Assembly (NCBI GenBank): GCA_025934955.1
Contig: JAICWE010000002.1
Coordinates: forward strand, 1-64,000
DNA: 64,000 nucleotides
From: Gemmatimonadales bacterium
Lineage (GTDB): Bacteria; Gemmatimonadota; Gemmatimonadetes; Gemmatimonadales; GWC2-71-9
Direction of reading: 5' to 3'
Shown here: piece after piece, positions 1-64,000 of the stretch
Position numbering within the stretch: position 1 is the stretch's first letter
How the letters are laid out: each line of letters opens with the position of its first letter
The notes under the pieces: generated by a model
What the model was told of the DNA's origin: nothing
The model's input: the letters and a program-made list of their open reading frames with translations, nothing else
Databases searched by the model: none
Translations under genes and position numbers: made by a program

Positions 1-1025
1 ACGCCGAGCTGGCTCTGCTCGCAGATGTGCCAGTCCTGTCGGTTGGTCATGTCCCAGAACTCCACGCCGTCGTCCGGATCGAACTCGGGGTTGCCGATCG
101 TGTCCGGGTGGAAGAGCCACTCGCACGCGATTCGGGTGCGGTCCGGCGCCTCCGGCCACAGCGTGTGGAACATCACGTAGTCGGGGTGGAGACTGAGCAG
201 CATGTTGGGGAAGATCGAGTAGTAATAGACCCGGCTCAGGTCTTCCGGCAGCAGATCGCCGACCGGCAGCCCGCAGGCGCGGCCGCTCATCGTGAGACTT
301 CCCGCCGCGTCGTTGATCTCCATGAACCCGCCGAGAATCGGGCCGGCGAAGAGATCGTTCTCGCCGCGGGTCGGCGGCGATAGCCGGGTGAGCGCCGGGT
401 GGACCGGGGCGCAGTGGTAGCACTCCGAGTAGTTCTGGAACAGCAGCTTCCAGTTGGCGCGCACGTCGTAGCTGATCTGTCGCGCCACCGCGAGCGACGG
501 CAGCCCGAACCGCGCGAACCGTCCGAGCACCGGCGCGAAGCTCTCCTCGAACGGCTCCGGCTCCGCGGCGAGGTTGATGAACACGAACCCCTCCCACGCC
601 GCCGTCGCCACCGGATTGAGCGGCCAGTCGCTCTTCCGGAAGCCCTCGATCGCGTCGGACGACGGCGCCGCGAGCAGCCGGCCGTCCAGCGCGTAGGTCC
701 ACGCGTGGTACGGACACTGGATGGTTTCGCCGAAGCGTCCGACCTGCTCCTCGCAGAGCCGGCTGCCGCGGTGACGGCAGACGTTATGACAGGCGCGGAT
801 CGCGCCCTGCCGGTCGCGCAGCACGATCACGCTGTCGCCGCCCACCTGCTGCAGGAAGTACTCGCCCGGCTCGGCGACGCGGTCCTCGCGGCCGACGCAG
901 AGCCACCGCCGTGCGAAGATCTTCTCCTGCTCCTCGGCGAAAAGCTCCGGCGAGACGAAGAACTCCCGCGGCAGGGTCCGCGCGCCCGCGACCGGGATGT
1001 CGGTAGTGCGGAGAAATGGCGTCAT
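1..1025 (-). CDS. Rieske [2Fe-2S] aromatic ring-hydroxylating oxygenase alpha-subunit-like protein (3' end outside window)
   Basis: Reverse-strand translation from ATG at 1025 gives ...CHNVCRHRGSRLCEEQVGRFGETIQCPYHAWTYALDG..., i.e. the Rieske CxH...CxxH pattern; open to the window edge so absent from the ORF track; ATGA overlap with the next upstream gene. Confidence 0.9.
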   Translation of the reverse strand, partial: MTPFLRTTDIPVAGARTLPREFFVSPELFAEEQEKIFARRWLCVGREDRVAEPGEYFLQQVGGDSVIVLRDRQGAIRACHNVCRHRGSRLCEEQVGRFGETIQCPYHAWTYALDGRLLAAPSSDAIEGFRKSDWPLNPVATAAWEGFVFINLAAEPEPFEESFAPVLGRFARFGLPSLAVARQISYDVRANWKLLFQNYSECYHCAPVHPALTRLSPPTRGENDLFAGPILGGFMEINDAAGSLTMSGRACGLPVGDLLPEDLSRVYYYSIFPNMLLSLHPDYVMFHTLWPEAPDRTRIACEWLFHPDTIGNPEFDPDDGVEFWDMTNRQDWHICEQSQLG

Positions 1026-2614
1026 CGGTCGCGGAGAATCTCGCGCGCGGCGTTGTAGCCGCACGCGCCCATGACGCCGCCGCCGGGGTGCGTCGCGGCG
1101 CCGCAGAGATAGAGGTTCCGGATCGGCGTGCGATAGTCGGCGTAGCCCGGCAGCGGCCGCATGAAGGAGAGCGAGCTCAGCGTCATTGCCCCCTGCATGA
1201 TGTTGCCGCCGGTGAGTCCGAAGCGCCGCTCGAGGTCCACCGGCGCCAGCACCTGCCGCGAAATGACGCTCGCCTTGAAGCCGGGCGCGTACTCCTCCAG
1301 GACGTCGAAGCAGCGGTCGGCGAAGCACTCCTTCTCGGCCTGCACGTCGGCGTCGCCGTCGCGAAGCGCGTAGGGGAAGTACTGGATGAACATGGACATC
1401 AGGTGCTTGCCCGGCGGCGCCACCGTCGGGTCCACCGCCGACGGGATGGTGCACTCGAGGATCGGGTTCCGCGCGGGGCGCCCGTACTTGGCGTCGTCGT
1501 ACGCCTCCTCGATGTAGTCGAGCGTGGGGCAGATGTGGATGGTGCCGCGGTGCTGCGGGCCCGGCTCCGCGCCCGGCAGCGCGGTGAAGTCGGGCACCCG
1601 CGTGAGGGCAACGTTGATCTTGAGACTCGCGCTGGCGTAGTCTATGTGCCGCACCGCCTCGACGAACTCCGCCGGCAGCTGCTCGGCGCCGACCAGCCGG
1701 CAGAAGGTGACGTGCGCGTCCGCGCCGGACGCGATCTGCCGTCCCTGGATCTCGCTGCCGTCGGCGAGCGCCACGCCGTACGCGCGGCCGTCCCGCACCA
1801 GGATCTTCGCCACCTCGGCGCCGGTGCGGATCTCGGCGCCTTTCTCCCGTGCGGCGGACGCGATGGCGTTGCTGATCCCGCCCATCCCGCCGCGCACGTA
1901 GCCCCAGACGCCGCGGGCGCCGTCGCACTCGCCCCTCACGTGATGAAACAGGACGTACGCCGTGCCCGGCATGGACGGCGCCGCCATCGCGCCGATCACG
2001 GAGTCGGTGGCGAGGGTGACCTTGAGCTGCTCCGACTCGAACCAGCGGTCGAGGATCAGCCGCGCGGCGCCGGTGAGGATCTCGACGGCGCGCATGCCGT
2101 CGCGAGGTCCCAGCTTCGCGAAGCCCAGCCCGGTGCGGGCCAGCTCCATGAGATCGCGCGGGCGGAACGACCACGGGTTGGGCGGCGTGCGGAGCAGCGT
2201 CGGCTCGATGAAGTCGGCGACGCGTTCCAGCATCGCCTCGTACTTCGGCAGCGCCGCGGCGTCCTTCGTGCTGAACTTGCTCACCTCGCGCCGGGTCATC
2301 TCCTTGTCGGGCCCGAGCAGGAGGTAGCGCCCGTCGGGGAACGGCGAGAACGACGACGGGCTCCGCGGCAGCATCTCGAAGCCGTGCCGCTTGAGCTCCA
2401 GGTCGCGGATGATCTCGGGCCGAAGCAGACTGTTGACGTACGCGCCGGTGGAGACCTTGAAGCCGGGCCAGATCTCCTCGGTGACGCAGGCGCCGCCGAG
2501 AAGGTCGCGCCGCTCGAGCACGAGGACGCTGCGGCCGGCCCGGGCGGCGTAGGCGGCGGTGACGAGGCCGTTGTGGCCGCCGCCGATGACGATGAGATCG
2601 TAGCTTCGGGCCAT
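1022..2614 (-). CDS. FAD-dependent oxidoreductase, phytoene desaturase/carotenoid isomerase-like (CrtI-like)
   Basis: MARSYDLIVIGGGHNGLVTAAYAARAGRSVLVLERRDLLGGACVTEE Rossmann/FAD motif; C-terminal GGGVMGACGYNAAREIL; ORF track start at 2749 is too long. Confidence 0.88.
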   Translation of the reverse strand: MARSYDLIVIGGGHNGLVTAAYAARAGRSVLVLERRDLLGGACVTEEIWPGFKVSTGAYVNSLLRPEIIRDLELKRHGFEMLPRSPSSFSPFPDGRYLLLGPDKEMTRREVSKFSTKDAAALPKYEAMLERVADFIEPTLLRTPPNPWSFRPRDLMELARTGLGFAKLGPRDGMRAVEILTGAARLILDRWFESEQLKVTLATDSVIGAMAAPSMPGTAYVLFHHVRGECDGARGVWGYVRGGMGGISNAIASAAREKGAEIRTGAEVAKILVRDGRAYGVALADGSEIQGRQIASGADAHVTFCRLVGAEQLPAEFVEAVRHIDYASASLKINVALTRVPDFTALPGAEPGPQHRGTIHICPTLDYIEEAYDDAKYGRPARNPILECTIPSAVDPTVAPPGKHLMSMFIQYFPYALRDGDADVQAEKECFADRCFDVLEEYAPGFKASVISRQVLAPVDLERRFGLTGGNIMQGAMTLSSLSFMRPLPGYADYRTPIRNLYLCGAATHPGGGVMGACGYNAAREILRDR

Positions 2615-2675
2615 GCGGGTCGGGGTTGGAGGGTACGGTATCTTACCTCCGCATCTCCACCCTGACGAGGCGCCG

Positions 2676-3167
2676 ATGAAGTCCGAGCCTACCCGCAGCG
2701 TGACGCTTCGCTTCCTCGCCGAGCCGACCGACGTCAACTTCGGCGGCAAGGTGCACGGCGGTGCCGTGATGAAGTGGCTGGACCAGGCGGGCTACACCTG
2801 TGCCGCGGGCTGGACCGGCCGCTACTGCGTCACGGTGTACGTCGGCGGTATCCACTTCCTCCGCCCGATCCAGGTGGGCGAGGTGGTCGAGCTCAAGGCG
2901 CTGGTGATCTACACCGGTACCACCAGCATGCACATCGCGGTGGACGTGTGGGCCCACAACCCCCGGAGCCCCGCCCGCTTCCGTGCCGGCCACTGCGTCA
3001 TCGTCTTCGTGGCGCTGGATGACGACCGGAAGCCGATGCCCGTACCGCCGTGGAAGCCCGAGAGCGACGTGGACCGGGCGCTCGAGGAGTACGCGCTCCG
3101 GCTCGCCGAGCTCCGGAAGGAGGTGGATGCGGAGATGGACAAGCGGTTGGCGTTGCTGGGGGAGTAG
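2676..3167 (+). CDS. acyl-CoA thioesterase, hotdog fold
   Basis: MKSEPTRSVTLRFLAEPTDVNFGGKVHGGAVMKWLDQAGYTCA... typical acyl-CoA hydrolase pattern. Confidence 0.85.
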   Translation: MKSEPTRSVTLRFLAEPTDVNFGGKVHGGAVMKWLDQAGYTCAAGWTGRYCVTVYVGGIHFLRPIQVGEVVELKALVIYTGTTSMHIAVDVWAHNPRSPARFRAGHCVIVFVALDDDRKPMPVPPWKPESDVDRALEEYALRLAELRKEVDAEMDKRLALLGE

Positions 3168-3202
3168 CTGCAGGAGTGAGCGGGCGCGGCGGCAGCGAGC
3201 GG

Positions 3203-3280
3203 GCGCGAGCGGCGCCCGCCCCGTGACCGCTGCCCGGAGCAGCGCGAGCGGCGCCCGCCCCGGCGCCGCTGCCCCGAGCG
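3203..3280. repeat. two tandem copies of a 39-bp GC-rich unit (GCGCGAGCGGCGCCCGCCCCG core)
   Basis: The core 21-mer occurs identically at 3203 and 3242, 39 bp apart. Confidence 0.75.
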
Positions 3281-3320
3281 GGTCATTGCGAGGGCCCGCA
3301 GGGCCCGCGGCAACCTCCAG
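3281..3320. repeat. interspersed imperfect palindrome of the GTCATTGCGAGG...GCGGCAACCTCC type
   Basis: GGTCATTGCGAGGGCCCGCAGGGCCCGCGGCAACCTCCAG; terminal ATTGC/GCAAC and inner GGGCCCGC blocks. Confidence 0.5.
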
Positions 3321-3350
3321 ACGCATTCAGCGGAATCCTGCGACGCCAAC

Positions 3351-3397
3351 TTTCTCAGAATTGAGAAAACTGCGTTCTCGTTTCTGAGAAATGAGAA
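3351..3397. promoter_or_regulatory. pair of palindromic operator-like sites (TTTCTCA-GAAT-TGAGAAA and TTCTCGTTTCT-G-AGAAATGAGAA)
   Basis: 7/7 bp arms at 3351-3357/3362-3368; 10/11 bp arms at 3375-3385/3387-3397; AT-rich within very GC-rich DNA. Confidence 0.5.
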
Positions 3398-3558
3398 CGG
3401 TCTCGAGCACCGGCGCGCAAGGCAACTAGCGGCGAGTCAAGCAGGGGCAGTGGGATCCATGGTCCGAGCGGTGTCACTACGATCCCGACGGCCAGCCGGC
3501 GCAAGCCTGCGAGACCGGCACGCTGCTCTCTTTTGACGGGCCCAATCACAGCGGGACG

Positions 3559-4425
3559 ATGGGAATTACAGTCGGATGGCGGTTCTTCGGGGAGGGAGCG
3601 CTCGACAGCCCGCTGATGGGCGTGTCGAAGAATGGCAATGGAACGACTTCGCTCGCGCTCTTCGTGACGGATGGCGCCGGGCGCGTTCTTGTGGTCGCCG
3701 ACTCGAACGGCCGTCAGAGCTTTGGGCTGGCCGGATGGGACCGCTCCGGCGGAACATCCAATCCGGCCTCCTTTGGGAGCGATCGGATGTCTGCCGGACA
3801 ACCCGCGGGCCTATCCTACTACCGAAGCCGCGCGTACGATATGAACACCGGCCGCTGGATGCAGGAGGATCCGCTCGGGATTGCGGGCGGGGACAATCTG
3901 TATCAATTCAATGGGAACAACCCGGTTTCTTACACTGATCCATTTGGGTTGTGGCCGCCGAAGGTGCACGATCAGTTGATTCAGCACGCGCTCTCTGGTA
4001 TCGCTTCTGGGAGTGACATCCGCGCGCTGCAACAGGCAAGCCGCAATCTTGATAACCAGACGCAGGGTACCGCTTCCTCCTACATGCACTCAATGCGAGC
4101 ACCTGGCCAGAGCTCGGCAGACGCAATCAAGGCGCGTGATCAGTTCGTTGCGAGTGAACTCAACACTGCAAGCTCTCTGGCAGCCGATGGCGACCGAGCC
4201 GGAGCGCTGACGCATCTGGGCAATGCGATGCACCCTGTCATGGACCAGTCAAGCCCAGAGCACACCGACGCGAATGGGCAGCCGAAGGAGTGGAGCCCGA
4301 TTTCGCTGGGTGCAGTCGGGCATGTCGTCAAAGAGCATTTTGATCAGGTTACTCCCGAGATTCAGAAGTCACAGGACGAGAAGCTCCAGTCGATGTATGA
4401 CTCCGTCTTCGGAAAGCCCGAATGA
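3559..4425 (+). CDS. orphan Rhs tip: RHS-repeat core C-terminus plus variable C-terminal toxin-like domain
   Basis: LSYYRSRAYDMNTGRWMQEDPLGIAGGDNLYQFNGNNPVSYTDPFGLW is the RHS-associated core; frame is open and coding-like from 3430, where it is cut by an upstream TAG (3427-3429). Confidence 0.85.
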   Translation: MGITVGWRFFGEGALDSPLMGVSKNGNGTTSLALFVTDGAGRVLVVADSNGRQSFGLAGWDRSGGTSNPASFGSDRMSAGQPAGLSYYRSRAYDMNTGRWMQEDPLGIAGGDNLYQFNGNNPVSYTDPFGLWPPKVHDQLIQHALSGIASGSDIRALQQASRNLDNQTQGTASSYMHSMRAPGQSSADAIKARDQFVASELNTASSLAADGDRAGALTHLGNAMHPVMDQSSPEHTDANGQPKEWSPISLGAVGHVVKEHFDQVTPEIQKSQDEKLQSMYDSVFGKPE

Positions 4426-5006
4426 ACACGCGAACGCAACTTGAGATCGGCACTGTGCTGATGATTGCTGGCGTGGTAGTAGGGTGCGGGGTCGCGCTTG
4501 ATCAACGATCTGCGCGGCTTGTGCCTTCCTTGCTCTCGGTACCCGGCATTTGCGTAGCTGTGGTCCTTGCTGCCTTCCTGGCGCTGCGAGGTACTCCGGA
4601 GGGGCCGCTCCTCGTCCGCTTGACCGGAACCCTTGGCGCGGCGTGGGCCGCAACTTGGGGCTTGGTGGGGTTCGCCCTTTACAGTGCCGAGGGCGGTGGT
4701 GAGAGCGTGGTATGGCCTCTCTTGGGGGTCTTCTTCGGTGTGACAGCCGGCAGTATTTACGGTGCGACTGCGTTTTGGCGATTTCGCACCCTGCCGCCCA
4801 GTCCCATATCTGGGGCGGTAACCGGTGGCCTCGCCGCTCTGGTCTTCGCGTTTGCGTCATGGCTGACTGAGCTACTCTCTACGCGGCAGATCGTCAGGCC
4901 AGTAGCGACGAACGTTGGGATTGGGATCGCAATATTCCTCGCGCTTGGCGCGTTGACAGGCTTGATCAGTTCGGTGCTCGCGAGAGGAGCCCCCGCTCAC
5001 AAGTAG
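4422..5006 (+). CDS. multi-pass integral membrane protein, putative cognate immunity protein
   Basis: About 6 hydrophobic segments; ATG overlaps the Rhs stop (ATGA). Confidence 0.6.
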   Translation: MNTRTQLEIGTVLMIAGVVVGCGVALDQRSARLVPSLLSVPGICVAVVLAAFLALRGTPEGPLLVRLTGTLGAAWAATWGLVGFALYSAEGGGESVVWPLLGVFFGVTAGSIYGATAFWRFRTLPPSPISGAVTGGLAALVFAFASWLTELLSTRQIVRPVATNVGIGIAIFLALGALTGLISSVLARGAPAHK

Positions 5007-5637
5007 TTGCGCTGGCACGGCCGTAGATTGCCCCGTGGGGGCCACGATGTTTGGGGCACGTTCAGTTACAACTATGTCGTCCTGCGGACCTGCTCCCCGA
5101 TGCGGGTCCAAGGAGTCAGGTAGGCTGGGTCGTAAGAGCCGATCGGCAGGCGTCCGCCGCTGCCTAACGACGCCGTCTCCCTCGTAATACTGGCCGTGCC
5201 TAACGTCGGTCGCGCGCGCCTCGCCGCGATGCGGGCCTGTGCAGCCGGCGTGCGCGACGCCGCCTTGGCGCCCCGCCGGCGGACGCCGGGCGGGGGCGGG
5301 CCGCCTGGATCTCGGCCGCGACGGCGTTTCAACCGGAAGCGTTCGAGGGCGGGAAAGCGTGCGAACACCGCGGCCCGGACTCGGCGATGAGCCGCCGTCG
5401 CCCCGCCGCCTCAGACGCGGGCACGCGACCGTTGCGGTCCCCCGCGCGCGCGACACGACCACCTCCGCCGGCGAGCTCCTGCCCGCGATCCCGTTCCAGG
5501 GACGCCCGTCCGCGATTCGGTCGGCTCCGCGGTGCCTCCGACGGCGCCCGCCGGCGATGCGCCCGGTCCCATCGGCGGCCCGCTGCCGCCCGTCGGCGAT
5601 CCGACGTCGCGGGATGGCGATGGGCTCGCGCCGGTTC

Positions 5638-5850
5638 GGGATCGGGACGCCCCGGTCCGCGATCGGCACGCCGGCTTCCCGATCGGGAGGTGCCGGACTG
5701 CGATCGGGAAGTGGCGGATCGCGATCGGGAAGTGGCGGATCGCGATCGGGAAGCGCCCGATCGCGATCGGGTCGGCCGCGATCGCGATCGGGTCGGCCGC
5801 GATCGCGATGAGGTCGGGCGCGACGGCGATCGGGCCGACCTCGACGCGAT
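5638..5850. repeat. 21-bp tandem repeat array (consensus CGATCGGGAAGTGGCGGATCG and variants)
   Basis: Units start at 5680, 5701, 5722, 5743, 5764, 5785, 5806 and 5827; degenerate units further upstream. Confidence 0.85.
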
Positions 5851-5913
5851 CCGGGTCGCCCTCGTCACCGACGAGCCCTCGTGCTGCGCTAGCAGCCGAG
5901 TCACCGACCCCGA

Positions 5914-5942
5914 CGCAAACCGCCCGGCAGCGGCGGTTTGCG
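5914..5942 (-). terminator. terminator-like hairpin downstream of mazF-like gene
   Basis: CGCAAACCGCC-cggcagc-GGCGGTTTGCG perfect 11-bp arms. Confidence 0.6.
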
Positions 5943-6009
5943 CATCCTCACTGCATGAGAGAATCGCCGCGATGGCGACGCCGTCGCGCAGAGCTCGCCG
6001 CGTGGCGAG

Positions 6010-6351
6010 CTACTCCACGTCGATGGCGATACGCAGTGCGCCGCGAAGTGCGAGGAGCTTCTTCGAGCGGAGCGCGCCGACGTAGTGCGTCAGCGCTGAT
6101 TTGGGCACAAGGACGAGTTGATCGCAGTTGATCACCGAGCTGTGCTTCAGGCCTTCGTCAACGCCGATGGGGACTTCCGTCGACCGGCCATCGGCGTTCG
6201 TGTTGATGGACGCGCAAATGACTTTGTCCGCCTTGGAATCACAGAGGGTCTGGCGGCTGACGATGACCACCGCGCGGGCGCGCTTCGGATCACCTGCCGG
6301 CGGCGGCGACACGAGGTAGATCTCGCCGCGGGTCAGTCTCACTCCGGCCAC
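6010..6351 (-). CDS. MazF/PemK-type toxin, putative mRNA interferase
   Basis: MAGVRLTRGEIYLVSPPPAGDPKRARAVVIVSRQTL...ICASINTNADGRSTEVPI...SSVINCDQLVLVPKSAL; MazF fold pattern. Confidence 0.85.
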   Translation of the reverse strand: MAGVRLTRGEIYLVSPPPAGDPKRARAVVIVSRQTLCDSKADKVICASINTNADGRSTEVPIGVDEGLKHSSVINCDQLVLVPKSALTHYVGALRSKKLLALRGALRIAIDVE

Positions 6352-6632
6352 GCCTGCAGCCTGAGCAGCTGGTCGGATTCGCGGTTGGTCGCCTCGGCCC
6401 GGGCCGCGATCGCTCGGAGGTCGTGCGCATGGCGCGCCCGCCGCAGGATCGCTTGGAGGTAGCGGCGCACGGCGCGCTCCACGAACGCGGAGCGTTGCGC
6501 CTTGCCGGCCAGCGCATCGGCGGCGCGAATCAACTCGCCGGACAGCGTGATCGATGCCTTGGCCTTCTTTTCGTGCTTGCCGAGCAGCCGCTGCAGCTCG
6601 GCGACTCGCTTCTCTGAGAGGCTACTTGTCAT
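6339..6632 (-). CDS. ribbon-helix-helix-like antitoxin (MazE/CopG type)
   Basis: Overlaps the toxin start by 13 bp; SITLSGELIRAADALAGKAQRSAFVERAVRRYLQ; ATG at 6632 with promoter directly upstream. Confidence 0.75.
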   Translation of the reverse strand: MTSSLSEKRVAELQRLLGKHEKKAKASITLSGELIRAADALAGKAQRSAFVERAVRRYLQAILRRARHAHDLRAIAARAEATNRESDQLLRLQAWPE

Positions 6633-6639
6633 GCTACCA

Positions 6640-6668
6640 AGTGTACTACACGACATGCCTCGGAACAA
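6640..6668 (-). promoter_or_regulatory. sigma70-like promoter of the TA operon with overlapping palindromic operator
   Basis: TTGTTC -17 bp- TACACT; GTGTA-C-TACAC palindrome (6641-6651) overlaps the -10; 7 nt to ATG. Confidence 0.55.
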
Positions 6669-6755
6669 GTCCACCTGCCGGGAGTCAAGTCGATGTCTCG
6701 CCGCCACTTGAAGGCTGGCTCGCCCCAGCGGGCGCAAGACTCCTCCCCCAACGCA

Positions 6756-6781
6756 AACCGCCCGGCAGCGGCCGGGCGGTT
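6756..6781 (-). terminator. intrinsic-terminator-like hairpin for the kamA operon
   Basis: AACCGCCCGGC-agcg-GCCGGGCGGTT perfect 11-bp stem, 33 bp after the kamA stop. Confidence 0.7.
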
Positions 6782-6813
6782 ATCGCATCCGTACTGCGTG
6801 AGGGGAGTGGCCG

Positions 6814-7971
6814 CTAGGCGCTCTTCCGCCGCGGCTTGGCTGTTCGCTTCCGCCCCTTCTTGAGCTCGAACGTCGGCTGCAGGAAGTACTCCGGGTCGTG
6901 CGACACCCGCGCCTCCTCGCGCGGCTGCCGATAGACGTAGCGGTCGCCCCGGAAGTTCCTGAGCACCACCTCGTCCTCGTTGCTGCTCTCCACGTACTCC
7001 GGCAGGAGCGGGATCTTCCCGCCACCGCCCGGCGCATCAATGACGAAATACGGATTCGCCAGCCCGCTGGTCCAGCCGCGCAGCGCCTTCATGATGTTGA
7101 GCCCGGTCTGCACGCTGGTCCGGAAGTGCTCGGCGCCCGCCACCTGGTCGCACATATAGATGTAGTACGGCCGCACCCGCGCCAGCATCAGCCGGTGCAT
7201 CAGCTGCTTCATGATCTCGGCGTCGTCGTTCACGCCCTTGAGCAGCACCGTCTGGCAGCCCAGCGGGATGCCCGCGTCGGCCAGCATGCCGAGTCCCTTG
7301 ACCGCGGCCGGCGTGAGCTCGTCGGGGTGGTTGAAGTGGGTATTGATCCAGAGCGGGTGGTGCTTCCGGAGCATGTCGCACAGCTCCGGCGTGATCCGCT
7401 CCGGCAGATGACACGGCACCCGGCTCCCGATCCGGATGATCTGGATGTGTGGGATGCTCCGCAGCCGCGTGAGGATGGCGTCGAGCCGCCGGTCGTTCAG
7501 CAGCAGCGGGTCGCCCCCGCTCATGATGACGTCGCGGATCTCGGTGTGCTCCTCCAGGTAGAGGAACGCGCTCTCGAACTGCGACATCGGGATCTTCTCG
7601 GGATCGCCCACCTTCCGCCGCCGGGTGCAGAAGCGGCAGTAGCTGGCGCAGACCGGCGACACCAAGAATAGCGCGCGGTCGGGATACCGATGCGTGATGT
7701 TGGGCACCGGGCTGTCCGCGTCCTCGTTGAGCGAGTCCACGATGCCGTCCACGATGTCCAGCTCGTCCGCCGTCGGCACGTACTGGCGCCAGATCGGATC
7801 GTCCGGACTCCGGATCAGCTCCACCATCGCCGGCGAAATGCGGAACTCGAAGTTCTCCGCCGCCAGTCGGAGCCGGTCGAGATCCGGGAAATTCTCCGGA
7901 CCGAACTTCTCGGCCAGCAGGTCGAGCGAGCGGATCGAGTTCGTTCTGAGGACTTCCTGCCAGGTTTCCAT
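6814..7971 (-). CDS. kamA: KamA-family radical SAM protein (lysine 2,3-aminomutase-like)
   Basis: LFLVSPVCASYCRFCTRRRKVGDPEKIP (CxxxCxxC cluster) and DVIMSGGDPLLLND. Confidence 0.92.
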   Translation of the reverse strand: METWQEVLRTNSIRSLDLLAEKFGPENFPDLDRLRLAAENFEFRISPAMVELIRSPDDPIWRQYVPTADELDIVDGIVDSLNEDADSPVPNITHRYPDRALFLVSPVCASYCRFCTRRRKVGDPEKIPMSQFESAFLYLEEHTEIRDVIMSGGDPLLLNDRRLDAILTRLRSIPHIQIIRIGSRVPCHLPERITPELCDMLRKHHPLWINTHFNHPDELTPAAVKGLGMLADAGIPLGCQTVLLKGVNDDAEIMKQLMHRLMLARVRPYYIYMCDQVAGAEHFRTSVQTGLNIMKALRGWTSGLANPYFVIDAPGGGGKIPLLPEYVESSNEDEVVLRNFRGDRYVYRQPREEARVSHDPEYFLQPTFELKKGRKRTAKPRRKSA

Positions 7972-7988
7972 GACGCTTCCCGTCCTCC

Positions 7989-8486
7989 TTACCGCGGGGC
8001 CAGGGTGAGGGACTTTGCGAAGACGACCTGATCGTCGTCCGGGGCGTAGAAATCAGGGATCGCGGCGACGCGGCGGTAACCGAGTGCCTGATAGAACGCA
8101 CGGGTGCCGGCGTAGTCGGGCCGGCCGGCGGTTTCGACGACGATGAGGCGAGCGCGCCCCGCGAGGCGGCGCTCCATGTCGCGCACCAGCGCGCGACCGG
8201 CGCCGGCGCGGTGTACCGTGGGATCCACGGCCAGCCAGTAAAGATCGAAAGTGCCGAGCGTGCACGGCGTCGGCCCCCACGCGATCCAGCCGGCGAGGCG
8301 GCCGTCCAGCTCGGCGCCGAGCGCCGCGTAGTCGGCGCTGCCGGCGACGGCGGCGTCGAACACCTCGAGCGCCACCGGGATCTCGTCTTCGCGGAAGAGC
8401 GCCACGCTGCGGGTGATTCGCTCGACGCTCGCACGGTCGGCGGCGCTGAGCGGGCGCAGCGCGATGGCGGGGAGGACGGCGATCAT
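7989..8486 (-). CDS. GNAT-family N-acetyltransferase
   Basis: FDLYWLAVDPTVHRAGAGRALVRDME ... TRAFYQALGYRRVA; ATG 8486 overlaps the upstream stop. Confidence 0.88.
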   Translation of the reverse strand: MIAVLPAIALRPLSAADRASVERITRSVALFREDEIPVALEVFDAAVAGSADYAALGAELDGRLAGWIAWGPTPCTLGTFDLYWLAVDPTVHRAGAGRALVRDMERRLAGRARLIVVETAGRPDYAGTRAFYQALGYRRVAAIPDFYAPDDDQVVFAKSLTLAPR

Positions 8487-9496
8487 GCCGGCACGCCACT
8501 TTCGCCGCCGGTGAGCGCCGCGGCCGCGCTCCGCTGCTGCGAGCGGCCCAGCGCCTCCTCGACCACCTGCATCACCAGCTCCTCGTAGTCCCAGCCGTGG
8601 GCCCGCGCCATGTTGGCGAGCCCGGCGTCGCTGGAGAGATCGGGGCAGGGGTTCACCTCCAGCACGTACGGCTGGCCCGAGTCGCTGACCCGGAGATCCA
8701 CCCGGCCGTAGCCCTCGCCGCTCGCCATCATCTCCCACGCCTGCCGCGCCGCCACACCGACCTTCTTCAGCAGCTCCGCCGGCGCGTCGGCCGGGCAGAC
8801 CGGCGTGGTGCCGGCGTACTCCGGGCTCTCGTCCTTCCACTTGGCCGCGTAGGAGACGATCGGCCAGCTCCCCTCGGGCAGATCGAAGCGGATCTCGGAG
8901 ATGGGCAGCATCTGCTTCCCGACGAAGCCGACGTTGAACTCCCGCCCGCCGACGTACTCCTGCACGATGACGTCGTCGAACTGCTCCAGCATCTCAGCCA
9001 CCCGCTTCTTGAGCGCCTTGCGGGTGGTGCAGACGGCGGCGTTGTCTATGCCCACGCTCGCGTCCTCCGCCGACGGCTTGACGATGGCCGGCAGGACGAA
9101 GGTGCTGGGGATCTTGTTCCCCTGCGCCAGCGTGAACGCCGGCACCGGCACGCCCGCCGCCGCGAGTAGCGTGTTGGCGACGTGCTTCCGGTGGCAGATG
9201 GTCGTGGGCCAGTGGCGGCAGCCGGTGAAGGGCACGCCGGTCAGCTCCAGTGTGCCGACGACGTAGTCCTCGAAGCGGGCGTGGCCGTTGATGCCTTCGC
9301 AGAGGTTGAAGATCAGATCGGCGCGGCGGGCGCGATTGAGCCAGCGGAAGTCGCCGTGGCGCACCGGCACCAGCTCGGCATCGTGGCCGCGGCCGCGCAG
9401 CGCGGCGCGGACCTCGTTCACGTTGCCCAGCACGGCGGCGACGTCCTGAGGGCTCCACTCGCTGCTGCCCGCATCAAAGATGATCGCGACCTTCAC
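8483..9496 (-). CDS. ATP-grasp D-Ala-D-Ala ligase-like protein
   Basis: Probable GTG start at 9496 (VKVAIIFDAG...); NLCEGINGHARFEDYVVGTLELTGVPFTGC; VDLRVSDSGQPYVLEVNPCPDLS. Confidence 0.85.
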   Translation of the reverse strand: MKVAIIFDAGSSEWSPQDVAAVLGNVNEVRAALRGRGHDAELVPVRHGDFRWLNRARRADLIFNLCEGINGHARFEDYVVGTLELTGVPFTGCRHWPTTICHRKHVANTLLAAAGVPVPAFTLAQGNKIPSTFVLPAIVKPSAEDASVGIDNAAVCTTRKALKKRVAEMLEQFDDVIVQEYVGGREFNVGFVGKQMLPISEIRFDLPEGSWPIVSYAAKWKDESPEYAGTTPVCPADAPAELLKKVGVAARQAWEMMASGEGYGRVDLRVSDSGQPYVLEVNPCPDLSSDAGLANMARAHGWDYEELVMQVVEEALGRSQQRSAAAALTGGESGVPA

Positions 9497-10647
9497 GAGG
9501 CCACCTTCTCCAGGAGAGAACGGCCGCTGATCCGCCGCCACGCGATGTCGGCGACGGCGCGGATCAGATCGTCGTAGCTCATTCCCGCCGCGCGCGCGGC
9601 CTTGGGAAAGCAGCTGTTGTCCCGCGGGTCTGGCAGAATGCCCGGCAGCGGATTGAGCTCGACGACCATCGGGCGACCGGCGGCGTCACACCGCACATCG
9701 ACGCGGCACCAGTCGCGGCACTCCAGCGCGTGATAGGCGGCGAGCGCCGCCGATCGAATCTCCTGCGCGAGGCCCTCAAGGATGTCCGCCGGGCACTCGT
9801 AGATGTCGAGCGGATTGTCGAGCGAGTCCCAGAGCCACTTCGCCTCGTAGCCGTAGATCGGCGGCGCGCCCGGGGGCAGTGTGTCGAAGTTCATCGCGAC
9901 GATTGGCAAGCAGCGTGCCTCGTCGCCGTTGCCGAGGATGGCGACGGTGAACTCGCGGCCCGGCAGATAGGTCTCGACCAGCACCGGCTGGCGATACGTC
10001 TCCAGCAGGTAATCCGTCTGCGTCACCAGCTCCGCGCGGTTGTGGCAGAGACTCTTCACGCTGACGCCCTTGCCGCTCCCCTCGAACGCCGGCTTGGCGA
10101 AGAGCGGAAAGGGCAGCTGTACGCCGCGCGCGTCATCCCGGCTCCGGGCCAGGATGAACGGCGCCGTCGGCACGCCGCGCTGCCGCAGGATCTCCTTGGT
10201 CCGCCCCTTGTGCAGCGAGAGCGCGAGGGCGAGCGGATCCGAGGCGTGGCAGGGGACGCCGAGGAACTCGCAGATCGCGGGGACGTGGCCCTCGCGGTTC
10301 GGGCCCCAGAGTCCCTCGGCGATGTTGAAGACGAAGTCGGGCCGCGTGGCGCGGAGCCGCTCGGCGAAGGACTCGTCGGCCTCGAGGCGGATCACCTCGC
10401 CGACGGTGGCGAGCGCCGCGGCCACCGCGTCTATGGTGGCGGGCTCGTCCCACTCGGCGTAGAGGTCGGGCTGCGGCAGGTCGGCGCGGAGCGCGCGACC
10501 GAGCGCCGCATGCGGAGGATCGTCGGGGCTGCTGACTTCGGTGATGACTTCAGGGGAGACTATCGAGGGGGAGTCGGACTTCGCCCCGGCGGGAATCGCC
10601 GGCGCCTCTGGCTTCAGGTTGAAGGCTAGTCCGATCCGAACCGCCAA
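9493..10647 (-). CDS. second ATP-grasp D-Ala-D-Ala ligase-like protein
   Basis: FNIAEGLWGPNREGHVPAICEFLGVPCHASDPLALALSLHKGRTKEILRQRGVPTAPF; VDVRCDAAGRPMVVELNPLPG; TTG start at 10647 preceded by GAGGGA (ORF track start 10791 lies in the leader). Confidence 0.82.
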   Translation of the reverse strand: MAVRIGLAFNLKPEAPAIPAGAKSDSPSIVSPEVITEVSSPDDPPHAALGRALRADLPQPDLYAEWDEPATIDAVAAALATVGEVIRLEADESFAERLRATRPDFVFNIAEGLWGPNREGHVPAICEFLGVPCHASDPLALALSLHKGRTKEILRQRGVPTAPFILARSRDDARGVQLPFPLFAKPAFEGSGKGVSVKSLCHNRAELVTQTDYLLETYRQPVLVETYLPGREFTVAILGNGDEARCLPIVAMNFDTLPPGAPPIYGYEAKWLWDSLDNPLDIYECPADILEGLAQEIRSAALAAYHALECRDWCRVDVRCDAAGRPMVVELNPLPGILPDPRDNSCFPKAARAAGMSYDDLIRAVADIAWRRISGRSLLEKVAS

Positions 10648-10700
10648 ATGGTCCCTCGAGTAAAATGTCCGACTGACCTGCGAGCGAAGCGTCGCGTTCG

Positions 10701-10730
10701 TCTCTACAAAAAAGGCCGTCTCGAGAGACG
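10701..10730 (-). promoter_or_regulatory. candidate leader attenuator: terminator hairpin plus U-tract and alternative pairing
   Basis: Minus strand CGTCT-CTCG-AGACG-GCC-TTTTTT, with downstream AGAGACG able to pair with the first arm CGTCTCT. Confidence 0.4.
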
Positions 10731-10762
10731 CGCCGCTGTGATCTGGATTCCTTTCGGAAACC

Positions 10763-10791
10763 AAAGTAAGAAAAAGCGATCGGCTGCACAA
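10763..10791 (-). promoter_or_regulatory. sigma70-like promoter of the ATP-grasp/GNAT/kamA operon
   Basis: TTGTGC -17 bp- TACTTT in the AT-rich stretch after thyX. Confidence 0.45.
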
Positions 10792-10800
10792 TAGATTTCT

Positions 10801-11553
10801 TCAGACTTTGTGGAAGCCGACGCGCCCCGCCTCGGTGTCATCCTCCATCCGATAGATCTCGAAGTCGCCGAAGAGGGCCGGCGCCTCCCGTTGCAGCACC
10901 CGCAGGATGGCGACGGCGACGCGGCGGATCTCCGCCTCGGCGCCTTCGCCGAGCCGGAGCTCGAGCATGGTGCGCCAGGCGCGGACGTTCGCGCTGACGA
11001 CGATCTTGGTCTCGGTGCCGTTGGGCAGGACGCTGCGCGCCGCCTCGCGCGCCATCTTCCGCCGGTGCACCCGGTCCTCGACCGCGGCGTAGCGCCGCAT
11101 CAACTGCTCCACCGCCTCCACGTACGCCGCCTGCGCCTCCTCCATCTGGCGGATCCACGTCGCCTCCAACTCCGCGTCGCCCTGCATGGCGGGCGGCATC
11201 ACGAACGCCGCGGTGGACTCGTCCACGTAGCGCTGGGAGAGCTGGGAGTAGCCGAAGCCGGCGCGGTGCCGCACCAGCTCGTGGGTGCAGGAGCGGCTGA
11301 TCCCCTCCAGCAGCAGCACGTACTGCGCGTGCTCGAACACCGAGCCGTGGCCCTGCCGCAGGATGTTGCCGAGGTAGTCGGCCGTGGTGCGGCCGGCGGG
11401 ATTGTGCTGGCTCATGTAGCAGAGCCGCCCGGCGAACTCGGCAATGCGCTCGCCGTCGCTCGCCTCGCCCTTCCACTCGACCGGGAGATGCGCCGGCGGC
11501 ACGAACTCGGGCCGGGCGATGAGGGTGACGCGGGGCTCGCGCAGGATCAGCAT
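10801..11553 (-). CDS. thyX: flavin-dependent thymidylate synthase
   Basis: GRLCYMSQ..., EHAQYVLLLEGISRSCTHELVRHRAGFGYSQLSQRYVDE (ThyX motif region). Confidence 0.92.
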   Translation of the reverse strand: MLILREPRVTLIARPEFVPPAHLPVEWKGEASDGERIAEFAGRLCYMSQHNPAGRTTADYLGNILRQGHGSVFEHAQYVLLLEGISRSCTHELVRHRAGFGYSQLSQRYVDESTAAFVMPPAMQGDAELEATWIRQMEEAQAAYVEAVEQLMRRYAAVEDRVHRRKMAREAARSVLPNGTETKIVVSANVRAWRTMLELRLGEGAEAEIRRVAVAILRVLQREAPALFGDFEIYRMEDDTEAGRVGFHKV

Positions 11554-11575
11554 GGAGTGAGGTCGGGGTTGAGGT

Positions 11576-13219
11576 TCAGATCGTGAGCCGGTCCTGCGCG
11601 TAGCCGCCGCCGCGCTCGATGGCGCGGAGCGCCGCCGCGACGTCCGGCGGCAGCGCCGCCGCTTCGGCGCCGACCTTGAGCCGCGCGATCGGCGCGGGCG
11701 CCGTTCCGTCGGGCAGGATCACGCCGGGGTTCAAGATACCTAGCGGGTCAAATGCGTCCTTCACCCGGCGGAAGAGGGCGACGACGTCGGCGCCGTAGAT
11801 CCGCTGCAGCAGCGCCGCGCGGAGCCGGCCGTCGCCGTGCTCGCCCGACGGCGTGCCGCCGAGATCGGCCACGACGGCGGTGACCTCGTCGAGCAGCGCC
11901 GCGACGTCGCGCTGCCAGCCCGGGCGCGCGAGCTCGGGGAGCAGGTTCACGTGTACGTGCCCGTCGCCCGCGTGGCCGAAGAGCACCGCCGGAACATCGT
12001 GCGCCGCGGCGAGCCGGCGAACCGCCGCGACGTAGGCGCCGAGCCGCGCGATCGGCACGCAGCCGTCTTCGATGACCTGGAGCGAGCGGCGCGTCTCCGG
12101 CAGCGAGGCGAGGATGGGACTGGCCGCGTGGCGCAGCGCCCAGAGCCGCTCCGCCGCCTCGCCGCCGAGCGCGGTCTCGATGCCGAGCGCCCACGGCGCC
12201 ACCGCGGCCGCGGTCTCGTCCAGAGCCTGACGGAGTGCGCCGCGTTCGTCGCGCTCGAGCTCCACCAGAAGCACCGCTTCGGCGTCGCCCAGGCCCTCGC
12301 GCACCTCCGCGGGCAGCGTGGGCAGCACCAGCTCGAGGAAGCTCCGGTCGAGCAGCTCGACGGCCGAGGGATCGTGCGCGAGGAGCGCCGGCACCGCGTC
12401 GCCCAGGGCGGAGGCGCTCGCGAGGGTGATGCGGAGGCCCGCCTGCCAGCGCGGAATCGGATCGAGCCGCCAGCGGCTCTCGACCACGATGCCGAGGGTT
12501 CCCTCGGCGCCGATCACCAGGTCCACCAGCTCGCCGCTCGCGAGCCAGGCGTCGAGCGCGTAGCCCGAGGAGTTCTTCCGCGTCTGCGGGAAGCGGCCGC
12601 GGATCAGCTCGGCCGCGGCGTGGACCGCCGGCGCGACGTCGTGCTCGAAGCGGTTCACCGCCGAGACCGGGGGGAAGGCGTCGCGCCAGCCGCCTTCGCC
12701 GCCGCGGCGGGTCAGCTCGACCGGCTCGCCGTCGGCGGTGATCATGGTGACGCCATCCACCCAGCCGCGCACGCTGCCGTAGCGCACCGAGCGCGCGCCG
12801 GCGGCGTTGGTGGAGAGCATGCCGGCGAGCGTCGCCCAGCGGCCGCTCGATGGATCGGGTGGGAGACGGAGTCCGTGCGGTGCGGCGGCGGCGTTGAGCT
12901 CGCGCAGTGTCACCGGTGCCGTCGCCCGCGCCCGGCGCGCGGCGGCGTCCACAATCAGCTTGCGGGAGTTGAGCGCGGTGAGATCCACGATCACCCCGTC
13001 GCCGACGTTGCCGCCGCCCATGGCGCTCCCGGCGCCGCGCGGCACCAGCGGCACGCGCTCGGCTCCGGCCCAGCGCACCAGGGCGCAGACGTCCTCGGCA
13101 TCGCGCGGCCGCGCGACCGCGCGCGGCACGATGCGATAGATGCCGGCGCCTTCGGCGTACGCGGCGCGCGCCCGCTCGTCGCTGCGGAACGTCCCCCGGA
13201 TCGGGGGCTGGGATGACAT
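11576..13219 (-). CDS. FAD-linked oxidase (GlcD/D-lactate dehydrogenase-like)
   Basis: PRAVARPRDAEDVCALVRWAGAERVPLVPRGAGSAMGGGNVG; C-terminal FDPLGILNPGVILPDG. Confidence 0.88.
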   Translation of the reverse strand: MSSQPPIRGTFRSDERARAAYAEGAGIYRIVPRAVARPRDAEDVCALVRWAGAERVPLVPRGAGSAMGGGNVGDGVIVDLTALNSRKLIVDAAARRARATAPVTLRELNAAAAPHGLRLPPDPSSGRWATLAGMLSTNAAGARSVRYGSVRGWVDGVTMITADGEPVELTRRGGEGGWRDAFPPVSAVNRFEHDVAPAVHAAAELIRGRFPQTRKNSSGYALDAWLASGELVDLVIGAEGTLGIVVESRWRLDPIPRWQAGLRITLASASALGDAVPALLAHDPSAVELLDRSFLELVLPTLPAEVREGLGDAEAVLLVELERDERGALRQALDETAAAVAPWALGIETALGGEAAERLWALRHAASPILASLPETRRSLQVIEDGCVPIARLGAYVAAVRRLAAAHDVPAVLFGHAGDGHVHVNLLPELARPGWQRDVAALLDEVTAVVADLGGTPSGEHGDGRLRAALLQRIYGADVVALFRRVKDAFDPLGILNPGVILPDGTAPAPIARLKVGAEAAALPPDVAAALRAIERGGGYAQDRLTI

Positions 13220-13253
13220 GCGGGAAAGGTACGGCGGCAGTATTTTGCCGGCT

Positions 13254-14048
13254 ATGTCGGACGCTCCCCGCGCGCAGCTCATCCATATAGATGTAGACCG
13301 CCGGCTCGGCCACGAGTGGGATGAGTGGGACGGGAAGCCGCTGCCCAACCGGGGCGACTACGACTCGCCGCCCGCGCTCTTCTTCGCCTGGTCGGCGGCG
13401 GCGATGATCGTGGGGCTCGCGGTCGTGGGCATCGCGCTCTTCCTGCTCGGACCGCGGCTCGCCACGGTGCACCCGGCCGTGCCGCGCGTGCTCTGGACCG
13501 CGCTGGCCGTCATCGCCGGCGTCATGTGGCTCTGGTGGGGCCTGCTGCTCGCCGGCTTCGCGCTCCGCCGGCCGATCCTGCCCGAGCGCCTCGCCGAGCG
13601 GGGCTTGTTCCTCAGACTGATGCGGCTTACGTCACGCGTCGCCGAGCGCTTTGGGCGGCGGGACTGGGTGGAGAACGCGGCGGTGAAGGTCTACGACGCG
13701 CTGGCGCTCTCCCGCGGCCGCAAGGTCGGCAAAGGCGAGCTGCTGCTGCTGATTCCGCGCTGTCTCTCCAAGGAGACGCTCGACGGCGTGCTCGGCATCG
13801 CGGGGAAGTACGGCGTGCCGGTCTTCGTCGCGACCCGGGGCCAGCTCGCCCGCCGGGTGATCCGGGAGCGGCGGCCCCGCGCCGTCGTCGCCGTCGCCTG
13901 CGAGCGCGACATGGTGAGCGGCCTGCACGACGTCGCCGGGAAGGTGCCGGTCCTCGGCCTCACGATGACGCTGCCGAGCGGGCCGTGCAAGGACGCGCTG
14001 CTGGATCTTCCGCGGCTGGAGGAGTGGGTGCGGGCCTACGTGGTGTAG
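13254..14048 (+). CDS. DUF116-like membrane-anchored protein
   Basis: Two N-terminal TM segments; LLIPRCLSKETLDGVLGIAGKYGVPVFVATRGQLARRVI...VACERDMVSGL...VPVLGLTMTLPSGPCKDALLDL. Confidence 0.75.
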   Translation: MSDAPRAQLIHIDVDRRLGHEWDEWDGKPLPNRGDYDSPPALFFAWSAAAMIVGLAVVGIALFLLGPRLATVHPAVPRVLWTALAVIAGVMWLWWGLLLAGFALRRPILPERLAERGLFLRLMRLTSRVAERFGRRDWVENAAVKVYDALALSRGRKVGKGELLLLIPRCLSKETLDGVLGIAGKYGVPVFVATRGQLARRVIRERRPRAVVAVACERDMVSGLHDVAGKVPVLGLTMTLPSGPCKDALLDLPRLEEWVRAYVV

Positions 14049-14066
14049 CGGCCCGACCGCGGCTCC

Positions 14067-15182
14067 TCAGATCATCGTCTCCCCACCGACCACCGGCACG
14101 ATCTCCCCACTGATGTAGCTGGAGCAGCTAGGCGCCGCGAGAAAGACGTACATCGGCGCCAGCTCCTCCGGCTGCGCCGGCCGCTTCATCGGCACGTCCG
14201 CGCCGAAGTTCGAGACCTTCTCCGCATCGGCGTCCGCCGGATTGAGCGGCGTCCACACCGGGCCCGGCGCCACGCAGTTCACCCGGATGCCGCGGTCCAC
14301 CAGACTCTGGGCCAGCGACATGGTGAAGGTGTGGATCGCGCCCTTGGTGGCCGAGTAATCGAGCAGCGCCTTGCTGCCCTCAAGACCGGTCACCGAGCCG
14401 GTGTTGACGATCGAGCCGCCCTCGCCCAGATACGCCAGCGCCGCGCGCGCCATGTAGAAGTAGCCGAAGATGTTGGTCCGGAACGTCCGCTGGAGCTGCT
14501 CGTCGGAGAGATCCTCCAGCGAGGAAACGTGCTCCTGGAAGGCGGCGTTGTTGACCAGCACGTCGAGCTTGCCGAACTCGTCCACCACGCGGTCAACCGC
14601 GTCCTGGCAGAAGCGCGAGTCGGAGACGTCGCCCGCGATCAGGAGACAGCGGCGGCCCTCGGCCTGCACCGCGTCGCGAGTCTCCTCGGCGTCGCTCTGC
14701 TCGTCGGCCAGGTAGATGATGGCGACGTCGGCGCCCTCGCGGGCGTAGAGCACCGCCACCGCGCGGCCGATGCCGGAATCGCCGCCGGTGATGATCGCCA
14801 CCATGTCGGCCAGCTTGCCGGAGCCGCGGTACTCCGGCGCCTTGTACTGCGGCCGCGGCCGGAGCTTGCTCTCGAGGCCGGGCTTCTGCTGGTGCTGCTT
14901 CGGGAGCGGCGGCTCGGGATGGGTGCGCGGGCCGGCCTGCATCGCGCCCGGCTTCCCGCCCTGCTTCCCGCCCTGCTTCCCGCCGCCCTGCTTCCCGCCG
15001 CCCTGCTGCTTCGCCTGTCGCTTCTGCTCCGCTTCGTCCTGCAGCGTGCGATACTGCTCCGCCGTCCGGCGCGAGCGGGCACCGCTGCCGCTCACCTCGT
15101 CGCTGTGGCCGCGCCTGCCCGGCGCCGTCGGCGTGGCGGTGCGCCGCCGCTTCGGTCCCGATTCACTCTTCCGGTCTGCCAC
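14067..15182 (-). CDS. short-chain dehydrogenase/reductase with a basic Gln/Gly/Lys-rich N-terminal extension
   Basis: MVAIITGGDSGIGRAVAVLYAREGADVAIIYL ... DYSATKGAIHTFTMSLAQ; extension KQQGGGKQGGGKQGGKQGGK. Confidence 0.9.
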   Translation of the reverse strand: MADRKSESGPKRRRTATPTAPGRRGHSDEVSGSGARSRRTAEQYRTLQDEAEQKRQAKQQGGGKQGGGKQGGKQGGKPGAMQAGPRTHPEPPLPKQHQQKPGLESKLRPRPQYKAPEYRGSGKLADMVAIITGGDSGIGRAVAVLYAREGADVAIIYLADEQSDAEETRDAVQAEGRRCLLIAGDVSDSRFCQDAVDRVVDEFGKLDVLVNNAAFQEHVSSLEDLSDEQLQRTFRTNIFGYFYMARAALAYLGEGGSIVNTGSVTGLEGSKALLDYSATKGAIHTFTMSLAQSLVDRGIRVNCVAPGPVWTPLNPADADAEKVSNFGADVPMKRPAQPEELAPMYVFLAAPSCSSYISGEIVPVVGGETMI

Positions 15183-15278
15183 GTGTCGCTCCTGCCGGGG
15201 TGGGTCCGTGATGGAAACCCACCGTAACCGGCGGTGCGCCCCGGCGACGTGACGGAGGTTACGGGCGGTCGCGGCCGC

Positions 15279-15752
15279 TCAGCGGTCGGCGAGACTGTCG
15301 AGCAGGGCTCGGATGCGGATGACGACGGGGTTGGCGGCGGGAGCGGGCCGCTCCAGCTCGCGCTCGGGCAGGGAGGGATCGAGCGCGGGCCGGACCACGG
15401 TCTCGACCGTGAGCTTGCTGTGCTCGGGAATGGTCGGATCCACCCAGGCGCGGACCCGCACGATGCCATTGCCCACCGGACGCGCGTGGGTGCGCGACAG
15501 CGTGCGCGCGTCGAGCCACGCCGTCTCGATGTAGCCGTCGCGCGGGTGCACCCGCGAAAGCGGAATGCCGTCGGCGCGGAGCGCGTCAGCCAACTGCTTC
15601 GTCGCGGCCGGTACCCGTCCGGCGACGTCGGCGGTGTCGGCCTCGGGGAACGGCTGGAAGGGGGGCCGCGTCGTCGCCGGATCGCACGCCGCCGCGGAGA
15701 GCGCGGCAGCGATGGCGAGACCGATGACGAGCGCGAGCCCGGAGCGGCGCAC
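15279..15752 (-). CDS. putative lipoprotein of unknown function
   Basis: GTG start 15752: VRRSGLALVIGLAIAAALSAAACDPATTRP (lipobox). Confidence 0.6.
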   Translation of the reverse strand: MRRSGLALVIGLAIAAALSAAACDPATTRPPFQPFPEADTADVAGRVPAATKQLADALRADGIPLSRVHPRDGYIETAWLDARTLSRTHARPVGNGIVRVRAWVDPTIPEHSKLTVETVVRPALDPSLPERELERPAPAANPVVIRIRALLDSLADR

Positions 15753-15759
15753 CGGTGCC

Positions 15760-16431
15760 TCAGTCCTGGTGCGGCGGGGTGCCGGGCGCGTGGGTGTGGG
15801 TGTGGGTGTGCGGCGAGGCGGAATCGGCGGGCGCCGAGTCGGCGCGGGCGGTGTCGGCCGGCGGCGCCGGCGCGGCCTCGTCGTGGTGGTCTGCGTCGGC
15901 ATCGCCGTGGTCGTGATCGTGGTCGTCGTCCGCTTCGCCGGGGTGATGGTGATGCCCCTCGGCGCGGTTGAGAATCTCGCTCTTGAGCGTGGTGGTCGGG
16001 ACGCCGGCGGCGTGCTCGAACATCATCTCGCCGCCTTCCCTCGCCGTCGCCACCAGGAAGCCGAGCCCGATGAGCCCGAGTACCAGCGCCGCCCCGCGCT
16101 CGCCGCCGCCCATCTTCCGCTCCCGGATGAGCCGCCACAGCGCCAGCACCGCGAAGATGCCGAGGGTGATGAGCGCCAGCTCCTTGTGCTCGCCCATCAT
16201 CTCGTGGATCGCCTCGCCGTGGTCGATCCTGTCCTCGGCCTGGAGGCCGGACAGCACCGCGAGGATCCCGCCCACCGCGCCCGCGAGCAGCGTCCAGTAG
16301 CCGGCGATCCTGAGCGAGTCGCGCTTCCAGATGAGCGACGCGATCTCGAACAGCACCGCGAGCAGGAGCAGCGCGGTGGGAAGGTCGTTCAGGGCGGCGT
16401 GCAGCTGGGGCCAGTCGTAGCCGAACGGCAT
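15760..16431 (-). CDS. DUF2231-like 4-TM membrane protein with His/Asp-rich C-terminal tail
   Basis: LHAALNDLPTALLLLAVLFEIASLIWKRDSLRIAGYWTLLAGAVGGILAVLSG; tail GHHHHPGEADDDHDHDHGDADADHHDE...HTHTHTHA. Confidence 0.78.
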   Translation of the reverse strand: MPFGYDWPQLHAALNDLPTALLLLAVLFEIASLIWKRDSLRIAGYWTLLAGAVGGILAVLSGLQAEDRIDHGEAIHEMMGEHKELALITLGIFAVLALWRLIRERKMGGGERGAALVLGLIGLGFLVATAREGGEMMFEHAAGVPTTTLKSEILNRAEGHHHHPGEADDDHDHDHGDADADHHDEAAPAPPADTARADSAPADSASPHTHTHTHAPGTPPHQD

Positions 16432-16453
16432 CCGGTCTCCTGCGTGGGTGAGG

Positions 16454-17341
16454 TCAGAGGCCGAGCGCCGCCGGGACCGGCGGCGTGGCGGAGTAATCGT
16501 AAAACCCCCGCCCGCTCTTGCGGCCGTACATCCCGGCCAGCACCATCCGCCGGAGCAGCGGCGGCGGTGCGTAGCGGGTCTCGCGATACTCGTCGAACAT
16601 GATCTCGGCGATGCGGCAGACGGTGTCGAGCCCGACGAAGTCGAGCAGCGTCAGCGGGCCCATCGGATGCCCGCAGCCGAGCTGCATGGCGCGGTCGAGG
16701 TCCGCCGTCGTGGCGACGCCGCGCTCGAGCGCGCGCACCGCGTCGAGCAGAAACGGCACCAGCAGCAGGTTGACGATGAACCCGGAGCTGTCCTTGGCCA
16801 GCACCGGCTCCTTTCCCAACCGCCGCGCAAAGGCGACGACCCGCTCGACCGTCTCGGCGCTCGTCGTCACCGTGCGCACCACCTCGACGAGCGGCATCAG
16901 CGGCACCGGATTGAAGAAGTGCAGGCCGACGACGCGATCGGGACGTCCGGTGGCGGCCGCCATCGCCGCGATCGTGAGACTCGAGGTGTTGGACGCGAAG
17001 ATCGTCGCGGGCGCGGCGGTGGCGTCGAGCTCGCGCCAGAGCGCGTTCTTGATCGCGAGATCTTCGGTGACCGCCTCGATGATGAGGTCGCACGCGGTGA
17101 CGGCGCTGAGGTCGGTCGTCAGCGTGAGCCGGCCGAGCGCCGCGTCGCGCGTGGCGGCGTCGAGCTTTCCTTTCTCCACCAGCCGGGCCAGCGACCCTTC
17201 GATCGCCTTGCGGCCGCGGGCGAGCTGCTCCTCGCCGACGTCGCGCGCGACGGTGCGGAAGCCGGCGGCCGCGGCACTCGGCGCGATGCCGCTGCCCATG
17301 AGCCCGGCACCGAGCACGCCGACGCTTCCGATGTCGCTCAC
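16454..17341 (-). CDS. 3-hydroxybutyryl/3-hydroxyacyl-CoA dehydrogenase
   Basis: GVLGAGLMGSGIAPSAAAAGFRT; FASNTSSLTIAAMA; GLHFFNPVPLMPLVEVV; GTG start overlaps the upstream stop. Confidence 0.92.
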   Translation of the reverse strand: MSDIGSVGVLGAGLMGSGIAPSAAAAGFRTVARDVGEEQLARGRKAIEGSLARLVEKGKLDAATRDAALGRLTLTTDLSAVTACDLIIEAVTEDLAIKNALWRELDATAAPATIFASNTSSLTIAAMAAATGRPDRVVGLHFFNPVPLMPLVEVVRTVTTSAETVERVVAFARRLGKEPVLAKDSSGFIVNLLLVPFLLDAVRALERGVATTADLDRAMQLGCGHPMGPLTLLDFVGLDTVCRIAEIMFDEYRETRYAPPPLLRRMVLAGMYGRKSGRGFYDYSATPPVPAALGL

Positions 17342-18174
17342 GACTTGAGCGCCTTGCGGATCTCGTCGGCGATGAGATTGACGACCGAGCCGCGGGCGGG
17401 GCCCGGGCGCGCCGGCTGCGGCGCGGCGGCGCCCTGCTCCAGGTGATCGAGCGCGCGCTCGAGGCCGAGTTGGATGCGGCGGGCGCGGGGCTCGCGCTGC
17501 GCGGTGATCGCCCACGCCGCCACCGGCGCGCCGAGCACCGGGAGCACCGCCACGGCGGTCATCGCGCCCAGCGTCAGCAGCAGCGTGGTGCCGACGACGC
17601 CCGCGCCCATCATCCCCGCCGCGCCGCCGAGCAGCTGATTGCGCAGCGACCGGATCTCGGCGACGAGTCCCACGTGGCAGTAGCCCGACTCGAGCGGCGT
17701 GAGCGTCGCTGTCACCGTGTCGGCCTTGGCGAGCATGAACGGGCGCTTCCCGCTGCCGAACGCGGCGGTGGAGCGTCGGATCGCGGCGGGGAAACCGCTC
17801 ACGGGCTCCCACGTCACCCAGCCCGGCTGCTGCCGCTGCACGCAGAGCAGCTCCTGCTCGTCCATCCACGAGATGAGCGTCCCCTGAATCTGCTCCGTGT
17901 CGCCCCGCACCACGCGTTGCGCGCCAACGGTTGCCGGCCCGGCAATGCGGTCCACGATTCCGGACGGTGTGTACGTCGCGACCCGCGCGCGCTCCTCGGC
18001 CAGCGCCTGCTGGAGGTGCCGCGCCGGAATCCCCACTTCGCGGCCGAGCGCCAGCACCTCGTCCGGAGTGAGCCCCTCGCCGATCTCGCGATCCGACGTC
18101 TGCAGCTCGGCGGCGCGCTGGATGATCCGCTCGAGCGCCGCGCGGTCCACGCGGGAGGGAAGCTGATCCGCCAC
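17338..18174 (-). CDS. hypothetical protein with central transmembrane region
   Basis: Operonic position; hydrophobic GGAAGMMGAGVVGTTLLLTLGAMTAVAVLPVLGAPVAAW. Confidence 0.7.
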   Translation of the reverse strand: MADQLPSRVDRAALERIIQRAAELQTSDREIGEGLTPDEVLALGREVGIPARHLQQALAEERARVATYTPSGIVDRIAGPATVGAQRVVRGDTEQIQGTLISWMDEQELLCVQRQQPGWVTWEPVSGFPAAIRRSTAAFGSGKRPFMLAKADTVTATLTPLESGYCHVGLVAEIRSLRNQLLGGAAGMMGAGVVGTTLLLTLGAMTAVAVLPVLGAPVAAWAITAQREPRARRIQLGLERALDHLEQGAAAPQPARPGPARGSVVNLIADEIRKALKS

Positions 18175-18181
18175 GCCGCGC

Positions 18182-19102
18182 CTACTCCTTGGACTCGGCC
18201 TGCGGCTCGGCGGGCGGCTTCGGCTCCGCCTTTGCGCGGTCGATCTTGAGCTGCTGCATCAGCGTGTCGAGCTGCCCGACCGGCATGGCGACGCCGGGAT
18301 GATCGGGGAAGGTGACCGACGGCGCGGGGAGCGCCGCCTGCGCGTTGCCGCCCGCCGCCGGCACGGTGTCGCGGATGAACGGGCGGATCATCTCGATCGG
18401 AATCGGGAAGATGGTGGTGGAGTTGTTCTCGGCGGCGATCTCGGTGACCGTCTGGAGATAGCGGAGCTGCATGGCGCTCGGCTCCGCCGCGAGGGTGCGC
18501 GCCGCCTGCGCCAGCGTTTCGGAGGCCTGGAGCTCGCCCTGCGCGTTGATCACCTTGGCGCGTCGCTCGCGCTCGGCCTCGGCCTGCCGTGCCATCGCGC
18601 GCTTCATGTTCTCGGGCAGGTCCACGTCCTTCACCTCGACCGCCGAGACCTCGATGCCCCACGCCTCGGTGCGCTGGTCGATGATCTTCTTCAGCACCGC
18701 GTTGATCTTCTCGCGATCGCTCAGCAGCTCGTCCAGCTCGACCTCGCCCAGGACGGAGCGGAGCGTCGTCTGGGAGAGCTGGCTGGTGGCGTAGAGGTAG
18801 TCCTCGATCTCGATCACGGCGCGCATCGGATCGGCGACGCGCATGTAGAGCACGGCGTTGACCTTCACCGACACGTTGTCGCGGGTGATCACGTCCTGCG
18901 GCGGGATGTCGAGCGCCATGACGCGGAGCGACACCCGCCGCTGGTTGGCGAAGAGCGCCGGAATGAAGACGAGGCCGGGTCCCTTGGTCCCCCAGTAGCG
19001 TCCGAGGAAGAAGGCGACGCCGCGCTCGTACTGCCGCAGCACCCGCAGACTGAGGAAGGAGTAGCCGACGACGATCGCGAGCGCCGGGAAGAGCAGCTCC
19101 AT
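18182..19102 (-). CDS. slipin / SPFH-band 7 family protein
   Basis: [29 protein letters not shown]...[19 protein letters not shown]. Confidence 0.92.
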
Positions 19103-19103
19103 G

Positions 19104-20315
19104 CTACCTCCGCTGTGATTCGATGACGACCGCGGCACCCTGGCCGCCGCCGATGCACGCGCTGCCGAGCGCATAGCGGCCGCCGGTGCGCGCGAGCGCG
19201 TGCAGCAGGTGCGCGGTGATTCGCGCGCCGCTCGCCGCGAGCGGATGACCCAGCGCCACGGCGCCGCCTTCGGCATTGGTGCGGGCGCGGTCGAGGCCCA
19301 GCTCCCGCTCGACGGCGAGGTACTGCGCGGCGAACGCTTCGTTCACCTCGACCAGATCCATCTGGTCCAGCGTGAGCCCCGCGCGCTCGAGCGCCAGCCG
19401 CGCGGCCGGCGCCGGGCCGATGCCCATGATCGTGGGGTCCACGCCGGCCACCGCCCAGCTCACCAGCCGGCCGAGCGGCCGGAGGCCGCGCGCCCGCGCC
19501 GCGTCCGCGCCGGCCACGACCAGCGCCGCGGCTCCGTCGGCGATGCCCGACGCATTTCCCGCGGTGACGACGCCGTCCTTCTTGAAGTACGGCGGCAGCT
19601 TCGCGAGACCTTCGGCGGTGGAGTCGGGCCGCATGTGCTCGTCGGCGGCCCAGGGCTCGGTCTGCTTCGTCTTCCGGTTCGTGAGCGGCACCGGCACGAC
19701 TTCATCCGCAAAGGCGCCGGCGTCCCACGCCGCCTTGGCACGGCGCTGGCTCTCCAGCGCGTAGGCGTCCACGTCGGCGCGGGTGAGGTGGTAGCAGTCG
19801 GCCAGCTTCTCCGCCGTCTCCGCCATCGAGAGCCCGCACTGTGAATCGCGCAGCGCCTCCCAGAGCAGATCTTCCAGCGGCGCCGCCGGGCCGAGCCGGA
19901 GTCCCCAGCGCGCACCGCGCACCACGTGCGGCGCCTGGCTCATGCTCTCGGTGCCGCCGGCGAGGACGATCTCCGACTCGCCGAGCAGGATCTGCCGCGC
20001 GCCTTCGACGACCGCCTCGAAGCCTGAGCCGCAGAGCCGGTTCACCGTGACCGCGGGCGTCTCGACCGGCAGCCCAGCGCGGAGTCCGATGTGGCGCGCG
20101 AGGTAGATCGCGTCGGCCGAGGTCTGGAGCGCGTTGCCGAAGACGACGTGCTCCACGTCGCCCGCCGCCACACCGGAGCGGGCGAGCGCCGCTACCGCCG
20201 CGCAGACGCCGAGGTCGGTGGCGGAGAGATCCTTGAGCACGCCGCCGAACGCGCCGAAGCCAGTGCGCACCGCGGAGAGAAAGACGACGTCGGTTGGATG
20301 GCCTTGCGTGCCCAT
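19104..20315 (-). CDS. acetyl-CoA C-acetyltransferase (thiolase)
   Basis: [60 protein letters not shown]. Confidence 0.93.
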
Positions 20316-20370
20316 CGGGCCGTTCCGGCGCTACAGGACGGAAGATGCGAGCGCGAAATATAGCCCGGCG

Positions 20371-21021
20371 CTAGCGGGGCAGGGCCGCGCCGCAGCTCAC
20401 GCAGTGGCGCCAGCCGAGCTCCACCGCGCTCTGGCAGGCGGGGCAGCGCGGCTCGCGCTGGTTGGCGCCGCAGTGAGGGCAGAAGTTGACCGTGCGGCCG
20501 AGCGGGAGCGTGCCGCCGCAGTAAATGCAATGGGGCGAGTCGGCGCCGGCGTCATGGCCCTCGACCTCGAGCTCCTCGGCCTCGGGTTCTTCAACGGCGT
20601 GTGCGACGGGAGTGGCGACGAAGCGCGGCGCCACGGCGGGTTCCGGCGCCGGCGGGGCGAAGGACGACTCCGGCTCCGGCCCCAGCGCGTACGCGATTTC
20701 CTCGGTCGAGAGCACCAGCGTCGCCTCGCCCAGCTCACCCAGCAGGCCGAGCTCGGGATGCGCGCTCCGGCTCTCCTTCAGCAGCCGCTCGCGCGCCTTG
20801 GCCGGCTCGGTGCGGGCGAAGCCGCCTTCGCCCGCGGCGAGGTGGAGCAGCAGCATCTCGTAGTCCTCGCTCGACTCGACGCCGACGGTGCGGCGGATGG
20901 CGCGATAGGGGATGATGCTGGTCTGGAGGTCGTGCAGGAGGATCGGCTGGTGCAGCCGGGCCGGGTCAGTCCCGGCGAGGCGCTGCACCAGCGCGCGGAA
21001 GAGCCGTTCCAGGTCGGTCAC
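20371..21021 (-). CDS. zinc-ribbon protein of unknown function
   Basis: HCIYCGG...NFCPHCGANQREPRCPACQSAVELGWRHCVSCGAALPR (three CxxC pairs or more). Confidence 0.75.
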   Translation of the reverse strand: MTDLERLFRALVQRLAGTDPARLHQPILLHDLQTSIIPYRAIRRTVGVESSEDYEMLLLHLAAGEGGFARTEPAKARERLLKESRSAHPELGLLGELGEATLVLSTEEIAYALGPEPESSFAPPAPEPAVAPRFVATPVAHAVEEPEAEELEVEGHDAGADSPHCIYCGGTLPLGRTVNFCPHCGANQREPRCPACQSAVELGWRHCVSCGAALPR

Positions 21022-21184
21022 GCGCCCTCGGCGTCGGAGAGCATGGAGTATAAGGAAGGGACGGGGGAGGTTACGGGCCCGGCCCGGCCGCCGTCAAGCG
21101 GGCGGCTTAACAGCTCCGGGGCCCCTGCGTCGGTTGCGCTCAGTCAGCTCTGGCCGAAGCACCGTCCCCACGACAGGAGGAACG

Positions 21185-22105
21185 ATGTCCCCGACCCAGA
21201 TCCGCATGGCGCTCATCTCCGGCGCCGCCGGCGCCGCACTGATGCTCGGCGCCTGCTCCGACGGCACCACGACGCCGGCCGGTGGTGCCGCGCTCACCGT
21301 GGCCCAGACGGCCGACATCGGAGCCGCCGCCGCCGACGAGAGCGACCAGGCGGTGGACGCGCTCGACGTGCGGGTAACGACCAATCCCGCGGCCTTCAAC
21401 ATCTCGGCGCCGGCCGGCGACCACATCGCCGCCGACATGCCGCCGCTTCAGGGCTGTGCCACCGTCTCCTCGACCGAGGACACCGACGGCGACGGCGCCC
21501 GCGACCAGAGCGTATTCACGTACGATCCCGCCAACTGCATCTTCACCGGCTATCGCGGCGGCACGCTGGTCCTCTCCGGCAGCGTCACCATCAGCGATCC
21601 GACGCCCGACGTGGCCGACTTCAACTACGCGGCGACGCTGGACGGCTTCACCTGGAACTTCACCGCGCCGGCCGGCGACGTCTCGTTCATCACCACGCGG
21701 AACGGCACCCGGCACCTCACCGCCAACAGCAGCGTGCTCACGCTCACCAACGACGTGACGGCGGTCCGCAAGGTGACCGGCAAGGCCGACGCGACCATCT
21801 CGCACAATCTCCAGCTCGTCTTCACGCCCGCGGAGGGCAGCAGTCTCGTGCCGGGCCAGCCCCTGCCGAGCGGCACGATCGTGAAGTCGGGACAGGTGAG
21901 CTGGGCCCGCGGCGCGGAGAGCTACACCTTCACCGCGAACACGGTCACGCCGCTCAGCTACGACTCGACCTGCACCCAGTACCCGCGCTACCGCCGCATC
22001 ACCGCCGGCGAGGTGCACTGGATGCTGCCGTCGGGCGCGTACATCAGGACCGTGTGGAGCGCGTGCGGGGAGAAGCCGACGCACACCTTCGTGCCGGCGG
22101 CGTAA
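21185..22105 (+). CDS. putative secreted lipoprotein, unknown function
   Basis: ATG 21185, signal peptide with GAC lipobox (LISGAAGAALMLGACSDG). Confidence 0.75.
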   Translation: MSPTQIRMALISGAAGAALMLGACSDGTTTPAGGAALTVAQTADIGAAAADESDQAVDALDVRVTTNPAAFNISAPAGDHIAADMPPLQGCATVSSTEDTDGDGARDQSVFTYDPANCIFTGYRGGTLVLSGSVTISDPTPDVADFNYAATLDGFTWNFTAPAGDVSFITTRNGTRHLTANSSVLTLTNDVTAVRKVTGKADATISHNLQLVFTPAEGSSLVPGQPLPSGTIVKSGQVSWARGAESYTFTANTVTPLSYDSTCTQYPRYRRITAGEVHWMLPSGAYIRTVWSACGEKPTHTFVPAA

Positions 22106-22122
22106 GCCACGGGAGGAGAGGG

Positions 22123-22160
22123 GCGGTTCGCGCCGGCACTACTCCGCCAGCGCGAACCGC
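22123..22160. terminator. shared convergent terminator-like hairpin
   Basis: GCGGTTCGCGCCGGC / GCCAGCGCGAACCGC, 14/15 bp, spanning the rnhA stop codon. Confidence 0.55.
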
Positions 22161-22759
22161 TTTCCTTCGGCCAGGTCGCGCTCGAGCGCCGTGAACCCCG
22201 CGTCCGGATCGTACTCGACGTACTGCCCCTTGCTCCGTCGCGCAGCGAGCCACTCGGCGTAGCCGCTCGCCACCAGCCCCTCCGACGTGGTCTGCTCCTT
22301 CGCCGCGCGCACCGCGAGGTCATTGGCGTACTCGTTCTTCGGGTGTCCCTGGTGGCCGCGGACCCAGGTCCACTGCGCCTCGTGCAGCGTGCTCGAGTCA
22401 TCGAGCTGCTGCCACAGCATGAGGTTCTCGATCTCGCCGCCCTTCCGTTTCCAGCCGCGCGATTTCCAGCCCGGCACCCACTCGCGCATGCCCTTCACCA
22501 GGTACTCCGAGTCGGACACCATCAGCACCCGGAGCCGGGCGCCCTTCCCTGCCATGAGCTGGAGCGCGGCGATGGCGCCGGCGAGGGCCATCCGGTTGTT
22601 GGTCGTCGCCGGCGCGTGCAGCCAGAAGTCGCGCCGCTCGACCGGGCCGGACGGTCCGCCGCCGCGGATCTCGATGAGTCCGCCGGCGCCGCCGGGGTTC
22701 GCGCCTTCGCGGCCGTTGCCGAGACAGCTCTCGTCGAGATGGACGACGGCGGCGCGCAT
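22139..22759 (-). CDS. rnhA: ribonuclease HI
   Basis: AATTNNRMALAGAIAALQLM-like (TTNNRMALAGAIAAL), VSDSEYLVKGM, WVRGHQGHPKNEYANDLA. Confidence 0.9.
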   Translation of the reverse strand: MRAAVVHLDESCLGNGREGANPGGAGGLIEIRGGGPSGPVERRDFWLHAPATTNNRMALAGAIAALQLMAGKGARLRVLMVSDSEYLVKGMREWVPGWKSRGWKRKGGEIENLMLWQQLDDSSTLHEAQWTWVRGHQGHPKNEYANDLAVRAAKEQTTSEGLVASGYAEWLAARRSKGQYVEYDPDAGFTALERDLAEGKRFALAE

Positions 22760-22986
22760 CAGTCGCCGATCACCTGAAAGGAATCGATGTCGGCCAGGAC
22801 GAAGGTGAGCTGCTCGCCGGTCATCGGCAGGTGACCGATAAGGGCATCTCGGTTGTTGCTCGTCGTCATCCGCACCGCGGTGACGATGTACTCGGTGCCG
22901 CGCCGGTTGAGCGCCACGCGCAGTCCCTTGCGGACGGCGTGCTCCAGGCGATCCATGTTTTCGGGAGTCCAGCGGACGGGTGACAT
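22759..22986 (-). CDS. small conserved-looking hypothetical protein (75 aa)
   Basis: Operonic with rnhA (1-bp overlap). Confidence 0.6.
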   Translation of the reverse strand: MSPVRWTPENMDRLEHAVRKGLRVALNRRGTEYIVTAVRMTTSNNRDALIGHLPMTGEQLTFVLADIDSFQVIGD

Positions 22987-23034
22987 GGGTGGGGAAGGTA
23001 ATCGGGCGCGCGACGGCGATTCGTTCCGGGCGGG

Positions 23035-24114
23035 CTACTCCGGCAGCTCCAGCGTGCGGGAAACTCGGAGCGCGCCGGCCGGCCCGCCGACGATCCGCCC
23101 GACGGTGGCGGCGACCGGCGTGGCTTCGTCCCCCAGCGCCGCGATCAACTCGGCGTGCTGCGCCGGCGGCACGGCGAGCAGCAGCCCGCCCGAGGTCTGC
23201 GCGTCACCGCAGAGCGCGCGCTCCGCCTCGGTGAGCGACGGGTCCCACTCCGCGTTGGCGCTCTCGAGATTGCGGAGCGTGCCGCCGGGCACGAAGCCGC
23301 GCGACGCGAGGTTCCACGCGTGCGGCAGGATCGGCAGACGCTCATACGCCAGCTCCGCCGCGACCCGGCTCGCCGCGAGGATGTTGCCGAGATGGCCGGT
23401 GAGCCCGAAGCCGGTAATGTCGGTGCACGCGCTCACGCCGACCCGGAGTGCCGCGCGCATCGCGCCGTCGTTGAGCGTCGTCATCGAGGCGACGGCGTCG
23501 GCCATGCCCGCGGGGAGCAGCGCGTCGCGCTTGAGCGCGGTCGCCAGGATGCCGGTGCCGAGCGGCTTGGTGAGCACCAGCAGATCGCCGGCGCAGGCGC
23601 CGGCGTTGGTGAGCATCCGGTCGGGATGCACCTCGCCAAACACCGCCATGCCGAACTTGGGCTCCGGGTCGTCCACCGAGTGCCCGCCCACCACGAGACA
23701 CCCCGCGCGCCGCGCCACGGCGGCCGCGCTCTCGATCACCTCGCCCAGCATGTCGAGCGGCAGCGTATCGCGGGGCCAGCCGACCAGGTTCAGCCCGAAG
23801 AGCGGCGTCGCGCCCATCGCGTAGATGTCGCTCAGCGCGTTGGCTGCGGCGATGGCGCCCCACGCCGACGGGTCATCCACGATGGGCGTGAAGAAGTCCA
23901 CCGTCGCCACGACCGCCCGGTCGTTCGACAGCCGGAACACCGCGGCGTCGTCGCGGCTGGCGGCGTCGACGAGAAGGCGAGGGTCGGAGACGTTCGGGAC
24001 GTGACGCAGCACGTGCGCCAACTCGGCGGGGCCGAGCTTGCAGGCTCAGCCGGCGCCGTGGGAGAGCGACGTGAGCCGGATGCGCGGCCGCTGGTCGGGA
24101 GCGGGATCGGCCAT
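23035..24114 (-). CDS. selD: selenophosphate synthase containing selenocysteine (in-frame TGA at 24046-24048)
   Basis: Reverse strand from ATG 24114: MADPAPDQRPRIRLTSLSHGAG-[TGA]-ACKLGPAELAHVLRHVPNVSDPRLLVD...; SelD glycine-rich/catalytic U/C-x-C-K motif; rest matches SelD (GGHSVDDPEPKFGMAVFGEVHP, TKPLGTGI, DITGFGLTGHL). Confidence 0.9.
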
Positions 24115-24211
24115 GGCTCGCAATCTAGCGCGCGCCGGCGGCAGGACGGGAAGCGCTCAGATCCGTGACGTACGGATTCTTGGCAGCGGCCGCATCCGGA
24201 CGCCGGGGCGG

Positions 24212-25108
24212 CTAGGGCCGCTGCTCCGCCGCGAGCAGCACGCGGGTGGCGATCAGCGCGCGCTCCTCCCGCGCGGTGCTGCCGAAGCTGCCGTCGGGCC
24301 GCTGCTGGGCGACGAGCGTCGGCGCCGCCCGGCGGAGCGCGTCGCGCGCCTCGGGCGCGGGCACCGTCGCCAGCGCCTCCAGCAGATGGAAGAAGTCGCC
24401 CCCAGGCCACGTGCCCGACGTGTCCTGGTGCCGCGCGATCATCGCCGCGAGCGCCGCCGCCGCCTCGATCCGCTGCGACGCCGCCAGCGCGTGCAGGGCC
24501 GACGCCGCGAGATCCGGCGCCCAATAGGCGCCCCAGTCGCCGAACTGCCCCTCCAGGCGCGCGAGACAGATCGCGTGCTGGTCCACCTGCGGCCGGCTCG
24601 CGTGGCCGGCGCGAAGCGCCGCCCGCAGCATGAGGCAGCTCGCCGCGAAGCGCGCGGCGGGCTCGGCCCGGAAGACCTTGCCGTTGGGAAAGCTGATCGG
24701 AGCCAGGCGCTCGCTGGCCGGCCCGGGCGAGAAGAAGCCGCCGAGCGCGTGCTCGCAGGCGCGGTGGCGGTGGCGCGCGTCGGCGCAGCCCTCCGCGAAG
24801 TTGCCGGGCTTGCCCTGCACGCTCAGCACCCAGCCCATCACCCGCACCGTGCCCGGCTGGTCGCCGCCGTGGCCCAGGTCCATCAGCTCGTGCGCGCGCC
24901 ATGCGGTCGCGACCGCGCCGCCCGGAAGACTGCCGTCGAGCCGGGTTTCCTCCCGCAGCACCACGATGAGCTCGGCCCGGAGCGTGTCGTCGTCCGGTGC
25001 GGCGCGTCCGAGCGCCGCGCGGGCCAGCACCCCCTGGCGACTGCGCCGCTCGGCGAAGAAGCCGCCGAGGCGGGTCAGCGCGTCCGCGACGCTCGCCGTA
25101 CCGCGCAC
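24212..25108 (-). CDS. terpenoid cyclase/prenyltransferase-like alpha-alpha toroid protein, function unknown
   Basis: GTG start 25108; repeats such as LEGQFGDWGAYWAPDLAASALHALAA and LVAQQRPDGSFGS. Confidence 0.6.
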   Translation of the reverse strand: MRGTASVADALTRLGGFFAERRSRQGVLARAALGRAAPDDDTLRAELIVVLREETRLDGSLPGGAVATAWRAHELMDLGHGGDQPGTVRVMGWVLSVQGKPGNFAEGCADARHRHRACEHALGGFFSPGPASERLAPISFPNGKVFRAEPAARFAASCLMLRAALRAGHASRPQVDQHAICLARLEGQFGDWGAYWAPDLAASALHALAASQRIEAAAALAAMIARHQDTSGTWPGGDFFHLLEALATVPAPEARDALRRAAPTLVAQQRPDGSFGSTAREERALIATRVLLAAEQRP

Positions 25109-25118
25109 GTCGTCGCTC

Positions 25119-26471
25119 CTACCAGCTGCGCCGGATCGAATCCACCGCGAAGAGCTGTCCGCGGACGACGACGCGTTCGATGGACTGGGTGTTCTGGATG
25201 TTGTCAAGCGGATTCCTGCCCAGGACGATGAGGTCGGCCGCCTTGCCGGGGGCGACGACGCCGATGGAATCGGCGCCGAGGAGCACGGCGGCATCGTGGG
25301 TCGCGGCGAGGAGCGCGTCGGCCGGCGTGAGCCCGGCGCGCACCAGCAGTTCCATTTCCTGGTGCTCGCTGAAACCGGGCACCAGCATCTGATTGCTCGC
25401 GTCGGTGCCGGCCGCGATGACGCCGCCGGCGCGGAGGAACTCGCGCAGGAAGAGATCCTGATTGGGACGCGAGCGCCGGAAGGCCGCGAAGTCGGCGGGT
25501 CCCCAGCCGGCGCGCGCGATCATGTCGGGCACGTTCCACCGGGTCCGCGCGACCGGCGGCACCGCCGCGAGCCACGGGGCCCGCAGCACCGCCGGATCGT
25601 CCAGGCGGCTGTACAGCTCGTGCAGCACCAGCGTCGGCACCAGGATGACGTTCTTCTGCGCCAGGTGCCTGGCCACGCGTTCGAGCGCGGCGGAATCGAG
25701 TCCGGCCCAGCTCTTCTCGAACGCGGTCCAGCCGGCAAAGAAGCTCTTCTCGTGCGCGGCATAGAGCGGTGCCGCATCGCCGGCGGACTCGGGGACGCCG
25801 CTCATGTGCTCGATCGACCGGATGCCGATGTCGGCCGCGGTCACCGCGTCGGTGAGCCCGAGGTGGCCCGCCACGCGCAGGCCGAAGCTGTTGGCCTCGT
25901 CCACGATGGCGTGGAGCATCGGCGGCGTGACGCGGGTGTAGACCTTGAGGTAGTCCACACCCTTCACCGCGAGCTTGTCCACCGCCTTCCGCGCCTCGGA
26001 GTTGTCGTGGACCTCGAGCGCGTTGGGGTAGGTTGCGGGTGCGGCATCGATCATGGCGCCGGCGCTGTAGATCCGGGGCGAGGTGAAGGCGTTGAGGCTC
26101 GCCTTCTCCCGCAGGTCCATGATGGAATCCAGCGTGCCGTGCATGTCGCGCACGCTGGTGACGCCGTAGGCGAGGTAGCGCGGCAGCGCCCAGCGCTCCA
26201 CGTGCGCGTGCGCGTCGATGAAGCCCGGCATGACGAACTTGCCGGTCGCGTCCACCTTCCGCGTGTGGCGGGGCATGTGGAAGCCGTCGCGCGGCGTCAC
26301 CGATTCGATTAGATGCCCGCGCGTCACCACCACCATGTCCCGCTGCGGCGGTCCCCCGCGGCCGTCAATGACGGTCGCGCCGACCAGCGCGATGCCGTCG
26401 GGCGGGCCGCGATGGCAGCCGCCCGCGGCCGCGCCCATCGCGAGCGCGAGCGCCGCGGCACCGAGACGCAT
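25119..26471 (-). CDS. amidohydrolase-family lipoprotein
   Basis: MRLGAAALALAMGAAAGGCHRG; FVMPGFIDAHAHVERW; GVIAAGTDASNQMLVPGFSEHQEMELLVRAGLTPADALLAAT. Confidence 0.9.
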   Translation of the reverse strand: MRLGAAALALAMGAAAGGCHRGPPDGIALVGATVIDGRGGPPQRDMVVVTRGHLIESVTPRDGFHMPRHTRKVDATGKFVMPGFIDAHAHVERWALPRYLAYGVTSVRDMHGTLDSIMDLREKASLNAFTSPRIYSAGAMIDAAPATYPNALEVHDNSEARKAVDKLAVKGVDYLKVYTRVTPPMLHAIVDEANSFGLRVAGHLGLTDAVTAADIGIRSIEHMSGVPESAGDAAPLYAAHEKSFFAGWTAFEKSWAGLDSAALERVARHLAQKNVILVPTLVLHELYSRLDDPAVLRAPWLAAVPPVARTRWNVPDMIARAGWGPADFAAFRRSRPNQDLFLREFLRAGGVIAAGTDASNQMLVPGFSEHQEMELLVRAGLTPADALLAATHDAAVLLGADSIGVVAPGKAADLIVLGRNPLDNIQNTQSIERVVVRGQLFAVDSIRRSW

Positions 26472-26505
26472 CGGCCGCCGCGCCGGCGGGCGCCTGGCCC
26501 GGCGC

Positions 26506-26976
26506 CTAGCGCGGATCGCTGGAGGTGTGATCGTGGAGGATCTTCCAGCCATTCGCCTGGTGCTCCATGACGAGAGTGAACGGCCCGCTCGAGGTGGTCG
26601 CACCGCCCCGCGCCAGCACGTAGCGGCCGGTCACCAGTGCCAGCGTCGGCGCGAGCGGCCGCGCCGTCAGCTCCTCGAAGTGCAGGCTGTCCCGCGGCGC
26701 GCCGGGCGCGAAGCGCGGCGCGTAGTGCTGCCGGATCCAGTCGTAGCCGTGCTGCGGGCGGCGGCCGTCCATGAACGTCGTCGCCGTGTCGCGCGCGTAG
26801 TCGGACACGAAGGCGTCGAGGTCGCCCCGGTTCCAGGCCGCCGCCGAGCGGACGAACTGCGCCGTCAGCTCGGCGGTGAGCCGGGCGCGCTCGGGGAGCG
26901 GCGCGGGTCGCGTCGGCACGGCCGCATGGCCGCAGCCGGCCAGCAGGCCGGCTAGAATGAGACTGCGTCTATGCAT
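26506..26976 (-). CDS. SnoaL/DUF4440-like lipoprotein
   Basis: AAAWNRGDLDAFVSDYARDTATTFMDG...VTGRYVLARGG...GPFTLVMEHQANGWKILHDHTS. Confidence 0.78.
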   Translation of the reverse strand: MHRRSLILAGLLAGCGHAAVPTRPAPLPERARLTAELTAQFVRSAAAWNRGDLDAFVSDYARDTATTFMDGRRPQHGYDWIRQHYAPRFAPGAPRDSLHFEELTARPLAPTLALVTGRYVLARGGATTSSGPFTLVMEHQANGWKILHDHTSSDPR

Positions 26977-27020
26977 GCGGGTCGATGGCTCGGAGACACG
27001 ACAAGTTATACTGTGAACCC

Positions 27021-28856
<1,836 letters not shown>

Positions 28857-28905
28857 TCGGCATCGGCCGACTACCGCCTGGAACGGAAGACGCTGGAGCC
28901 GCGGG

Positions 28906-29418
28906 CTAGCGGCGCCTGCGACGGGCTCCGCCGCGCTTGGCGGCCTTCTTGGCGCTCTTCCTGGCGCTCTTCCGGGCGGGACGGCGCCCGCCGCGGGCGG
29001 CACCGCGCCGTGCGGACTTCCTGGCGCTCTTCCGCGCGGTCCGTCCGGCGCGCTTCTTCGCCGACTTCCCGGTGCTCCGCTTGGCGGCCTTCCTGGCGCT
29101 CTTCTTCGCGGGCTTCCTGGCCGTCTTCCTGGCGGACTTCTTCGCAGCCTTCTTGGTGCTCTTCTTGGCGGTCTTCTTGGCAGTCTTCTTGGCGGTCTTC
29201 TTGGCGGCCGGGCGAGCGGGCTGCTTCGCCGCTGCGGGGGTGCTCTTCCTTGCGGGACGTGAAGGAGCCGAGCGCGTGCCGCTGCCGTTACCCGCGGGAG
29301 TGGACCCGTACGACGGCGCCGGCGGCGGAGGCGGGGCCGGCGGCTCCGGGGTCATGGGCGAGTCCTCCATCCAGCCACCGCTCTGCCAGCTCGACTCCAT
29401 GAACTCTAGCTCGGCCAT
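28906..29418 (-). CDS. histone H1-like Lys/Ala/Arg-rich basic DNA-binding protein
   Basis: AAKKTAKKTAKKTAKKSTKKAAKKSARKTARKPAKKSARKAAKR... Confidence 0.75.
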   Translation of the reverse strand: MAELEFMESSWQSGGWMEDSPMTPEPPAPPPPPAPSYGSTPAGNGSGTRSAPSRPARKSTPAAAKQPARPAAKKTAKKTAKKTAKKSTKKAAKKSARKTARKPAKKSARKAAKRSTGKSAKKRAGRTARKSARKSARRGAARGGRRPARKSARKSAKKAAKRGGARRRRR

Positions 29419-29650
29419 CGTCTGGATCCTCCCATAGTCCCATCGCTTGCTGCGGCGTCACCCGCCGCGGGGCCGAAGCGCGCACACGCCTCCGGGGAGC
29501 TTCTATAACATGCACATCCCGTCCGCGAGTGCAAGCGGCATCCGCGCGCCATCAGCGCTCGCGCGCTATTATTGTCGGGCTTCCCCAACATCCCGAGCGC
29601 CGAGCGCCGTATCGCGGCCGGCGTGGTCCATCCACAGCAGCGGACTTCTC

Positions 29651-31921
29651 GTGCGCCGTTTCCCCGTCGTTTCCTCTCTGCTCACGGCCCTGGTGGCCAC
29701 CGCCGCCGGCGTCGCGCCGCTCGCGGCGCAGTCGAAGCCCAAGCCGAAGCCGCCGGCCAAGCCGCCGGCCAGGGCCGCGGTGGTCGTCGCCGAGGTGCAG
29801 GTCACCCCGGAAACGATGACCCTGGGCGTCGGGCAGAAGCAGCCGCTCTTCGCCACCGCGTTCGACAAGCGGGGCAACCTGCTGCCCAACGTCCGCTTCA
29901 CCTTCATCGCGGTGGACCCGGCGATCGCCAAGGTCACGGCCGACGGCAGCGTCGCGGGGCTGAAGCCCGGCCTCACCAAGGTCGAGGCCCACGCCGGCGG
30001 GCGGCGCGCGTCCATCGCCGTGCTGGTGAATCCCGACAGCGCCGCCGACTCGACCCGCGGCGGCCGAAACGCCGTGCTCACCATCGATCCCGCCGCGATC
30101 CGGCTGCTCCCGGGCGAGGGCATGCAGCTCCGGCCGCAGCTGGTGCGGGACGACGGGACCGGGCTCAGCGTCGGCAAGGTCCAATGGAAGACGCTGCGTC
30201 CCGACGTGGCGGCGGTGGACAGCACCGGCACCGTCATCGGCATCGCGGCCGGGCAGACCATCGTGCAGGCGGCGTCCGGCGGCCTCGAGGCCACCGCGCC
30301 GGTGACCGTCGAACAGGCCGACATCGCACTCTCTCCCGCCACCGTCGTGCTCGGCCCGGGCGAGAGCGACACGCTCGGCGTGACGGTGCCGTCGCAGGGC
30401 AACCGCCCGCTCCACGCCGACATTCTCTGGCGTTCCACCGATTCGTCCATCGCGCGGGTGACCGACGGCGTGGTCCAAGGCGTGGCGCCGGGCGACGCGG
30501 AGGTGGTGCTCACCGCGTTCGGCGCGGAGCGCCGCGCCGCGGTGCACGTGCACAAGGCGGCGACGACCATCGTGGTCACGCCGCGGCCGGCCGACGGTCC
30601 GGTGCTGGTGCCGATGCACGGCTTCCGCCCGGTGAGCGGGCGCGCGCTCGCGGCGGACTCGACACCGGTCACCGAAGCGCGCATCTCCTGGCAGGTGGGT
30701 GACACCGCCATCGCGAGCTATGACGCGGCGAGCGGCACCGTCGCCGGCCACGCGCTCGGCACGACGACGCTGACCGCCCGGCTGCCCGGCTTCGATCCGG
30801 TCGCGTGGACCGTCCACGTCATTCCGGGTACCGTGGCGCTCGACCGAACCCGCGTCGGGCTGCTGGCCGGCGAGCGCGCCACGCTGACCCCGCGCCTGCT
30901 CGACGACACCAACCGCCCGCTCCCCGGCACGCCCGAGGTCAGTTGGAAGAGCAGCGACGCCGCCATCGCCGCGCTGGCCGAGGGCGGCGTCATTGAGGCG
31001 AAGAAGCCGGGGCATGCGACGGTGACGGTGACGACGCCGTGGGGGAAGACCGCGACGGCCGACATCTTCGTCACCGGCGACCTGCTGCTCGCGAGCAGCC
31101 GCGGCGGCGGTATCGCCATCTACCAGCTCCGCACCGCCGCGCCCGATGCCTTCATGCTGGTGCACGCCGACAGCGGGCAGAGCATCCAGCCGGTCTTCTC
31201 GCCCGATCGCACCCGGATCGCGTTCGCGGCGAGCCGCACCGCCCCCGGCGTCGCCGGCGCCACGTTCGACGTCTTCGTCATGGACGCCGACGGCGGCAAC
31301 GTACGGCAGCTCACCAGCGGACTCGGCTCCGAGAGCGAGCCGGCGTGGACGCCCGACGGCAGGCGCATCCTCTTCACCGGGACCAGCAGCGGCACGACCC
31401 AGGTCTTCAGCATTCCCGCCGAGGGCGGCGACGCCCGCGCGCTCACCGTCGGGCCCGGCGGCAACGGCGCGGCGGCGGTGGCGCCGGACGGACATCGCGT
31501 CGCCTTCACCAGCGCGCGCGACGGCAACTACGAGCTGTACCTCACCGACGTCGAAGGCGGCCAGCCCACGCGGCTCACCAAGACGTCGCAGCGCGAGGCG
31601 AACCCGCAGTTCCTGCCCGACGGCTCGCTGATCTACACGGTGGATCACTCGGGCGGATCGCGGGTGATGCGCCTGGCGATCGGCGAGCCCGCGCCGGCGC
31701 AGCTCTTCGAGAGCGAGCAGCCGATCACCGGCCTCGCCGCGTCACGCGATGGCCGCACCGTGGCGTACACCACCGGGCAGCTTTCCGGCCGGCGCGGCAA
31801 GGCGCAGTTCGGGCTGTTCATCCGCCCGCTTCCCGCCGCGGGAACGCCGCCGTCGCAGGCGCCGGCCGCGACCGTGGTGCCGCTCACGCCGGGCGAGCAG
31901 GTGCTGTCGCCCTCGTTCTGA
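29651..31921 (+). CDS. secreted protein: tandem bacterial Ig-like (Big_2) domains plus C-terminal TolB-like beta-propeller
   Basis: GTG start VRRFPVVSSLLTALVATAAGVAPLAAQ; repeated VxPxxxxLxxGxxxxLxxxxxDxxG; PAWTPDGRRILFTGTSSGT and VAPDGHRVAFTSARDGNYELYLTDVEGG repeats. Confidence 0.85.
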   Translation: MRRFPVVSSLLTALVATAAGVAPLAAQSKPKPKPPAKPPARAAVVVAEVQVTPETMTLGVGQKQPLFATAFDKRGNLLPNVRFTFIAVDPAIAKVTADGSVAGLKPGLTKVEAHAGGRRASIAVLVNPDSAADSTRGGRNAVLTIDPAAIRLLPGEGMQLRPQLVRDDGTGLSVGKVQWKTLRPDVAAVDSTGTVIGIAAGQTIVQAASGGLEATAPVTVEQADIALSPATVVLGPGESDTLGVTVPSQGNRPLHADILWRSTDSSIARVTDGVVQGVAPGDAEVVLTAFGAERRAAVHVHKAATTIVVTPRPADGPVLVPMHGFRPVSGRALAADSTPVTEARISWQVGDTAIASYDAASGTVAGHALGTTTLTARLPGFDPVAWTVHVIPGTVALDRTRVGLLAGERATLTPRLLDDTNRPLPGTPEVSWKSSDAAIAALAEGGVIEAKKPGHATVTVTTPWGKTATADIFVTGDLLLASSRGGGIAIYQLRTAAPDAFMLVHADSGQSIQPVFSPDRTRIAFAASRTAPGVAGATFDVFVMDADGGNVRQLTSGLGSESEPAWTPDGRRILFTGTSSGTTQVFSIPAEGGDARALTVGPGGNGAAAVAPDGHRVAFTSARDGNYELYLTDVEGGQPTRLTKTSQREANPQFLPDGSLIYTVDHSGGSRVMRLAIGEPAPAQLFESEQPITGLAASRDGRTVAYTTGQLSGRRGKAQFGLFIRPLPAAGTPPSQAPAATVVPLTPGEQVLSPSF

Positions 31922-31938
31922 TCGGCTGAGGCCCGCGC

Positions 31939-32976
31939 GTGCGCGCTCTCGCTCTCACGGCGGCCGCCGGGCCCGAGCGGCTCGCCGTCGTCGAGCTGCC
32001 GGTGCCCGCGCTCACCGCGCCCGACCAGGTGCGGATCCGGATGCGCGCCGCGGCGCTCAACCATCTCGACCTCTTCGTCGCTGCGGGGCTCCCCGGCGTC
32101 GAGACGACGTACCCGCACGTGGTCGGCGCCGATGGCGCGGGCGAGGTGGATGCGGTGGGCGATGCGGTGCGCGACTTCGTCCCGGGCGACCGCGTCATGA
32201 TCAACCCCGGCCTTTCCTGCGGAGACTGCGGCTACTGTCGCGCCGGCGAGGAGTCGTGCTGCACCCGGTTCGCGCTGCTGGGCGAGCATCGCGGCGGCGC
32301 CGCGGCGGAATACGTCGTGCTGCCGGCCGCCAACCTGGCGCGAGTGCCTGGCGCAATGCCGTGGCCCCAGGCGGCGGCATTCTCGCTCGCGACGCTCACC
32401 GCGTGGCGAATGCTCACCACCCGCGCGCGGGTACAGCCCGGTGAATCGGTGCTCGTGTGGGGCGCGGGCGGCGGCGTCGCGCTCGCCGCGATCCGGATCG
32501 GCGCGCTGCTCGGCGCCCGGATCATCGCGACCAGCGGCAGCGCGGCGAAGCTGGCCGCCGCTCGAGCGGCCGGCGCCGTGGAGGCGCTCGATCACTCGAC
32601 CCACGACGTCGTGGCCGGCGTGCGGGCGCTGACCGGCGGACTCGGCGCCGACGTCGTGGTGGACAGCGTCGGCGAGCGGACCTGGCCCGCCTCGCTCCGG
32701 GCGATGCGCCGCGGCGGGCGGCTGGTGATCTGCGGCGCCACCACCGGCCCCAACGTGTCGCTCGACCTGCGCCGACTCTTCTGGCACCAGTGGAGCATCC
32801 TCGGCAGCACCATGGGAACCCGGCGCGAGTACGCCGAGATCGTGCGGCTGGCGCATGAGGGCAAGCTGTGGCCGGCGGTGGACCGGGTGGTGCCGCTCGC
32901 CGCGGGCGCCGAAGCGTTCGCGCGGCTCGCGCGCGGCGAGCAGACCGGCAAACTCGTCATCGAGGTGGCAGCGTGA
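31939..32976 (+). CDS. zinc-type alcohol dehydrogenase / quinone reductase family
   Basis: PHVVGADGAGEVDAVG, MINPGLSCGDCGYCRAGEESCC structural Zn motif; GTG start 31939. Confidence 0.9.
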   Translation: MRALALTAAAGPERLAVVELPVPALTAPDQVRIRMRAAALNHLDLFVAAGLPGVETTYPHVVGADGAGEVDAVGDAVRDFVPGDRVMINPGLSCGDCGYCRAGEESCCTRFALLGEHRGGAAAEYVVLPAANLARVPGAMPWPQAAAFSLATLTAWRMLTTRARVQPGESVLVWGAGGGVALAAIRIGALLGARIIATSGSAAKLAAARAAGAVEALDHSTHDVVAGVRALTGGLGADVVVDSVGERTWPASLRAMRRGGRLVICGATTGPNVSLDLRRLFWHQWSILGSTMGTRREYAEIVRLAHEGKLWPAVDRVVPLAAGAEAFARLARGEQTGKLVIEVAA

Positions 32977-33698
32977 ACGAACTATGGGAGCGCCTCAGGG
33001 CCGGCGCCGGAGAGATGGGCAGCTTCGTGCCCGCGCTCGCCGGCGCGGTGGTCATTCTGCTGGTCGGCTGGTTCGTCGCGCGACAGGTGCAGCGCTGGAT
33101 GAATCAGACGCTCGCGCGGCTCGACTTCAACCGGGTGGCGGCCGCGGGCGGGCTCGACGAGGTCGTGGGCCGCACCGGCTCGCGGCTCGACCCGGTGCAC
33201 GCGCTCGCCAAGCTGATCTTCTGGCTGGTGATGCTGGTGACGATCCTGCTCGCCAGCGCCGCGCTCGGCCTCGAGAGCATCAACGAGATGTTCGGCCGGA
33301 TGCTCGGCTTCATCCCGGCGCTGATCGCGGCCATCGTCATCATCATCCTCGGGCTCATCGTCGGGGAGTTCGTGCGCAGTCTGATCCTGGCGTCGGCGGG
33401 AACGGTCAGCGGCGTGCCGACGGTGGCCAAGATCGCCAAGGGCGCGGTCATCGTCATCGCCATCTTCATGGCGCTGCAGCAGCTCGGCGTCGGTGAGGAC
33501 ATCGTCACCTCCGCGTTCACGCTGATCCTGGGCGCGATCGCGCTGGCGGTGGGACTGGCGTTCGGGCTGGGGAACCGGGAGCTGGCGGGGGAGATCACGC
33601 GGCGGTGGTACGAGGAAGGCCAGCGCCGCGACCGTCGCGCCGGCGACAAGCAGGGGCCCAACACGCCGCCGGATGGCGAGGTGCCGATCCTCGACTGA
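32973..33698 (+). CDS. mechanosensitive-channel-like TM-helix repeat membrane protein
   Basis: LAGAVVILLVGWFVARQVQRWMNQ ... IIIILGLIVGEFVRSLI ... LGAIALAVGLAFGLGNRELAGEITRRW; GTGA overlap with upstream gene. Confidence 0.85.
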   Translation: MNELWERLRAGAGEMGSFVPALAGAVVILLVGWFVARQVQRWMNQTLARLDFNRVAAAGGLDEVVGRTGSRLDPVHALAKLIFWLVMLVTILLASAALGLESINEMFGRMLGFIPALIAAIVIIILGLIVGEFVRSLILASAGTVSGVPTVAKIAKGAVIVIAIFMALQQLGVGEDIVTSAFTLILGAIALAVGLAFGLGNRELAGEITRRWYEEGQRRDRRAGDKQGPNTPPDGEVPILD

Positions 33699-33726
33699 CG
33701 CGGGCTCGCCGGCCGCCCATCGCCGC

Positions 33727-33756
33727 TTGACTCTCCGAGCGATTTACTCGTATTTG
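33727..33756 (+). promoter_or_regulatory. sigma70-like promoter for the sulfurtransferase gene
   Basis: TTGACT -18 bp- TATTTG. Confidence 0.45.
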
Positions 33757-33783
33757 TGTGTCCCCCCCTGAGAGCAGGCCATT

Positions 33784-34707
33784 ATGCAGACGACGCAGAC
33801 ACAACCGAAGGCGCAGGGTGCGGGCACGACGGTGCCCGCCGTGACGCCGATCGGCGAGCGCGGCTACGCGCATCCCGAAGTACTGGTCTCGACCGACTGG
33901 GTCGCCGACCACCTGAACGACCCCACGGTGCGGGTGATCGAGTCGGACGAGGACCTGCTGCTGTACGAAACCGGGCACATCCCCGGCGCGGTCAAGATCG
34001 ACTGGGTCAACGATCTGAACGACGCGCTGGTGCGCGACTACGTGGGGCACGACGCGCTCCAGCGGCTGCTCCGCGCGCGCGGCATCAATCGCGACACCAC
34101 CATCGTGCTGTACGGCGACAAGAACAACTGGTGGGCGACGTACGCCTTCTGGGTGTTCCGCCTCTTCGGGCTCGAGCGGCTCCGCATCATGGACGGCGGG
34201 CGGGCGCGCTGGGAGGAGGAGGGCCGGCCGATGGCGACCGAGGTGCCGCGCTACCCCGGGGGCAACGTCTCCGTCGGCCCGCGCGACGACAGCCGGATCC
34301 GCGCCTTCCGCGACGAGGTGCTGGAGCACCAGCGCCGCCGCGGACCGCTGGTGGACGTGCGGAGCCCGGAGGAGTTCCGCGGCGAGCGGCTGCACATGCC
34401 GGAATACCCCAGCGAAGGCGCGCTCCGCGGCGGCCACATTCCCGGGGCCCGGGGTATACCGTGGGGCAAGGCGGTGGATCCCGCGACCCACACCTTCCGC
34501 CCGGCCGGCGAGCTGCGCGCGCTCTATGAGAAGGAGAACGGACTCGAGCCGGGAGACGAGACGATCGTCTACTGCCGCATCGGCGAGCGGTCGAGCCATA
34601 CCTGGTTCGCGCTCACCTACCTGCTCGGCTTCGACCGGGTGCGGAACTACGACGGCTCGTGGACCGAGTGGGGCAACAGCGTGGGAGCGCCGATCGAGCG
34701 GCCGTGA
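33784..34707 (+). CDS. thiosulfate/mercaptopyruvate sulfurtransferase (tandem rhodanese)
   Basis: [41 protein letters not shown] ... [23 protein letters not shown]. Confidence 0.93.
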
Positions 34708-34722
34708 CGGCGGGCGGGCTGC

Positions 34723-35064
34723 CTAACGCTTCGCGCCGGTCCACTCCACCAGCCTCGCCGCCAGCCCGCCGAGCTCTTCCAGCTCGGCGGGCTTCGTCGC
34801 GAAGCGGCCCGACTCCAGGTCGGCCACGACGCGCCGGCACATCTCGCAGGTCCGCCGCAGCACGAAGCGCTGCACGAACTCGTCGCCCCGCGGGCTGCGC
34901 GAGGCGGCGAGGAGCGCCCACGCGCTGGTGCGGATGCTGTCCACCGCGGCCTTGAAGTCCTCGAGCCCCTCGGGCGGCACGCGGGCGTGGACGAGCTGGG
35001 CCTCGATCGCGTTGAGGGTCTCGCGGACCGAGGCGAGCTGAGCGGTCAACTGGTCGGTGGACAT
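34723..35064 (-). CDS. small hypothetical protein
   Basis: ATG 35064, 113 aa, charged helical, CEMCRR motif. Confidence 0.5.
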
Positions 35065-35152
35065 GGTGGGAGAGAATGCGGCGGAAACCGGATGGCCGCA
35101 ATACCCGCGCGGCATCTTCCGGCGCGGCCATCCTGCAGGCAATGTTTCCCTC

Positions 35153-35803
35153 ATGCCTCCGCGCGACATGGGTGACATCCGCCGCGAGTACGCTCGCACG
35201 CGACTCGATGAGCACGCGGTCGCCGCCGATCCGATCGTGCAGTTCCTCCGCTGGCTGGAGGACGCGCTCGCCTCCGAGCTGATCGAGGCGACGGCGATGA
35301 CCCTCGCCACGGCGACGCCGGACGGTGCGCCGTCCGCCCGCATGGTGCTGCTCAAGGGCGCCGACCCGCGCGGCTTCGTCTTCTTCACCGACTATCGCAG
35401 TCGCAAGGGTCACGAGCTCGAGGCCAACCCGCGCGCCGCCCTCGTGTTCTACTGGGCCGAGCTGGAGCGGCAGGTGCGGGTGACCGGCACGGTCGAGCGG
35501 GTGAGCGCGGAGGAGTCGGCGGATTACTTCCGCCGCCGGCCGTTGCCGAGCCGGCTGGGAGCGTGGGCGTCGCGGCAGAGCACGGTGCTGCCCGATCGCG
35601 CCACGCTCGAGCGGCAGCTCGACGACGTGCGCGCCCGCTTCAAGGACGGCGACGTGCCGCTGCCGCCGCACTGGGGCGGCTTCCGGGTCGTGCCGGACGC
35701 AATCGAGTTCTGGCAGGGACGGGAGAGTCGGCTGCACGACCGGCTGCGCTACCTGCGCGCCGGGGCCGGGGCGGCGTGGCGCATCGAGCGGCTCTCGCCC
35801 TGA
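35153..35803 (+). CDS. pdxH: pyridoxamine 5'-phosphate oxidase
   Basis: IREEYxx-like [68 protein letters not shown]. Confidence 0.95.
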
Positions 35804-35813
35804 TCGGTCCCCC

Positions 35814-36932
35814 TCAGTCCACGCGCTTGTGGAAGCGCACCACGCTCGCCGTCATGAACGCCAGGGAAAACCCGATCAACCACGCCATCTCCGGCCACAC
35901 CGCGCCGAGTCCCACGCCTTTCAGCAGCAATCCCCGCAGCACGTCCAGGAAGTAGGTGAGCGGCAGCAGCGCGCCGAGCCATTGCGCCGGCGCGGGCATC
36001 GCCTCGCGGGGAAACATGAAGCCGGAGAGCAGGATGTTCGGCAGCAGGAAGAGGAAGCCGAGCTGCATCGCCTGCGCCTGGGTCTTCACCAGCGTCGAGA
36101 GCAGGAGGCCGAGCGCGAGGTTGGCGACGATGAACGGCAGCGCCACGGCGTAGAGCAGCGCGAGACTGCCGCGCACCGGCACGTCGAACAGCAGCCGGCC
36201 GAGCAGCAGGATGATGGTGATCTGCACGTATCCCACCAGCAGGAACGGCACGATCTTGCCCAGCATGAGGCTGGTCTTGCCGATCGGCGTGACCACCAGC
36301 TGCTCCAGCGTGCCGCGCTCCCGCTCCCGCACCACCGCCATGCTGGTGACGAGCACCATCGTGAGCGACAGCAGCACGCCGATGATGCCGGGCACGATGA
36401 ACACCGGCGTCTCCAGCGTCGGGTTGTACCACGGCCGCACCCGCAGGTCGAGCGGCGGCGGGCGCGCGCCGATCGGCGTGGTGGCGGTCGCGAGCCGCTG
36501 CGATTCGCGGAGCCCGGCGAGCGATGCGCCCGAAATGGCCGCGGACGACGCCAGCGGATCGGCGGCGTCCACGATCACCTGCGCCGTCGCGGTGTGGCCC
36601 CGCTTGAGATCGCGGGTGTACGTCGGGGGGACGACGATCGCGGCCCGCGCATCGCCGCGCTCGATCGTGCGCCGGATCGCCGCCCGGCTCGGCGCGATGC
36701 CGATGATGTCGAAGTTGCCGGTGTTCTCCAGCGTCTGCACCAGCGAACGGCTCTCGGCGGAGCGCGCTTCGTCGAGCACCAGCGTGGGGAGGTGGCGCAC
36801 CTCGGTCTGGATGGCGTAGCCGAAGAGGGCGAGCTGGATCGCGGGGATCCCGATCAGCATCGCGAGGGTGAAGCGGTCGCGCCGCATCTGGACGAACTCC
36901 TTCCAGATCATCGCGCCGAGCGCGCCTCTCAC
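35814..36932 (-). CDS. ABC-2 type transporter permease
   Basis: IWKEFVQMRRDRFTLAMLIGIPAIQLALFGYAI...RERERGTLEQLVVTPI...LPNILLSGFMFPREAMP. Confidence 0.92.
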   Translation of the reverse strand: MRGALGAMIWKEFVQMRRDRFTLAMLIGIPAIQLALFGYAIQTEVRHLPTLVLDEARSAESRSLVQTLENTGNFDIIGIAPSRAAIRRTIERGDARAAIVVPPTYTRDLKRGHTATAQVIVDAADPLASSAAISGASLAGLRESQRLATATTPIGARPPPLDLRVRPWYNPTLETPVFIVPGIIGVLLSLTMVLVTSMAVVRERERGTLEQLVVTPIGKTSLMLGKIVPFLLVGYVQITIILLLGRLLFDVPVRGSLALLYAVALPFIVANLALGLLLSTLVKTQAQAMQLGFLFLLPNILLSGFMFPREAMPAPAQWLGALLPLTYFLDVLRGLLLKGVGLGAVWPEMAWLIGFSLAFMTASVVRFHKRVD

Positions 36933-37666
36933 GCCGCGTCGTCCTTCTGCTGCAGGGCGATGAAGACGTCCTCCACCGATCGCTCGCCGAACTGCGCCGT
37001 GATCGCCTCGGGTGTGCCCAGCGCGATGAGCCGCCCGCGCGAGAGGAACGCCAGCCGCCCGCACAGCTCCGCCTCGTCCATGTAGTGCGTCGTGACGAGC
37101 GCCGTGACACCGGCCTTTGCGTACCCGCCGATCAGCTCCCAGAAGGTGCGGCGCGACGCCGGATCCACCCCGGACGTCGGCTCGTCGAGGAAGACGAGCT
37201 CGGGCCGGTGCGCCATGGCGCAGGCGAGCGCCACACGCTGCTTCCAGCCGCCGCTCAGGGTGCCGGTGAGCTGCCCCAGGCGCGGCCCGAGCCCCAGCTC
37301 GTCGCCCAGCTCGGAGAGCCGGCGCCGCTGCTCCGCGCCGTGCAGCCCGTAGAGCCCGCTGTAGAAGCGCATGTTCTCCAGCACCGTGAGATCGTCGTAC
37401 AGCCCGAAGCGCTGCGACATGTAGCCGATGCGCCGCCGCACCTGCTCCGGCTCGGCGACGACGTCGCGGCCGGCGACGCGCGCGGTGCCGGAGGTCGGCG
37501 CCAGCAGGCCGCAAAGCATGCGGATCGTCGTCGTCTTGCCGCTGCCATTGGGGCCGAGCAGTCCGAAGATCTCGCCGCGCGCGACGGTGAAGCTGAGGTC
37601 GTCCACCGCGATACGGTCGCCGAACGTCTTCCGCAGATGCTCGGTCCGGATCGCCGGCTCGGTCAT
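36929..37666 (-). CDS. ABC transporter ATP-binding protein
   Basis: Walker A GLLGPNGSGKTTTIRML, signature LSGGWKQRVALACAMAHRPELVFLDEP. Confidence 0.95.
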   Translation of the reverse strand: MTEPAIRTEHLRKTFGDRIAVDDLSFTVARGEIFGLLGPNGSGKTTTIRMLCGLLAPTSGTARVAGRDVVAEPEQVRRRIGYMSQRFGLYDDLTVLENMRFYSGLYGLHGAEQRRRLSELGDELGLGPRLGQLTGTLSGGWKQRVALACAMAHRPELVFLDEPTSGVDPASRRTFWELIGGYAKAGVTALVTTHYMDEAELCGRLAFLSRGRLIALGTPEAITAQFGERSVEDVFIALQQKDDAA

Positions 37667-38639
37667 CGGGCGGGCGACCCGACGCGCACGGTCGCGGGAA
37701 GGCCGGGCTTGATGGCGCCGGTGGTGTCGTCGAGCGCGACCTTCACGCCGAAGAGCAGGTCGGCGCGCTGCTCCGGCGTGAGCGCCAGGCGGGTGGTGTA
37801 CTCCGCTTCGGGATTGATGGCGACGACGCGGCCGCTGAAGCGGCGGTCCGAGACGCCGTCGATCGTCGCGACCGCCGGACTGCCGACGCGGAAGTCGGCG
37901 AGCACACGCGCCGGGAGATAGACGCGCACGTAGGGGCGGGCCGTCTCGCCTAACGTCAGCACCGGCTGGCCGGCGCCGATCACCTCGCCCGGCTCCGCCC
38001 ACCGGCCGAGCACGGTGCCGGCGACCGGCGCCGTGAGCACCAGGTCTCCCGCCGTCGCGCGCACGGTGGCGACCGCGGCGCGTGCGCTCGCGACCTCCGC
38101 CTCGGCGGCGCGGACCTGCTCCGGCCGGGCGCCCTGCTGCATCAGCCGGAGCGCCTCGGCGGCGGCGTCGCGCTGCGCTGCTGCGGCGGATGCGGCGGCG
38201 GTCGCCTGGTCGAGCTGCTGCCGGCTCACCACGCTGCGCTCGGCGAGCGCGCGGATGCGCTCGAGGTCCCTGGCGGTGCGGGTCGCCTCCGCGTCCGCCG
38301 CGGCGAGCTCGGAGCGGGCCCGCTGGATCTCCGCCGGCCGCGACCCCGCGCGCAGATCGCGCAGCGTCGCCTCGGCGCGGGCGAGGCGCGCCTGCTCGCT
38401 CTCGAGCGTGGAGGCGAGCGTCGCCTGGGTGAGCATCGCGAGCGTGTCGCCCGGGTGAACCATCGCGCCTTCGTCCACTCTCACGCCGACGATGCGCGCC
38501 GCGACCATCGGCGCCACGTCCACCTCGGTCACCTCGATGGTGCCGTGACCCTCGGTCGCGGGCGGCGGGTGATCGCACGCGGCGAGCGCCGCGGCGAGCG
38601 CGGCACCGGCCAGGGCGCGCTGCAGGTGACCGGTCAGGA
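37663..38639 (-). CDS. HlyD/EmrA-type membrane-fusion lipoprotein (efflux adaptor); start codon uncertain
   Basis: AAALAACDHPPPATEGHGTIEVTEVDVAPMVAARIVGVRVDEGAMVHPGDTLAML; no ATG near N-terminus, exact start unresolved. Confidence 0.82.
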
Positions 38640-39200
38640 CGCGACGCTCTCCCAGCTCACCTCGTAGCGGCAGACCCGGCCGCCCCGTGCGCGGCACTCG
38701 GTTTCGCTCACCCGCACGCCACGCGCGCCGCAGAGCTCCAGCGCCTTCCGGTACCAGCCGACGACGGTCCGGCAATCGGGCGTGCTGAACGTCTCGGCGT
38801 CGTAGGTCGTGAGCACGCCGGAGCGCTCGCCGGTGCGCTGGTACTCGCGCCGGCCGGTCTCGTAGTACATGCCGTAGACCGCCGGCGCCTTGGCGAGGAA
38901 CGCCTGGGGATCGCCCCCGGTGAGATAGCCGCTGTGCAGCGAGCCCAGGTTCTTCGCCGCCGACGCTTCGCCGAGCTTCTCGAAGAACTCCGGCCGCCCG
39001 CCGCCGACCACGCTCACGATCGCGTCGTCCAGCCGCCGGCTCAGCTCGAAGGGATACCAGTTGCTGGTGAAGACGACGCGCAGCGCGCGTTGATCGTCGG
39101 GCGGGAGCGCTTCGATGACGCGGCGCACCGCGTCCTTCCCGAACTGCTCGTCGACGAAGCCGAGGCGCGACTTCAGCACCGCGCCCTTGACCTGCTGCAT
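38634..39200 (-). CDS. DUF2378 (TIGR02265)/V4R-like protein
   Basis: MQQVKGAVLKSRLGFVDEQFGKDAVRRVIEALPPDD...ELCGARGVRVSETECRARGGRVCRYEVSW. Confidence 0.65.
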   Translation of the reverse strand: MQQVKGAVLKSRLGFVDEQFGKDAVRRVIEALPPDDQRALRVVFTSNWYPFELSRRLDDAIVSVVGGGRPEFFEKLGEASAAKNLGSLHSGYLTGGDPQAFLAKAPAVYGMYYETGRREYQRTGERSGVLTTYDAETFSTPDCRTVVGWYRKALELCGARGVRVSETECRARGGRVCRYEVSWESVAS

Positions 39201-39585
39201 GCGGCCGCTCGCGTGTGATAGGGATGGAGGCAAGATAAGGCGACGGGCGCCGCGGGCGAGAGGCGGTGTCGCTGTCGGCCGGCCGCCACACTGGGGCGGG
39301 CGGGCCACGGGGCTGAAGCGGTACCGGCGACCCCACCCCCGCCGCCGGCCCGGCTTCCCGCGTTCCTTAAGGGGTTCGCGGCCGCCGGCGCGGCCCGGGC
39401 GCCTAACGGGGCCGCTGGCATCGTTCTCGCCTCCCCTGGCCGCCGAACCCGATCCATATCCGCCTGCCTCTCGCCGCGCCGTTCCGCGGGGGGCAGTGCT
39501 CGCACCCCGTCGAACGCCGGGGGGTCTCGGTCGCGCACTCCGCACCGGAGCCCGGGGGTTCGGCCACGCCGCTCAGGAGGATGTC

Positions 39586-39924
39586 ATGCGTTGCGCCGCT
39601 CTGATTCCGCTCGCCCTGCTGGTCGTCGCATGCGGGAATGAGCCCACGAAGGAAAGCGCCGTCGCCAGCGCGGCGAAGACCGCGACCACCACGCCGACGA
39701 AGGGCACCGCGACATCGCCGGCGCTCGCGCGCGGCGCGCTCGCCTCGAAGGCCGTCGGCGTGATGGCGACGAAGCGCATCGCGGGCGGGCCATCGACGGT
39801 GTGCGCCAAGTTCGGCGCGCAGCTCAAGGTGGTCCAGGCGCGCCGTGCCCAGGCGCCGACCGACGCCGCGCTCAAGCAGCGCGAAACCAGTCTCGGTGCC
39901 CTCGTCGCCGACGCCTGCAACTGA
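39586..39924 (+). CDS. small lipoprotein
   Basis: AGGAGG upstream; MRCAALIPLALLVVACGNEPTKE. Confidence 0.65.
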   Translation: MRCAALIPLALLVVACGNEPTKESAVASAAKTATTTPTKGTATSPALARGALASKAVGVMATKRIAGGPSTVCAKFGAQLKVVQARRAQAPTDAALKQRETSLGALVADACN

Positions 39925-39971
39925 TCGTCCACGCCGGCCGGCGCATGCCGGCCGGCCACCGGAGCCGTCGT

Positions 39972-42900
39972 ATGCCGCAGCTCACGCGACTCTTTCGCTC
40001 GCTCACCGCCGCCGTCGCCATGGCCGTACTGCCCGCCGCGCTCGCTGCGCAGGGGGCGGGACGCGCGCTCGTATACTGCCCGGTCGGCCTGGACGAGACG
40101 GGCTGTGCCAATATCGCCGCAGCGCTCGATGCGGCGGGCGGGGCGTTCGCGGGTGCGGTAGACCGCGGCTATGACGGCACCGGCGGCACGGTGGACCTCG
40201 CGACGGCGGACCTCTCGGCGTACCGCGTGGTGTTCGTGCCCTCGCTCTCCGACGGCGCGAGCGGCCGGCCGTACGACCGGCTCCGCAACGCGACGGTGGC
40301 CGCGCGGCTCCGCGCGATCCTCAGCGGCCGCCGCGCGGTGTGGTCGGGTACGCCCGACCTCGGCACCGGCAACGGCGCCGAGAAGACGGCGCTCCTCACC
40401 AACCTCGCGACGTGGGCGGCGGGAGGGAGTGGCGCGGGCCTCATCGCCCTGCTCGACAACTCCGACGACCCGGCGCAGCGCTACGACTGGCTCGCCGGGA
40501 TCGGCGCGGTGAACGTCGCCGCCGACACCACCGAGGCGAGCTACGACGCGGTGCAGGCGCTCACGGCGACGGGCACCGGCCTTCTCACCGTGAGCGGCGG
40601 TACGCTCGCGTACCCGAACATGGCGTCCTTCGGCCTGCATGCCGGCAGCGGCGCCGCGGAGGATGCGCGCGGCATCAACGCCGACAGCACCGCGGGGCCG
40701 TCGGTGCTGGTCACGGTCGCGGCGGATGGGAGCTCGGTCGCGCCGCCGTCCTCGCCGGCGCCGCCGTCAGCCGCGGCGAAGGCAATGGTGTACTGCCCGG
40801 TCGCGGTGGACGGGCCGGCGTGCGACAACATCGTCGCGGCGCTCACGGCGAGCGGAACGCCGTTCGCCACGGTGGACCGCGCGTATGACGGCACCGGCGG
40901 CACGCTCGACCTCCGGAGCGCCGATCTCGGCGGCTACGCCGTGATGGTGGTGCCGTCGCTCGCCGATGGCGCGGGCGCCACGCCCTACGCGATGCTGCGC
41001 GATCCGGCGGTTGCCTCCCGACTCAAGCCCCTGCTCGTCGGGCCGGTCGCGGTCTGGTCGGGCACGCCCGACCTTGGCAGCACCAACGTCGCGCAGAAGA
41101 GCACGCTGGTGATGAACCTGGCGCGCTGGGCGTCGGCGCAGCACGCGACGTCCGGGCTCGAGGGCCTCGTGGTGCTGCAGGACGCGTCGGACGACGTGAC
41201 CCAGCGCTACGGCTGGATGACCGGCATCAGCCGCGTGAGCGTGGCGGGTGACTCCACGTTCAACGTGCACGACAACGTGCAGGTGCTGACGACGACCGGC
41301 ACGGCGCTCCTCGACAACGGCTTCGGCCTCCAGCTGGGCTACAGCAGCATGGCGAGCTGGGGCCTCGTGCTGCCGGCGAGCTCGGGCCTCGGCGCCGACG
41401 CGACCGGCGGCCGCACGTCGCAGATCGTGCTCGCGACGTCGGCGAGCGCGGGCGGCGGCAACGCGGTGGCGGCGACGATCACGACCGACAAGCAGGACTA
41501 CGCGCCGGGCGAGACGGTGACGATCACGGGCAGCGGCTGGGCGCCGGGCGAGACGGTGAGCTTCGTGCTGCACGAGGATCCGGCGCTGGAGCCGGACATC
41601 AGGTTCAGCGGGGTGGCGGACGCGACCGGGAAGCTGGTCAACCAGTCGTTCACGCCGGACGCGCAGGATGTCGGCGTCCGCTTCGTGCTGACGGCGACCG
41701 GCGCGACGAGCGGCAGGATCGCGCAGGCGACGTTCACGGACGGCACTCCGCAGATTGACGCGGTGAGTCCCACGCCGTTTTCGCCGACGTCGAGCGTCGG
41801 TGTCAAGGACAACACGACCATCACGCTGAAGAATCAGGGCGGCGGCAACGTCACCGGCATTACGGTGCGAATCCGAAGTGGCACGCTCCTCAGTGGCACC
41901 CTCGTGCGCGAGATCACGGTGGGCAGCCTGGCCGGCAACGCTTCGACAAATGTCGCCTGGGATGGTCGAGACGGCAGCGCGGTGGCGGTCGCCGATGGGC
42001 TGTATACCGTACGTGCGTTCTCGGGCGGCAACGAGGAAAACGGGACCAACCGCACCCAGACCGTCGTCGTAGACAACACCAACCCCGCCACGACCGTCAG
42101 CGCGCCGGCGACCGGAACCACCGGCACCGCGCTCACCATCACGGGGACCGCGAGCGATCAGCCGATCATTGCCGGGGCGGGGATCGCGAGTGTGGTGGTC
42201 ACGATCGTCCGTGCGTCGGACAACACGGTGTTGAGCACCGGAGCCGCGAACAACACCGGCAGCTGGAGCTACAGCTATACGCCGAGCGAGGCCGGCAACC
42301 AGACCGTCACGGCGAAGGTCACCGACAACGCCGGCAACACGTTCACGACGGCTGGAGCTCCGCTCGTCGTCAAGGCTCCAAACCATGCGCCGGTGGCCAA
42401 CAATGACAGCTACACCGCGACGGAAGATCAGGCACTGACCATCACGGCTCCGGGCGTGCTCGGGAACGACACCGATGCCGATGGCGACGTCCTCGCCGCC
42501 GCGCTCGTGAGCGGGCCGACGAACGGCTCCCTCACGCTCAATGCGAACGGCTCGTTCACCTACACGCCCAACGCAAACGTCTTCGGCACCGATCAGTTCA
42601 CCTACCGCGCATCCGACGGGACCGTGCTGTCCGCCGCTGCGGCGACGGTGACCATCACGGTCGTGGGCGTCAACGATCCGCCGTCGTTCGTCAAAGGTCC
42701 CGATCAGACCGTGATCGAGGGAGCCGGCGCACAAACCATCTCGCCTTGGGCAACGGCGATCAGCGCCGGTCCGAACGAGGGTGCCCAGACCGTCAGCTTC
42801 GCGGTCAGCAACGACAACAACGCGCTCTTCTCTGCGCAGCCCGGCGTGGCGGCTGACGGTACGCTGACGTTCACTCCGGCGCTCGTTGCGAATGGCGTGG

Positions 42901-45900
42901 CGACGGTCACCGTCACCGCCAAGGACAACGGAGGCGTGGCGAACGGCGGCAATGACACGAGCGCTCCGCAGACGTTCACGATCACGGTGAAGCCGAAGGC
43001 CACCACCGCGCTCGTCGCGCAGGCCGCGAGCGGCGCCTTCGGCGGCACCGCCGCGCTCAGCGCCACGCTCACCAGCGGCGGCAATCCGCTCGGCGGGAAG
43101 ACCGTCGCGTTCAAGCTCAACGGCACCAGCGCCGGCAGCGCCACGACCGATGCGACCGGCGTCGCCAGCGTCGCGGCGGCGAGCCTCGCGGGCATCAACG
43201 CCGGCACCTATCCCGCCGGCCTGAACAGCGGCGTCCAGGCCGACTTCGCCGGCGACGCCAGCTTCGCGAGCTCGACCGCTGGCAACACGCTCACCGTCGC
43301 CCGGGCCGCGGCGACGATGAAGGTCACGATCAACGGCGCGACGTCGGCGAGCGTGCCGTTCGGGTCCATGATCAGCCTCACCGGAAACCTGACGCCGAAT
43401 CTGGACGGCGAGACGATCACGTTCGACATCAACGGCACCGTGGTCGGGAGCGCGGTGACGAGCGGCGGCGGCGTCGCCAACCTGTCGGTGAACCTCGCGT
43501 CGTTCCCGGCGCTCGTCGCGAGCACGACGGCGTACACCGTCACCGGCACCGTCACGACCTCGCCGGCCAATCCGAACTTCACCTTCGGAACCGGCACCGC
43601 GCCGCTCACGATCAACAAGGCCGCCGCGACGCTCGCGTTCGGCACGACGACGTTTACCTACGACGGCTCGCCCAAGCCGGTCACGGTGACGACGACGCCG
43701 GCGAATCTCACCGGTGTGAGCATCACCTACGCCGGCTTGCCGACGCCGCCGACGAATGCGGGGAGCTATGCGCTCGTCGCGACGCTCACGAACGCGAACT
43801 ACACCGCGCCGACGATCAACGGCACGCTGACCATCAACAGGGCCGATCAGACGATCACCTTCGCCGCGCTGGCCAACCGCACCTTCGGCGACGCGCCGTT
43901 CACCGTGAGCGCCACCGCGTCCTCCGGACTCGGCGTGAGCTTCGCCGTCGGCGCGACCGACGACTGCACCATCGCCGCCGCGACCGTCACCATCACCGGC
44001 GCCGGGAGCTGCACCGTCAGTGCCGCGCAGGCGGGCGACGGCAACTACAACGCGGCGCCGAGCGTGCCGCAGACATTCACGATCGCGAAGGCAGCGCCGG
44101 TGATCGCGTGGAGTAGCCCCGCCCCGATCACCTTCGGCGCCGTCCTCGGCGCGACGCAGCTCGATGCGACGGCGACCGGCGTGGCCGGCGCGGCGCTCGC
44201 CGGCACGTTCGTCTACACTCCGGCCGCCGGCACCCAGCTCAACGCCGGCAACGGCCAGGGCCTGGGGGTGCTGTTCACCCCCACCGACGCGGCGAACTAC
44301 GCGACGGCGACGAAGAACGTCACGATCGACGTGCTCAAGTTCACGCCCGTGGTATCGGTGACCGGCGGCAGCTTCGACTACAACAAGAACCCGCACCCGG
44401 CGACCGGCACCGTCACCGGCGTCGGCGGCGTCCTCCTGGGCCCGCTCGGCTTCACCTATAATGGATCCGCCGTGGCGCCGGTGAACGCCGGGACGTACGC
44501 CGTGATCGGGAGCTATGCCGGCGACCAGAACTACGAGCCCGCGACCGGCAACGCGCAGATCGTCATCAAGCCGGTGGCGCCGACGATCGTCTGGGCGACA
44601 CCGGCGGCGATCACCTACGGGACCGCGCTGAGCGGTACCCAGCTCGATGCGACCGCGACGGGCATCGACAACGATGCGGTGAGCGGGACGTTCGCCTATT
44701 CGCCGGCGTCGGGCGCGGTGCTCCATGTCACCGGCAGCCCCCACACCCTGTCCGCCGCCTTCACCTCGAGCGACCCGAACTACACCGACCTCGCGATCGG
44801 CGCACCGACGAATAAGACGGTGACGCTGGGCGTGAACCCGGCCCCGCTCACCGCGACGGCGGAGAACAAGACCAGGGCCTACGGCGCGGCCAACCCGCCG
44901 TTCACCGCGGCCTATGCCGGCTTCGTGAACGGTGACGGGCCGTCGCTCGTGACCGGCACGCCGAACCTCACGACGACGGCGACCGCGGCGAGCGGCGTCG
45001 CCGCGAGCCCGTACGCCATCACCTGGAGCACGCCGATCGGCGTGAGCGCCGGCGCGGACTACGTCATCGGCACGGTGGACGGCCTGCTGGCCGTGACCCC
45101 TGCGCCGCTCACCGTGACCGCGGACGCGAAGAACCGGCTCTACGGCGGCTCGAATCCCGCCTTCAGCGCGACGATCACCGGCTTCGTGAACAATGAGAAC
45201 CCGGGCACCTCCGGTGTCACCGGCACCGCCGGCTTCACCGGCGCCGCCACGACCACGACGCCGCTCACCGGCGTCGGCGGCTACACCATCACGCCGACCC
45301 TCGGCTCGTTGGCCGCGGTAAACTACGCCTTCACCAGCTTCGTGGACGGCACGCTGACCATCAATCCGGCACCGCTCGCGGTGAAGGCGGACGACAAGAG
45401 CCGCGAGTACGGCGACGACAACCCGGCGTTCAGCGCGGTGATCACCGGCTTCGTCAACGGTGAGAACCCGGTGAGCGCCGGCATAAGCGGCACCGCCTCG
45501 TTCGGCGGCACCGGCGGCACCAGCAACCACGGGACCAACGTCGGCAACTATCCGATCACGCCGAGCGCGGGGACGCTGGTCGCGGCCAACTACACGTTCG
45601 ACCCGAGCAAGGGCGCGACGTACACCGACGGGACGCTGACGATCACCAAGGCCCCGCTACTCGTGAAGGCGGACCCGGCCAGCAAGATCTTCGGCGACGG
45701 GCTGCCGCTCTTCAGCGGGACTCTGCTGACGCTCAAGAACAACGATCCGATCACGGCGAGCTGGATCGCCGGCAACGGCGGCACGTTCACCGCGACGACG
45801 AACGCCGGGAGCTATCCTGGCGCGATCGCTGGCGTGCTGAGCGATCCGAACAACCGGCTGGGCAACTACCAGCAGACCGACGCGCCCGCGACGCTGACGA

Positions 45901-46982
45901 TCCTGCCCGCGACCCCGGTCTTCAGCACCCTCAGCTCGCCCAGCGTCATCTTCGGCACCGCCAGCACGGCGCTGAGCGGCACGCTGAGCTATGTCGGCAC
46001 CGGCGCCACCGTGGTGCCGGCCGGCGGACACGTCGCGATCACCTTCCACGGGACCACGCAGACGGTCGCGGTCGCCGCGGACGGGAGCTTCTCCAGCACG
46101 TTCGCCAGCGCGACCGTGGACGTGCTCGGCAACCCGTACCCGATCACCTATCACTTCAACAACGACGAGTCGCCCGACAACTTCACCGCCGCGACCGACG
46201 GCACCGGCTCGCTCACCATCGTTGACCAGACCGCGCCGCTCGCCTCGAACGTGCTGGCCAACCCGAACCCCGTCGCGGTCGGCGGCGCCACCCAGCTCTC
46301 CGCGCAGATCAGCGACGCGGGCCGCGGCAGCTCGACGATCATATCGGCCGTCGCGACGATCACCGGGGGTAACATCGTCGGATCGCAGGCGCAGAGTCTG
46401 ACGCTCGGCGCCGGCACCTTCACCCGGAGTGGCACGGCTTCGATCACCCTGGCCACCGGCGTCTACAGCGTCTGCGTCACCGGTACCGACGCCGCCAACA
46501 ACGTGAGCGCGCCCGAGTGCACCCTGCTGGCGGTGTACGACGCCTCCGCCGGCTTCGTCACCGGCGGCGGCTGGATCAACTCGCCGCAGGGCGCCTACGT
46601 CGCCGACCCGTCGCTCGTCGGCAAGGCGAACTTCGGCTTCGTCTCCAGGTACCAGAAGGGCGCCACGATCCCGACCGGCGACACCGAGTTCCAGTTCCAG
46701 ACCGCCGGGCTCAACTTCAAGAGCACCAGCTACGACTGGCTGGTGATCTCGGGATCGTCCAAGGCGCAATACAAGGGGAGCGGCACGCTGAACGGCGTCG
46801 CGGGCTACGGCTTCATTCTCACCGCGATCGACGGTGACGCGAGCGGCGGCGGCGGCACGGACCGGTTCCGCATCAAGATCACCGGGCCCGGCGGCCTGGT
46901 GTACGACAACCAGCTCAACGCGCCGGACACCACGGATCCCACCACCAACCTGGGCGGCGGCAGCATCGTGGTCCACAAGTAG
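39972..46982 (+). CDS. giant secreted multidomain surface protein (N-terminal duplicated domain, Ig-like and cadherin-like domains, MBG-type repeats, C-terminal TGGGW domain)
   Basis: Signal peptide MPQLTRLFRSLTAAVAMAVLPAALAAQ; VANNDSYTATEDQALTITAPGVLGNDTDADGD; repeated APLTVTADAKNRLYGGSNPAFSATITGFVN. Confidence 0.9.
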   Translation: MPQLTRLFRSLTAAVAMAVLPAALAAQGAGRALVYCPVGLDETGCANIAAALDAAGGAFAGAVDRGYDGTGGTVDLATADLSAYRVVFVPSLSDGASGRPYDRLRNATVAARLRAILSGRRAVWSGTPDLGTGNGAEKTALLTNLATWAAGGSGAGLIALLDNSDDPAQRYDWLAGIGAVNVAADTTEASYDAVQALTATGTGLLTVSGGTLAYPNMASFGLHAGSGAAEDARGINADSTAGPSVLVTVAADGSSVAPPSSPAPPSAAAKAMVYCPVAVDGPACDNIVAALTASGTPFATVDRAYDGTGGTLDLRSADLGGYAVMVVPSLADGAGATPYAMLRDPAVASRLKPLLVGPVAVWSGTPDLGSTNVAQKSTLVMNLARWASAQHATSGLEGLVVLQDASDDVTQRYGWMTGISRVSVAGDSTFNVHDNVQVLTTTGTALLDNGFGLQLGYSSMASWGLVLPASSGLGADATGGRTSQIVLATSASAGGGNAVAATITTDKQDYAPGETVTITGSGWAPGETVSFVLHEDPALEPDIRFSGVADATGKLVNQSFTPDAQDVGVRFVLTATGATSGRIAQATFTDGTPQIDAVSPTPFSPTSSVGVKDNTTITLKNQGGGNVTGITVRIRSGTLLSGTLVREITVGSLAGNASTNVAWDGRDGSAVAVADGLYTVRAFSGGNEENGTNRTQTVVVDNTNPATTVSAPATGTTGTALTITGTASDQPIIAGAGIASVVVTIVRASDNTVLSTGAANNTGSWSYSYTPSEAGNQTVTAKVTDNAGNTFTTAGAPLVVKAPNHAPVANNDSYTATEDQALTITAPGVLGNDTDADGDVLAAALVSGPTNGSLTLNANGSFTYTPNANVFGTDQFTYRASDGTVLSAAAATVTITVVGVNDPPSFVKGPDQTVIEGAGAQTISPWATAISAGPNEGAQTVSFAVSNDNNALFSAQPGVAADGTLTFTPALVANGVATVTVTAKDNGGVANGGNDTSAPQTFTITVKPKATTALVAQAASGAFGGTAALSATLTSGGNPLGGKTVAFKLNGTSAGSATTDATGVASVAAASLAGINAGTYPAGLNSGVQADFAGDASFASSTAGNTLTVARAAATMKVTINGATSASVPFGSMISLTGNLTPNLDGETITFDINGTVVGSAVTSGGGVANLSVNLASFPALVASTTAYTVTGTVTTSPANPNFTFGTGTAPLTINKAAATLAFGTTTFTYDGSPKPVTVTTTPANLTGVSITYAGLPTPPTNAGSYALVATLTNANYTAPTINGTLTINRADQTITFAALANRTFGDAPFTVSATASSGLGVSFAVGATDDCTIAAATVTITGAGSCTVSAAQAGDGNYNAAPSVPQTFTIAKAAPVIAWSSPAPITFGAVLGATQLDATATGVAGAALAGTFVYTPAAGTQLNAGNGQGLGVLFTPTDAANYATATKNVTIDVLKFTPVVSVTGGSFDYNKNPHPATGTVTGVGGVLLGPLGFTYNGSAVAPVNAGTYAVIGSYAGDQNYEPATGNAQIVIKPVAPTIVWATPAAITYGTALSGTQLDATATGIDNDAVSGTFAYSPASGAVLHVTGSPHTLSAAFTSSDPNYTDLAIGAPTNKTVTLGVNPAPLTATAENKTRAYGAANPPFTAAYAGFVNGDGPSLVTGTPNLTTTATAASGVAASPYAITWSTPIGVSAGADYVIGTVDGLLAVTPAPLTVTADAKNRLYGGSNPAFSATITGFVNNENPGTSGVTGTAGFTGAATTTTPLTGVGGYTITPTLGSLAAVNYAFTSFVDGTLTINPAPLAVKADDKSREYGDDNPAFSAVITGFVNGENPVSAGISGTASFGGTGGTSNHGTNVGNYPITPSAGTLVAANYTFDPSKGATYTDGTLTITKAPLLVKADPASKIFGDGLPLFSGTLLTLKNNDPITASWIAGNGGTFTATTNAGSYPGAIAGVLSDPNNRLGNYQQTDAPATLTILPATPVFSTLSSPSVIFGTASTALSGTLSYVGTGATVVPAGGHVAITFHGTTQTVAVAADGSFSSTFASATVDVLGNPYPITYHFNNDESPDNFTAATDGTGSLTIVDQTAPLASNVLANPNPVAVGGATQLSAQISDAGRGSSTIISAVATITGGNIVGSQAQSLTLGAGTFTRSGTASITLATGVYSVCVTGTDAANNVSAPECTLLAVYDASAGFVTGGGWINSPQGAYVADPSLVGKANFGFVSRYQKGATIPTGDTEFQFQTAGLNFKSTSYDWLVISGSSKAQYKGSGTLNGVAGYGFILTAIDGDASGGGGTDRFRIKITGPGGLVYDNQLNAPDTTDPTTNLGGGSIVVHK

Positions 46983-47008
46983 CCGCCGGCCGGCGGCAGG
47001 CGACGAAG

Positions 47009-47042
47009 GCGAGGGGCGCTCCGTCCGTGGAGCGCCCCTCGC
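47009..47042 (+). terminator. strong hairpin after the surface-protein gene
   Basis: GCGAGGGGCGCTCC-gtccgt-GGAGCGCCCCTCGC perfect 14-bp stem; no clear T-tract. Confidence 0.65.
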
Positions 47043-47075
47043 GCATGCGGCTGGTGGCCGACTAGTATTGGATCA

Positions 47076-48861
<1,786 letters not shown>

Positions 48862-48898
48862 GGCGGCTCGAGCACATCCCAACTCCTGAGAGGTCTTC

Positions 48899-49303
48899 AT
48901 GCGTTCCAGCGCCATGCGGTGGCTGCCTTTCCTCCTCCTCCTCGCCGCCTGCGGCCCGAAGACGGATCGCGGCGCTCCCGGCGCTACGCTCCAGGGCGCG
49001 CCGATGATGGCGCCGATGACGGCCCACATGGATTCGCTCAGCGCCCGGCCCGCGATGCTGCACGACGACATGGCGGCGCACACCGCCATGACCGAGCACT
49101 TCGTCAGCGCGACCAGGGCCGACGTCGCGACGCTGGGTGCCCCCGGCAGCGCCGAGTACGACGCGCTCGCCGATTCCGTCCTCAGCGACCTCAAGACGCT
49201 GGCGACGGCGCAGGGCGCCGCGTGGGACATGGTCGCCAAGGCGCACCTCGATCGGGTGCACCGGCTCATGTCGGCGTACGACGGCATGGCCGTCGGCAAG
49301 TAG
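48899..49303 (+). CDS. small Met-rich lipoprotein, unknown function
   Basis: MRSSAMRWLPFLLLLAACGPKTD lipobox. Confidence 0.6.
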   Translation: MRSSAMRWLPFLLLLAACGPKTDRGAPGATLQGAPMMAPMTAHMDSLSARPAMLHDDMAAHTAMTEHFVSATRADVATLGAPGSAEYDALADSVLSDLKTLATAQGAAWDMVAKAHLDRVHRLMSAYDGMAVGK

Positions 49304-49311
49304 CCGCGCCG

Positions 49312-50013
49312 GTGCCGCGACGCACCCCTCGATTTCCGCCCCGCGGGGTACTGGCGACCACCGGCCCGGTGGACGCCATAGACGAGTACTATCAGCCCGG
49401 CCTCGGCTGGGTCTTCCGCCGCCGGCTCCACTGGGTCGCGGCGGCGCTGCCCCAGTCGCTCGGCCGCGTGCTCCAGGTGGGCTACGGCAGCGGCATCGAA
49501 CAGTTCTTCCTCGCGCCCGACGCGCGGTTCTCGGCCGGCGTGGACGTGCACCCGAACGGGGCGGCGGTCGCGCGGGCGCTCGCGACCGCCGGGCTCCGGA
49601 GCTCCCTGCTCCGCGCCGATGGGCAGGCGCTGCCGTTCCCCGATCGGAGCTTCGACACCGTCGTCATCGTGAGCGCGCTCGAGTTCATCCCCGATCCCGG
49701 CCTCGCGCTGGCGGAGGCGATGCGCGTACTGGCGCCCGGCGGCCGGCTGGTGGCGCTCCGGCCGCGGGTGCTCCGCTGGGCCGACGTCCTCTATCACGCG
49801 CTCTCCGGCCGCGATCCCGAGAGCGACTTTCAGGGCGGGCGCCAGCGGGTGGCGGCCGCGCTCGATGCGCTGAGCGGGTCCGGCGCCGGGCAGTACCGGC
49901 TGACGCGGCGGCGGCGGCCCGGCGTGCTCCCCGGCGCGTGGGCGCCGTACGAGGTGGTGGTGGTGGACCGCGCCGGCGACGGCCGCGGCGCCGGACCTGA
50001 CCTGGATCACTGA
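49312..50013 (+). CDS. class I SAM-dependent methyltransferase
   Basis: RVLQVGYGSGIEQFFLAPDARFSAGVDVHPNGAAVARA...LPFPDRSFDTVVIVSALEFIPDPGLALAEAMRVLAPGGRLVAL. Confidence 0.85.
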   Translation: MPRRTPRFPPRGVLATTGPVDAIDEYYQPGLGWVFRRRLHWVAAALPQSLGRVLQVGYGSGIEQFFLAPDARFSAGVDVHPNGAAVARALATAGLRSSLLRADGQALPFPDRSFDTVVIVSALEFIPDPGLALAEAMRVLAPGGRLVALRPRVLRWADVLYHALSGRDPESDFQGGRQRVAAALDALSGSGAGQYRLTRRRRPGVLPGAWAPYEVVVVDRAGDGRGAGPDLDH

Positions 50014-50076
50014 CGCCGGCGCATCGGCGGGCTCTCTTGGAGTGGTGGCGATGACCGCCAACCCGAGGAGGCGCCG

Positions 50077-50241
50077 ATGCGCACGACATTCCATCATCAG
50101 TCGATTCCCAACTACTCCGCCGACTCGACCGGCCGGCGTGACGCGCGCGGCGTCCAGCGCACCCGCAGCGGCACTCACGTGGACCGGGTCAAGCGGCTGA
50201 TATCGACGTACGAGGCGCTGACGAGCGGGGCGGCGCGGTAA
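50077..50241 (+). CDS. micro-protein (54 aa), unknown
   Basis: AGGAGGCGCCGATG; MRTTFHHQSIPNYSADSTGRRDARGVQRTRSGTHVDRVKRLISTYEALTSGAAR; below ORF-track cutoff. Confidence 0.5.
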   Translation: MRTTFHHQSIPNYSADSTGRRDARGVQRTRSGTHVDRVKRLISTYEALTSGAAR

Positions 50242-50252
50242 GCGGCCGGCGC

Positions 50253-51512
50253 ATGTGGATCGTCGTCGCGGTGCTCGTCACGGCGATCGCCGTGCTCGTC
50301 GCCCTCAACCTGGTGACGGGCGAAAAGAAGATCACCCACCAGATCCGCCACCTCTATGCCGCCGGGGATCCGCAGTTCGCCCGGGCGGTGGGGACGCTGC
50401 TCGGGCCGCCGCTCGCCACCGGCAACCGCGTCACCCCGCTGCAGAACGGCGACGAGATCTTCCCCTCGATGCTCGGGGCGATCTCCGCCGCGCGGCGGAG
50501 CATCGATTTCGAGACCTACATCTACTGGTCTGGCGGCATCGGCCGCCGCTTCGGCGATGCGCTGAGCGAGCGGGCCCGCGCCGGTGTGCCGGTGCACCTG
50601 CTGCTCGACTGGGTCGGCACCGGCAAGATGGACCAGGCGGTGATCGACGAGATGGAAGACGCCGGCGTGATCGTGGTGAAGTACCATCCGCTCCGCTGGT
50701 ACAACCTCGGTCGGCTCAACAACCGCACCCACCGCAAGCTCCTGGTGGTGGACGGGCGCGTCGGCTTTACCGGCGGCGTCGGCATCGCCGACGAGTGGAC
50801 CGGGCACGCCGGGAATCCGGACCACTGGCGCGACTCGCACTTCCGGATCGAGGGACCGGCGGTGGCGCAGATGCAGGCGGCGTTCATGGACAACTGGATG
50901 AAGACCCGCGCGCTGGTGCTGCACGGTGAGGACTACTTTCCGCATCTGCCGGTGGTGGGGCCGCAGTGCGCCCAGGTCTTCAAGAGCTCCGCCAACGAGG
51001 GGAGCGAGAGCGTGCGGCTCATGTACCTGCTCTCGATCGCGGCGTCGGTGGAGCGGGTGCTGATCGCCAACTCCTACTTCGTACCCGACGATCTCGCGGT
51101 GGACACGCTGGTCGAGGCCCGCGCCCGCGGCGTGCGGGTCGAGATCATCGTCCCGGGTCCGCATATCGACACCGAGACGGTGCGGCGCGCGTCGCGCTCG
51201 CGCTGGGGGCCGCTGCTCGAGGCCGGGGTCGAGATCTACGAGTACCAGCCGACGATGTATCATTGCAAGGTGATGATCGTGGACGGCATCTGGACGTCGG
51301 TGGGCTCGACCAACTTCGACAACCGCTCCTTCCGGCTCAACGACGAGGCCAACCTCAACGTCCTCGATCGCGACCTCGCCGCCGACCTGGAGCGGGTGTT
51401 CGAGGCCGACAAGGCCGCCTCGCGGCAGGTGACGCTTGCGATGTGGCGGGACCGTCCGCGGGGCGAGCGGCTGGTGGAGCGCGCCGCCGGGCTGTTGCGG
51501 GCGCAGCTTTGA
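50253..51512 (+). CDS. cardiolipin synthase-like phospholipase D family protein
   Basis: NNRTHRKLLVVDGRVGFTGG and MYHCKVMIVDGIWTSVGSTNFDNRSFRLNDE (two HKD motifs). Confidence 0.94.
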   Translation: MWIVVAVLVTAIAVLVALNLVTGEKKITHQIRHLYAAGDPQFARAVGTLLGPPLATGNRVTPLQNGDEIFPSMLGAISAARRSIDFETYIYWSGGIGRRFGDALSERARAGVPVHLLLDWVGTGKMDQAVIDEMEDAGVIVVKYHPLRWYNLGRLNNRTHRKLLVVDGRVGFTGGVGIADEWTGHAGNPDHWRDSHFRIEGPAVAQMQAAFMDNWMKTRALVLHGEDYFPHLPVVGPQCAQVFKSSANEGSESVRLMYLLSIAASVERVLIANSYFVPDDLAVDTLVEARARGVRVEIIVPGPHIDTETVRRASRSRWGPLLEAGVEIYEYQPTMYHCKVMIVDGIWTSVGSTNFDNRSFRLNDEANLNVLDRDLAADLERVFEADKAASRQVTLAMWRDRPRGERLVERAAGLLRAQL

Positions 51513-51539
51513 GCGCTGCATCAGATGCTGAACCAGGAG

Positions 51540-51683
51540 ATGACCATGCCTTCACCGAAGAAGCCGGACCCACCGCAGCGCGACGCCGAGGAAGAGGGCT
51601 CCGCCGCCCGGCCGCTCCAGACCCCGACGCCTCCGGACCGCGATCCCGCGGAAGAGGGCTCGGCCGCGCGGCCCCAGCGATGA
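51540..51683 (+). CDS. acidic micro-protein (47 aa) with internal duplication
   Basis: MTMPSPKKPDPPQRDAEEEGSAARPLQTPTPPDRDPAEEGSAARPQR; CCAGGAG upstream. Confidence 0.5.
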   Translation: MTMPSPKKPDPPQRDAEEEGSAARPLQTPTPPDRDPAEEGSAARPQR

Positions 51684-51768
51684 GCCGCGGCGCGCTCCGT
51701 AGAATTACCCAGCCCGCTCCGGGCCCGCGCGGATTGTCCCGCTCCGCCTCGGCTCCTACGCTTGGCAC

Positions 51769-52962
51769 GTGACTGAGTGGGATGCGCTCCAGGTCGTCGG
51801 CATCAGCCACCGCGATGCCGGGCTCGCCGTTCGCGAGCTGTTCGCGCTTGCCCCCGACGCCATTGCGGCACTGCTGAATCGAGAGCGCGCCGCCGGCCGC
51901 ACCGCCGTCGTCCTCGCCACCTGCAACCGCTGCGAGCTCTACTGGCACGGCGGTCACGACGCCGAGTCGTGGCTCCGCGACCTCGGCGCCGCGCGCGGGA
52001 TGGTGGCCGGCGTGCCGCTGGTTCGCCGTCGCGGCGTCGACGCCATGCGGCATCTGCTCCGCGTCGCCAGCGGCGTCGAGTCGCAGATCCTCGGCGAGAC
52101 CGAAATCCTCGGCCAGGTGCGCCGTGCCTACGACGCGGCCCGCGCCGCCGGCACCACCGACCTCACGCTCGACCTCCTCTTTTCCGCCGCACTCACCGCC
52201 GGCCGCCGCGCCCGCTACGAAACCCTGCTCGGCCGGCATCCGCTCTCGGTGAGCGCGGCGGCGGTGGATCTGGTGCGCGGTTACTGGAATGGCTCGCTCG
52301 ACGGGCGGCGCGTCGTGGTGGTCGGCGCCGGTGAGGTCGCCGAAGGCGTGCTCCGCGCGCTGGACGGAAGCGGGGCCGCGGTGACGGTGGTCAATCGCCA
52401 CGCCGAGCGTGCGGAAGCGCTGGCGTCCGCGTGGGGCGCCGCCCAGGTGCGCGAGTGGTCCGCGCTGCCGTCGCTCGCCGCCGAAGCCGACGCGCTGCTG
52501 GTGGCGACCGCGGCGGCGGCCCCGACCGTCACCGCCGATCTCCTCGCCGTCGCATCGGCGGGACGGGAGAGCCGGCCGCTCCGCGTCGTGGACCTCGCGG
52601 TGCCGCGCAACGTCGCGCCCGCCGCGCGGGGCCTGCCCGGCGTCGAGCTCTCCGACCTCGACGATCTCCGCGCCCAGCGCTGCCCGGTGCCGAGCGGCCC
52701 GCCGCCGGAGCTGCCCGAGGTGGAAGCGCTGCTCGACGACGAGCTGGCGCGGCTCCTCACCGCGCTCCGCGGTCGCGCCGCGGCTCCGCGCCTGGCGGAG
52801 CTGCACCGCGAGAGCGCGCGGCTCACCGAGCAGGAGCTGGAATGGGCGCTCCGTCGCCTGGAGCACCTGGGCGACGCCGAGCGAGAAGTGGTGCGGGAGA
52901 TGGCGGAGCGGCTGGTGCGCCGCGTGCTCTATCCCGTGAGCCGCGAGCTCAGGCGGGAGTAG
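51769..52962 (+). CDS. hemA: glutamyl-tRNA reductase
   Basis: VLATCNRCELYWHG; ASGVESQILGETEILGQVRRAY; GTG start. Confidence 0.96.
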   Translation: MTEWDALQVVGISHRDAGLAVRELFALAPDAIAALLNRERAAGRTAVVLATCNRCELYWHGGHDAESWLRDLGAARGMVAGVPLVRRRGVDAMRHLLRVASGVESQILGETEILGQVRRAYDAARAAGTTDLTLDLLFSAALTAGRRARYETLLGRHPLSVSAAAVDLVRGYWNGSLDGRRVVVVGAGEVAEGVLRALDGSGAAVTVVNRHAERAEALASAWGAAQVREWSALPSLAAEADALLVATAAAAPTVTADLLAVASAGRESRPLRVVDLAVPRNVAPAARGLPGVELSDLDDLRAQRCPVPSGPPPELPEVEALLDDELARLLTALRGRAAAPRLAELHRESARLTEQELEWALRRLEHLGDAEREVVREMAERLVRRVLYPVSRELRRE

Positions 52963-54046
52963 CGCCGGCGGCATCGCTGCTCGCCGGGATCCTGCGGCAC
53001 TCCGGATTCACACACCCGGGACAATTCAGCAGGTACTGCGGCCCGTGCCGCTCGCCGCTCGCGAGGTGCGCGCGGACGATGTCGGCCATGGCATCGAGGA
53101 ACGCCGGCCGGTCGTTGAGCGCGGGCGTGCGGATGTAGCGCTCGATGCCCGCCTGCCTGGCCACGTGGCCGTACTCGATGTCCAGCTCCGACAGCGTCTC
53201 GATGTGATCGCTGGTGAAGGCGATCGGCACCACCAGCAGGTGCCGCCGTCCCCGCGCGCCGAGCTCGCGTATGACGCGCTCGGTGCTGGGGCCGAGCCAG
53301 CGCACCGGGCCCACCGCGCTCTGATACGCCAGGATGTACGGATACGGCTCGCCCAGCCGCTGCATCACGGCGTGCACGCTGGCGCCGATCTCCTGCGGAT
53401 ACGGATCGCCCCGGTCAATGACGTCGAGCGGCAGCGAGTGCGCGCTGAAGAGGATCGTCACCTTCGCGCGCTCCTCCGGCGTGAACCGGGCGAGTCCGTC
53501 GCGCACCGTGTCGGTCATCGCGCCGATGAATCCCGGGTGCACCGGCCAGCGGTCGATCACCGTCCAGTCGAACGCGTCGCTCAGCCCGGCGCGCGCCGCG
53601 GCGCGCCACAGCTCGTTGAGACTCGAGCCGGTGGTGCTGCAGGAGAACTGCGGGTACTGGGTGAAGGCGACGGCGCGGCGCACGCCGTCGGCCGCCATGG
53701 CGCGGAGCGCCTCCTCGCTCTGTGGCGGCGAGTAACGGAAGGCGATGTAGCAGCGATGCGGCGCCGTCCCGGGCGAGAGCGGGTCGAGCCGCTCCACCAT
53801 GCCGCGCCCCTGTGCCTCGGTCCAGCGGCGGATCGGCGAGCCGCCGCCGATCGCGGCGTAGAGCTTCTGCACCTTGGGCGTCCGCCGCCGGGCGATGAAC
53901 GGCCCGAGCCAGCGCTGTGCCGGTAACTGGATGATCTCGCGGTCCGCGAACAGCTCCAGCAGGAAGGGCTCGACGGCGTCGAGCGTCGCGGGGCCGCCGA
54001 GATTGAGGAGGACGATGCCGGTGGGGGCGCGTTCGGGGTTGCTCAC
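52949..54046 (-). CDS. hemH: ferrochelatase with C-terminal Cys-rich motif
   Basis: GIVLLNLGGPATLDAVEPFLLELFADREII; ILFSAHSLPLDVIDRGDPYP; C-terminal NCPGCVNPECRR. Confidence 0.95.
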   Translation of the reverse strand: MSNPERAPTGIVLLNLGGPATLDAVEPFLLELFADREIIQLPAQRWLGPFIARRRTPKVQKLYAAIGGGSPIRRWTEAQGRGMVERLDPLSPGTAPHRCYIAFRYSPPQSEEALRAMAADGVRRAVAFTQYPQFSCSTTGSSLNELWRAAARAGLSDAFDWTVIDRWPVHPGFIGAMTDTVRDGLARFTPEERAKVTILFSAHSLPLDVIDRGDPYPQEIGASVHAVMQRLGEPYPYILAYQSAVGPVRWLGPSTERVIRELGARGRRHLLVVPIAFTSDHIETLSELDIEYGHVARQAGIERYIRTPALNDRPAFLDAMADIVRAHLASGERHGPQYLLNCPGCVNPECRRIPASSDAAGATPA

Positions 54047-54123
54047 CGCCGGAATCTAGCGGATATTCGGATCGCCCCCCCTCGTACCCCGGTTTCCGAT
54101 CCTCTTCGCTCCGGGCGATTCGC

Positions 54124-57100
54124 ATGTCGGCATGGGACGGCACCGTTGACATCCGCTGGTCCGAGGACGCGCTCCGGCTGCTCGCCGAAGCCGGCCGGGT
54201 GCTCGGCGCGTCGCTCGACCTCGACGTCACGCTCCATCAACTCGTGGAGCTCGTCGCCGACGAGCTGGACGGCGCCTGCATCCTCATCCTGCTCGATCCC
54301 GCCGGGGCCCCCTCGCGGGTTCTCACCGCCCACGCCGATCGGGACGCCGCGCCGCTGCTCCGGGAGCTGATGGAGCGCTATGCCCCGGATCTCGACGACC
54401 TCAACTCTCCGCTGACGCTCACGCTCCGCATCGGCCAGCCGCGCCTGCTGCCCGAGGTGGACGACGACGTGCTCACGGCGATCGCGCGGGACCGCGAGCA
54501 CCTCGAGCTGCTGCAGCGGTTCGCCCCCCGCTCCATGCTGGTGGTGCCGATGGAGGCGGGTGACCGGATCCTCGGCGCCTTCTCCTTCTGCCGCACCACC
54601 GCCGGCCACGCCCTCGGCGGCGCCGAGCTGGCGCTGGCGCAGGAGTTGGCGTCGCGCGCGGCGGCCGCGGTGGAGAATGCGCGGCTCCTCGAGACCCTGC
54701 TCGACTGCTTCGGGGTCTTCCGCGCCATGCGCGACGAGCGCGGCCGCCTCACCGACTTCCGGGTGGAGTACCTGAACGCCGCCGCCTGCCGCGCGCAGGG
54801 CATCCCGCGCGATGCGCAGCTCGGTCGGACGCTGCTGGAGCTGATGCCCGCGCACCGCTCCAGCGGCCTCTTCGACGCCTACGTGGACGTCGTCGAAAGC
54901 GGTCAGCCGTTCGCGGCCGACCACTTCGTGCTGGATGAGGATGCCGGCGACGGCGAGCGGCGCCGCCGCGCGTTCGACATCCGCGCGAGCCGGCGCGGTG
55001 ACGGCGTTGCCGTCGCCTGGCGCGAAACCACCGTGCGCTGGCACGAGGAAGAACGGCTCGCCGCCCACGAGCGCGAGCTGCGCGGGCTGCTGCAGAACGC
55101 GCCCGACGTCGTCGCCCGCTACGATCGCGAGGGCCGCTGCCTCTTCATCTCGGACCAGGTGGAGCGTGAGTGGGGCCTGCTGCCCGCCGCACTGCGCGGC
55201 GTGCGCGTCGCCGAGCTGCTGATGGAGCCGGCGCTGCTCGAGCGCTGGCGCGCGGCGCTGCGCCAGAGCTTCAGCACCGGCACCGCGGTCGACCTCGAGT
55301 TCAGTCTCACCCGGCTCGACGCTACGCAGCACTACCAGACCCGCTTCGCGCCGGAGTTCGATTCCCGCGGCGACGTGCGGAGCGTGGTCACCGTCACCCG
55401 CAACGTCACCCGCCGCCAGCGCGCCGAGCATGCCCTCCGCGAGCGCGACGCACAGCTCGCGCTCGCGCTCGACGCCACCGGGCTCGGCACCTGGCAGTAC
55501 GACGTCGCCGCCGACCGCGCCCGCGGCGATGTCCGCAGCGATGCGGTCTTCGCCGGGCCGGGCGGACGACCGCACAGCAACACCGCTAGCTTCCTCGCGC
55601 GGGTGCACCCGGATGATCGCCTGCGGGTCGAGTCCGAGCTCGCCGCACTGCTTCCGCCCGGCGGTCCCGACGAGTTCGCCGCCGAGTTCCGCGTGGTGTG
55701 GGACGACGGCTCGGTTCATTGGGTCTCCGACCGCGGCCGGGTCGAGCGCGAGCCCGGCGGCCGCGCGGTGCGGCTGCACGGCGTCGCCTTCGACGTGACC
55801 GCGTCGAAGCAGGCCGAGGGCGCGCTGCGCGAGAGCGAGGCGCGGCTCCAGGCGATCGTCGACAACTGCGGCTCCGCCGTCGTGCTCAAGGACCTCGAGG
55901 GCCGCTACACCATGGTGAACTCCGCGGCGGCGGCGCTGTCCGGCCGCCCGCGTGAGGCGATGCTCGGCCTGCGCGCCGCCGAGCTTCTGCCGCCCGATCT
56001 CGCGGCCCAGTGCGCCGCGCACGATCGCGCGGTGCTCGCCGCCGGCGTGCCGCTCGCCTTCGAGGAGCGCGCCCGCGGCGGTGACGGCCCGGGCAGCGAC
56101 CGGATCTATCTGGCCGTCAGGTTTCCCCTGCGCGACGCCGCCGGCGCGGTGTACGCCATCGGCGTCATCGCGACCGACATCACGCCGCGCGCGCAGCAGG
56201 ACGCCGCGCTCCGCCTCGCGTCGGAGCGGCAGCGTGTCGCCATTGACGCGGCCGACCTCGGCACCTGGGAGATGGACCTCGGCACCGACGAGGTGCGCTT
56301 CTCGCCCCGCATGGCTGAGATCCACGGCCTGCCGGACGATCGCGAGCGCTTTACGCTGGACGACTGCCGCCGCACCACCCACCCGGACGACCTCGAGCGG
56401 GTGGAGGCGCGCTACCGGCGCTCACCCCAAGCCGCGGGCGAGCACGAGATCGAGTACCGCACCGTCGCGGCCGATGGGACGGTGCGGTGGCTCGCGGTGC
56501 ACGGCTCGACCGTCGCGGATGCCAAGGGGAAGCCGCGCCTCGCGGTCGGCGTCGCCGCCGACATCACCGGACGCAAGCGGGTCGAGCTCCAGCTCGCGCG
56601 CGCGGAGCGGCGCTGGCGCGCGCTGGTGCACGCGCGGAACGATGCCGTCTGGGTGATCGCGCAGGACGACGAGCTCAATCCGGCAGGCCTCGATTGGTGG
56701 TGCCGCCTCACCGGCCAGGATCGCGACGAATGCCTCCGCAATCCCGATCTGTGGCTCCAGGCGGTACACCCCGACGACCGCGAAGGGGTGCGTGACGCAT
56801 GGGCGGACGCCCAACGAGAGGGCCGCACCTACGACGTGAGCATGCGGGTCCGCGACGCGGCGGGCGACTGGCGGACCATCCACGTCTACGGTCTGCCGAT
56901 CCGCGAGAACGGCGAGATCCGCGAGTGGGTCGGCACGCTGGCCGACGAAACGGCGTTGCTCGAGGCACAGGGCGCCCTGCGCGTCGCCGGTGAGCGCGAG
57001 CGCCTCGCCGCGTCGACCGCCGGCGTCGGCACCTGGCTCTGGTACATCCGCGATGGGCGGCTCGACTGGTCCGAGGAGACCTGCCGGCTGTTCGGCGTCG

Positions 57101-58503
57101 TCGCCGACGCGCCGATCACGATCGCCGACTTCCACCGCCACGTGCACCCGGAGGACCGGCGCCGGGTCGAGGGAGAGCTCGAGTGCGGGCTCGCATCGGG
57201 TGAGTTCGTGAGCGAGTACCGGGTGGTGACGCCGGACGCCTCGGTGCGGTGGGTCGCGGCGCGCGGCACCGTGGAGCGCGGCGAGGACGGCCGGCCGTTC
57301 CGCATGCTCGGCGTGGTGCAGGACGTGAGCGATCGCCGGCGGGTGGAGGAGCGGCTGCGCCAGGCCGAGCGGATGAACGCGGCCGGCCGGCTCGCCGGCG
57401 GCGTGGCGCACGAGGTGAACAACATGATGACCGCGGTGATCGGCTTCGCCGAGTTCGTGAGCGACGCGCTCGGCCCCGCGCACCCGCAGTCGGCCGACGT
57501 GCGCGAGATCCTCCGCGCCGCCGACCGCGCCGCCGGCGTGAGCCGGCAGCTCCTCGCCTACACCCAGCAGCAGGTGCTCAACCCGACGCCGCTCGATCTC
57601 AACGCCGTGGTCGAGGGCATGGTGCCGATGCTCGAGCGGGTGCTCGGCGCCGATCGCCTGCTGGAACGGCGCCTCACCGCGACGCCCGATGTCGTCGCCG
57701 ACCGCGGCCAGCTCGAACAGGTGCTCGTCAACCTCCTGCTCAACGCGCGCGACGCCACCGCGTCGGGCGGCCGGGTCACCATCGGCACCGAGCCCGCGAC
57801 GTTAGGCGAGGATGCCGCGGCGCTGCATCGCGAGGTCGAGCTCCGGCCCGGCCGCTACGCGCTGCTGGCGGTGACCGATACCGGCGCCGGCATGGACGCC
57901 GAGACCCGCGCCCGGGCCTTCGAGCCGTTCTTCACCACCCGGCCGGTGGGACACGGCATCGGGCTCGGGCTCTCGACCGTGTACGGCATCGTGAAGCAGA
58001 GCGGCGGCTACGTGTGGCTCGACAGCGAGCCGGGGCTCGGCACGACGGTGAAGGTGTATCTCCCCGCCGGGGGCCACGCGGGCGAGCCGCCCGCCGAGCC
58101 GGTGCAGCGCAGCGGCGGGGCCGAGCGGATCGTGGTGATCGAGGACGAGGACCTGGTCCGCGCGCTCGCGGCCCGCGCGCTCGAGCTGGTCGGCTACCGC
58201 GTGCTCTCGGCGTCGAGCGGCCCCGAAGCGCTGGCGATGCTGGAGCGAAACGGCGGGGACGTCGCCGCCGTGCTGTGCGACGCGGTCATGCCCGGCATGA
58301 ACGGCGGCGAGTTCGCCCGCCGCCTGAGCGAGCGATGGCCCGGCGTGCCGGTGCTCTTCATGTCGGGCTACCCCGGCAACGACGTGGTGCAGCGGGGCCT
58401 GCTCGACCTCGACGCGCCCTTCCTCCAGAAACCGTTTACCACCGAGCGACTGGTGAGCGCGGTGCAGGCGCTGCTCGAGCGGAGCCGCGCTAGCGGCCGA
58501 TGA
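54124..58503 (+). CDS. hybrid sensor histidine kinase: GAF + multiple PAS + HisKA/HATPase + C-terminal receiver
   Basis: RLAGGVAHEVNNMMTAVIGFAEFV H-box; GHGIGLGLSTVYGIVKQSGG; RIVVIEDEDLVRALAARAL...CDAVMPGMNGGEF. Confidence 0.95.
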   Translation: MSAWDGTVDIRWSEDALRLLAEAGRVLGASLDLDVTLHQLVELVADELDGACILILLDPAGAPSRVLTAHADRDAAPLLRELMERYAPDLDDLNSPLTLTLRIGQPRLLPEVDDDVLTAIARDREHLELLQRFAPRSMLVVPMEAGDRILGAFSFCRTTAGHALGGAELALAQELASRAAAAVENARLLETLLDCFGVFRAMRDERGRLTDFRVEYLNAAACRAQGIPRDAQLGRTLLELMPAHRSSGLFDAYVDVVESGQPFAADHFVLDEDAGDGERRRRAFDIRASRRGDGVAVAWRETTVRWHEEERLAAHERELRGLLQNAPDVVARYDREGRCLFISDQVEREWGLLPAALRGVRVAELLMEPALLERWRAALRQSFSTGTAVDLEFSLTRLDATQHYQTRFAPEFDSRGDVRSVVTVTRNVTRRQRAEHALRERDAQLALALDATGLGTWQYDVAADRARGDVRSDAVFAGPGGRPHSNTASFLARVHPDDRLRVESELAALLPPGGPDEFAAEFRVVWDDGSVHWVSDRGRVEREPGGRAVRLHGVAFDVTASKQAEGALRESEARLQAIVDNCGSAVVLKDLEGRYTMVNSAAAALSGRPREAMLGLRAAELLPPDLAAQCAAHDRAVLAAGVPLAFEERARGGDGPGSDRIYLAVRFPLRDAAGAVYAIGVIATDITPRAQQDAALRLASERQRVAIDAADLGTWEMDLGTDEVRFSPRMAEIHGLPDDRERFTLDDCRRTTHPDDLERVEARYRRSPQAAGEHEIEYRTVAADGTVRWLAVHGSTVADAKGKPRLAVGVAADITGRKRVELQLARAERRWRALVHARNDAVWVIAQDDELNPAGLDWWCRLTGQDRDECLRNPDLWLQAVHPDDREGVRDAWADAQREGRTYDVSMRVRDAAGDWRTIHVYGLPIRENGEIREWVGTLADETALLEAQGALRVAGERERLAASTAGVGTWLWYIRDGRLDWSEETCRLFGVVADAPITIADFHRHVHPEDRRRVEGELECGLASGEFVSEYRVVTPDASVRWVAARGTVERGEDGRPFRMLGVVQDVSDRRRVEERLRQAERMNAAGRLAGGVAHEVNNMMTAVIGFAEFVSDALGPAHPQSADVREILRAADRAAGVSRQLLAYTQQQVLNPTPLDLNAVVEGMVPMLERVLGADRLLERRLTATPDVVADRGQLEQVLVNLLLNARDATASGGRVTIGTEPATLGEDAAALHREVELRPGRYALLAVTDTGAGMDAETRARAFEPFFTTRPVGHGIGLGLSTVYGIVKQSGGYVWLDSEPGLGTTVKVYLPAGGHAGEPPAEPVQRSGGAERIVVIEDEDLVRALAARALELVGYRVLSASSGPEALAMLERNGGDVAAVLCDAVMPGMNGGEFARRLSERWPGVPVLFMSGYPGNDVVQRGLLDLDAPFLQKPFTTERLVSAVQALLERSRASGR

Positions 58504-59134
58504 GGCCCTGCTCCAGCGCCAGCCGGGTGAGCCCGGCGACGGTGCGGATGCCGAGTTTCCGCATCAGACTCTCGCGGTGCGTCTCCACCGTCCGGTGGCT
58601 GATGCCGAGCTCCGCCGCGATCTCCTTGTTGGTGCATCCCCGCGCCACCCCCGCCAGCACCTCCCGCTCGCGCGCGGTGAGCTGATCCAGCGCTCCGGGC
58701 GCCGTGCCGCCCCGGAGCGCCGCGCTGAGGCGGCTCGCCACCGCGGGACTGAACCAGCTCTCGCCTCGCTGCACCGCGCGCACGGCACTCCGGAGCTCGG
58801 TCGCGGCGGAATCCTTGAGCAGATAGCCGTCGGCGCCGCTCCGCACGCTCTCCAGTACGTACTCGGTGTTGTCGTGCATGCTGAGGATGAGCACCCGCGT
58901 ATCGGGCAGGAGATCGCGGAGTCTCGCCGCCAGCGTCAGCCCCGATTCGCCCGGCATCGAGATGTCGAGCACCACGACGTCGGGCCGGTGCCGCTCCGCC
59001 GCGGCGAGCGCCTCGGTCCCGGTCGCGGCCTCGGCGACGACGGTGAAGCCGGGCTCCTGCTCCAGCACGTGCCGGATGCCCTGCCTGACGACGGTGTGGT
59101 CGTCGGCGACGAGCACGCGGATCGGGGCCGTCAT
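58490..59134 (-). CDS. NarL/LuxR-family response regulator
   Basis: IRVLVADDHTVVRQGIRHVLEQ...VVLDISMPGESGL...LTAREREVLAGVARGCTNKEIAAELGISHRTVETHRESLMRKLG. Confidence 0.96.
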   Translation of the reverse strand: MTAPIRVLVADDHTVVRQGIRHVLEQEPGFTVVAEAATGTEALAAAERHRPDVVVLDISMPGESGLTLAARLRDLLPDTRVLILSMHDNTEYVLESVRSGADGYLLKDSAATELRSAVRAVQRGESWFSPAVASRLSAALRGGTAPGALDQLTAREREVLAGVARGCTNKEIAAELGISHRTVETHRESLMRKLGIRTVAGLTRLALEQGLIGR

Positions 59135-60897
59135 GCGACGCCTCCGGCAAGCGGCAGCCGCACCTCGAGCCGCGCGCCGCCGCTCCCGCCGGCGCTCCCG
59201 CGCCCGACCCGCACGCTCCCGCCCAGCGCCGCGATCCGCTCGCGCATCCCGGCCAGCCCCATGTGACCCTCGCGTTCGGCCGCCTCCGCCCGTCCCTCCG
59301 CGAGGCCGCGGCCGTCGTCGCGCACCGCGAGCTGCAGCGCTCGTGGCTCGATGACGAGGTCCACGTCCACGCTGCGCGCATCGGCGTGGCGCACCACGTT
59401 GGCGAGCGCCTCCTGCAGCGCGCGGAAGAGCGCCAGCTCGGCGTCCTTCGAGAGCGGCGGCAATGCCGGCGGCGCGTCCAGCTCCACCCGGAGGCCGCTG
59501 CGCTCGCCGAAGTCGGTCACGAGCGAGCGAAGTGCGGGCAGCAGGCCGAGGTCGTCGAGCAGCGAGGGGCGGAGATCGTTCACCACGCTGCGGATGCTGC
59601 GGATGCCGGTGTCCACCAGCTCGAGCGCGCGGTCCAGTCGCTCGGCCGGGGCCTCCGGCAGCCCGTCGCGCAGCAGCCCGAGCTCCATCTTCACCGCCGA
59701 GAACACCTGCGCCGTCTCGTCGTGCAGCTCGCGGGAGAGGCGCCGTCGCTCCTCCTCGTGCTGCTCGACCATGCGCGCGGAGAGCCGCGCCAGCTCGACG
59801 GTGCGCGCCTCGAGCCGCGCGTAGAGATCGGCGTTCTCCAGCGCGATGCCGACCTGCTGGCCCAGGGCGACGAGGAACCGCTCGTCGAGCGCGCTGAACG
59901 GGTCGCGCGCATCGGCGACGAGCACCAGCGCCCCGGCCGCGCCGTCACCGTGGAACACCGGCAGCACCGCGGCGCCCGCACCCGCGCCGAAGTCGGTCCG
60001 GAGCGCCGGCCAGGAGACGTCGAGCCGCGGCCGGCCGCGCTCGATCGCGGCGGCAAGCGCCGCGGCCGACTCGCCCGCCGGCTCGCGGCCGGCCCACGCG
60101 GCGCACGCGCCGGCGCCGCGCACGAAGCGGCCGGCGTCGCTCAGGAAGAGCGCGGTGCCTCGCACCGCCGGCAGCGTGAGCGGCCGCGCGAGGATCGCGT
60201 CGATCAGGTCGCGCTCGCGGCTGCCGCGCACCAGGTCGCCCGAAAGCCCCGACAGCGCCTGCACCGCGCGCCGCAGGTCTTCCACGACCAGCAGCACCGT
60301 GCCCGCGCCGACGGCGAGCTCGAACAGTACGTCGAGATAGTAACCCCACGGCACCCATGCCCCGCGGGCGCGGAGGAACGGGTAGTCGAGGTGGTGCAGT
60401 CCCCAGAGGAAGAAGGCGGCGGCCAGCAGCGCGGCGGCGCCGGAGCGCACCTCGCGCTGGTAACGGAGGAAGACCCAGCCGGTCCACAGCGTCGCCGCGC
60501 TGAGGAAGAGCACCGCCGGGCCGGCGGCGAGAAGGAAGTTGTCCAGCCGGTAGATGGCCACGTACGACCAGGCGAGCGGAAAGAGCGCGGCCAGCAGATA
60601 CGCCGGCCGCCACCGCCGCGGGCGGGAGAACACCAGCGCCGCCCACAGGAGCCCGAGCGCCACCCAGCCGGTGGCGACCTGGTGCCAGTAGAGCCACAGC
60701 CGGTCGCCCGACAGCACGAAGCTGATGATGGCGCCGAGGCGGAGGAGATAGAGCAGCCATGCCCCCGCCCACCAGGCGAACCACGGCTTGCGCGACTGCT
60801 CGAACAGCAGCGCGGCGAGCGCCGCGAGCGCGCCGGTGATGGCGGCCTGCAGGAGGGCGGCGCCGAGCTCCGGCGCCGCCGCTGAGAGCGGGAGCAT
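59131..60897 (-). CDS. NarX/DegS-type sensor histidine kinase with 7TM-like N-terminus and GAF
   Basis: EEERRRLSRELHDETAQVFSAVKMELGLL H-box; DDGRGLAEGRAEAAEREGHMGLAGMRERIAALGG; ATGA overlap with regulator. Confidence 0.94.
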   Translation of the reverse strand: MLPLSAAAPELGAALLQAAITGALAALAALLFEQSRKPWFAWWAGAWLLYLLRLGAIISFVLSGDRLWLYWHQVATGWVALGLLWAALVFSRPRRWRPAYLLAALFPLAWSYVAIYRLDNFLLAAGPAVLFLSAATLWTGWVFLRYQREVRSGAAALLAAAFFLWGLHHLDYPFLRARGAWVPWGYYLDVLFELAVGAGTVLLVVEDLRRAVQALSGLSGDLVRGSRERDLIDAILARPLTLPAVRGTALFLSDAGRFVRGAGACAAWAGREPAGESAAALAAAIERGRPRLDVSWPALRTDFGAGAGAAVLPVFHGDGAAGALVLVADARDPFSALDERFLVALGQQVGIALENADLYARLEARTVELARLSARMVEQHEEERRRLSRELHDETAQVFSAVKMELGLLRDGLPEAPAERLDRALELVDTGIRSIRSVVNDLRPSLLDDLGLLPALRSLVTDFGERSGLRVELDAPPALPPLSKDAELALFRALQEALANVVRHADARSVDVDLVIEPRALQLAVRDDGRGLAEGRAEAAEREGHMGLAGMRERIAALGGSVRVGRGSAGGSGGARLEVRLPLAGGVA

Positions 60898-60913
60898 GGC
60901 GAACGCAGCGCTG

Positions 60914-60945
60914 CGGGTTCGCGCTACTGGTGCAGCGCGAACCCG
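60914..60945. terminator. hairpin embedded in gene 3' end (stop codon in loop)
   Basis: CGGGTTCGCGCT-actggtgc-AGCGCGAACCCG perfect 12-bp arms; TAG of the 60924 gene lies in the hairpin. Confidence 0.55.
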
Positions 60946-61571
60946 TCCACGTGCACGTCCAGGTTGTGATTGATCCTGAGCCCGACCGTGCCCTTCCAGT
61001 CGTAATCCTTGGCCGGCGCCGACCAGACCTCCTGCCCGTTCACGCCGAACGTCAGCTTCGACGGATCCACCTTGTTGGCCACCTCCAGCTTGTTGGTCGC
61101 CTTGCCGCTGGAGTCGGCCTTGTTCACCGCCGGGCTCTCGGTCCAGTCCTGGATGGTGGTCGTCTTGGCGCCGTCGCGCCGCTTCACCAGGTACTTCCCG
61201 TCGCCCCGCACCAGGAAGTAGACGTAGCGCTGCGCCTTGCCGTCGAGCGCGTTGCCGCCCACGAACAGGCCGTAGCCCTCGGGGTGCATCGGTGCCTTGG
61301 TCTGGGTGAACGTGGCGAGCGTGTGGAACGGCTTGGTGACCTTGTCGGTCTTGCGATAGAGGATCACCGCCGGCCCGAGCGTCGCGTGGAAGCCGGTGCC
61401 CATCGCGACGAACTTCACGTTCTTGGCGCTGCTCTGATCGGTGCGCGCCGACCAGCCGGCGGGCAGCGTGCCGCCACCGGCCACGCTCATGTCGTGATCA
61501 TCGTGCTGCTGGGCGGCGAGCGGCGCCGCCGCGGCGGCGAGCACTGCGAGGACGACGAACGGGAGGCGCAT
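60924..61571 (-). CDS. secreted protein, DUF1080/concanavalin-like, unknown function
   Basis: Signal peptide MRLPFVVLAVLAAAAAPLAAQ; LRINHNLDVHVDGFALHQ C-terminus. Confidence 0.65.
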   Translation of the reverse strand: MRLPFVVLAVLAAAAAPLAAQQHDDHDMSVAGGGTLPAGWSARTDQSSAKNVKFVAMGTGFHATLGPAVILYRKTDKVTKPFHTLATFTQTKAPMHPEGYGLFVGGNALDGKAQRYVYFLVRGDGKYLVKRRDGAKTTTIQDWTESPAVNKADSSGKATNKLEVANKVDPSKLTFGVNGQEVWSAPAKDYDWKGTVGLRINHNLDVHVDGFALHQ

Positions 61572-61608
61572 TTGACATTCCTCGACGGGGTGGGGTAATC
61601 TCTACCGC

Positions 61609-61782
61609 ATGGGCTACTTCATCGTGATGATCTTCGCCGCCATCGGCGCGGCGACCATTCTGTTCGCGCTCGCCTTCATCTCCCTGGTGATCGGCGGCCT
61701 CACCAACGCGATGATCACGCTGATGTCGGGGCCGATCATCGACCGCTACTTCGGCCGCCTGCTCAGCCGGGGCCGGGCCTAG
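61609..61782 (+). CDS. 57-aa single/two-TM membrane micro-protein
   Basis: MGYFIVMIFAAIGAATILFALAFISLVIGGLTNAMITLMSGPIIDRYFGRLLSRGRA; below ORF-track cutoff. Confidence 0.5.
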   Translation: MGYFIVMIFAAIGAATILFALAFISLVIGGLTNAMITLMSGPIIDRYFGRLLSRGRA

Positions 61783-62140
61783 CCGGATCGGCGTGCTCCG
61801 CCTCCGGGGTGGTCGCGGCCCGGAGCGCTCCCTCGTAGTTGATCTTCAGGCTTCCCATCAGCTCGCGCAGTCCGCGCACCTTCATCTGCAGTCCGCCGCC
61901 GCGCCGCGCCATCGTCGCCATGATGCCGGCGGTGTCGGCCAGCGCGCCCAGGCTGAGGCCCGCCGCGCCGGCCTTGAGCTCGTCCAGCATGCGGCAGAAG
62001 CCGCGCACCACCGCTTCGTCCGCCTGGAGCGCTGCCATCTGCTCGATCGTCTTGTGCGCGCGCTGGAACTTGGGCGGCAGCGTCTCCAGAAACGCGAGCT
62101 GCGCGTGCTGCCGCGACGAGAGCTTGGGGCCGGTGCTCAC
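61763..62140 (-). CDS. small helical protein, HPt-like but lacking the phospho-His
   Basis: GTG 62140; RMLDELKAGAAGLSLGALADTAGIMATMARRGGG resembles the HPt core. Confidence 0.55.
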   Translation of the reverse strand: MSTGPKLSSRQHAQLAFLETLPPKFQRAHKTIEQMAALQADEAVVRGFCRMLDELKAGAAGLSLGALADTAGIMATMARRGGGLQMKVRGLRELMGSLKINYEGALRAATTPEAEHADPARPGPG

Positions 62141-62266
62141 GAGGCCCCCGGCGCCGACTGCGTCGGCGCGACTTTGATCTCGGCGGGTGACCCGGCGATC
62201 TTCCGGCGCGCCGTGTCGCCCCGCGGCGCCTGCCGCAGCTGTGTGCATGGCCTACGCGGAGCCGGC

Positions 62267-64000
62267 TTGGATTCCTCGCTCATCGGATTCGCTCCTGTCG
62301 GGACTGGTAAGATAGCGCGCGCCCTCGCCGTCTGGCTTGCGCTGGCCGCCGCGTCGCCGCTTTCGGCGCAGACCGCCGCCGCGGGCGGGTCGGTCGCCGG
62401 GCGCTGGCGGCTGGCCGTGGATGGCGGCGGCGCCGCGGTGCAGGGCGAGTTGCGGCTCGACGTGTCCGGCCCCCGGCTCACCGGCGAGCTGCTGCTCGAG
62501 ACGGTAGACTCGGGGCCGCTCCCGGTCTCCGGCCGCGTGCTCAGCGACAGCACCCTCGAGTTCACCGCGCCGCTCGCGGTCGCCACCCGCTTTGCCGGCC
62601 GGATCGAGCCCAATCACCTGGAGGGCGTGGTCGAAGGCGGCGCGCCGCGGAGCTGGACCGCGGAGCGGATTCCGCCCACGCTCGAGTACTACGCGGCGAT
62701 GCCGCGCTTCACGATGAGCCAGGTGATCGCCGGGCGCGGCGACTCGGTGCTGCGCCTCCCCGGCCGCTGGCTCGCCGCGGCGCGGGCCGAGCCGGGGCTC
62801 GCGAGCATCGGGCGAGATTACCGGTCGCTCGCGGCACGCGCCGGCGTGGCGCCGCTCGACTCCGCCGCCCTCGCCGGAGACGGCGAGCTCCAGCTCTTCG
62901 GCCTCGCCCACCGCGCCGAGCTGATCACGGCGCTCCGGACCACGCTCGATTCCATTCGCCGCGCCATTCCGTCCGACAGCGTCCGCGCCCGCTTCGACTA
63001 CCTCTTCCGCCCCCGCGGCGAGTGGGTCGTGGATCTGCCGGACGCGGCGCTCTTCCGGGCCCAGCTCCGCATTCGCGGCGTGACGTGGGCCGCCGCCGCG
63101 CCCGCGCTCCGCGCCGCCGGACGCGTCGGCGCCGATGCGCCCCCGGACGACGCCGTGCCGCTCGCGCTCTACCGGCTGATCCTCCTCGCCCGGACCGACA
63201 CCGCGGCGGTCAACGACGCGCTCAACGCCATGCGCCACGCGGAGCCCGCCTCGGCCGCCGCGGTCTCGGCGCTGCTCAATGGCTTCACCGAGGCGTCGGC
63301 GTGGTATCTCGCCGCCGTGCGCTTCCTGCTGGTCGAGCGCTGGGTGCCCGAGGCCGGCGGCGTCTCGCCCGCGGAGCTGGTCCGCCGGCTCTGGCGCGCC
63401 GACGCCGGCGCGCTCGTCGCCGGCGATTCGCTGCCGCTGCCGGCGCTCCGCCTCAACGTCTTTGGCTACCCGCAGGCGGTGCCGCGCTACGGCGTCCCGC
63501 CCGCGCTCTTCTCCGCGCTCGTCCGCAGCGACAACTGGAGCGCGACGCAGTGGCTCGACCGGCACGGGCCCGCCGCGCTGCTGCTGGCGCTCCATCGGCT
63601 CGCCACCGACAGCGGGCCGGCAACCACCGTGAGCCAGGGCGACGCGCTGCTCCGCCTGACGACGGTCGGCCGGCAGGCGGAGGCGAGCACCAGCGGCTTC
63701 CTCGAGCCCGTGGATGCGGTCGTCTTCGATCCGGGATACGAGCCGCTCTTCGCGCTCGGCACCGTGATTCACGAGTGGCAGCACCTGCTGCTCGAGCGGC
63801 TCCGGCTCGCGGCCGCCGTCCGCGGCACCCGCCCCGGCTCGACCGTGCGGTTGCCCGCCGCCGACCCGTACCTCGCCGAGGGTTTCGCCGAGTGGCAGAC
63901 CGAGCGCGCGCTCGCGCCGGTCGCGGCCCGTTGGCCCGTCGTGGCGTTAGGCGAGGCGGAGAAGCGCGCCCGGCTGCTCCACGCCGATTCGACCGATCCG
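62267..64000 (+). CDS. secreted zinc metallopeptidase-like protein (HEWQH), 3' end beyond window
   Basis: Open frame missing from ORF track: IARALAVWLALAAASPLSAQ signal peptide; ALGTVIHEWQHLLLERL...YLAEGFAEWQTERAL; start (TTG 62267 or GTG 62243) uncertain. Confidence 0.75.
   Translation, partial: MDSSLIGFAPVGTGKIARALAVWLALAAASPLSAQTAAAGGSVAGRWRLAVDGGGAAVQGELRLDVSGPRLTGELLLETVDSGPLPVSGRVLSDSTLEFTAPLAVATRFAGRIEPNHLEGVVEGGAPRSWTAERIPPTLEYYAAMPRFTMSQVIAGRGDSVLRLPGRWLAAARAEPGLASIGRDYRSLAARAGVAPLDSAALAGDGELQLFGLAHRAELITALRTTLDSIRRAIPSDSVRARFDYLFRPRGEWVVDLPDAALFRAQLRIRGVTWAAAAPALRAAGRVGADAPPDDAVPLALYRLILLARTDTAAVNDALNAMRHAEPASAAAVSALLNGFTEASAWYLAAVRFLLVERWVPEAGGVSPAELVRRLWRADAGALVAGDSLPLPALRLNVFGYPQAVPRYGVPPALFSALVRSDNWSATQWLDRHGPAALLLALHRLATDSGPATTVSQGDALLRLTTVGRQAEASTSGFLEPVDAVVFDPGYEPLFALGTVIHEWQHLLLERLRLAAAVRGTRPGSTVRLPAADPYLAEGFAEWQTERALAPVAARWPVVALGEAEKRARLLHADSTDP

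Follow-up and report, generated by a model that had tools for sequence, protein, structure and literature searches.

The window analysed here is a stretch of 64,000 nucleotides from the draft genome of a Gemmatimonadales bacterium, and its minus strand carries selD, the gene for selenide water dikinase (selenophosphate synthetase). The reading frame runs from the ATG at 24114 to the TAG at 23037–23035, and its sole interruption is a TGA at codon 23 (24048–24046). A mechanical list of open reading frames begins the gene only at a TTG (24021), which gives an ORF of 328 aa. The original prediction had described this truncation, had found no stop upstream of the TTG other than the TGA, and had placed the TGA at the catalytic position of SelD; the frame and the alignments bear out all three statements. 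The 359-aa readthrough product matches the SelD profile TIGR00476 with 379.2 bits and covers profile positions 1–310 of 311, where the curated cut-off of this NCBIfam equivalog model is 125 bits. The Pfam domains AIRS and AIRS_C are both present. In an alignment with the solved SelD 3u0o, residue 23 falls on the Cys of SHGAGCGCK, and the motif SHGAGUACK holds both the catalytic Cys/Sec (U23) and the Lys three residues further on (K26). At the level of sequence, this confirms the locus as a full-length SelD gene with a TGA at the catalytic Cys position (Table 1).

Table 1. Features of the selD locus, of the wider window and of the source genome.
Feature	Location	Strand	Remarks
selD, selenide water dikinase (selenophosphate synthetase)	window 23035..24114	-	359 aa, predicted Sec at residue 23, ATG start, TAG stop
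In-frame TGA, predicted Sec23	window 24046..24048	-	catalytic Cys/Sec position of SelD, from alignment and codon counts in relatives
Predicted bacterial SECIS, apical hairpin UGGCGCA-CGUGC-UGCGUCA	window 24002..24020	-	loop 24013-24009, 32 nt after UGA
Hairpin CTCGGC-CCC-GCCGAG	window 24022..24036	-	may be an accessory helix; conserved among the Sec forms of Gemmatimonadota
TPP riboswitch	window 47072-47171	+	Rfam match, 59 bits
selA	contig C55		516 bits, above cut-off
selB	C106:7454-9283		complete, above cut-off
tRNA-Sec	contig C101		67.2 bits, anticodon TCA
Formate dehydrogenase alpha (FdhA; L129)	contig C70, position 1930		TGA in QARI-U-HSSTV
Peroxiredoxin-like, AhpC/TSA (L130)	C85:93849-94235	-	TGA in FFFKARTKG-U-TIQ
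Peroxiredoxin-like, AhpC/TSA (L131)	C4:2416-2784	+	TGA in NNTPG-U-NRQ
SelW-like (L132)	C47:3692-3901	-	TGA in CVV-U

A stem-loop with a stem of 7 bp spans 26–44 nt after the UGA. Its energy is −8.7 kcal/mol in a 21-mer and −8.0 kcal/mol for the 19-nt hairpin alone. The published model of the bacterial SECIS (bSECIS; PMC13188914) asks for an upper stem of 4–16 bp, a loop of 3–9 nt with a G in its first two bases, a spacing of 16–37 nt from the UGA and an energy at or under −7.5 kcal/mol, and the hairpin agrees with these rules in loop length, loop G, stem, spacing and energy. Pairing between the first and last loop bases, which the model describes as usual and not required, is absent in the window (C and C); 52 of 57 Sec genes have it, as G-C or G-U. 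The loop is CGUGC in place of the usual GGU(C/U)C. It carries G and then U at positions 2–3 and differs from the loop of most relatives at its first base; the codon is CAC (His) for CAG (Gln), a change shared only with one other gene (L111). In the SECIS of E. coli, G23 and U24 of the loop are important, as is a bulged U17 (PMC8659212). The bulged U is not seen in the window hairpin; the loop G-U is retained and probably corresponds to G23-U24. An Rfam search of the window returned no SECIS match. Ranked 47 of 61, the hairpin belongs to the weaker ones, and the 61-nt region taken whole is no stabler than shuffles (z −0.38). Since free folding of the 51–91-nt region is not significantly stabler than shuffles either, energy alone is no evidence for the element.

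In Sec genes the nucleotides GCG CAG GTC CTG CGC, which encode the peptide AQVLR and lie 28–42 nt past the UGA, are strongly conserved and fold to GCGCA-GGUCC-UGCGC. Pairing extends to 93.7% of cells in a set of 57 distinct Sec genes, with far lower values in slid controls. Both sides have changed in 15 cells, where shuffles give 2.8 and none of 500 is as high, and one pair shows all four Watson–Crick types (GC 45, CG 5, UA 3, AU 2). For 47 Cys genes the paired fraction is 43%, similar to their own shuffles. Among the genes placed on a tree, 51 of 59 Sec genes have all five core pairs (the other eight lack the full set in this register) versus 0 of 47 Cys genes, and when independent pairs of genes on well-supported branches are compared, the hairpin tracks Sec in 6.5 of 7 cases on average (median p 0.016).

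Conservation of the peptide might mimic conservation of the hairpin, and we therefore compared genes with an identical AQVLR. Among Gemmatimonadota genes with this peptide, all pairs are kept in 29 of 29 Sec genes, with 12% expected for each from codon use; these genes share ancestry, so that the product of the chances is no p-value. The hairpin occurs in none of the three Cys genes with the same peptide, and the breaks are synonymous changes. The pairing even appears to set an amino acid of SelD: four codons after the Ala codon stands CGC (Arg) where that codon is GCG, GGU (Gly) where it is GCC, AGU (Ser) where it is GCU and UGC (Cys) where it is GCA. The fit to the bSECIS rules, together with the retention of the pairs in Sec and not in Cys genes, indicates that the SECIS of this gene is standard rather than divergent.

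The original prediction had pointed to another hairpin, CTCGGC-CCC-GCCGAG, and had raised the possibility of a divergent SECIS. The hairpin is indeed there, at 24036–24022 after a gap of 9 nt from the TGA; the suggestion of a divergent SECIS with a CCC loop found no support, with a standard bSECIS hairpin lying directly downstream. That it is nonetheless the SECIS, in place of the 24002–24020 hairpin, we regard as improbable. It is stable, shows some covariation and is over-conserved in Gemmatimonadota, where 19 of 30 Sec genes have it complete but only one of nine Cys genes does (p 0.008); among the Sec genes with the peptide LGxAE it is complete in 19 of 24 versus 9% expected from codon use. 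Shared ancestry weakens these numbers. However, its loop contains no G and starts 15 nt after the UGA, outside the 16–37 nt of the published model. Outside the Gemmatimonadota, just 7 of 28 Sec genes have it complete, compared with 21 of 28 for the downstream hairpin, and one Cys gene (L052) keeps it whole. The CCC-loop hairpin may be an accessory helix and is not likely to be the loop that SelB recognises. For the Sec genes of other phyla, a GGUCC..GGACC hairpin was considered as a common upstream helix and rejected, as it gave no covariation signal.

The codon at the catalytic position was counted in 109 relatives: 61 have TGA, 31 TGC and 17 TGT, and no other residue occurs. In Gemmatimonadota the Sec and Cys forms are interspersed. 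A tree from which the Sec codon and the next 15 residues had been excluded requires 14 or more changes between the two states, of which 7 are forced by well-supported branches; conversion of Sec to Cys has been reported as common in SelD (PMC1794560). Most Cys-form genomes of the family retain selB and tRNA-Sec above cut-off (both are found in G001, G012, G013, G020 and G033), which indicates that the Cys form there is not tied to loss of the Sec trait.

The source genome is a 3.05-Mb draft of 110 contigs, 88% complete with 0% contamination, and the window lies in its contig C52. SelA, SelB and tRNA-Sec, which the original prediction expected in the genome, are all encoded in it; the complete selB has a GTPase, a beta-barrel and the winged-helix domains SelB-wing_2 and SelB-wing_3. 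The selenouridine synthase YbbB was looked for in the genome and not found, so the use of selenophosphate for selenouridine is without support. Four further genes of the genome contain an in-frame TGA: formate dehydrogenase alpha, two peroxiredoxin-like genes and a SelW-like gene. Three of the four have SECIS-like hairpins, with the loop GGUCU 18 nt from the UGA in FdhA, the loop CGUGAUCA at 21 nt in one peroxiredoxin-like gene (L130) and the loop GGU at 22 nt in the SelW-like gene. The L130 loop begins with CGU, as does the SelD loop of the window. No uninterrupted hairpin of the model type follows the TGA of the other peroxiredoxin-like gene (L131). Counting these genes, the genome would encode four or five selenoproteins, SelD among them. 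A scan of codon-position composition over the whole 64-kb window gave no convincing further TGA-interrupted genes.

These observations bear on the possibility that an error of sequencing or assembly turned a Cys codon (TGC or TGT) into the TGA, which we consider very unlikely, as only these three codons occur in the 109 relatives. The near relatives L019, L021 and L022 do have TGC, but the TGC and TGT relatives are without the downstream hairpin; this marks them as evolved Cys forms, and they give no evidence of an error in the window. A search for TGC or TGT in close homologues had been proposed as a check, and it revealed close homologues with TGA at the same codon; L020, L023, L048, L053 and many more are independent relatives of this kind. 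Moreover, the source genome retains all five pairs of the hairpin, a full set that is found in no Cys gene, and it has the full Sec machinery and other TGA-containing selenoprotein genes. We dismiss almost entirely the idea that selD is truncated or a pseudogene, with the UGA acting as a terminator and a shorter protein starting at TTG 24021: standard ORF calling does yield the 328-aa frame, but its product would be without Lys26 and the catalytic Cys/Sec, the stretch before the TGA (RIRLTSLSHGAG) is conserved across phyla, and the RNA hairpin is conserved.

The reading that we favour, with a probability of about 95%, is that selD encodes a selenoprotein whose UGA at codon 23 is decoded through the SECIS at 24002–24020. 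Selenocysteine would be inserted at this codon from tRNA-Sec delivered by SelB, and SelB would bind the stem-loop 26–44 nt after the UGA. At the catalytic site, Sec23 together with Lys26 would help to transfer the gamma-phosphate of ATP to selenide, and the selenophosphate synthetase activity that we infer for the product would supply SelA with selenophosphate for the synthesis of Sec-tRNA. SelD would then require its own product for its own synthesis, a positive loop, and would support a small selenoproteome that includes formate dehydrogenase. More tentatively, and at somewhat less than even odds, the two abutting hairpins of Gemmatimonadota selD might form a bipartite recoding signal, in which the downstream SECIS binds SelB and the upstream hairpin tunes readthrough, and in which the RNA also dictates the residue after LAQVL (Arg, Gly, Ser or Cys) via the wobble position of the Ala codon that lies four codons earlier.

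Both Sec-containing SelD and the bSECIS are already established, and the case in the window is ordinary in kind. Of the SelD genes detected in a set of reference prokaryotes, 19% were reported to contain Sec, and the bacterial SECIS of Sec-SelD genes were recovered in the same study (PMC4561486). The Sec-containing SelD of many bacteria likewise has Sec at the same single position of the N-terminal selenium-binding loop and a SECIS inside the coding sequence just past the UGA; the window differs from them in no kind, but in one loop base (CGUGC). With the bSECIS consensus and the formate dehydrogenase type of E. coli, the window hairpin shares the stem, loop, G-U, range of spacing and energy. 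It differs from them in that the SelD loop lies at 32 nt and not at 18 nt, and in that selD of Gemmatimonadota has an extra hairpin between the UGA and the SECIS. The SelD loops of relatives, GGUCU and GGUCC, resemble the GGUCU loop of the FdhA element of the source genome itself. The Cys-containing SelD proteins (3u0o and those of several Gemmatimonadota) belong to the same family and have the motif SHGAG-C/U-(A/G)CK in common; they differ by the Cys codon and the loss of the hairpin, and most such Gemmatimonadota genomes still have selB and tRNA-Sec. A literature search on Sec-SelD and bSECIS found no paper naming Gemmatimonadota, which is not proof that there is none.

The present case adds a position for the SECIS that has strong comparative support, and a small selenoproteome. 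Standard annotation is likely to start selD at the wrong site and to lose its catalytic residue, and the other TGA-containing genes of the source genome face the same risk. The close Sec and Cys forms of the Gemmatimonadota, with the Sec machinery mostly kept, offer a good natural experiment on how the RNA signal is lost along with the Sec codon, and on the retention of an amino-acid motif (LAQVLR) through RNA structure.

Two genomes that are 98–99% complete, G026 and G042, have a TGA-containing selD and a strong tRNA-Sec, yet no selB above cut-off; the search there gave EF-Tu-like matches only, and selB is likely missing through assembly gaps. A pairing of selD with selC that is not seen in the source genome occurs in a sister family (G037, G039, G041, G049, G051–G055, G059 and G060), where no more than ~160 nt separate tRNA-Sec from the 3' end of the selD match.
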